IMG/VR virus record: IMGVR_UViG_3300007734_000912
Location: 1-32,235 of that record
Length of the DNA stretch: 32,235 bases
From: a virus
Direction: 5' to 3' (one strand)
The notes beneath the pieces were generated by a model. It did not search any database. It saw only the letters and a list, made by a program, of their open reading frames with translations, and had not been told where the DNA came from. Below are positions 1 through 32,235 of the stretch, piece by piece (position 1 is the stretch's first letter; every line of letters starts with the position of its first letter). The translations under genes were made by a program, and so were the position numbers.

Positions 1-2
1 CA

Positions 3-245
3 GGCAGTCAAACAGAAGAAGAGGCTTTAAAATTAGCTGCCTTAACTTGGAACAATGTAAAACCTATAGTACATTACAGTGAGTCTAAGTGTGTAAATGA
101 AGGTTTAAAAGTTAGAATGCAAGCACATAGTGACTATTTGTTCAACAAAGTTGAATTGTATGGCTTAGATGTTGACGTGATGATGGAATGTAAAATGAAG
201 GAAACAGCAGTATTAAAATATAAAGAAAAATTTAACATAAACTAA
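3..245 (+). CDS. uvdE: UV damage endonuclease UvdE, C-terminal part (5' partial)
   Basis: The reading frame is open from the first bases of the window and ends at TAA 243-245, so only about 80 C-terminal residues are visible. They contain TEEEALKLAALTW, PIVHYSES and AHSDY followed by YGLDVDVMMECKMKE, which is the C-terminal signature of the UvdE/UVDE family. UvdE is a TIM-barrel, metal-dependent nuclease that nicks DNA 5' of UV photoproducts. The conserved His in VHYSES, the His/Asp in AHSDY, and the Asp/Glu residues of DVDVMMECK lie in the family's metal-site regions. The stop codon shares its last base with the start of the next gene (TAATG), so the two are probably co-transcribed. In a phage the protein would repair UV lesions in the phage genome. 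The N-terminal two thirds lies outside the window. Confidence 0.85.
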   Translation, partial: GSQTEEEALKLAALTWNNVKPIVHYSESKCVNEGLKVRMQAHSDYLFNKVELYGLDVDVMMECKMKETAVLKYKEKFNIN

Positions 246-1492
246 TGAATAAAAAAATTGTAATTGTAGGAGCAGGTGTATCTACTCAATATCAAGTATT
301 ACATCTTTTAAAAAATGGATATCCTGGAAATTTAATTACTATAATTGATAAGGGAAATGATATTCATACTCGTAAACCTGAAGAAGTAATGAATGGAGCT
401 GGAGGTGCCGGTACATGGAGTGACTTTAAAGTTATCCCTTCCTTTAATCAAGGAGGCATGTTTTTCCCAAATTATTGTACTAATAAAGAATACGCTGAAA
501 AATTATCTAAACAATTATATGATTACATAGTTGAATATCACCCAGAGCCTTCTAAAATAATGTACACGGAACCTGTTAAAGAACCTCAATTTATAAAAAA
601 TTCACCTTTTGAATTAAAACAATCTCCATGTTATCATTTAGGCACAGATTATGGTCAGCAACAAGTAAAAAATATATTTCAGTTTTTTGAAATATGTGGT
701 GTAAATCAAATATATAATGTTCTTGTAGAACAAATTGATTTTAAAAAAAACACAATACAATATTGTTGGAATAACCCATCATCTAAAGAATTAAAATACA
801 TAAAATATGACAATTTAATTATAGCAACAGGAAAATCAGGTATGGATCTACTTACCAAACTTATTAACCAATATAATTTAACTACAATACCTAAACCAGC
901 ACAATTTGGAGTAAGATATGAAACTGATGGAAAATATTTTAAAGAATTAAATAAAATAGCATACGACTTTAAATTATATAAGAAATTTGGTGATGATAGT
1001 GCTCGTTCATTCTGTACAAATAATTTTGCCGCATTTGTAGCAGAAGAAGAAACATATGGAATGAAAAGTTTTAATGGACATGCTCATAAAGATCCAAATA
1101 AAGCAAATGGCTTAACTAATTTTGGTATATTATTAGAAGCACGTGGTATTGAAGACCCATTTAAATTTAGTCAAGATTTAGTTAATTTTTTCCAAAATAG
1201 CGGAGAAGCAACATATTATTCACCATCTAACCGCGAACCGTCATTAACAGATCAAGGTAATAAAGTACCTGGACATAAGATATCACTAGAAAAGTTTAAA
1301 GAAGGATTTGGTAAATATTCAGACTATATTATAGAATTTATAGATGATTTAAACATAACATTTGGTATAGATAATAACTACATATTTTATTGCCCTGAAG
1401 TGAAATATTTATCTCCTGAACCACTAGTAAACTATAAAGACTTATCATTAAATGGATATAAAAATGTTCACTTTGTAGGTGACGCTGCTTGA
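245..1492 (+). CDS. FAD-dependent oxidoreductase (COG2509-like), stopped early by an in-frame TGA
   Basis: The N-terminus has a dinucleotide-binding Rossmann motif, VIVGAGVST (residues about 6-14), with ST where GAGPAG is usual. NGAGGAGTWSDFKV follows at about residues 51-64, typical of FAD-dependent dehydrogenase-like proteins related to COG2509. A second nucleotide-binding motif, LIIATGKSG, lies near the middle. The frame ends in FVGDAA at a TGA (1490-1492), but the same frame continues for 21 codons with ARGIYISALQGLYVADAIL, the helix that normally completes the C-terminal FAD site of this fold. The gene is therefore truncated by a nonsense codon, read through, or recoded. It starts inside the stop codon of uvdE (TAATG). 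The substrate is unknown. Confidence 0.75.
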   Translation: MNKKIVIVGAGVSTQYQVLHLLKNGYPGNLITIIDKGNDIHTRKPEEVMNGAGGAGTWSDFKVIPSFNQGGMFFPNYCTNKEYAEKLSKQLYDYIVEYHPEPSKIMYTEPVKEPQFIKNSPFELKQSPCYHLGTDYGQQQVKNIFQFFEICGVNQIYNVLVEQIDFKKNTIQYCWNNPSSKELKYIKYDNLIIATGKSGMDLLTKLINQYNLTTIPKPAQFGVRYETDGKYFKELNKIAYDFKLYKKFGDDSARSFCTNNFAAFVAEEETYGMKSFNGHAHKDPNKANGLTNFGILLEARGIEDPFKFSQDLVNFFQNSGEATYYSPSNREPSLTDQGNKVPGHKISLEKFKEGFGKYSDYIIEFIDDLNITFGIDNNYIFYCPEVKYLSPEPLVNYKDLSLNGYKNVHFVGDAA

Positions 1493-1558
1493 GCTAGAGG
1501 TATATACATTTCAGCACTTCAAGGTTTATATGTGGCAGATGCTATATTAAAACATTAA
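1493..1558 (+). other. In-frame C-terminal tail of the FAD oxidoreductase, downstream of the TGA
   Basis: These 22 codons continue the frame of the upstream gene directly after TGA 1490-1492 and end in TAA 1556-1558. They read ARGIYISALQGLYVADAILKH. GD-x(3)-ARGI-x(3)-A-x(2)-G is the expected end of the fold, where the flavin-contacting glycine-rich turn leads into the last helix. The conservation suggests that the stop is recent, or is bypassed. Confidence 0.6.
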
Positions 1559-1663
1559 AATTAATTTAATAAAACTATATATTTATTGTCATAATAATCC
1601 ACAATATAGAAGACGAAGAATACCCCGACTTTTTTGAAAGTTACTAATTTTACTTAGTTGTTT

Positions 1664-1678
1664 AATATTTATAATAAA
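1664..1678 (+). promoter_or_regulatory. Late-type promoter motif
   Basis: AATATTTATAATAAA matches the element found before at least ten other genes in this window. It ends 6 bases before the ATG at 1685. An upstream TTG start at 1658 would place the motif inside the coding region, so ATG 1685 is preferred. Confidence 0.6.
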
Positions 1679-1684
1679 AATAAT

Positions 1685-2113
1685 ATGAATTTAAAAGAAT
1701 ACATCCGTGAAATAATAGAAAATGAATTAAGTGAAGATCGTATTTCTACAATGGTTACTATTGGTGATAATGTTGAATTAATTGAAAAAGCAAAAGAATT
1801 TCATAATGGTCATTGGTTTAAAGATCTAATTTCATTTATTGAAGAAACAGGAGAAACAGGAATAACTGCCAATAATTTAAGTAAAAAATTAGAAAAAGAT
1901 TCATCAATTGTTAGAAATAAAATAAAAGATTTTACTCAATCTGGAGTTCTTAAAGAAAAAGGATTAGAAACGCCTAAAAAAATAAAAACACCATCAGAAA
2001 GAGGAAAAGGAAGACCACCTTCTAACCCATCTTCCACTTCTACCCTACCCCAAGATGACACAATATCTGAGCAGTTTTTGCTTATGCGTATATTAGCAGA
2101 CATAAAAAAATAA
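1685..2113 (+). CDS. Small winged-helix-like protein with N-terminal amphipathic tag
   Basis: This is a protein of about 142 residues that I do not recognise by name. The start at ATG 1685 is chosen because the promoter motif lies just upstream; an in-frame TTG at 1658 would be 9 codons longer. The N-terminus (LKEYIREIIENELSED) is an amphipathic helix resembling that of the protein at 7024. The middle (GITANNLSKKLEKDSSIVRNKI followed by FTQSGVLKEKG) has the layout of a winged-helix DNA-binding domain. A basic, proline-rich stretch with GKGRPPSNP, like an AT-hook, comes next. It could be a DNA-binding regulator or an internal virion protein. Function not established. Confidence 0.65.
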   Translation: MNLKEYIREIIENELSEDRISTMVTIGDNVELIEKAKEFHNGHWFKDLISFIEETGETGITANNLSKKLEKDSSIVRNKIKDFTQSGVLKEKGLETPKKIKTPSERGKGRPPSNPSSTSTLPQDDTISEQFLLMRILADIKK

Positions 2114-2118
2114 TTTAT

Positions 2119-2149
2119 TAGGCTTTCAAAATAGTCTTTTTTATATTTA
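2119..2149 (+). promoter_or_regulatory. Middle/early-type promoter, TAGGCTT-N16-TATATTTA
   Basis: GGCTT at 2121-2125 is followed after exactly 16 bases by TATATTTA at 2142-2149, ahead of the ATG at 2166. The same pair at the same spacing precedes the genes at 3461 and 6472. The upstream box resembles the T4 MotA box (TGCTT), though the spacing is longer than in T4. Confidence 0.55.
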
Positions 2150-2165
2150 AAGTAAAGTAAAAATT

Positions 2166-3392
2166 ATGATAGATATAAACAACGACCTAGCTCGTATTGG
2201 AAAACAACTAATGTTTAATGAACCATTTTATGGTGTATTTTTATTAACATTAAACAAAGTAGTTGGAAATGATGTTCCAACTGCTGGAGTATGTAAAAAC
2301 GGAATTAACTATCAATTGATTGTTAATGAAGAATTTTGGACTAGTTTAGACAATGATAAGAAAAAAATTGGACTGCTTAAACATGAACTACTTCACATAT
2401 GTTTTCATCATTTAACAGATAGAGACAACTTTCCAGATCATGAATTACACAACATAGCTGCAGATGTTGAAATAAACCAGTACTTAACACCTGAATATTA
2501 TCCATCTCCAGACATTTTACTGCCAAGTACATTTCCAACACTTAATTTACCTTTAAAAGCAGGCACTAAAAAATACTATGAATTGCTGTCACAAGCTAAA
2601 GCAAATGGTTCAAGTCCATCATTAAACGCTTTATTAGACGGCAATCCAAGTTCAGGAGGTAAACATGGTGGTGGTCCAAATAAAAAATCAGGTTCAACAG
2701 CGGGTAATTTACATCCAACATGGAAAGAGTTTGACAGTTTATCTGAAGCAGATAAAAAATTAGTCAAAGCACAAATAGATCACCAAATAAAAAGCATAAT
2801 TGAAAGTCAACGTGACATGGGTCATGTGCCATCTGAATTAAAAAGTTACATAGACTCATTATTTGAAATATCTCCACCATCATATGATTGGAAAGGTTAT
2901 TTTAGAAGATTTTTTGGTTCATCAAGTAAAATATACACTAAAAAAACAAGACGTAAATTAAACAAACGCTTTATAGAAAATCCTGCTTTAAAAATAAAAC
3001 AAAAGAAAAAAATATTAGTAGGAATAGACACTTCTGGTTCAGTTGGAGACAAGGATTTAGTAGAGTTTTTTAATGAAATATTTCATATGTGGAAAACAGG
3101 CACTTCAATTACTATAGCGGAAGGAGATGCTAAAGTAAATAATGTGTATGAATATGATGGTAAAGTGCCTGATTTTGTTACAGGTAGAGGTGGCACAAAT
3201 ATGAATCCTTTTGTTACTTATTTTAACAAAAATAGAGAATACAACAGTTTAATTATATTAACAGATGGATTTATACCTAAAAAGTCAGTTACTACATTTA
3301 AACCATTATTGATGGTTGTGTGTTCTAAAGGAGAAAAAGTAGAAATAGTAAAAGAATTAGGATGGAATAATGTAATTAAAATTCAAAAATAA
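2166..3392 (+). CDS. VWA-like protein with N-terminal putative metallopeptidase domain (DUF2201-like)
   Basis: The N-terminal domain carries a zinc-type HELLH motif at residues 73-77 (LLKHELLHICFHH), with a further acidic cluster at AADVE (about 98-102). After a Gly/Ser-rich linker, the C-terminal part is a VWA-like domain with a full MIDAS set: DTSGS at 288-292, Thr344 in GRGGTN and Asp367 in LTDG. This architecture matches the putative metallopeptidase plus DUF2201/VWA-like families. Such proteins are commonly encoded beside MoxR-type ATPases, and the next gene is one. By analogy with MoxR/VWA pairs such as RavA-ViaA, the two probably act together as a chaperone or remodelling machine; the target is unknown. 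It has its own TAGGCTT-type promoter. Confidence 0.85.
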   Translation: MIDINNDLARIGKQLMFNEPFYGVFLLTLNKVVGNDVPTAGVCKNGINYQLIVNEEFWTSLDNDKKKIGLLKHELLHICFHHLTDRDNFPDHELHNIAADVEINQYLTPEYYPSPDILLPSTFPTLNLPLKAGTKKYYELLSQAKANGSSPSLNALLDGNPSSGGKHGGGPNKKSGSTAGNLHPTWKEFDSLSEADKKLVKAQIDHQIKSIIESQRDMGHVPSELKSYIDSLFEISPPSYDWKGYFRRFFGSSSKIYTKKTRRKLNKRFIENPALKIKQKKKILVGIDTSGSVGDKDLVEFFNEIFHMWKTGTSITIAEGDAKVNNVYEYDGKVPDFVTGRGGTNMNPFVTYFNKNREYNSLIILTDGFIPKKSVTTFKPLLMVVCSKGEKVEIVKELGWNNVIKIQK

Positions 3393-3397
3393 TTTGT

Positions 3398-3428
3398 TAG
3401 GCTTACAAAATCTTCCAACATATATTTA
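3398..3428 (+). promoter_or_regulatory. Middle/early-type promoter, TAGGCTT-N16-TATATTTA
   Basis: GGCTT at 3400-3404, a 16-base spacer, then TATATTTA at 3421-3428. It precedes the ATPase gene at 3461 by about 32 bases. The bases just after GGCTT (ACAAAAT) also resemble those at the 2121 copy (TCAAAAT). Confidence 0.55.
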
Positions 3429-3460
3429 ATGAATAAATAAACAATATAAAAATAAAAGTT

Positions 3461-4648
3461 ATGACAAAAAAAGCACACCAACCAGTATCATTAAACATTG
3501 ATGAAGCAAAAGAATTTTTATCTCACATTGTTACAAATAATCGATATTTACAAGAAAACAAGAAGTTACCTGTTGCTGTTGAGGTAATTGGAGACTCAGG
3601 CATTGGTAAAACATCAATGATTTTACAAGTAGCAAAAGAATTAGACTTAAATTTAGTTAAGTTAAATTTAGCACAAATTGAAGAGTTAGGAGATTTAGTA
3701 GGATTTCCAATTAGACAATTTGAAGTGTGTAAAGATAAAGACGCGTGTATATGGATTGATGAACATGCAGTAGAAGAATACACTAAATTAGGATATAAAT
3801 TTTCAGGACAAAATCGAATGAGTTATTGTCCACCAGAATGGATTGCTGGAAAAACAAAAGGAGGCATATTGTTATTAGATGATTGGAATCGCGCTGACAT
3901 TAGATTTATACAAGCTGTAATGGAGTTAATTGACAGACAAACATACATTAGTTGGTCTCTGCCTAAAGATTGGCACATTATGTTAACTGCCAATCCTGAC
4001 GATGGAGAATATTTAGTTAACAGTATAGACAACGCTCAAAAAACAAGATTTATATCAATTAATTTAAAGTTTGACATTAAATGTTGGAGTGTTTGGGCTG
4101 AAAACAATCAGGTAGATGGTAGATGTATTAATTTCTTACTAAAACATCCTGAATTAGTTACTACAAATATTAATTCAAGAAGTATTACAACATTTTTTAA
4201 CTCAATTTCATCACTTAATTCATTTGACACTAATTTACCATTAATTCAAATGATTGGAGAAGGTAGTGTTGGACCTGAATTTACAACTTTGTTTACAATG
4301 TTTATCAACAATAAGTTAGATAAAATGATGTCACCTGAAGATACGTTGCATCATGAAAAAGAAGACTATGTGTTGAATACGTTAAAAGGCATCATTGGTA
4401 AAGAAAAAAAATATAGAGCAGATTTAGCTTCAATTTTATCAACTCGTTTAGTTAACTACAGTTTATACTATAGTAAAAATAATAAAATTGAAAAACCATT
4501 TATTGAAAGATTAGCATTTTTGATGAATGAAGATTTATTTGCTGTTGATTTAAAGTATAATGTTGTTAAATCAATATACAATGGAAATACATCATCATTT
4601 AAATCATTAATGTTAAATAAAACACTTCTTAAATTCTTAACTAAATAA
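3461..4648 (+). CDS. MoxR-type AAA+ ATPase
   Basis: Walker A is GDSGIGKTS at residues 44-52. Walker B is GGILLLDDWNRAD, with Asp140-Asp141. The region LTANPDDGEY about 40 residues later is the sensor-1 segment typical of MoxR-like ATPases, and TRFISINLKFD follows as in that family. At 395 residues it is longer than many phage MoxR proteins; the extra C-terminal part is helical and unrecognised. It lies directly after the VWA/metallopeptidase gene, the usual partner, and 3 bases before an unknown gene. ATP-driven remodelling of a protein complex together with the VWA protein is the likely role; the client is not known. Confidence 0.85.
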   Translation: MTKKAHQPVSLNIDEAKEFLSHIVTNNRYLQENKKLPVAVEVIGDSGIGKTSMILQVAKELDLNLVKLNLAQIEELGDLVGFPIRQFEVCKDKDACIWIDEHAVEEYTKLGYKFSGQNRMSYCPPEWIAGKTKGGILLLDDWNRADIRFIQAVMELIDRQTYISWSLPKDWHIMLTANPDDGEYLVNSIDNAQKTRFISINLKFDIKCWSVWAENNQVDGRCINFLLKHPELVTTNINSRSITTFFNSISSLNSFDTNLPLIQMIGEGSVGPEFTTLFTMFINNKLDKMMSPEDTLHHEKEDYVLNTLKGIIGKEKKYRADLASILSTRLVNYSLYYSKNNKIEKPFIERLAFLMNEDLFAVDLKYNVVKSIYNGNTSSFKSLMLNKTLLKFLTK

Positions 4649-4651
4649 ATT

Positions 4652-5713
4652 ATGAAATACAGTAGAATAATTGAGTTAAAAAATGGATATCTTGTTACAC
4701 AAACTTCCAGTTTAGTAGTAGATATCATACCAAAGGATTTACATCTTAAATATGAAAAATTATATCAAAAATTTAAAGATAATAAATTAAAATCTAACAC
4801 TACAGTTTATTTAACTCCATTATCTTTATTTCCTTCTTATAAATTAAAAAATTACATTGAAGAAAATAAATTAAACATACAAACTGCTAGAAAAACTGAA
4901 AAACTAAACACATTAATTATAAACAATGATTTTATTAGAGAAGAATATTCTTTAACTAAAGAAAAAAAATACTATGTAATACCATATAATATTATAGTTA
5001 AAGATTTCTCTTCATTTATCAATAAATCTAATAGTTGGAATGATATATCAAAAATTCCTCCTCATCATTTATCTAAAAAAGATAAAAATGAAGTTTTAAA
5101 ATCATTTATAATGTTAGAAAAAGATCTTAATGAAGCTATAAAATACCAAAAATTATTTTCTAAATTGTTAAATTGTCCAACTGTAACAGGAGAAATAATT
5201 ACTAAATCACATGGCAACAGTAAAGCATGCGACCATTTAGGATTTTTCTATAATATGTTTGACTTAATAGAAAAAAATAATTTAGACGTAGTATTTGACG
5301 ACAACATAAATTCAGCAGCTAATAAAGACACAGTTATAGATTTAGAAATATTTCAAACATTATACAGTATGCTGTCTAGCGCAGACATTAACAATTGGAG
5401 TATAGCTAGAGAAATTATTGCAAATTCTGATTACAATAAGTCTAAACCATATATTTTATTTTTAGTTAAAATATTTGATTTTCTTAAAAATAAATCAGGT
5501 AATGTAAATTATCATCTTATTTACAAATATCTTTCAAAGGATAATAAAAAAATGGACACTGTACTATTGAATAAATGGCATACTTATGACGTTTTTATAC
5601 AAAAAATAACCAATCTTTATCCATCTTACAATCAAAATATATGTGATTGTTTAACAACTCATTTAAATCATTTGTTTAAAACAAGTATTATTAAAACTAT
5701 CTATTCTTTATAA
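4652..5713 (+). CDS. Hypothetical protein downstream of the MoxR ATPase
   Basis: A 353-residue, lysine/asparagine/isoleucine-rich soluble protein that I do not recognise. No signal peptide, membrane segment or known catalytic motif is visible. The middle part (KDLNEAIKYQKLFSKLL, then NSKACDHLGFFYNMFDL) and the C-terminus look mainly alpha-helical. It begins 3 bases after the ATPase stop with no promoter motif between, so it is most likely translated from the ATPase transcript and may be a third component of the MoxR/VWA set. Its stop codon lies inside the late-type promoter motif of the next gene. Confidence 0.7.
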   Translation: MKYSRIIELKNGYLVTQTSSLVVDIIPKDLHLKYEKLYQKFKDNKLKSNTTVYLTPLSLFPSYKLKNYIEENKLNIQTARKTEKLNTLIINNDFIREEYSLTKEKKYYVIPYNIIVKDFSSFINKSNSWNDISKIPPHHLSKKDKNEVLKSFIMLEKDLNEAIKYQKLFSKLLNCPTVTGEIITKSHGNSKACDHLGFFYNMFDLIEKNNLDVVFDDNINSAANKDTVIDLEIFQTLYSMLSSADINNWSIAREIIANSDYNKSKPYILFLVKIFDFLKNKSGNVNYHLIYKYLSKDNKKMDTVLLNKWHTYDVFIQKITNLYPSYNQNICDCLTTHLNHLFKTSIIKTIYSL

Positions 5714-5726
5714 TATTTATAATAAA
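5712..5726 (+). promoter_or_regulatory. Late-type promoter motif
   Basis: AATATTTATAATAAA, an exact copy of the consensus. Its first two bases are the end of the previous gene's TAA stop. The next start codon is at 5735. Confidence 0.6.
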
Positions 5727-5734
5727 TTAAATTA

Positions 5735-6211
5735 ATGGCTAAAATTGTACTTTTAAGTTGTACTAAGTCTAAATTAGACAAACCTTCACAAGCACAAGAT
5801 TTATACTCAGCATCTCCTATGTTTAGAAAAACATTAGAATATGGCAAATCTCTCAAACCAGACAAAATGTTTATTTTATCTGCCAAACACCATTTAGTGC
5901 CAATGACTAAAATATTAGAACCATATGATAAGACACTTAAGGAAATGCCTGCAGATGATAAAAAAGCATGGGCCAATGAGACAATCAAACAAATGAAAAG
6001 TCACAAACTTAACTTAGAAAACGACCAATTTATATTTTTAACAGGTGGAGAATACATGAAACCATTTAAAGAATACATTGCCAACATTGAAACACCTATG
6101 GAAGGCAAAAGAATGGGAGAACGACTACAGTGGTTAAACAGTCAAATAGGTAAAATTACTGAAGCTTTTAAACGCATTAAACAATTTATACATGAATGTA
6201 TCACAAAATAA
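5735..6211 (+). CDS. DUF6884-like protein
   Basis: A 158-residue protein. The N-terminus reads IVLLSCTKSKLD, then AQDLYSASPMFRKTLEYG, then MFILSAKHHLV and LEPYDKTL. This order of motifs (SC-x-K-x-K, DLY-x-S-x-x-F, LSAKH-x-L, PY-x-x-TL) is what I associate with the DUF6884 family of small proteins found in phages and bacteria. The conserved Cys, Lys and His suggest a catalytic or nucleotide-related role, but the activity is not known to me. It follows a late-type promoter motif and overlaps the next small gene by 20 bases. Confidence 0.75.
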   Translation: MAKIVLLSCTKSKLDKPSQAQDLYSASPMFRKTLEYGKSLKPDKMFILSAKHHLVPMTKILEPYDKTLKEMPADDKKAWANETIKQMKSHKLNLENDQFIFLTGGEYMKPFKEYIANIETPMEGKRMGERLQWLNSQIGKITEAFKRIKQFIHECITK

Positions 6212-6425
6212 ACTAAACGAGTACATCACTTTATATTTAAATGATGTAGAAGATTACTATGGAGAAGATTTAATATTAGCTGAGTCAACTTTAAATTCTC
6301 TTAAACAACTTATTGTTGAGTCAAAAAAAGACATGTCTATTATTCTTAAAGAGGCACTTATTAACTCACCACCTGAACGAAAAAAAGTTATAGAAGATTT
6401 TATGCTTTACATACAAGAAGTATAA
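6192..6425 (+). CDS. Small hypothetical protein
   Basis: A 77-residue acidic, helical protein that I do not recognise. It starts within the last 20 bases of the preceding gene in another frame, suggesting translational coupling. There is no signal peptide or membrane segment. It ends just before the TTGGCTT-type promoter of the kinase-like gene. Confidence 0.55.
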   Translation: MNVSQNKLNEYITLYLNDVEDYYGEDLILAESTLNSLKQLIVESKKDMSIILKEALINSPPERKKVIEDFMLYIQEV

Positions 6426-6429
6426 AAGT

Positions 6430-6460
6430 TTGGCTTGTAGTATTTTTTAATGTATATTTA
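6430..6460 (+). promoter_or_regulatory. Middle/early-type promoter, TTGGCTT-N16-TATATTTA
   Basis: GGCTT at 6432-6436, 16 bases, then TATATTTA at 6453-6460. The ATG at 6472 is only 11 bases beyond the second element, so the transcript leader would be a few bases long. Confidence 0.55.
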
Positions 6461-6471
6461 AAATAAAAGTT

Positions 6472-7002
6472 ATGCGTATAGGATTTTGTGGTTCTATGTC
6501 TGTAGGTAAAACAACATTAGTTAAAACCTTACAACAGTTACCTGAATTTAAAGAGTATACATTTGCTACAGAACGTAGTAAATATTTACGTGATTTAGGA
6601 ATTCCTTTAAACACTGATAGTACATTAAAAGGACAAACGATATTTTTGGCTGAAAGATGCAGCGAATTAATTGCAAAAAACGTTATAACTGACCGTACTA
6701 TCATAGATGTAATAGCTTTTACGCTTAACGCTAATTCCATTGATAAAACGGATAAATTAGCATTTGAATATTATACTTTACGCTTTATTGAAGAATACGA
6801 TTGGATATTTTACGTCAGTCCTGCTGGAATAAACATTGAAGACAATGGTGTGCGCACAATAAATGCTGACTACCGAAATCAAATTGATCAAACAATCAAA
6901 CATTTATGTTCATCTAATTTAGACAGAATTAAAAACTTTGGAATTATATCCGGTTCTAATGAAGATAGACTGAAGCAGATTAAGTTTTATCTAAACTTGT
7001 AA
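6472..7002 (+). CDS. P-loop nucleotide/nucleoside kinase-like protein (AAA_28/NadR-like)
   Basis: A 176-residue P-loop protein. Walker A is GSMSVGKTT at residues 7-15. ATERSKYLRDLG follows, and a DRTIIDVIAF segment near residue 74 resembles the substrate-binding DR motif of thymidylate-kinase-like and NadR-type enzymes. Length and layout fit the AAA_28 family, which includes NadR ribosylnicotinamide kinase domains and phage deoxynucleotide kinase-like proteins. Phosphorylation of a nucleoside or nucleotide precursor is likely, but the sequence does not settle the substrate. It has its own TTGGCTT-type promoter, and its stop overlaps the next late-type motif. Confidence 0.75.
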   Translation: MRIGFCGSMSVGKTTLVKTLQQLPEFKEYTFATERSKYLRDLGIPLNTDSTLKGQTIFLAERCSELIAKNVITDRTIIDVIAFTLNANSIDKTDKLAFEYYTLRFIEEYDWIFYVSPAGINIEDNGVRTINADYRNQIDQTIKHLCSSNLDRIKNFGIISGSNEDRLKQIKFYLNL

Positions 7003-7015
7003 TATTTATAACAAA
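7001..7015 (+). promoter_or_regulatory. Late-type promoter motif
   Basis: AATATTTATAACAAA, starting within the stop codon of the kinase-like gene and ending 8 bases before the ATG at 7024. Confidence 0.6.
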
Positions 7016-7023
7016 AATTTAAC

Positions 7024-7899
7024 ATGAAACGTAAAGAATTATACAAGTATATCCGTGAGGAAATTATAAATGAATTAACTGAAGGTGCTAATGAAGATAA
7101 AGTTGCTTTAGATGCTAAAAAAAATGCTATAACTAAAGAAATACAAGCCTTAAAAAAGAAATTAGGGGAAGTTAGAATAAAAGGACCTGAAAGCCTAGAA
7201 GCTAATGCTATAAAAGCACATACTACAATTTTAAAAGCCATAAATGATGATATTAGAGCAAAAGATATAGAACTTAAAAAACTTAATCAACCTCAATCTA
7301 CATTAGCCGAATCTAAACTTGAAGAAATGGCCCGTAACGCTGTAAAAATTACAATAGATAATTCAGAAAAAGCAGAAATAGCTTTACAAATATATCAAAA
7401 CTCAAACGTAGCTAAATTAATTAACTTAATTCAAAATTCAGACGAAGGTATGACACAAGATGAATTAAAAGCAGAAATACCTAAATATGCATCTATTAAT
7501 TATGATATAAATGCTTTAATTATAGCTGGTGCTTTAAAAAAATCTTCTAATTTAACACCAGAAATGCCACCAGAAGAAGAAGAAAATGAAGAAGAAGAAA
7601 ATGAAGAAGAAGAAAATGAAGAAGAAGAAAATGAAGAAGAAGATACTCAAAATGATGAAGAAGAAGAAGATACAAAGGCTTACGCAAACATCTATAAACC
7701 AACCCCCGCACAGTCTAAAAAAGATGATGAAAAAATTGCTAATCAAAAAATAGTAAGTACTATCTTAGGAAAGATGAAAAAGATGAAAAAAGATAGTGTA
7801 GAATATACAGCAAAAAAAACAGCATTAAAATCATTTTTAAATAATCCAAAAAATAACTTCACAAAAACAGAAATTACCAATAATCTTAAAAGTATCTAA
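7024..7899 (+). CDS. Acidic-repeat protein with N-terminal IREEI tag and winged-helix-like middle
   Basis: A 291-residue protein, not recognised as a named family. The N-terminus (MKRKELYKYIREEIINELTEG) is an amphipathic helix closely matching that of the protein at 1685 and ending in LTE-G, a good candidate site for a T4 gp21-type protease. A coiled coil follows (about residues 25-90). Next comes a segment reading NSNVAKLINLIQNSDEGMT and later INALIIAGALKKS, with a winged-helix layout. After it lies a run of EEEEN repeats (about residues 184-205). The C-terminus is lysine-rich. It may be an internal virion or DNA-associated protein; this is inference. Confidence 0.65.
   Translation: MKRKELYKYIREEIINELTEGANEDKVALDAKKNAITKEIQALKKKLGEVRIKGPESLEANAIKAHTTILKAINDDIRAKDIELKKLNQPQSTLAESKLEEMARNAVKITIDNSEKAEIALQIYQNSNVAKLINLIQNSDEGMTQDELKAEIPKYASINYDINALIIAGALKKSSNLTPEMPPEEEENEEEENEEEENEEEENEEEDTQNDEEEEDTKAYANIYKPTPAQSKKDDEKIANQKIVSTILGKMKKMKKDSVEYTAKKTALKSFLNNPKNNFTKTEITNNLKSI
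7573..7632 (+). repeat. Four exact tandem copies of a 15-base repeat
   Basis: GAAGAAGAAGAAAAT is repeated four times (7573-7587, 7588-7602, 7603-7617, 7618-7632), followed by a degenerate fifth copy. It encodes EEEEN repeats within the gene at 7024, keeps frame, and is likely to vary in copy number. Confidence 0.9.
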
Positions 7900-7900
7900 T

Positions 7901-8485
7901 ATGGTTTGGTTTAAAAAAAATTACCTTTTTGTTTTAATTTTAATTTTAGTTATTATAATTTTACTACAAAAATGTGGCAATGAAAAAATTAAACCGTCTC
8001 CATTAATTCATGATACTATACAAAATATAGACACTACATATGTAAATGTTATTAAAAACATTCCGACATACATTCCAAAATATAAAACTAAAATACAGTA
8101 TATTTATGATTCAACAAAAATAATAGACACTGTTTACATTATAAATGATTATAATTCAACATATTTTTATAAAGATTCACTAGTAAATGACACAATTCAT
8201 CTATATGTAAGTGATTCAATATCGAAAAATAAAATTAAGTCAAGAAATGTAAAATATAACATAAAATATCCAACATTAACCATTACCAATAATGTTGTAG
8301 AAAATAAAAATGAATTATACTATGGATTAAACATAGCCGGAAGTAAACAAGGAATAAATAGTTTTGGTCCAGAATTAATGTTAAGAACAAAACAAAAATC
8401 ATCATATGGCTTAGGATTAGCTATAAATGGAAGTTTACAACCTATAATAAGTTTTAAAATATACTGGAAAATAGGCAAAAAATAA
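7901..8485 (+). CDS. Membrane-anchored protein upstream of terminase, spanin-like position
   Basis: A 194-residue protein. Residues about 8-23 form one strongly hydrophobic segment (YLFVLILILVIIILL), followed by QKCGNEK. The Cys would suit a lipoprotein, but LLQKC is a poor lipobox, so a simple N-terminal anchor is more likely. The rest is extracytoplasmic by prediction, with IHDTI and DTVYI stretches of the kind common in Bacteroidota and their phages. The last 60 residues (YYGLNIAG, FGPELMLR, SYGLGLAINGS, FKIYWKIGKK) look like amphipathic beta strands. A lysis (spanin-like) or envelope role is possible but unproven. Its stop shares a base with the terminase start (TAATG). Confidence 0.6.
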   Translation: MVWFKKNYLFVLILILVIIILLQKCGNEKIKPSPLIHDTIQNIDTTYVNVIKNIPTYIPKYKTKIQYIYDSTKIIDTVYIINDYNSTYFYKDSLVNDTIHLYVSDSISKNKIKSRNVKYNIKYPTLTITNNVVENKNELYYGLNIAGSKQGINSFGPELMLRTKQKSSYGLGLAINGSLQPIISFKIYWKIGKK

Positions 8486-10056
8486 TGCAGCAAGATTTAA
8501 AAGAAATAATAAAAGAAGAATACATTAAATGTGCTAAAGATCCAAGCCATTTTATGCGTAAATACTGTAACATACAGCACCCAACACGAGGACGAGTTAT
8601 ATTTAATTTATATCCATTTCAAGCTAAAGTGTTAAATTTATGGAAAGACAATCCATATTCACTTATTTTAAAATCAAGACAATTAGGCATATCTACATTA
8701 GCTGCTGGTTATTCATTATGGTTAATGTTATTTCATAAAGATAAAAATATTCTTTGCATTGCTACTAAGCAAGACACAGCAAAAAATATGGTTACTAAAA
8801 CAAAATTTATGTATGATAATTTACCATCATGGTTAAAAATTCCTGCAGATGAAAATAACAAATTAACTCTACGATTAAGTAATGGTTCCCAAATGAAAGC
8901 CACATCAGCAGCAAGTGACGCGGGTCGTTCAGAAGCTGTGTCTTTATTAATTATAGATGAAGCAGCATTTATTGACGGAATTGAACCAATATGGGCATCA
9001 GCACAGCAAACATTAGCTACTGGTGGAGGTGCCATAGTATTGTCTACTCCTTATGGCACAGGCAATTGGTTTCATAAAACGTGGGTTAAAGCTGAAGCCC
9101 AAGAAAATAATTTTCTACCAATTAAATTACCATGGTATGTTCATCCAGAGCGAGATCAAAAATGGAGAGACACACAAGATGTAGAATTAGGAGACCCAAG
9201 ATTAGCGGCACAAGAATGTGACTGTGACTTTACTACATCAGGAGAAATAGTATATTACACTGAACATCTTGAATATATGGTTTCTACTAATATAGTAGAA
9301 CCTACTGAAAAAAGAGGAGTTGACAAAAATTTATGGGTATGGGAATCAGTAGACTACTCAAGAAGTTACATAGTAGTAGCAGATGTTGCTCGTGGAGACT
9401 CAAAAGACTACTCAGCATTTCACATATTTGATTTAGAAACAAATGCACAAGTTGCAGAATTTAAAGGTCATTTATCACCAAAAGAATTTGGTTACATGTT
9501 AGTAGGTATTGCCACAGAATACAACGAAGCATTGTTAATAGTAGAAAATAACAACATTGGATGGGCAACATTAGATGCTATTCAAGAAAGAAATTATGTA
9601 AATCTTTATTATTCACCTAAAAGTGACACTTTAACTTATGATTCGTATTTTAATAAATATGAAGATATATCTAAAATGACTCCAGGTTTTACTATGTCAT
9701 TAAAATCTCGTCCTTTAGTAATAAACAAAGGTAGAGAATACATAGGTGATCATAGTGTTATCATTAGATCAAAACGTTTGATTGAAGAAATGAAAGTATT
9801 TGTTTGGAAAAACGGCAGAGCAGAGGCACAAGCAGGATACAATGATGATTTAGTAATGTCTTTTAACATAGCAATGTTTGTAAGAGACACAGCTTTAAAA
9901 TATAAACAACAAGGAATTGAACTAACAAAAGCAACATTAAACAACATATCAAAACCATCTAGCTATCAAGGGGCATATTTCGCTTCGGGAAAAGATAATC
10001 CATACATTATGAAAACAAATGGAGAAAATGAAGATATACGTTGGTTAATAGACTAA
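8485..10056 (+). CDS. Terminase large subunit (T4 gp17-like)
   Basis: A 523-residue packaging motor ATPase and nuclease. The adenine-binding region is YPFQAKVL. The Walker A variant is KSRQLGIST at residues 63-71, and Walker B is LLIIDEAAF with Asp158-Glu159. The coupling motif is LSTPYGTGNW. The C-terminal RNase H-like nuclease has the expected acidic residues: Asp300 in VVADVARGD, Glu354 in VENNNIG and Asp454-Asp455 in YNDDLV. This protein translocates DNA into proheads through the portal, which is encoded next. No small terminase subunit is recognisable nearby. The start overlaps the previous stop (TAATG). Confidence 0.97.
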   Translation: MQQDLKEIIKEEYIKCAKDPSHFMRKYCNIQHPTRGRVIFNLYPFQAKVLNLWKDNPYSLILKSRQLGISTLAAGYSLWLMLFHKDKNILCIATKQDTAKNMVTKTKFMYDNLPSWLKIPADENNKLTLRLSNGSQMKATSAASDAGRSEAVSLLIIDEAAFIDGIEPIWASAQQTLATGGGAIVLSTPYGTGNWFHKTWVKAEAQENNFLPIKLPWYVHPERDQKWRDTQDVELGDPRLAAQECDCDFTTSGEIVYYTEHLEYMVSTNIVEPTEKRGVDKNLWVWESVDYSRSYIVVADVARGDSKDYSAFHIFDLETNAQVAEFKGHLSPKEFGYMLVGIATEYNEALLIVENNNIGWATLDAIQERNYVNLYYSPKSDTLTYDSYFNKYEDISKMTPGFTMSLKSRPLVINKGREYIGDHSVIIRSKRLIEEMKVFVWKNGRAEAQAGYNDDLVMSFNIAMFVRDTALKYKQQGIELTKATLNNISKPSSYQGAYFASGKDNPYIMKTNGENEDIRWLID

Positions 10057-10071
10057 AAAAACAAAACAATT

Positions 10072-11922
10072 ATGGCAGACATTAATTTATTTACAAGATT
10101 AAAAAGATTATTTTCAACAGATGTTATCATCCGTAATGAAGGAGGAAATCAACTTAAAGTAATAGACGTTAATTCTATTCAAAATAGTGGTAAATATGAA
10201 ACAAATTCTTTAATAGACAGATACAATAGAATTTATTCATCTAATTCAACTTCACTTTATGGAGCCCAATTAAACGTTAACTATCAATATTTAAGATCAC
10301 AACTGTACTCTGATTATGACATTATGGACACAGATGCTATTATAGCCTCAGCTTTAGACATTGTAGCAGATGAGTGTACTTTAAAAAATGAAATGAATGA
10401 AGTAATTCAAATAAGAAGTTCAGATGAAGACGTTCAAAAAATACTGTACAACTTATTTTACGACATATTAAACATAGAATTTAACATGTGGTCTTGGGTT
10501 AGACAAATGTGTAAATATGGAGATTTTTTTCTAAAATTAGAAATTTCTGAAAAGTTTGGTGTGTACAATGTTTTACCATATAGTGCGTACCATATTGAAC
10601 GTCAAGAAGGATACGACAAGGAAAATCCATCAGCAGTAAGATTTAAATTTAATCAAGGAGGTTTTAATGGTGGAACTCCTGTTTCTTCATTTAACCAAGC
10701 TAAAGAATCAGGATTATTTTTTGACAATTACGAAGTGTCTCATTTTAGACTGTTAACTGATGTTAATTATTTACCATATGGACGTTCATATATAGAGCCT
10801 GCTCGTAAATTATTTAAACAATATACTCTAATGGAAGATGCTATGTTAATACATAGAATATCTAGAGCCCCAGAAAAGCGTATTTTTTACATAAATGTGG
10901 GTGCTATACCTCCAAATGAAGTAGAAAACTTTATGAAAAAGACTATTTCTACAATGAAAAAAACACCATATATTGACCAACAAACCGGAGAATATAACTT
11001 AAAATACAACATGCAAAACATGTTGGAAGATTTTTACATACCTGTTAGAGGAGCAGATACTTCTACAAAAATTGAAACAACCAAAGGTTTAGACTACACA
11101 GGAATGGAAGATGTAATTTATTTAAGAGAAAAATTATTTGCTGCTCTTAAGGTTCCAAAAGCATTTATGGGTTATGAAAAAGACTTATCTGGTAAAGCAA
11201 CATTAGCTGCTGAAGACATTCGTTTTGCTCGCACAATTGATAGACTTCAACGCATTATGTTGTCTGAATTAAACAAAATAGCATTGATACACTTATACGT
11301 TCAAGGATACAGAGGTGAAACGTTAACTAATTTTGAACTTTTACTAACTACTCCTTCTATCATTTATGATCAAGAACGAATTGCTTTAATGAAAGAAAAA
11401 GTATCTTTAGCTAAAGAAATAATGGACGCTAAATTATTGCCTACAGACTGGATTTATCATAACGTATTTCATTTTAGTGAAGACCAATTTGATGAATATA
11501 GAGATCTTATATTACAAGATGCCAAACGTCAATTTAGATTAGCCCAAGTTGTTGAAGAAGGAAATGATCCTTTAGAAACAGGTAAATCATATGGAACACC
11601 TCATGACTTAGCGTCACTGTATGGTAAGGGAAGAACAACATCTGATCCGTCAAATGTCCCAACAGGTTATGGAGAAAGTGTTAAATTAGGTCGCCCTGTA
11701 GAAAAGGCAACAAACATTAACACACAAGATAATGTTTTTGGTAGAGATAGGTTAGGCAGAAAAGACATGAAAATTGATGATCAAGCTGATTTAAGATCTA
11801 TTAATGAAAGTAAAATTACAAAATTAAAAAACAATCAATTTATAAATGAAATTGAAAAAAAATTAGTTTTCCAATTTGACAAAGCAAAAGAATCATTACT
11901 TGACGAGAATCAACTTCGCTAA
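10072..11922 (+). CDS. Portal protein (T4 gp20-like)
   Basis: A 616-residue protein directly after the terminase. Family features include YDIMDTDAIIASALDIVADE near residue 90, EVSHFRLLTDVNYLPYGRS in the middle, RISRAPEKRIFYINVG, and VPKAFMGYEKDLSGKATLA. These match the gp20 portal family of T4-like phages. It forms the dodecameric ring at one capsid vertex, starts prohead assembly and is the docking site for the terminase. The C-terminal 100 residues are charged and likely helical. The stop codon is embedded in the next late-type promoter motif. Confidence 0.95.
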   Translation: MADINLFTRLKRLFSTDVIIRNEGGNQLKVIDVNSIQNSGKYETNSLIDRYNRIYSSNSTSLYGAQLNVNYQYLRSQLYSDYDIMDTDAIIASALDIVADECTLKNEMNEVIQIRSSDEDVQKILYNLFYDILNIEFNMWSWVRQMCKYGDFFLKLEISEKFGVYNVLPYSAYHIERQEGYDKENPSAVRFKFNQGGFNGGTPVSSFNQAKESGLFFDNYEVSHFRLLTDVNYLPYGRSYIEPARKLFKQYTLMEDAMLIHRISRAPEKRIFYINVGAIPPNEVENFMKKTISTMKKTPYIDQQTGEYNLKYNMQNMLEDFYIPVRGADTSTKIETTKGLDYTGMEDVIYLREKLFAALKVPKAFMGYEKDLSGKATLAAEDIRFARTIDRLQRIMLSELNKIALIHLYVQGYRGETLTNFELLLTTPSIIYDQERIALMKEKVSLAKEIMDAKLLPTDWIYHNVFHFSEDQFDEYRDLILQDAKRQFRLAQVVEEGNDPLETGKSYGTPHDLASLYGKGRTTSDPSNVPTGYGESVKLGRPVEKATNINTQDNVFGRDRLGRKDMKIDDQADLRSINESKITKLKNNQFINEIEKKLVFQFDKAKESLLDENQLR

Positions 11923-11935
11923 TATTTATAATAAA
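11921..11935 (+). promoter_or_regulatory. Late-type promoter motif
   Basis: AATATTTATAATAAA, an exact copy. The first two bases complete the portal gene's TAA. The next start is at 11953. Confidence 0.6.
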
Positions 11936-11952
11936 ATTATTCTAACTAAAAT

Positions 11953-12810
11953 ATGGACATTCGCCATTCTAAATACAAAAATACCGGTATATTATTTGAA
12001 CTTTTAGTAAGAACAATAACTTCAGATACTTTGTCTGGTAAAGATTCCAAAGCTACCAACATATTAAAAAAATATTTTAACAAAACTGAATTAGGTAGAG
12101 AATATAAATTGTATGAAAGTTTATTAAAGCGCACTAATTTAAGTGAAGGTAAAGCTGACATAATAATATCGTCAGTGTTAGAAAGTTCAAAGCAATTAAA
12201 TAAATCTGCGTTAAAAAGACAAAAATATAATTTAATTAAAGAAATTAAAGAATATTATAATTTAGAAGAATTTTTTAAAACTAAATTGCCCAATTATAAA
12301 ACACAAGCGGCATTGTACACTTTAATGGAAGCATATAACAATAATCAAATTCATACTGAACAAATAATAAATAATAAATTAGTTATATTAGAACATTTAA
12401 CATTTACAGCTAAAAAGGAAAATAAACCTGAAACTTTAATTGAAGAATTTTCCAAATACGACAAAGATACTCGTATTTTAACTTACAAAATACTACTTGA
12501 TAAATTCAACAATAAATACTCAGATTTTGACATTAATAAAAAAGATATTCTTAAAGAATTTATTAATAGTGTAGATAATCCTGCTAAATTAAAAAACTTT
12601 TATAATATTAAAATTAATGAAATGAAAAAAGAACTTACTTTTTTAAATAAAAAAACAAAAAATGAAGTAACTAAAATTAAAATAAACGAAACAATAAAAA
12701 CAGTTTTAACAGAATTAGAAAAAAATGATAAAATTAACAACGATCATATAGTTAATTTGTTGCAATATTGTGATTTATTAGAAGAATTAAAAAAAGCAAA
12801 TGGAAAATAA
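11953..12810 (+). CDS. Head-region hypothetical protein
   Basis: A 285-residue, lysine/asparagine-rich, almost fully helical protein beginning MDIRHSKYKNTGILFELLVR. I do not know a named family for it. It sits between the portal and the prohead protease, the place where T4 encodes small prohead core proteins (gp67, gp68), so a role in core or prohead assembly is a reasonable guess from position only. It overlaps the next gene by 11 bases. Confidence 0.75.
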   Translation: MDIRHSKYKNTGILFELLVRTITSDTLSGKDSKATNILKKYFNKTELGREYKLYESLLKRTNLSEGKADIIISSVLESSKQLNKSALKRQKYNLIKEIKEYYNLEEFFKTKLPNYKTQAALYTLMEAYNNNQIHTEQIINNKLVILEHLTFTAKKENKPETLIEEFSKYDKDTRILTYKILLDKFNNKYSDFDINKKDILKEFINSVDNPAKLKNFYNIKINEMKKELTFLNKKTKNEVTKIKINETIKTVLTELEKNDKINNDHIVNLLQYCDLLEELKKANGK

Positions 12811-13222
12811 AAATTCACTTAAAGAGTTAGTCTATAAAAGATTAAAAGAAATGAGTGCTACAGGTGGAGGAGCTAGTGCTGCTACTTTTACTCCAGGCGA
12901 AGGTGCAAATTATGCTACCCCGTTTGCTTATAATCCAAATAAAAAAGCTAAAGGTACAGCTCATAATTACTACTATAAATTAGGATTTAAACCAGTAAAT
13001 GCTGAAGAACTTCATAAAAAAGCTAAAGGCATTGAACATAAAGATTTATGGAAAAAAAAGTTAAAAGAAGAAGACACACCGCCTACTGATTTTGAAAGCA
13101 TTGAAGATAAAATAAATACTTTATTACCTTTATTAAAATTAGCAAAAACTAAAACAGAAAAAGAATACGATATTCCATCAGCAATAATTCAATTAGACAA
13201 CTTAATAACAATATTTAAATAA
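12800..13222 (+). CDS. Putative processed prohead protein sharing a motif with the capsid protein
   Basis: A 140-residue protein, not assigned to a named family. Residues 1-17 form a short helix ending RLKE. The following sequence (SATGGGASAATFTPGEGANYA, from residue 19) closely resembles the capsid protein after Glu59 (SATGQGGTFTPGQSENWA). LKE fits the Leu/Ile-x-Glu rule for T4 gp21-type cleavage, so both proteins may be cut at matching sites. The rest is lysine-rich and helical. It starts 11 bases inside the previous gene and ends 1 base before the next. It is probably a prohead core or capsid-associated protein. Confidence 0.65.
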   Translation: MENKNSLKELVYKRLKEMSATGGGASAATFTPGEGANYATPFAYNPNKKAKGTAHNYYYKLGFKPVNAEELHKKAKGIEHKDLWKKKLKEEDTPPTDFESIEDKINTLLPLLKLAKTKTEKEYDIPSAIIQLDNLITIFK

Positions 13223-13223
13223 C

Positions 13224-14459
13224 ATGACAACATTACAAGAACAATATAATTCCATTAAAAATGGTACAGGAAACAAAGTTCAATTTTTAAAACAAGCAAG
13301 ATCTTTATTTCCACAATATTTAAATCAATATTCTGATTTTAACACATCAGTAAACGTATTAAAATCTAAACAAATCATTAGTGAAGCTATTGGTGGCGTT
13401 GTTACTAAAGGATTTAACATTACTAACTGGAAACAGATATTTGAAGCTGAAGTTAAAGCAGAAGAAAAAGAAACATCTAAAGAAGTAGATGGTGCTAATA
13501 AAAACGCTTACGATAATAAAAACGTAAAAAACGCTGACAACATCAACTTTAATGAAATATTAAAAGGATACATAGCTGAATTAGGCGACGTTAAAAACGC
13601 TGGTAAAACAGGTGATGAATTAAAAGACATCGTAGTTAAAAATTTAAGTAAAGACCCATTATTTTACACTAAAAATGGTGAATTTGGCGTTAAAGGAGTT
13701 GGTTACACAACTGAAGCTCCTGGTTTAGGCGAGCCTAAAGAAGCAAAAGGCAAACATAAATCAAGTGGATATGGTGACATTGACAAAGAAGTAAAAGTAA
13801 AAGCAAACGTTAAAAACTCATTGGGTGATCAAGAAGCAAAAGATTCTATGCCTAAAAAAGTTAAAGAAATGACTGTAACTCCTCAAAGTTCATCTGGTGT
13901 TAAAAAAATGAAAATGCCTGGTGCTGAAAAGAAAATGAAGTTGCAAGAAAATAAATCAGAATCTAAACTTCGCTCTGTAATTGCTAAATTAATTAAAGAA
14001 GAAGATGTAGAAGAAGAAGATGATGTATTTGATACTAGAAAAGAAGCGGAAACGGAAGCAAAGCAAAGATCTCAGTTTAATAAAAACGAAATTTATTATG
14101 TTGAAGAAATAAAGGGTAAATATAAAGTTGTAGAAAATATGTATGACAAACCACCAAGAGGTGTATATTTTCAAAATGGAAATAGAAAAGGAGGCTTATA
14201 CATGCCACCACCAGGAAATGATCCAGGAAATGTAGATGAATCTAAAGAAGAAGAATCTATGGATTTAAGAACACCTGAAGAAAAAGAATTATCTAATCAT
14301 TTTAAGAAAAAACCAGAGGATTTAAAAAAGAAATATCAAGACCAACAAAAAAATCCAAATAAATCCATATTTCCAAAAAAAGAATCTATTAATTCAAATT
14401 TAAATGAATCTAAACTTCGTTCTGTAATAGCTAAATTAATTAAAGAAGAATTAAAATAA
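13224..14459 (+). CDS. Prohead-region hypothetical protein with duplicated SKLRSVIAKLIKEE tag
   Basis: A 411-residue, highly charged protein lying directly before the prohead protease. The N-terminal 70 residues look helical, and much of the rest is low-complexity Lys/Glu. The helix SKLRSVIAKLIKEE occurs twice: internally near residue 247 and at the very C-terminus (ending EELK). The segment between the copies, about 140 residues, contains YYVEEIKGKYKVVENM and looks like an inserted module. Position suggests a scaffold or core protein. The tag helix resembles tags on several other proteins of this window. No enzymatic motif is visible. Confidence 0.65.
   Translation: MTTLQEQYNSIKNGTGNKVQFLKQARSLFPQYLNQYSDFNTSVNVLKSKQIISEAIGGVVTKGFNITNWKQIFEAEVKAEEKETSKEVDGANKNAYDNKNVKNADNINFNEILKGYIAELGDVKNAGKTGDELKDIVVKNLSKDPLFYTKNGEFGVKGVGYTTEAPGLGEPKEAKGKHKSSGYGDIDKEVKVKANVKNSLGDQEAKDSMPKKVKEMTVTPQSSSGVKKMKMPGAEKKMKLQENKSESKLRSVIAKLIKEEDVEEEDDVFDTRKEAETEAKQRSQFNKNEIYYVEEIKGKYKVVENMYDKPPRGVYFQNGNRKGGLYMPPPGNDPGNVDESKEEESMDLRTPEEKELSNHFKKKPEDLKKKYQDQQKNPNKSIFPKKESINSNLNESKLRSVIAKLIKEELK
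13959..14003 (+). repeat. 45-base direct repeat, copy 1
   Basis: Within the gene at 13224. It matches 14406-14450 at 43 of 45 bases and encodes ESKLRSVIAKLIKEE. Confidence 0.9.
14406..14450 (+). repeat. 45-base direct repeat, copy 2
   Basis: Near the 3' end of the gene at 13224. It differs from copy 1 at two third-codon positions only, which points to a recent duplication. Confidence 0.9.
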
Positions 14460-14461
14460 AC

Positions 14462-15061
14462 ATGAAATCACTACTAATAGAAACTCTTCCATTTAGTGTG
14501 TCACCAATAACTCTTACTGAAGGTAAAAGCACAAGTGGAAATCCATTAGTTGAAGGCATTTTAGCAACTGTTGAAGTTAAAAACGGCAACGGAAGATACT
14601 ACTCAAAAGAATTGTGGGAACGTGAATTAGAAAAATACAATGTTCTTGTAAAAGAAAGAAGAGCATGTGGTGAACTAGACCATCCAGATTCTCAAGTAAT
14701 CAACTTAAAAAATGTATCTCACAACATTAGCAAACTATGGTGGGATGGAGACAACGTAATGGGTTCAATTGAACTTTTACCTACACCATCAGGAAACATA
14801 TTAAAAGCACTTATAGGAGCAGGCATTAAAGTAGGAGTGTCATCTCGTGGAATGGGAAGTTTAAAACAAGTAGGAGAAGTGTTAGAAGTGCAAGATGACT
14901 TTGACTTATTGTGTTGGGACTTTGTTTCTACTCCTTCAAATCCAGGTTCATATATGTCTCCACTACGTGAAGGACTGTCAACACCAATCAATTCATATGC
15001 TAAAGTAAACAGTATTATTACAGAAATATTGTGTTCGAATGGTACTTGTCCTATATTTTAA
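14462..15061 (+). CDS. Prohead maturation protease (T4 gp21-like serine protease)
   Basis: A 199-residue protein with the features of the gp21 prohead protease family (MEROPS S77 type). The catalytic His is probably His74 in GELDHPDS, and the nucleophile lies in KVGVSSRGMGSL (Ser127 or Ser128). LVEGILATVEVKNGNGRYY in the N-terminal part is also typical. Its own N-terminus contains ITLTE-G (Glu20), a good self-processing site. It would cleave scaffold, capsid protein and internal proteins after Leu/Ile-x-Glu during head maturation. It lies 2 bases after the preceding gene and just before the scaffold and capsid genes, as in T4. Confidence 0.92.
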   Translation: MKSLLIETLPFSVSPITLTEGKSTSGNPLVEGILATVEVKNGNGRYYSKELWERELEKYNVLVKERRACGELDHPDSQVINLKNVSHNISKLWWDGDNVMGSIELLPTPSGNILKALIGAGIKVGVSSRGMGSLKQVGEVLEVQDDFDLLCWDFVSTPSNPGSYMSPLREGLSTPINSYAKVNSIITEILCSNGTCPIF

Positions 15062-15062
15062 C

Positions 15063-15077
15063 ATATTTATAAATAAA
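15063..15077 (+). promoter_or_regulatory. Late-type promoter motif, variant containing TATAAATA
   Basis: ATATTTATAAATAAA ends 6 bases before the ATG at 15084. This copy also contains the exact T4 late promoter core TATAAATA on the coding strand. Confidence 0.6.
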
Positions 15078-15083
15078 AACAAA

Positions 15084-15404
15084 ATGAAAAAACAATTAAA
15101 CGAAGAATTTCGCAGAATGCAAAAGTTAGCGGGTATTATAAATGAAAATGAAGAAAAAATAACTTTAGCTGATATACTTACAGAAAAAGGAAAATTAGAT
15201 CAATTAAAAGGAACATATTTAAAAATAATTGAAGGACCATTCACAGACAAACCAGAAAATGAAAAATATTTAAATAAAGGTTGCAAATTCTTATTTTATG
15301 ATGCTAGAACTGGACTAGTTGGAGTTGAATTAGAAGATAAAAAATCTGTAAATTTATACCCAAAAGAATTAATAATAGATACAGAAAGAGCAAATGCTTA
15401 TTAA
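15084..15404 (+). CDS. Small protein with N-terminal RMQKLAGI tag
   Basis: A protein of about 106 residues. ATG 15084 is chosen over the in-frame ATG at 15039 because the promoter motif lies between them. The N-terminus (LNEEFRRMQKLAGIINE) contains RMQKLAGI, which matches RMRELAGL at the C-terminus of the scaffold protein. IINE could be a protease site. The rest (TYLKIIEGPFTD, GCKFLFYDARTGLVGVELEDKKSVNLYPKELI) looks like a small beta-rich domain. It is possibly an internal or head-associated protein. A strong terminator follows. Confidence 0.65.
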   Translation: MKKQLNEEFRRMQKLAGIINENEEKITLADILTEKGKLDQLKGTYLKIIEGPFTDKPENEKYLNKGCKFLFYDARTGLVGVELEDKKSVNLYPKELIIDTERANAY

Positions 15405-15437
15405 TATATAATCCCCTCTATATATCATATTTAAACC

Positions 15438-15469
15438 AAAGCGTTCCCTTAAAAAAGGAACGCTTTTTT
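15438..15469 (+). terminator. Rho-independent terminator
   Basis: AAAGCGTTCC (15438-15447) pairs perfectly with GGAACGCTTT (15457-15466) around a 9-base loop, and a T run continues to 15469. It separates the protease-side operon from the scaffold/capsid operon. Confidence 0.9.
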
Positions 15470-15534
15470 GCATTTTTAACAAATAGCTACATACGTATAA
15501 CAAATGTGCCCAATTTATGAGGCATGGCAAAAAC

Positions 15535-15546
15535 AATATTTATTAC
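15535..15546 (+). promoter_or_regulatory. Late-type promoter motif, variant
   Basis: AATATTTATTAC differs from the consensus at one core base (TATTTATT). It lies 59 bases before the scaffold start, farther than the other copies, in the 201-base gap that also holds the terminator. Confidence 0.35.
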
Positions 15547-15605
15547 GCTTTGAACATTCGTTCACATTAAGTGTATTTCCAACAAAAAAATAAATTTAGG
15601 AAAAA

Positions 15606-16562
15606 ATGGCAAACAACAGAGACTTGCTTAGAGAAGCAATCGCAGATGCTAAAGCTGTAAAAGAAACAGCAATCGCAAATGCAAAAGCTGCACTAACAGA
15701 ATCATTCACTCCGTTCTTAAAAGAAAAACTTTCTCAAAAAATTTCAGAAATGGAAGAGGGTTACATGGATGAAGAAGTGTATGAAAATGTAGAAGAAAAC
15801 AATGAAAATTTAGATGAAATTTCTTTAGACGAACTTTTAGCTGAATTAGAAGAAAACGATTCTGTAGAAGAAGATCTTTACGAAGCAAAAGAAGAAAACG
15901 AAGAACTGTCTATCGAAGACATGTCTGAAGATGATCTTAAATCATTCATCGAAGATGTTATCAAAGACATGGTAGCTAACAAGGAATTGGAAGCGGGTCA
16001 TGAAGGTATGGAAGATGAAGAAGGTGCTGAAGATGAACCAACTGATGAAGAACCAACTGATGAACCAGCTGACGAAACAGCTGATGATGAAGAATTTGAC
16101 TTAGAAGAACTTTTAGCAGAAATGAATGTTAAAGAAGAAAGTGATGGACTTGAAGAAGCAAGAAGAAAAAAAGTTAAAAAAGCTAAAGAAGAAGAAGACG
16201 ACACCAAAGAAGAAGAGCTTGAAGAAGCATATGGTGTTATCAAACATCTTAAATCTGAATTAAACGAAATCAACTTGTTAAATGCTAAACTTCTTTACAC
16301 AAACAAAATCTTCAGAAGTAAATCATTAACCGAATCACAAAAAATAAAAGTTTTAACAGCGTTTGATAAAGCAAAAACTAAAAAAGAAGCTCAACTAGTT
16401 TATGAGACTTTAACAGAAGGACTAAAAGTATCTATTACTAAAGCTCCACTTAAAGAATCATTAAGTTCAGCGTCTAAATCTTTAGGCAATGCAATAAGCA
16501 AACCAATTATAGAAAACGATGCTTTCGCACGTATGCGTGAGTTAGCTGGATTAAAAAAATAA
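15606..16562 (+). CDS. Prohead scaffold/core protein (T4 gp22-like)
   Basis: A 318-residue acidic protein placed between protease and capsid genes, the position of T4 gp22. The N-terminus is a helix rich in Ala and Lys (residues 1-50) containing ALTE-S, a candidate cleavage site at Glu32. A long Glu/Asp-rich stretch follows (about residues 50-180), then a coiled coil around LEEAYGVIKHLKSELNEINLLNAKLLY, typical of gp22-like scaffolds. The last residues are ARMRELAGLKK, sharing RM-x-x-LAG with the protein at 15084. AGGA lies 8 bases before the start, one of the few Shine-Dalgarno-like sites here. The protein should form the prohead core and be degraded by the protease. Confidence 0.85.
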   Translation: MANNRDLLREAIADAKAVKETAIANAKAALTESFTPFLKEKLSQKISEMEEGYMDEEVYENVEENNENLDEISLDELLAELEENDSVEEDLYEAKEENEELSIEDMSEDDLKSFIEDVIKDMVANKELEAGHEGMEDEEGAEDEPTDEEPTDEPADETADDEEFDLEELLAEMNVKEESDGLEEARRKKVKKAKEEEDDTKEEELEEAYGVIKHLKSELNEINLLNAKLLYTNKIFRSKSLTESQKIKVLTAFDKAKTKKEAQLVYETLTEGLKVSITKAPLKESLSSASKSLGNAISKPIIENDAFARMRELAGLKK

Positions 16563-16600
16563 ATTAAAAAACAACTAAAAAAACAAACAAAAAAACAATT

Positions 16601-18241
16601 ATGAGTGCAATTCAATCATTACTCGAATCCGCAAATCCCTGGAAGTCACTTCAAAGTGACGCAGGAAAATTAGCGTCCAAATGGGTCAAAACAGGCCTAC
16701 TTGAAGGATTAGATGAAACATATAAAAACAATATGTCTATCTTATTAGAAAATCAAGCAAAACAATTAGTAGTAGAATCTAGTGCAACAGGCCAAGGTGG
16801 TACTTTTACCCCAGGCCAATCAGAAAATTGGGCAGGCATAGCTTTACCAATGGTTCGTAAAGTATTTGGTTCAATAGCAGCGAAAGAATTCGTTAGTGTT
16901 CAACCAATGAACTTGCCATCTGGTCTAGTATTTTTCTTAGACTTCCAATATGGAACTAATGTAAATCCTTTTGCTGCAAATGGTTCTTTATATGGAACAC
17001 GTAGTGCAACAGGTCAATTTCCATTCGCAACTCCATCTCCAGTAGGTGGTTTGTATGGTGCTGGCCGTTTTGCTTACACAACAAACCAATTTTCAGCTTC
17101 TGTTGCTAGCACTAATGCTACCGCATCTTGGGCAAGTGTAGGATTTGATTCAACTCTTTCATCATCTGCAGCAGCAGGCGAAGTTAAAGCTTTAACAGTA
17201 CCTACAGCAAGTTTAACATCATTTGATCCAGATGGAGTACGTGCATTTGTAATTTTATCAGGTTCAGTTACTGTAGCTACAAACTTACCAGCATTTACTT
17301 CTTATAACTACACAGCTGGAACAATTACATTCTATGTATCTGCTTCTTCTGCTCAAGTTGCTACTTCAGGTTCTATGGTAGTTTACTACAACAAGTCAAC
17401 AGCTGACAACACACGTGGTGACTTTGAAGACACAACAGGATTACCTGCAGTTCCAAACGCTCAATCAGCAACTACAATTGCTATTCCTGAAATCAACATC
17501 AAAATGCAATCTCAAGCCATAACAGCTAAGACTAAAAAGTTGAAAGCAGTATGGACACCTGAATTTGCACAAGATTTGAACGCTTATCAGAATATCGATG
17601 CTGAAGCTGAATTGACAAACATCATGAGTGAATACATTTCAATGGAAATTGATTTGGAAATCTTAGACATGTTGATCGAAGATGCAGCTGCTGCAACTGA
17701 ATATTGGGACACAAACAACAACTCAGTAATCAATGATGCAGGCACAGCTTTCGTAGCTTCAACTTCTGGATTCTACAACACTCAAGGTGGTTGGTTTCAA
17801 ACTTTAGGCACAAAAATGCAAAAAGTAAGCAACAAAATTCACCAGTTAACACTTCGTGGTGGTGCAAATTTCTTAGTATGTTCTCCAACAGTTGCTACTG
17901 TTTTAGAATCAATTCCAGGATTTGCTGCTAACACAAACGGAGATGCTGCCAACATGGAATACGCAATGGGCGTACAAAAAGTTGGTGCTATCAACAACCG
18001 TTACACAGTGTATAAAAATCCATACATGACTGAAAACGTTATTTTGATGGGATTCAGAGGTAAACAATTCCTAGAAACAGGTGCTGTTTTTGCTCCATAT
18101 ATTCCATTGATCATGACTCCATTAGTTTACGATCCATCTACCTTCACTCCACGTAAAGGTTTAATGACTCGTTACGCTAAGAAGATGTTAAGACCAGAAT
18201 TTTATGGTAAAATCTACGTAAGTGGTTTGAATACTCTATAG
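16601..18241 (+). CDS. Major capsid protein (T4 gp23-like)
   Basis: A 546-residue protein with the gp23 signature after the propeptide: PMVRKVFGSIAAKEFVSVQPM followed by NLPSGLVFFLDFQYG, matching the VQPMN-x-P-x-G-x-VF region of T4 gp23. The first 59 residues form a helical propeptide ending QLVVE. Cleavage after Glu59 would leave SSATGQGGTFTPG as the mature N-terminus, close to the Glu65 site in T4. The C-terminal part (IYVSGLNTL) is also family-like. An insertion of about 110 residues (roughly 120-245) rich in Ser, Thr and Ala may be a surface domain. It ends in TAG and is followed by a terminator. Confidence 0.95.
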   Translation: MSAIQSLLESANPWKSLQSDAGKLASKWVKTGLLEGLDETYKNNMSILLENQAKQLVVESSATGQGGTFTPGQSENWAGIALPMVRKVFGSIAAKEFVSVQPMNLPSGLVFFLDFQYGTNVNPFAANGSLYGTRSATGQFPFATPSPVGGLYGAGRFAYTTNQFSASVASTNATASWASVGFDSTLSSSAAAGEVKALTVPTASLTSFDPDGVRAFVILSGSVTVATNLPAFTSYNYTAGTITFYVSASSAQVATSGSMVVYYNKSTADNTRGDFEDTTGLPAVPNAQSATTIAIPEINIKMQSQAITAKTKKLKAVWTPEFAQDLNAYQNIDAEAELTNIMSEYISMEIDLEILDMLIEDAAAATEYWDTNNNSVINDAGTAFVASTSGFYNTQGGWFQTLGTKMQKVSNKIHQLTLRGGANFLVCSPTVATVLESIPGFAANTNGDAANMEYAMGVQKVGAINNRYTVYKNPYMTENVILMGFRGKQFLETGAVFAPYIPLIMTPLVYDPSTFTPRKGLMTRYAKKMLRPEFYGKIYVSGLNTL

Positions 18242-18264
18242 TATTAAAATAACAATAGATTAAA

Positions 18265-18302
18265 GAAAGAGATGTCTAAATTAGGCATCTCTTCTTTTTT
18301 TT
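18265..18302 (+). terminator. Rho-independent terminator after the capsid gene
   Basis: AGAGATGTC (18268-18276) pairs with GGCATCTCT (18284-18292), including one G-U pair, with a 7-base loop and a run of Ts to 18302. Complementary A and T tracts extend the stem. Confidence 0.88.
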
Positions 18303-18303
18303 A

Positions 18304-18314
18304 TATATTTATAC
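18304..18314 (+). promoter_or_regulatory. Late-type promoter motif, TATATTTATAC variant
   Basis: TATATTTATAC begins straight after the terminator T run. It precedes the zinc-finger gene at 18340 and resembles the variant at 28645. Confidence 0.45.
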
Positions 18315-18339
18315 TCGATATGTTAAATAAATTATCAGA

Positions 18340-18963
18340 ATGAAAAAAAAATATAATAAAAAAATAAACCAATATACATTAAAAGGAGAATTGATATGTA
18401 CATTTGATAATGTTAAAGATGCTTCTAATATAACACACTATGATGCGTTAGTTAATTGTTGTCTAAAAAAAACTAAAACAGCAGGTGGATTTGTTTGGAG
18501 ATTTGAAGGAGATGAATTTTCATTAAAATCATCTAGAGATAAAAAATCTACAACAACCTGTAAAATATGTAGTTCAAATGAAACAATACGTTCAATGTCT
18601 ATGCATCTTAAATGGGTCCATAATATTAAGACAGAAGAATACATTATTAAATATGGAGAATTTAGACCTAAAAACTTAACATATAATATTAAAATTGAAA
18701 AATCTACAACAACATGTAAAATATGTAATGTAAAAGTTAAGAGTCATCAACATTTAATGTATCATTTAACAAAAATTCATCCTGAATTAACAAAACATGA
18801 TTACATAACACAACATGTATTAGAAACGGATGTTCCTACATGTAAATGTGGATGTGGTCAACGTGTAACTTTTTTACCTAATGGTAAAGATAATGATAGA
18901 AATAAAGATTCATATTTTAGAGAATATGTAAAAGGACATTCTAATAAAAGAAGACATATTTAA
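18340..18963 (+). CDS. Zinc-finger DNA-binding protein related to homing endonucleases
   Basis: A 207-residue basic protein. Residues about 9-55 (INQYTLKGELICTFDNVKDAS through TAGGFVWRF) form an IENR1/NUMOD1-like DNA-binding repeat, as found in phage homing endonucleases. Two zinc fingers follow, each opening KSTTTCKIC and ending in an H-x(4)-H-type pair with Y-x-x-KYG or DYITQH after it, similar to MucR/Ros-type fingers. The C-terminus has C-x-CGCG ... F ... KGH, which also occurs at the N-terminus of the endonuclease at 27861. No nuclease motif (HNH, GIY-YIG or PD-D/ExK) is visible. It is either a homing endonuclease that lost its catalytic part or a DNA-binding regulator. Confidence 0.7.
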   Translation: MKKKYNKKINQYTLKGELICTFDNVKDASNITHYDALVNCCLKKTKTAGGFVWRFEGDEFSLKSSRDKKSTTTCKICSSNETIRSMSMHLKWVHNIKTEEYIIKYGEFRPKNLTYNIKIEKSTTTCKICNVKVKSHQHLMYHLTKIHPELTKHDYITQHVLETDVPTCKCGCGQRVTFLPNGKDNDRNKDSYFREYVKGHSNKRRHI

Positions 18964-18990
18964 AACATATAATGAGTTTAAAGATTAGTC

Positions 18991-19005
18991 AATATTTATA
19001 ATAAA
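18991..19005 (+). promoter_or_regulatory. Late-type promoter motif
   Basis: AATATTTATAATAAA, an exact copy, 13 bases before the ATG at 19019. Confidence 0.6.
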
Positions 19006-19018
19006 CAACTTATACATA

Positions 19019-19399
19019 ATGGCAGCAGGTAGATACTCTTTTACAATAGAACAAGGATCAACATTAAATTTAGAACTTCAATATGCTGATTCAAGTGGAA
19101 ATCCTATTGATCTTACAAATTATAGTGGAAAAATGCAAATTCGTCCTTCAGTAGCTTCATCTACAGCTTACATTACTTTAAGCAGTTCATTAAATGTAGA
19201 CGGAACTGGTTTAAACTTTAGCGGTTCAAACGGAACTACTCCTCCAACATCTGGTTCAATAGGAATATACATTTCAGCGGCATCATCTTCACTGTTAAGT
19301 TTTGACACAGGAGTGTACGACTTAGAAATTGCGTCAGGAAGTTTTGTGTCAAGAATTTTAGAAGGTCAAGTAAAATTGTCACTTAACGTTACTCGCTAA
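19019..19399 (+). CDS. Beta-rich virion structural protein (BppU N-terminal-like)
   Basis: A 126-residue protein. The sequence (RYSFTIEQGSTLNLELQYAD, NPIDLTNYSGKMQIRPS, then GVYDLEIASG, VSRILEGQVKLSLNVTR) has the alternating strands and DLT-x-Y/G-x-x-MQIR pattern of small beta-sandwich proteins. These resemble the N-terminal domain of BppU-type baseplate/fibre proteins and are common beside fibre genes in marine myoviruses. It overlaps the fibre gene by one base (TAATG), so the two products probably work together, for instance as fibre attachment. Exact role inferred. Confidence 0.65.
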   Translation: MAAGRYSFTIEQGSTLNLELQYADSSGNPIDLTNYSGKMQIRPSVASSTAYITLSSSLNVDGTGLNFSGSNGTTPPTSGSIGIYISAASSSLLSFDTGVYDLEIASGSFVSRILEGQVKLSLNVTR

Positions 19400-21258
19400 T
19401 GTCAAATAATGTAGGACCAATTAACATAATCCCTGACAACAATCAGGTTGTCTTATTAGACAACAACAAAAGTATAACAGTAGTAGACAATAACTGTTGT
19501 ACTAATGTTGATGTTACCCAACCAATAACCTCAGTAGTTCAAGTGTTAACAGGACCTATAGGCCTAGCAGGAATTAATGGCACAAATGGTTCATCAACTC
19601 CATTTTCTTATGTAAGTGGAACAACATGGAATACTACAAGTAGTATAGAAATAACAGGTTCATTTACTATAAGTGGATCTAACACATTTAAAAACATAGG
19701 TCCAGCTCAATTTACAGGTTCAGTAAACATTACTGGTTCAAGTACATTAAATGGATTTAATATGTTAACTAGTAACGATAATATATTAAGCTCTAGTTAT
19801 GCTGTTAGTTCAAGTATGTCACAAAATGCAAATACTGCTTCATACTATGGTGGAAGTGTTGTAAGTGCTTCATATGCCTTAACTGCATCATATGCTCTGA
19901 ATAGTGATGGAACAACTATTAACACAAGTTCATTCGCAACTACTGGATCTAATGTATTTTTAGGAAATCAAATAATAACAGGGTCTTTAAACATATCTGG
20001 CTCAACCATACAACAAGGCAGCTTAACAGCAACTTCATTTACAGGTTCATTATTAGGAACAGCAACTACAGCATCTTACGTTTTACAAGCTGTAAGTGCA
20101 TCATATGCTACTTTAGCTCAAACATCTAACACAGCATCTTATGTTTTACAAGCTGTAAGTAGCTCATTTACAACTACTGCTTCATATTATGGAGGATCAG
20201 TAGTAAGTGCTTCATATGCTGCAACAGCAAGTTACGCTTTACAAGCATTATCTGCTAGTTATAGTAGTACATCATCTTACTTAAACACATTAAATCAGGA
20301 CTTAACATTTAATGGCAACTTAACATTAAATGGAACAGCATCAATAACATACTTAAATGTAGCTTATGAATCATCTTCAATAATATATTCAAGCGGATCA
20401 AATCAATTAGGAGATGCTACTAACGATGTTCAAACATTAATTGGCAGAACAATAATAAGTGGAAGTTTAGAAGTAACAGGAAGTGCAAATATTCCTAGCA
20501 TAACAGGATCTTTATTAGGTACTGCTTCACAAGCAGTAAGTTCATCTTTTTCAACAACAGCTAGCTATGTAACATTAGCTCAAAGTGCTAGCAATGCAGT
20601 AACAAGCGTAACAGGTACAACTCCAATAGTGTCAAGCGGTGGCGCAACACCATCTATCAGCATACCTGCAGCAACAACAAGTGTGGATGGTTACTTGACT
20701 TCAACGGATTGGAGTACGTTCAACGCTAAGACAACGGAAGCGTATGTCGATGCTGCATTCGTATCTAAGAACGCACAGTATTACTTGATTCAACAAACGC
20801 AAGGACATCTCACAGCGGCATTCGTAGCAAATACTTACTTTCGGAGTGATACAAGCGCAAATGGTTGGAATCAAACAGTAAGTCAGCTCGGAGCAATCAT
20901 GTACTTGAATCCTACTGACTATCCAACAGTCAATGGAGTTACAACTAAGTTAAGAATATCAGCAACAATATCTACCAACAACACTGCTCCTGGTTGTTCG
21001 TTCACATTCGGACTATATCCGATTACAAGGAATGGAGGCGGTCCAGCAACAATTACGTGGACTATTGGAACTGTGATAAGTGGAAGTCAGCCAGCTCAGT
21101 TCGTTACACCTGCATTGAACACACTCACAAACAAACAAGGAACGGACTTTGCTATCCCTGCGGCAGGGATGTATGCGATAGGAGTAATCACTTCAGCAAC
21201 AACTGCAGTCAATAGTTATACTAACATGAACGCAATCTTACAATATAGAAACGCATAA
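19399..21258 (+). CDS. Tail-fibre-like repetitive structural protein
   Basis: A 619-residue protein. The N-terminus (INIIPDNNQVVLLDNN, CCTNVDVTQPITSVVQVLTG) is a probable virion-attachment region. GLAGINGTNG gives a short collagen-like segment. Residues about 70-400 are Ser/Thr/Ala repeats such as TGSLLGTATTASYVLQAVSAS and SVVSASYALTASYAL, interspersed with SGSLEVTGS-type strands, as in long fibre shafts. VDGYLTSTDWSTFNAK then marks the join to a C-terminal domain of about 190 residues, probably the receptor-binding tip. The DNA for this last part has clearly higher GC and different codon use. The protein is likely a host-recognition fibre. Confidence 0.8.
   Translation: MSNNVGPINIIPDNNQVVLLDNNKSITVVDNNCCTNVDVTQPITSVVQVLTGPIGLAGINGTNGSSTPFSYVSGTTWNTTSSIEITGSFTISGSNTFKNIGPAQFTGSVNITGSSTLNGFNMLTSNDNILSSSYAVSSSMSQNANTASYYGGSVVSASYALTASYALNSDGTTINTSSFATTGSNVFLGNQIITGSLNISGSTIQQGSLTATSFTGSLLGTATTASYVLQAVSASYATLAQTSNTASYVLQAVSSSFTTTASYYGGSVVSASYAATASYALQALSASYSSTSSYLNTLNQDLTFNGNLTLNGTASITYLNVAYESSSIIYSSGSNQLGDATNDVQTLIGRTIISGSLEVTGSANIPSITGSLLGTASQAVSSSFSTTASYVTLAQSASNAVTSVTGTTPIVSSGGATPSISIPAATTSVDGYLTSTDWSTFNAKTTEAYVDAAFVSKNAQYYLIQQTQGHLTAAFVANTYFRSDTSANGWNQTVSQLGAIMYLNPTDYPTVNGVTTKLRISATISTNNTAPGCSFTFGLYPITRNGGGPATITWTIGTVISGSQPAQFVTPALNTLTNKQGTDFAIPAAGMYAIGVITSATTAVNSYTNMNAILQYRNA
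19783..20290 (+). repeat. Degenerate repeats encoding the fibre shaft
   Basis: Repeating units encode ASY/SSY-A-x(3)-AVSASYA. The clearest pair is GCATCTTACGTTTTACAAGC at 20071 and its near-copy at 20133, both followed by TGTAAGT. Another pair (ATGGTGGAAGTGTTGTAAGT near 19849 and its relative near 20189) encodes YYGGSVVSASYA. Such repeats favour recombination and change of shaft length. Confidence 0.75.
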
Positions 21259-21380
21259 AATGAAGAATGCATGGAAATTGAGCTTATTCACATAAAGCAG
21301 CTATTTTACAAAAAGTTAACATACTTATAATATATGATTGTAGTTTCTTTTTAACATATCTTGAATATTCATTTTTTTTT
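21259..21380. other. AT-rich spacer after the fibre gene, no gene seen
   Basis: This interval between the fibre gene and the next promoter motif contains only very short reading frames and no convincing hairpin terminator. It may be scar sequence left by replacement of the fibre tip. Confidence 0.4.
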
Positions 21381-21395
21381 AATATTTATAACAAA
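21381..21395 (+). promoter_or_regulatory. Late-type promoter motif
   Basis: AATATTTATAACAAA, preceded by a T9 run. The next ATG is at 21407. Confidence 0.6.
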
Positions 21396-21406
21396 TACAT
21401 AAATTC

Positions 21407-22540
21407 ATGAACATTCCTATTTACCCTGGTTCATCATCTTTTTTTCCAGGAAACACACCTTTTGGATTTTATGATAATGACTATCAATTTCAAACAGACG
21501 CAGATAAAGTAACTACTTTTTGCGCTCGTAGATTAGGTTATCCTATTATGGAAGTAGAGTTACAAGACTTAAACTTTTACACAGCTTTTGAAGAAGCAGT
21601 TACAACATATGGAAATGAATTGTATGCTTATAACTTAAGAGACAACATGTTAAACATAGTAGGAGCATCAACTGCGTCAAATATTAACCATGCTATTATA
21701 ACACCAAGTTTAGCAAATGTAATTAAAATTAGTCAACAATATGCTGTAGAAGCAGGAGTAGGAGGAAATGTAAATTACTACAGTGGTTCAGTGACTACAA
21801 CTGCTTCACTACAAGACTATGATTTAAAACAATGGGCTGTAGATAATAGTATAACAGGAGGAATAGAAATAAAAAGAGTATTTTATCAACCTGTACCTGC
21901 TGTTAATCAAATGGGCAGCTCAAATATATTTGCAGGATTAGGAGGAGTGCCAGCAGTAGGAACTTATGGACTAATGGGTTCAACAGGTTTTCTTATGTAT
22001 CCTACAAGTTTATTGATTCAAACTACTCAAGCAATAGAAATGCAAAATCAAGTAGCATTATCTGACTATTCGTTTGAACTTATAAATAATAACTTAAGAA
22101 TATTTCCTATACCAAACAATGATGGAAATAAAATATGGTTTCAATATCTTAAAATAGATGACAGAATAAACAGCATAATTTCCTCTAACCAAGGAGCAAT
22201 TACAAACGTTTCTAACGCAGGATATTCTAATCCAACTTACACTCAAATTAATTCTATAGGCAGACAATGGATATTTGAATATACACTATCTTTATGTAAA
22301 GAAATGTTAGGATATGTTAGAGGAAAATACACTCAAGTGCCTATTCCTGGTAAAGAAATTACACTAAATCAATCAGATTTAATTTCATCAGCAACAACAG
22401 AAAAAACAGCATTAATAGAAAGATTAAGAGTATATTTAGATGAAACTTCACGTCAATCTTTACTAACAAGAAGACAAGCAGAAAGTGACTCTACAATGAT
22501 TGAATTAGGAAAGTCACCAATGACTATTTTTATAGGTTAA
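21407..22540 (+). CDS. Neck protein (T4 gp13-like)
   Basis: A 377-residue protein. VTTFCARRLGYPIMEVELQDLNFYTAFEEAVTTYGNE near residue 40 has the form of the gp13 neck/head-completion family of T4-like phages (a helix with RLGYP-x-x-xVEL and an E-E-A-V-x-x-Y segment). The C-terminal part (RQWIFEYTLSLCKEMLGYVRGKY then PIPGKEITLN) also recurs in these structural proteins. It lies 4 bases before a gp14-like gene, the same order as in T4. The pair would form the connector between head and tail. The assignment rests on context as much as on motifs. Confidence 0.65.
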   Translation: MNIPIYPGSSSFFPGNTPFGFYDNDYQFQTDADKVTTFCARRLGYPIMEVELQDLNFYTAFEEAVTTYGNELYAYNLRDNMLNIVGASTASNINHAIITPSLANVIKISQQYAVEAGVGGNVNYYSGSVTTTASLQDYDLKQWAVDNSITGGIEIKRVFYQPVPAVNQMGSSNIFAGLGGVPAVGTYGLMGSTGFLMYPTSLLIQTTQAIEMQNQVALSDYSFELINNNLRIFPIPNNDGNKIWFQYLKIDDRINSIISSNQGAITNVSNAGYSNPTYTQINSIGRQWIFEYTLSLCKEMLGYVRGKYTQVPIPGKEITLNQSDLISSATTEKTALIERLRVYLDETSRQSLLTRRQAESDSTMIELGKSPMTIFIG

Positions 22541-22544
22541 AATT

Positions 22545-23054
22545 ATGGCATTATTTGGTTCTAGTAGGGATGTTTCTTTTATTCGTAAAATGAATAGAGA
22601 GTTAATAGGAAATATTATTTCCCAAGAATGTGCTTTCTATAAGTATAAGTTAAAAGATACTATTACTAACATATATGGAGAAGCGTCAAAAGGAAGAATT
22701 TACAACAATCCAGTTTTATTAAATGCTCTTATTACAATAGGAGACAATACTAGTCCTACAAGTGAATTAGGCGTAAATTTTGATTGGCCAATGTCATTTG
22801 CTTTTTTAAGAGATGATTTAGTAGATGCTGATGTACATCCTGAAGTAGGAGACATTATATTATATCAAGAAAGTTACTGGGAAGTAGACAACACAAATAC
22901 AACTCAATTCTTTGCAGGTAAAGATCCTGATTATCCTTACTCTCCAAATCCTTTAAATTCTAATCTTGATCAGTTTGGTTACAATATCGGTGTAACTTGT
23001 GAATGTCATTATGTTCCAAGTGATAAGCTAGGAATTCTTAAGTCAAGATTGTAA
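22545..23054 (+). CDS. Neck protein (T4 gp14-like)
   Basis: A 169-residue protein. It begins with a basic region (MALFGSSRDVSFIRKMNREL), then CAFYKYKLKDTITNIYGEA, then FAFLRDDLVDADVHPEVGDIILYQESYWEVDN, ending THY-like ECHYVPSDKLGILKSRL. This pattern belongs to a conserved protein encoded beside gp13 in T4-like phages of aquatic origin, and I read it as the gp14-like neck partner. The PEVGDIILYQ-x-x-YWEVDN segment suggests a small beta domain. Its stop codon is embedded in the next late-type motif. Confidence 0.6.
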   Translation: MALFGSSRDVSFIRKMNRELIGNIISQECAFYKYKLKDTITNIYGEASKGRIYNNPVLLNALITIGDNTSPTSELGVNFDWPMSFAFLRDDLVDADVHPEVGDIILYQESYWEVDNTNTTQFFAGKDPDYPYSPNPLNSNLDQFGYNIGVTCECHYVPSDKLGILKSRL

Positions 23055-23067
23055 TATTTATAATAAA
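23053..23067 (+). promoter_or_regulatory. Late-type promoter motif
   Basis: AATATTTATAATAAA, an exact copy. It begins inside the previous stop codon and ends 15 bases before the ATG at 23083. Confidence 0.6.
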
Positions 23068-23082
23068 TGAGTAAGACACTTA

Positions 23083-23994
23083 ATGGCAACTAAAGGAAGA
23101 AAACCAATACCAAAAACACAAAGAGAAATTAGTATTTCTCAACAAACTCCCTTTAATGAAGAGACAGGAAATCCCAACTTTACAAATGAAATAAATAGAG
23201 GTAAACAAATTTCTTTTAAAGGAGACACTGTTAAACCTTTCTCTATAGGCATTCAAGACATAGATGAGTCTATATTTTACTACTTTCAAAAAGTAATTAA
23301 ACCTTTTGTAATACAAAACGGAGAAAGATTAGAAGTGCCTATTATATATGGTTCACCTGAAAAGTGGAAATCATTTCAAAAAGATGGATATTATAGAGAC
23401 TTAAACGGGAGAATTATGATGCCTCTTATTATGATTAAAAGAGATGACATTACTAAAATAAGAACTATAGCAAACAAGTTAGACGCTAACAATCCAAACA
23501 ACATTTCAATTCATAGAAAAAAATACAGCAGTAAAAACGCTTATGATAATTTTAATGTGTTAAACAATGTTATTCCTCAAAAAGTAAATTATGCGGTAAT
23601 AGTTCCTGATTATATAACTGTAACTTACAGCTGTGCTGTTAACACTTATTATATGGATCAATTAAATAAAATTGTAGAATCAATTGAATATGCGTCTGAT
23701 TCATATTGGGGTGATCCTTCAAAGTTTCAGTTTAGAGCGATGATTGATTCGTTTGCTATTAAAGCAGAAATATCAGAAAAAGAAGAAAGAACAGTAAGTA
23801 GTACTTTTAACATAAAATTAAATGGATACATAATTCCAGATGTGCCGCAAAAAGATTTAACAGCATTAAAGAAAATATCAGACGTAATCAAAATTACAGT
23901 AACAGAACAAATAATGGGAGATGGTGGAGCAGGACGTGTTTATCCTGCAACATATGGATCTTTCAATGATTCATTTGATAACTCATTTGGTTAA
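23083..23994 (+). CDS. Tail completion/sheath stabiliser protein (T4 gp15-like)
   Basis: A 303-residue protein following the gp13-like and gp14-like genes, as gp15 does in T4. Motifs are IGIQDIDESIFYYFQKVIKP, RLEVPIIYGSPEKWKS, MPLIMIKRDDI, VIVPDYITVTYSC and FNIKLNGYIIPD. Together they fit the tail-completion family whose ring caps the tail tube and sheath and joins them to the neck. The basic N-terminal arm (ATKGRKPIPKTQREI) is probably disordered. Family placement is moderately sure; order in the operon supports it. Confidence 0.65.
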   Translation: MATKGRKPIPKTQREISISQQTPFNEETGNPNFTNEINRGKQISFKGDTVKPFSIGIQDIDESIFYYFQKVIKPFVIQNGERLEVPIIYGSPEKWKSFQKDGYYRDLNGRIMMPLIMIKRDDITKIRTIANKLDANNPNNISIHRKKYSSKNAYDNFNVLNNVIPQKVNYAVIVPDYITVTYSCAVNTYYMDQLNKIVESIEYASDSYWGDPSKFQFRAMIDSFAIKAEISEKEERTVSSTFNIKLNGYIIPDVPQKDLTALKKISDVIKITVTEQIMGDGGAGRVYPATYGSFNDSFDNSFG

Positions 23995-24003
23995 TATTTA
24001 TAC
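23993..24003 (+). promoter_or_regulatory. Late-type promoter motif, short variant
   Basis: AATATTTATAC, overlapping the preceding stop codon. It is followed 24 bases later by the ATG at 24027. The downstream AATAAA part of the consensus is missing. Confidence 0.5.
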
Positions 24004-24026
24004 ATGATAACATTTACAAAATAAAA

Positions 24027-25151
24027 ATGGCACAAACAAAAGATCAACTTACAGCACTTTTAAACAGTAACATTACTGATGCTTTAAACAAGCAAAATAC
24101 TGCGTCAAGAGTAAGACAGGTTATTCAAAGTAACATTGACAGTTTAGGAATGCTGTCAGGTTCAAATACATTTGTTGGTGATCAAACTATATCAGGAAGT
24201 GTTATATTACCTAATGTTTTACTATCAAATTATGCAAGTAACAATTTAGCTCTTGAAGCAGGGATACCTGTTGGAGCATTATACAGAAACGGAAATACAA
24301 TACAAATGGCAACACCTGCATCACATCCTTCTCAATCTGCTTACACTACGACTGTAAGAGGAATTTATTCAAGTGCATCTTTAGTAGAAACTTGGGGCAC
24401 ATATACTGTAAATTACATTAAACAAAAAAGCGGATTTGATCCTTATCAAGTTTTATATGCTGTAGGAATATGTTCTGATGACGTAGATGCTTTCACAGTT
24501 AATGGTAATTTAGGACAGTTTCCTGTAGCAATGAATTCATTTTTAGGACCATTTATGGCAGGAGGATTAGCAGGATATCCATTTGTAGGAAGTATAGGAT
24601 TTGGAGCATTTGCAAGTCATATTACAGACACTGGTTCATTACTTATATCTTGTACTCCACACATTGGAGTTACAGAAGATGGAGAAGCAGGATATCAATA
24701 TCGTAAAGGACAAGAAGCTAACTTAATAAATCTCACACCTAGTACAAACTGTGGAGCAGTTCACGGAGCAGTAGGATTAGTTACAACTGACCCAAATACT
24801 CCAGATATAACAAATGCTCCATACAATAATGAAAATTATGAATTGTGGAAACTAGCAGACATAATTTATCCACATTCTGCCTCATTTAGTGGTTCAGTTA
24901 GTGAAAATATAATAGCGGCTACTTCAATAATAAGAGATGCTGGATGGCAATATGTTTACAACAACTCATCATCATTTTACAGTGCCTTAACAGGTAGAAC
25001 AATGTATGCTATAGGAGGAACTTTCATTAACACAGATTATGGTTTTGAAGGATACATTGAAATAAACCAATTTCAAGCGTACAACTCATCAACAAACTCT
25101 TGGACAGATTACACACAAGATTATAAAGATGGTTTATTTGCTCAAGGATAA
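24027..25151 (+). CDS. Phage structural protein fused to an LCIB/LCIC-type beta carbonic anhydrase-like domain
   Basis: A 374-residue protein. Residues 1-92 are phage-like: a helix, then SGSNTFVGDQTISGSVILPN as in the fibre shaft at 19399, then GIPVGALYRNGNTIQM, a common fibre/virion segment. From about residue 105 the sequence changes. GICSDDVDAF (Cys149, Asp151), LGPFMAGGLAGYPFVG with SIGFGAFASHI (173-199), CTPHIGVTEDGE (His212), YRKGQE (Arg226) and NCGAVHGAVG (Cys242) match in order the pattern I know from LCIB/LCIC proteins, the limiting-CO2-inducible beta carbonic anhydrase family of algae and bacteria. The Cys/His/Cys zinc ligands and an Asp/Arg pair all appear present. It may hydrate CO2, or may use the fold for binding. 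It lies between tail-completion and sheath genes, so it could be a virion protein. Confidence 0.72.
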   Translation: MAQTKDQLTALLNSNITDALNKQNTASRVRQVIQSNIDSLGMLSGSNTFVGDQTISGSVILPNVLLSNYASNNLALEAGIPVGALYRNGNTIQMATPASHPSQSAYTTTVRGIYSSASLVETWGTYTVNYIKQKSGFDPYQVLYAVGICSDDVDAFTVNGNLGQFPVAMNSFLGPFMAGGLAGYPFVGSIGFGAFASHITDTGSLLISCTPHIGVTEDGEAGYQYRKGQEANLINLTPSTNCGAVHGAVGLVTTDPNTPDITNAPYNNENYELWKLADIIYPHSASFSGSVSENIIAATSIIRDAGWQYVYNNSSSFYSALTGRTMYAIGGTFINTDYGFEGYIEINQFQAYNSSTNSWTDYTQDYKDGLFAQG

Positions 25152-25173
25152 TTAACAATAAAAAATAAAATCT

Positions 25174-25422
25174 ATGACCACAAAAGTTTTAACACAAGAA
25201 GAAATTACACAACTAAAAACAATTCAAGAAAAACGTTCTCAAATAACAGAACATTTTGGAACAATTGAATTAAGAATTCAAGAATTAAATTTACAAAAAG
25301 AATATTTAATAGGTGAATTAAAGAAGTTGCGCCAAGAAGAAATTACAGTAGGAGAAATCCTACAGAAAAAATACGGCGACGGTTCAATCAACCTTGAAAA
25401 AGGGGAATTTGTAAGTACTTAA
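25174..25422 (+). CDS. Small coiled-coil protein
   Basis: An 82-residue protein that is mostly one long helix with heptad-like spacing (LTQEEITQLKTIQEKRSQI, then LRIQELNLQKEYLIGELKKL) and a short tail. Small coiled-coil proteins of this kind are common among tail genes of T4-like phages, but none has a role I can assign here. It has no promoter motif of its own and starts 22 bases after the LCIB-like gene, so it is probably expressed with it. Confidence 0.6.
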   Translation: MTTKVLTQEEITQLKTIQEKRSQITEHFGTIELRIQELNLQKEYLIGELKKLRQEEITVGEILQKKYGDGSINLEKGEFVST

Positions 25423-25442
25423 TATTTTTAGAGGGTTTTACC

Positions 25443-25456
25443 ATATTTATAATAAA
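25443..25456 (+). promoter_or_regulatory. Late-type promoter motif
   Basis: ATATTTATAATAAA, preceded by C rather than A. It lies 17 bases before the sheath ATG at 25474. Confidence 0.6.
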
Positions 25457-25473
25457 ATTAAACACAATAAACA

Positions 25474-27210
25474 ATGGCAGAAACTTTAATATCACCTGGC
25501 GTTCTAGCAAGAGAAAATGACTCCTCTTTTGTATCAAAAAGACCAGTTATCGTAGGAGCAGCAATTATAGGACCTACAGTAAAGGGTCCAGTTGAAGTTC
25601 CAACAATAGTCACTACTTACAGTGAATTTACAACATTATTTGGCACAACTTTTGTAAGTGGAAGTACTAATGATAGTCAAACTTACTCTTACTTTACATC
25701 AATTGCAGCTTACAACTATTTTATTAATGGTGGAACTTCATTGTTAGTAGCAAGAGTAGTAAGTAGTTCAGCTGATTATACTAGAGCTGTAAGTTCATTA
25801 ATTCCAACAGGATCAGGTGGTCCAACAACAGGTGGTCCTTCACCATTTATTTTATCTACTTTTTCTAAAGGTACTATTATGAATAGTACTTCTACAGAAA
25901 CTAGTGGTTCTTTAGCTAGTGGCTCATCAGATAATGTAAGATGGCAAATCACAAATTCAAACTCAGGATCTGGAACATTTGATTTATTAGTTAGAAGAGG
26001 AGATGATAATACACTTACTCCTACATTATTAGAAACATGGACCGGTTTATCATTAGATCCATTGTCTGGAAATTATATTGCACGTGTAATTGGTGATCAA
26101 GTTGAAAATTACAACCCAACTAATGTTCAGATGGAAATTAGTGGTTCATATGCTAATAGATCAAATTACATTTTTGTACAATCAGTAAATTTTACTACTC
26201 CTAATTATTTTGACAATAATGGAGTTGCAAAAAATATATACACAGGTTCATTACCTGTAGCTTCATCTGGTTCATTTGGTGGCGCATTAGGTTCTATCAA
26301 AGGTGGAGCTTTATTTTATGATAAAATTAATGAAGCTACAAATTCACAAGGATTAGTAGCAGATAATTATGATAACATGATTAGTCTTTTATCTAACAAA
26401 GATGATTATCAATTCAACATATTATTAACTCCAGGATTGTATGATAAAGGAACTTTTACAAGTAAAATATCTACAATTATAACAAATACTCAAAACAGAG
26501 GAGACAATATTTTTATATTAGACCCAGAAGCATATGGTCAACCAGTGTCAGCAGTAGTACAAGCGGCTGCAACAAGAAATACTTCATATGCCGCAGAATA
26601 TTGGCCATGGTGTCAAATTATAGATCCAGGAACAGGAAACTTAGCTTGGGTGCCAGCATCAACAGTGATTGCAGGTGTTTACGCTTACAACGACTCAGTG
26701 TCTGAACCTTGGTTTGCACCTGCAGGAATAAGTAGAGGTGGATTGTCTCAAGTAATTAGAGCAGAACAAAGATTGTCTCAAGCAAATCGTGACACTTTAT
26801 ACACAGGAAAAATAAATCCAATTACTACATTTCCTGGAACAGGTGTTGTAGTGTATGGTCAAAAAACATTGCAAACTAGAGCTAGTGCTTTAGACAGAGT
26901 AAATGTAAGACGCTTATTGATTACTTTAAAATCATACATTTCTCAAGTGTCAAATACTTTAGTGTTTGAACAAAATTCAATTGCTACTAGAAATCAATTT
27001 TTAAGTCAAGTAAATCCATACTTAACAAGTGTTCAACAAAGACAAGGATTGTATGCTTATAAAGTAATTATGAATGAAGTAAACAATAATGCTGATGTAA
27101 TTGACAGAAATGAGTTAGTAGGTCAAATTTATTTACAACCAACTAAAACAGCAGAATTCATTTACTTAGACTTTAACGTAACACCAACTGGAGTAACATT
27201 TCCGTCATAA
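25474..27210 (+). CDS. Tail sheath protein (T4 gp18-like)
   Basis: A 578-residue contractile sheath subunit. The N-terminus (ETLISPGVLARENDSSFVSKRP then VIVGAAIIGPTVKGPVEVPTIV) is the classic sheath start. The C-terminal domain has NVRRLLITLKSYISQVSNTLVFEQNS, RNQFLSQVNPYLTSVQQRQGLY and IYLQPTKTAEFIYLDFNVTPTGVTF, matching the conserved contractile core of phage sheath proteins. The variable middle (about residues 100-270) would face outward. With the tube gene next, this gives the contractile tail. Confidence 0.96.
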   Translation: MAETLISPGVLARENDSSFVSKRPVIVGAAIIGPTVKGPVEVPTIVTTYSEFTTLFGTTFVSGSTNDSQTYSYFTSIAAYNYFINGGTSLLVARVVSSSADYTRAVSSLIPTGSGGPTTGGPSPFILSTFSKGTIMNSTSTETSGSLASGSSDNVRWQITNSNSGSGTFDLLVRRGDDNTLTPTLLETWTGLSLDPLSGNYIARVIGDQVENYNPTNVQMEISGSYANRSNYIFVQSVNFTTPNYFDNNGVAKNIYTGSLPVASSGSFGGALGSIKGGALFYDKINEATNSQGLVADNYDNMISLLSNKDDYQFNILLTPGLYDKGTFTSKISTIITNTQNRGDNIFILDPEAYGQPVSAVVQAAATRNTSYAAEYWPWCQIIDPGTGNLAWVPASTVIAGVYAYNDSVSEPWFAPAGISRGGLSQVIRAEQRLSQANRDTLYTGKINPITTFPGTGVVVYGQKTLQTRASALDRVNVRRLLITLKSYISQVSNTLVFEQNSIATRNQFLSQVNPYLTSVQQRQGLYAYKVIMNEVNNNADVIDRNELVGQIYLQPTKTAEFIYLDFNVTPTGVTFPS

Positions 27211-27270
27211 CAAAAAAATAAATTTTCTTTTTTAAAATAAAGGAAGATTTTTAAAAACATAATATGTATA

Positions 27271-27295
27271 ATAAAATAAAATAAAATAAAATAAA
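27271..27295 (+). repeat. Five tandem ATAAA repeats just before the tail tube start codon
   Basis: ATAAA occurs five times without interruption at 27271-27295, directly followed by the ATG at 27296. It forms an A-rich, unstructured leader where a ribosome binding site would normally lie. Confidence 0.85.
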
Positions 27296-27784
27296 ATGGC
27301 AGTACTATCACCTAACGAAATATTTTTCACAGCATTCGAACCTAAATTAAAAAATCGCTTTATCATGTATGTTGATGGATTGCCATCATATACAATAAAA
27401 AAGATTGGGGCTGTAGGAGTAACAATGGAATCAATTCAATTAAATCACATTAACGTTTATCGTAAAATTAAAGGCAAAGCAAAATGGGACCCAATTGAAA
27501 TGACATTGTTTGATCCTATTACACCTTCAGGAGCTCAAGCAGTAATGGAATGGGTACGTTTACATCATGAATCTGTTACAGGTAGAGATGGTTACTCTGA
27601 TTTTTACAAAAAAGACGTAACAATCAACGTTTTAGGACCAGTCGGAGACATCGTGTCTGAATGGATTATCAAAGGAGCATTTATTACAGCAGCTAAATTT
27701 GGAGACTACAGTTGGGATGATGAAAGTGCAGCTCAAGAATTAACTGTGTCGTTAGACATGGATTATTGCATTCTCAATTTTTAG
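27296..27784 (+). CDS. Tail tube protein (T4 gp19-like)
   Basis: A 162-residue protein directly after the sheath gene, as in T4. The sequence (FEPKLKNRFIMYVDGLPSYTIKK, ESIQLNHINVYRKIKGKAKWDPIEMTLFDPI, SGAQAVMEWVRLHHE, then WIIKGAFITAAKFGDYSWDD) has the typical pattern of gp19-type tube proteins. These stack as hexameric rings inside the sheath and share a fold with Hcp. It ends in TAG and is followed by a terminator, consistent with high, separately controlled expression. No internal oddity seen. Confidence 0.93.
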   Translation: MAVLSPNEIFFTAFEPKLKNRFIMYVDGLPSYTIKKIGAVGVTMESIQLNHINVYRKIKGKAKWDPIEMTLFDPITPSGAQAVMEWVRLHHESVTGRDGYSDFYKKDVTINVLGPVGDIVSEWIIKGAFITAAKFGDYSWDDESAAQELTVSLDMDYCILNF

Positions 27785-27820
27785 GTCAAGATACTATTAT
27801 CCACTCCACAATCTTGCAAG

Positions 27821-27850
27821 AATGTCCGATATTTATTATCGGACATTTTT
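27821..27850 (+). terminator. Rho-independent terminator after the tail tube gene, with promoter-like loop
   Basis: ATGTCCGATA (27822-27831) pairs perfectly with TATCGGACAT (27837-27846) around a 5-base loop, followed by Ts to 27850. The top of the hairpin reads ATATTTATTA, close to the late-type promoter core, and the endonuclease ATG is at 27861. Confidence 0.88.
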
Positions 27851-27860
27851 ATCTAATATT

Positions 27861-28619
27861 ATGAAAAACGCGGAAAAATTAATTCAAGAAAAGTACAACG
27901 GAATACATCCAATATGTGGATGTGGTTGTAAAGAAAAAACAGTTTATGATCATGGAACAAAAGATTTTGGAAAATTTAAACGAGGTCATCAAACCAGAGT
28001 GAATAAAAATTATTTTGGAGATCCTAAAAATCCAAAAAGAGTAGAAAAAATTAAAGCAACACGTAAAGCTAAATTTACATCAGGTGAATATGATCACGTG
28101 TTAAATGCTATAAGAGAAAATAGAAAAAATCCTGAGTTAGGTAAAAATATATCTAAAGGCGCTAAAGGTATTCCTAAACCAAAGCCAAAAGGATTTGGCA
28201 TAGGAAGAAAACACTCAGAAAAAACTAAAGATAAAATGAGTGATTCTGCTATGAATAGAATATTAAAAACACAACAAAAACATACTTCTAAATTAGAAAA
28301 AGAATTTGCTTTAATATTAGATGATTTAAATGTTAAATACATACAATGGTATTATGCTAAGCCTATAAAAGCCTTTTATGATTTTTACATACCCTTGAAA
28401 AATACTATAATAGAAGTAGACGGAGATTTTTATCATTGCAATCCAGATACTAAATATGCTTTACCTGAATGTAAAACTCAAAATATAAATATAATTAATG
28501 ATAAAAAGAAAAACCAATGGGCTAAAGACAACGGTTTTAAATTACTTAGATTTTGGGAAACTAACATTAACACTAACCCACAACAAATAATAGAAACACT
28601 TAAAAAAGAACTCACTTAA
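27861..28619 (+). CDS. Homing endonuclease, Vsr-like (EDxHD/PD-D/ExK) with NUMOD3
   Basis: The start is set at ATG 27861 because the in-frame ATG at 27822 lies inside the terminator stem. That gives 252 residues. The N-terminus has CGCGCKEKTVYDHG ... FKRGHQTR, a probable zinc-binding element. A NUMOD3-type segment (GRKHSEKTKDKMSD) follows. The C-terminal part (HTSKLEKEFALILDDLN, then FYDFYIPLKNTIIEVDGDFYH, then KKKNQWAKDNGFKLLRFWETNI) is a Vsr-like nuclease fold, as in EDxHD homing endonucleases such as I-Bth0305I. It is a free-standing mobile gene between tail tube and gp26-like genes. Its own stop lies in the loop of a terminator. Confidence 0.82.
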   Translation: MKNAEKLIQEKYNGIHPICGCGCKEKTVYDHGTKDFGKFKRGHQTRVNKNYFGDPKNPKRVEKIKATRKAKFTSGEYDHVLNAIRENRKNPELGKNISKGAKGIPKPKPKGFGIGRKHSEKTKDKMSDSAMNRILKTQQKHTSKLEKEFALILDDLNVKYIQWYYAKPIKAFYDFYIPLKNTIIEVDGDFYHCNPDTKYALPECKTQNINIINDKKKNQWAKDNGFKLLRFWETNINTNPQQIIETLKKELT

Positions 28620-28639
28620 ACTTGGTGAGTTTATTTTTT
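28609..28639 (+). terminator. Rho-independent terminator overlapping the endonuclease stop codon
   Basis: AACTCAC (28609-28615) pairs with GTGAGTT (28625-28631). The 9-base loop contains the TAA stop at 28617-28619, and a T run follows at 28634-28639. Confidence 0.78.
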
Positions 28640-28644
28640 GTTTG

Positions 28645-28656
28645 TATATTTATACC
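28645..28656 (+). promoter_or_regulatory. Late-type promoter motif, TATATTTATAC variant
   Basis: TATATTTATACC, just after the terminator. It lies 29 bases before the ATG at 28686. TTGG occurs at a similar upstream distance as in the TWGGCTT class, but the box is not conserved beyond that. Confidence 0.45.
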
Positions 28657-28685
28657 CGAACAATAAGTTACATTAAATAAAATCT

Positions 28686-29423
28686 ATGGAAAACACAACC
28701 AATGAGGTCAAATATGACTTCCCAACAGAAGAAATTGAATTGCCTTCAAAAGGCTTAATTTATCCTGAAGACAACGCTTTGTCAAGTGGTAAAATTACAA
28801 TGAAATACATGACCGCTAAAGAAGAAGACATTTTAACCAATCAGTCTTACATTCAAAAAGGCATTGTGTTAGACAAAGTAATGCAAGCTTTAATTGTGTC
28901 TAAAATCAACTACAATGACTTAATTGTAGGCGACAAAAATGCAATTATGGTTGCTGCTCGCATTTTAGGATATGGTAAAGACTATTCATTTGAATACGAC
29001 GGAACAGAACACACAGTAGACTTGTCAACAATTGAAAACAAACCATTCGAAATAAAAAATAAAGGTGTCAATGAATTTGACTTTACTTTACCATCTACTG
29101 GCGTAAACATCACCTATAAAATATTAACTCATGGGGATGAACAAAAGATACAAGCAGAATTAGACAGCCTTAAAAAAATAAATAAAAACGCTTCTCCTGA
29201 ACTTTCAACTCGACTCAAGTACATGATTACATCAGTAAACGGAGAACGAGAACAAAAAGCAATTCGAGAGTTTGTTGACAAATACTTGTTAGCTCGAGAT
29301 TCAAGAGAGCTAAGAAAACATATTAAAGAAACTCAACCAGATATAAATTTAGTTTTTACTACTGAAAATGGCAGTACTGCAGATATCCCCGTATCAATTC
29401 GTTTCTTCTGGCCTGATTTTTAA
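28686..29423 (+). CDS. Baseplate hub/tail assembly protein (T4 gp26-like, T4_baseplate family)
   Basis: A 245-residue protein. The N-terminal pattern (EEIELPSKGLIYPEDNALSSG, then ITMKYMTAKEEDILTNQSYIQKG) and the ending VSIRFFWPDF are typical of the T4_baseplate (gp26) family found in many T4-like phages. The middle (NAIMVAARILGYGKDYSF) also fits. The gene lies between the tail tube and the tape measure, where tail assembly chaperones are usually encoded, so it may act in tail assembly rather than only as a hub subunit. A strong terminator follows directly. Confidence 0.75.
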   Translation: MENTTNEVKYDFPTEEIELPSKGLIYPEDNALSSGKITMKYMTAKEEDILTNQSYIQKGIVLDKVMQALIVSKINYNDLIVGDKNAIMVAARILGYGKDYSFEYDGTEHTVDLSTIENKPFEIKNKGVNEFDFTLPSTGVNITYKILTHGDEQKIQAELDSLKKINKNASPELSTRLKYMITSVNGEREQKAIREFVDKYLLARDSRELRKHIKETQPDINLVFTTENGSTADIPVSIRFFWPDF

Positions 29424-29425
29424 TA

Positions 29426-29459
29426 AAAAATGGCTTCTCATAAGAGAAGCCAAATTTTT
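29426..29459 (+). terminator. Rho-independent terminator after the gp26-like gene
   Basis: TGGCTTCTC (29431-29439) pairs perfectly with GAGAAGCCA (29444-29452) around an ATAA loop, flanked by A and T tracts to 29459. Confidence 0.9.
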
Positions 29460-29461
29460 GC

Positions 29462-29473
29462 AATATTTATAAT
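29462..29473 (+). promoter_or_regulatory. Late-type promoter motif
   Basis: AATATTTATAAT, directly after the terminator and 21 bases before the GIY-YIG endonuclease start at 29495. Confidence 0.55.
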
Positions 29474-29494
29474 CGATATATAATAAACATTACG

Positions 29495-30121
29495 ATGATA
29501 AATACTACAAAAAATATTCCTATCATAGGAATATATAAGATCACTTCACCTACAAAAAAAATTTATATAGGGCAATCATCTAACATATATTTAAGATGGA
29601 ATAAATACATGAGAGAGGACTGTGCTGACCAACCTAGGATACTTAGATCTCTTAAAAAATATGGTCCTCAAAATCATATCTTTGAAATAATTGAAGAATG
29701 TTCTTTAGAACAACTAAACGAAAGAGAAATACATTGGGGTATATTTTATAAAGTATTAGAAGAAAAAGGTTTAAATTGTAGATTAGGAAACGGAAGTGGG
29801 GCATGTAGTGAAGAAACTAAACTTAAAATGAGTAAATCTAGATTAGGACAAAAACGTACTCAAAATACTAAAAATAAAATGAGTAAGTCTCATTTAGGTA
29901 AACAGTATAAGTTAGGGTACAAATTAACTCAAGAAATAAAAGATAAAATAAGTTCAAAATCTACACGCATATTATGTATAGAAACTAATAAAATATTTAA
30001 AAACATCAAATATGTTTCTGAGGAGATGAATATAAGCCATACTTTCATTTGGAGGGTTTGTAAGGGAATACGTAAAAATGCTAAAGGATATACTTTTAAA
30101 TTTATTAATAAAGAAGTATGA
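29495..30121 (+). CDS. GIY-YIG homing endonuclease with NUMOD3 repeats
   Basis: A 208-residue free-standing homing endonuclease. The GIY-YIG catalytic domain is at the N-terminus: GIYKITS at residues about 12-18 and KIYIGQSSNIYLRW after it, with ERE-x-HW further on as the expected Glu region. Three NUMOD3-like helices follow (SEETKLKMSKSRLGQ, TKNKMSKSHLGK, TQEIKDKISSKS). The C-terminus (CIETNKIFKNIKYVSEEMNIS through AKGYTFKFI) is an IENR1-like DNA-binding repeat. It is comparable to the T4 Seg proteins. The stop TGA overlaps the next start (ATGA). It lies between two tail-assembly genes and is probably mobile. Confidence 0.93.
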   Translation: MINTTKNIPIIGIYKITSPTKKIYIGQSSNIYLRWNKYMREDCADQPRILRSLKKYGPQNHIFEIIEECSLEQLNEREIHWGIFYKVLEEKGLNCRLGNGSGACSEETKLKMSKSRLGQKRTQNTKNKMSKSHLGKQYKLGYKLTQEIKDKISSKSTRILCIETNKIFKNIKYVSEEMNISHTFIWRVCKGIRKNAKGYTFKFINKEV

Positions 30122-30483
30122 AACCTACCGAAATCAAAATACCCTTAGGGTTAAATATGTTTGGTATAACACCAGAAAATGCTCCTATCGCCCGCGCTAA
30201 TCTATTTACCCAAATCCATGAAATAGTATTTCATGGTAAGGGTGGATATGATTGGAATACCATTTACAACATGCCTCGCTGGCTGCGTCTTTTTACCTTC
30301 AACAAAATCAACGAATTTTATCAAAAAGAAAATGAAGCATCTGAAAATGCTTCTGGTAAAGGTTCCAACAATTCAACATTGGTAAATTCTGATGGCACAG
30401 TCAATCGTGAAAATTGGAAACAAAATGTACCTCAAAAAATCACTCCAGGAGCCAAAAGTAAACCTCAAACAAAGTATAAATAG
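30118..30483 (+). CDS. Small tail assembly protein before the tape measure
   Basis: A 121-residue protein. Residues about 1-65 contain LGLNMFGITPENAPIARAN, IHEIVFHGKGGYDWNTIYNMP and RWLRLFTFNKINEFYQKE, which recur in T4-like phages just before the tape measure gene. The rest is polar and likely disordered. Position and the gp26-like partner upstream suggest a tail assembly chaperone or a baseplate hub assembly factor, as T4 gp51 is, but I cannot decide. Its start overlaps the stop of the GIY-YIG gene (ATGA), so its translation is now coupled to the mobile gene. Confidence 0.65.
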   Translation: MKPTEIKIPLGLNMFGITPENAPIARANLFTQIHEIVFHGKGGYDWNTIYNMPRWLRLFTFNKINEFYQKENEASENASGKGSNNSTLVNSDGTVNRENWKQNVPQKITPGAKSKPQTKYK

Positions 30484-30485
30484 TT

Positions 30486-30500
30486 AATATTTATAACAAA
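30486..30500 (+). promoter_or_regulatory. Late-type promoter motif
   Basis: AATATTTATAACAAA, beginning 3 bases after the previous stop and ending 15 bases before the tape measure ATG at 30516. Confidence 0.6.
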
Positions 30501-30515
30501 TAAACATTTTATAGA

Positions 30516-32235
30516 ATGGCAACTAATCCTAGCAATTTAACACCTGAACAAATAAGATTACTTCAACAGCAGAATGATCTTTACAGAAAACAGCTTGAAC
30601 TACAAGCTGAGGGATACAGCCTTTCTACATCATATTTAGAATCTTTAAAGGAAATTATGGGCGTCCGATCTAGAACTTCTGTACATGATAATAATATATT
30701 AGACATAAATAAAAAAATAAATAAATCTATATATGAACAAAAAGGTATATACGATAAATCCTCAGACGTACAAAAACAAATTCTAAAAAATAAAAAATTA
30801 ATACATCAAGCGTCAGTCCAAGAATTAAGTTTATCTAGCCAATTAAGTAATGATGATAAAAAAAGATTAGAGTACTCTAATAAAAACATCAGTACTATTA
30901 ATAAAAAAATAAAACTCCTTGATGAGGAAAAAGCTAAAAATTTTTCTCTTCAAGATAAAGATTTAATTAAACGATTACAAACCGAAATATCTCAGAAAGA
31001 AAGAGGTTTAAGTCTCCATACTAAATCTATGTCCCAAGCAGCCAGAACTTTATTATATACTCAAAAACAACGAGAAGAATTAGAAAAACAAAATGTATTA
31101 CGAAAAGATGAAGCAGATAAATTAAAACAAGTTGAAAAAGCATTAGGAATATCGGGAGCTTTAATGAAAGGTATGAGTAAAATTCCTTTCTTAGGAGACT
31201 TACCAGGTATGTCATCTGTATTAGATGATGTTGAAGAAGAAATAAAAACTATAAATGAAGCAAGAAAATTAGAAGGTAAAGAACCTGTTTCTAGAGCTGA
31301 AGCTTTAAGAATGACTTTTAGTAAAATGAAAGGAGTTATAAAAGATGTTTTAACAGATCCCGCAGCTTTAGGTGTTATAGCATTTAAATTGATATTAGAA
31401 GCACTTCAAGGAGCAGATAAAGGAGCAGGAGACTTAGCTAAAGGTTTCAACATGACATATGATGAAGCCATGAGTGTAAGGGAAGAACTTACTCAAATGG
31501 GTAATTTATCTGGTGATGTTGCTTTAAACACAAGGGCACTACAAGAATCAATGATGGCAGTAGGTCAAGCGTTAGGTTCTAATGCTATGTTAAATGAAAA
31601 AGACTTAGTTACCTTTACCAAACTTAGAGAACAAGCTGGATTTACTAATGAAGAATTATTAGGAATACAAAAAACCACTTTAGCAACAGGAGGAAACTTA
31701 GAGAAAAACGCTAAAAACATACTATACTCAGCTAAACTTACTGGTTTAAACAATAAAGTTTTACTAAACGAAAAAGACATAATGCGAGATGTTGCAAAAG
31801 CATCAGACGCAATTAAACTTTCATTAGGTGGAAGTGGAAAAAAATTAGGTGAAGCAGCAGCGCAAGCTAAGTCATTAGGAATGAGTTTAGAACAAGTTGA
31901 CAAGATAGCAGGCTCATTATTAGACTTTGAATCATCAATTACTAATGAATTGTCAGCTGAATTAATAACTGGTAAACAAATAAATTTAGAACAAGCTCGT
32001 TTATATGCCTTAAACAACGATATGGCAGGTTTGTCTAGAGAAATAGCTAAAAACTTTGGAAGTGTAGCTGAGTTTGGAAAAATGAATCGCATTCAACAAG
32101 AAGCAGCTGCTAAAGCAGTAGGAATGCAACGTGAAGAATTAGCCACTACTTTAACAGATCAAGCTGCTCTAAAAGGATTATCAGGAGATAAATTAAAAGA
32201 TGCCCAAGCTGCATTAAATTTAGCTCGTGCTCAAG
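30516..32235 (+). CDS. Tape measure protein, N-terminal part (3' partial)
   Basis: The frame is open from ATG 30516 to the end of the window, 573 codons. The first 220 residues are coiled coil (PEQIRLLQQQNDLYRKQLELQ, then many Lys/Glu/Gln helices). A more hydrophobic section follows near residues 275-300 (DPAALGVIAFKLILEALQG). Then come long helical stretches with FNMTYDEAMSVREELTQMGN, LLGIQKTTLATGG, and FGSVAEFGKMNRIQQEAAAKAVGM. This composition and position after the tail tube and assembly genes fit the tape measure (T4 gp29-like) proteins of marine T4-like phages. It would fix tail length and sit inside the tube. The C-terminus lies outside the window. Confidence 0.85.
   Translation, partial: MATNPSNLTPEQIRLLQQQNDLYRKQLELQAEGYSLSTSYLESLKEIMGVRSRTSVHDNNILDINKKINKSIYEQKGIYDKSSDVQKQILKNKKLIHQASVQELSLSSQLSNDDKKRLEYSNKNISTINKKIKLLDEEKAKNFSLQDKDLIKRLQTEISQKERGLSLHTKSMSQAARTLLYTQKQREELEKQNVLRKDEADKLKQVEKALGISGALMKGMSKIPFLGDLPGMSSVLDDVEEEIKTINEARKLEGKEPVSRAEALRMTFSKMKGVIKDVLTDPAALGVIAFKLILEALQGADKGAGDLAKGFNMTYDEAMSVREELTQMGNLSGDVALNTRALQESMMAVGQALGSNAMLNEKDLVTFTKLREQAGFTNEELLGIQKTTLATGGNLEKNAKNILYSAKLTGLNNKVLLNEKDIMRDVAKASDAIKLSLGGSGKKLGEAAAQAKSLGMSLEQVDKIAGSLLDFESSITNELSAELITGKQINLEQARLYALNNDMAGLSREIAKNFGSVAEFGKMNRIQQEAAAKAVGMQREELATTLTDQAALKGLSGDKLKDAQAALNLARAQ

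Follow-up and report, generated by a model that had tools for sequence, protein, structure and literature searches.

Known phage tail enzymes, such as depolymerases and tail lysozymes, degrade surface polymers, and an enzyme acting on CO2 or bicarbonate is, to our knowledge, not among the cargoes of tail fibres. We likewise know of no step in phage infection that is based on a carbonic anhydrase (CA). The D8 protein of vaccinia virus is an alpha-type CA that, as far as we know, does not have a complete zinc site. D8 is a virion surface protein with a CA fold, which acts as a chondroitin sulfate adhesin (PMC4256255). The algal LCIB group comprises soluble or plastid enzymes. Its diatom member PtLCIB4 (Phaeodactylum tricornutum, PDB 5b5y) was described as constitutively active in a review (PMC9614477). 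The recombinant LCIB and LCIC proteins of Chlamydomonas showed no CA activity, though the fold and the zinc motif were kept, and disordered His162 and Arg194 were offered as a reason for the inactivity of LCIB (PMC5876011). Hence, Chlamydomonas LCIB and poxvirus D8 are examples of a CA fold that can persist without shown activity. No paper on a virion-borne or an LCIB-type phage CA was found in the literature.

The DNA analysed here (the window) was the 32,235-nucleotide stretch of the IMG/VR record IMGVR_UViG_3300007734_000912, a 32-kb virus contig whose + strand bears a cluster of T4-like head and tail genes. The head genes coded for the terminase large subunit, the portal, the head maturation protease and the major head protein, and the tail-side genes for a head-tail adaptor-type protein, the sheath, the tube and a baseplate-hub-like protein. 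No Rfam matches or tRNAs were found in the window. A dehydrogenase-type match (phrog_12409, E = 2e-23) was recorded near the contig start, at 245-1492. The gene under study and its domain were located as follows.

24027-25151, + strand: gene for a 374-aa protein with a fibre module and an LCIB-type beta-CA domain (open reading frame, PF18599 match and IMG/VR relatives)
24408-25079, + strand: LCIB_C_CA domain, residues 128-351 by the Pfam bounds; the modelled domain was residues 95-374

The assignment to the LCIB family, proposed in an earlier note on this DNA, had been tied beforehand to a profile match, and such a match was obtained: the window protein scored 98 bits against PF18599 (LCIB_C_CA; E = 6.4e-28), the curated cut-off being 25. 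It was the sole Pfam family matched at E ≤ 1, so that the classical beta-CA (Pro_CA) profile gave no match to the window protein at this threshold. Eight other phage relatives scored 85-116 bits against PF18599. By sequence only, the PDB entries of PtLCIB4 (5b5y, E = 2.9e-14) and 6kfs (E = 1.5e-13) were matched, and a profile of the phage relatives matched PtLCIB4 at 1e-23, as well as LCIC and LCIB.

The final AlphaFold2 model was computed for the domain alone (residues 95-374) from an alignment of 79 sequences and reached a pLDDT of 81 and a pTM of 0.84. Its least certain part extended from Cys149 to about residue 193, with block means of 47-62 except one of 75. An earlier full-length run with 21 sequences had given a poor active-site region (pLDDT below 50 at residues 148-190). 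The claimed resemblance to LCIB/LCIC structures was borne out by superposition: the model aligned with PtLCIB4 (5b5y_B) over 237 residues at Z 23.4 and an rmsd of 2.7, with 6kfs likewise at Z 23.4, with LCIB at Z 18.4 and with LCIC at Z 17.9. Canonical beta-CAs, such as E. coli YadF and H. influenzae HICA, shared the core fold (Z ~10) but only ~9-18% identity with the window domain. The domain model was also matched by Foldseek at E = 1.2e-13, and no BFVD structure matched it at E ≤ 0.001. The open reading frame at 24027-25151 thus carries a true LCIB/LCIC-type beta-CA domain. A chance occurrence of the active-site residues was ruled out by the profile match and the fold.

Further, the active-site residues were compared with those of PtLCIB4. 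All residues cited in the earlier note were found in their places, namely Cys149-Ser150-Asp151-Asp152, LGPFMAGGLAGYPFVG, His212 in TPHIG, Arg226 in YRKGQ and Cys242 in NCGA; one further residue, His198 in ASHITDTG, had been overlooked.

24471-24473, + strand: codon of Cys149, putative zinc ligand, aligned with PtLCIB4
24477-24479, + strand: codon of Asp151, putative catalytic Asp of the Asp/Arg pair
24618-24620, + strand: codon of His198, aligned with His88 of PtLCIB4
24660-24662, + strand: codon of His212, putative zinc ligand
24702-24704, + strand: codon of Arg226, partner of Asp151
24750-24752, + strand: codon of Cys242, putative zinc ligand

By alignment, the putative Cys/His/Cys zinc ligands and the Asp/Arg pair occupied positions matching those of PtLCIB4. 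The meeting of Cys149, His212 and Cys242 in one site, on which the earlier note had also made its reading depend, was addressed indirectly, through this alignment and the superposition of the model. The phage domain resembled PtLCIB4 and the LCIB/LCIC/theta-CA group in the fold, the Cys/His/Cys motif and the Asp/Arg pair; the His88/His198 position was conserved as well, and Ser was also the phage residue at the site of the S47R mutation in PDB 5b60. It differed in its low identity to PtLCIB4 (~23-25% in structural alignments), in a phage-specific insert (GNLGQFPVAMNSF-like) between CxDD and GGLAG, and in being fused to or inserted in fibre-type proteins.

The conservation of these residues was counted in 96 full-length non-identical phage sequences with identities down to ~33%. 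Cys149, Asp151, Asp152, His198, His212, Arg226 and Cys242 were kept in 96/96; the invariance of Cys149 and Asp151 was partly selected for, because the domain was placed by the C-x-D-[DE]-[VI] motif, and the other invariant residues were not used for selection. Position 150 was occupied by Ser in 90 sequences and by Ala in six. No full-length counter-example was found among the phage sequences, those without the motif being fragments, one CSDDL variant and domain-free backbone proteins. The dN/dS ratio between the window and L001 was 0.13, indicating purifying selection, and that of the close pair L006/L002 was 0.50. His198 and Arg226 of the window protein, matched by spacing, are probably the counterparts of His162 and Arg194 of Chlamydomonas LCIB. 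Since Chlamydomonas LCIB and LCIC were inactive as recombinant proteins, intact residues are no proof of catalysis. The CA activity of the LCIB domain is nevertheless predicted, with moderate confidence, from its residues, and the balance of probability favours a domain that binds zinc and is catalytic.

The gene lay in a variable island of the tail cluster, between two conserved genes.

23083-23994, + strand: left-hand border gene of the variable island, conserved, 303 aa (relatives confirmed in 222 IMG/VR stretches; island analysis)
25174-25422, + strand: right-hand border gene of the variable island, conserved, 82 aa
25474-27210, + strand: tail sheath gene (PF04984; phrog_23, E = 2.2e-71)

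The gene had been placed between a gp15-like gene and the sheath gene. The sheath gene was indeed found downstream, with the 82-aa gene intervening; the gp15-like identity of the upstream gene at 23083-23994 was confirmed by no profile. The closest relative of the window sheath was that of Flavobacterium phage immuto (54% identity), so the host of the window virus is likely a member of Bacteroidota. A homologue of the 82-aa gene adjoined the sheath gene of phage immuto, and this gene was found in nearly all islands, occupied or empty. Two homing-endonuclease-like genes, at 27822-28619 and 29495-30121, broke up the tail gene cluster of the window.

The islands were counted in contigs that contained both borders, loci repeating a contig being removed. 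The LCIB gene was present in 7 contigs, the 82-aa gene only in 28 and other genes in 26. Many genes of these last 26 islands had fibre or adhesin features. In one locus (L005, 3130-4428), a 432-aa protein with YadA-head SHAEG repeats shared the island with the LCIB gene.

The N-terminal part of the window protein was composed of two elements.

24027-24209, + strand: N-terminal fibre module, residues 1-61, found also on proteins with bodies unrelated to LCIB
24252-24311, + strand: tip-like motif (AGIPVGALYRNGNTIQMA-type), approximately residues 76-95, preceding the LCIB domain (from the sequence)

Residues 1-61 shared 81-87% identity with the N-terminal ends of 306/307-aa neighbour proteins in L002-L006; the value for the N-terminal end of the 227-aa protein of L179 was 63%. 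The fibre-like character of the N-terminus, noted earlier, agreed with this sharing of the module by proteins with other bodies. By eye, the AGIPVGALYRNGNTIQMA-type motif resembled GGVPLGGVYHTNGALKIRLV, the C-terminal end of other fibre proteins in the island. The LCIB gene of L002-L006 was separate and adjoined the 306/307-aa fibre-module protein; in the window and L001 the two were fused.

The domain was also observed on other anchors. A protein of ~500 aa was uninterrupted in 77 of 80 cases, and in the other 3/80 it was interrupted, in frame and near residue 117, by the LCIB domain.

L034, 7842-10172: LCIB insertion in the ~500-aa protein
L035, 7839-10169: LCIB insertion in the ~500-aa protein
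L233, 12-1745: LCIB insertion in the ~500-aa protein

In other lineages, the alternative anchors were a GIRITS-type beta module and an NLTLR/STLK module, which were also carried by neighbouring proteins free of LCIB. The backbone of L253 and the neighbour of L010 had no isolate homologue. It was concluded that the LCIB domain is a swappable part, modular across anchors. As in an appendage of the virion, the anchor module was common to other appendage-like proteins, and the location in the virion or fibre, which had been suggested with reservation, gained much support from the sharing of the module, from the variable content of the island and from the insertion in frame. From this modularity and the gene context, the protein is likely located in the virion. 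Its location may differ between lineages, because the gene of L002-L007 was separate and one lineage had the LCIB gene after the portal and head genes.

We proposed that the gene product would be a small virion appendage protein. The N-terminal fibre module would anchor it to the tail or baseplate and would end in a fibre-tip motif, to which an LCIB-type beta-CA domain, predicted to fold like diatom PtLCIB4, would be added. Zinc would be held by Cys149, His212 and Cys242, and the Asp151/Arg226 pair with His198 would interconvert CO2 and bicarbonate. Once displayed, the enzyme would have the host surface as its place of action; it could, for example, hydrate CO2 released by the respiring cell, and the local pH and bicarbonate might shift during attachment, which is a guess. 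The best reading is a zinc enzyme, displayed on the virion, that converts CO2 and bicarbonate into each other at the surface of the host, and we regard this reading as slightly better than an even bet. The virion location and the activity have about an even chance of holding together, and a benefit of the CA domain to infection is speculative.

The strongest alternative was that the CA fold serves as a receptor- or glycan-binding fibre tip, the zinc site being used for stability or ligand binding. Fibre tips are modular, the swappable island site also held adhesin-like genes, including those with YadA-head repeats, and poxvirus D8 provides a precedent (PMC4256255). D8 and the phage protein both bring a CA fold to a virus protein, D8 being of another CA class and from an animal virus. 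An adhesin would, however, be expected to lose the catalytic set somewhere, and the entire set, beyond the zinc ligands, was invariant at low identity. Chemistry is therefore favoured over mere binding, and a binding domain is considered unlikely, although it is the foremost of the rival readings.

The timing of expression was considered from a short element in front of the gene.

23995-24002, + strand: TATTTATA, late-promoter-like element upstream of the LCIB gene
5714, 7003, 11923, 18306, 18993, 21383, 23055, 23995, 25444, 28647 and 29464, + strand: sites of TATTTATA

The element occurred 14 times on the + strand of the window and was found upstream of 11 of the 33 listed genes, compared with 0.7 by shuffling. 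It stood, often as AATATTTATAATAAA, 21-39 bases ahead of many late genes, and the genes so preceded included those for LCIB, the sheath and the 303-aa protein. The late-type promoter motif reported earlier was thus real, but its orientation was reversed: on the coding strand it read TATTTATA, with the T4 late promoter, TATAAATA, as its reverse complement, and TATAAATA itself was absent from the listed upstream windows. Because TATTTATA lay upstream of the LCIB, sheath and 303-aa genes, this common motif supports a late co-expression of the LCIB gene with the structural genes.

A late enzyme outside the virion, the product of an auxiliary metabolic gene supplying an intracellular CA for bicarbonate or pH buffering during virion building, was also considered. 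The stand-alone 308-aa LCIB form, separate from the fibre-module gene in L002-L007, and the glycosyltransferase and other non-structural genes near the LCIB gene in the L010-L066 lineage were consistent with such an enzyme. However, a soluble enzyme needs neither fusions to fibres or anchors nor a position inside the reading frame of a large, conserved protein, and the window gene was fibre-fused and placed within the tail cluster, not standing alone outside a structural module. This explanation was judged improbable.

The spread of the family was followed in several collections. One protein query retrieved 7 IMG/VR contigs, and alignment queries retrieved 32 and then 90 (80 kept). The widest search for relatives of the LCIB domain gave 143 confirmed IMG/VR stretches, and the domain was present in at least 118 distinct IMG/VR contigs, counted by contig name. 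Three diverse queries matched none of 50,697 isolate-phage records. The window protein matched no PHROG family, and eight diverse relatives gave nothing better than E = 0.07. No cellular relative was found in 84,980 prokaryote genomes by two scans with peptide patterns too narrow to establish absence, and none was found among the PLSDB plasmids. Frequent in viral metagenomes but without a match among the isolate-phage records, the family is easily overlooked.

Compared with three PDB sequences of the family, the phage sequences formed one diverse clade, which a long branch set apart from the algal enzymes. A single recent pickup of a host gene was set aside, the phage clade being diverse; the outgroup of three sequences was too thin for the origin or date. 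The least probable explanation, a beta-CA-fold zinc hydrolase acting on another small substrate, would accord with the long branch and with the carbonyl sulfide hydrolases of clade D beta-CAs, described as beta-CA-related in one paper (PMC8209446), but is very doubtful given that the Asp/Arg pair and His198 were identical to those of PtLCIB4, the enzyme described as constitutively active (PMC9614477).

The preferred reading, that of a displayed CO2/bicarbonate enzyme, resembles phage depolymerases and tail lysozymes in having a catalytic domain on a modular fibre and a variable gene island. The LCIB domain and enzymes on fibres were already known. Judged by the collections and papers that were searched, the combination of LCIB with a fibre, the spread over several lineages and the exchange of anchors are new, and the LCIB group now extends beyond algae. 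The broader proposal that several uncultured lineages display an active CA, swapped among fibre and baseplate anchors, and that CO2 hydration at the surface aids attachment or genome delivery, is tentative and on balance unlikely. If true, such a gas- and pH-handling virion enzyme would add a novel type of cargo to those known, and one would have to ask whether the chemistry of the cell surface is sensed or shaped by phages.

Some variants of the family were also observed. The LCIB protein of L009 (7983-9182) had ~110 extra C-terminal residues, and its flanking genes were not tail-like. Tandem LCIB-domain genes were found in L027, L068, L070, L075 and L078, where the N-termini of the two proteins were different and the active-site residues were intact in both.
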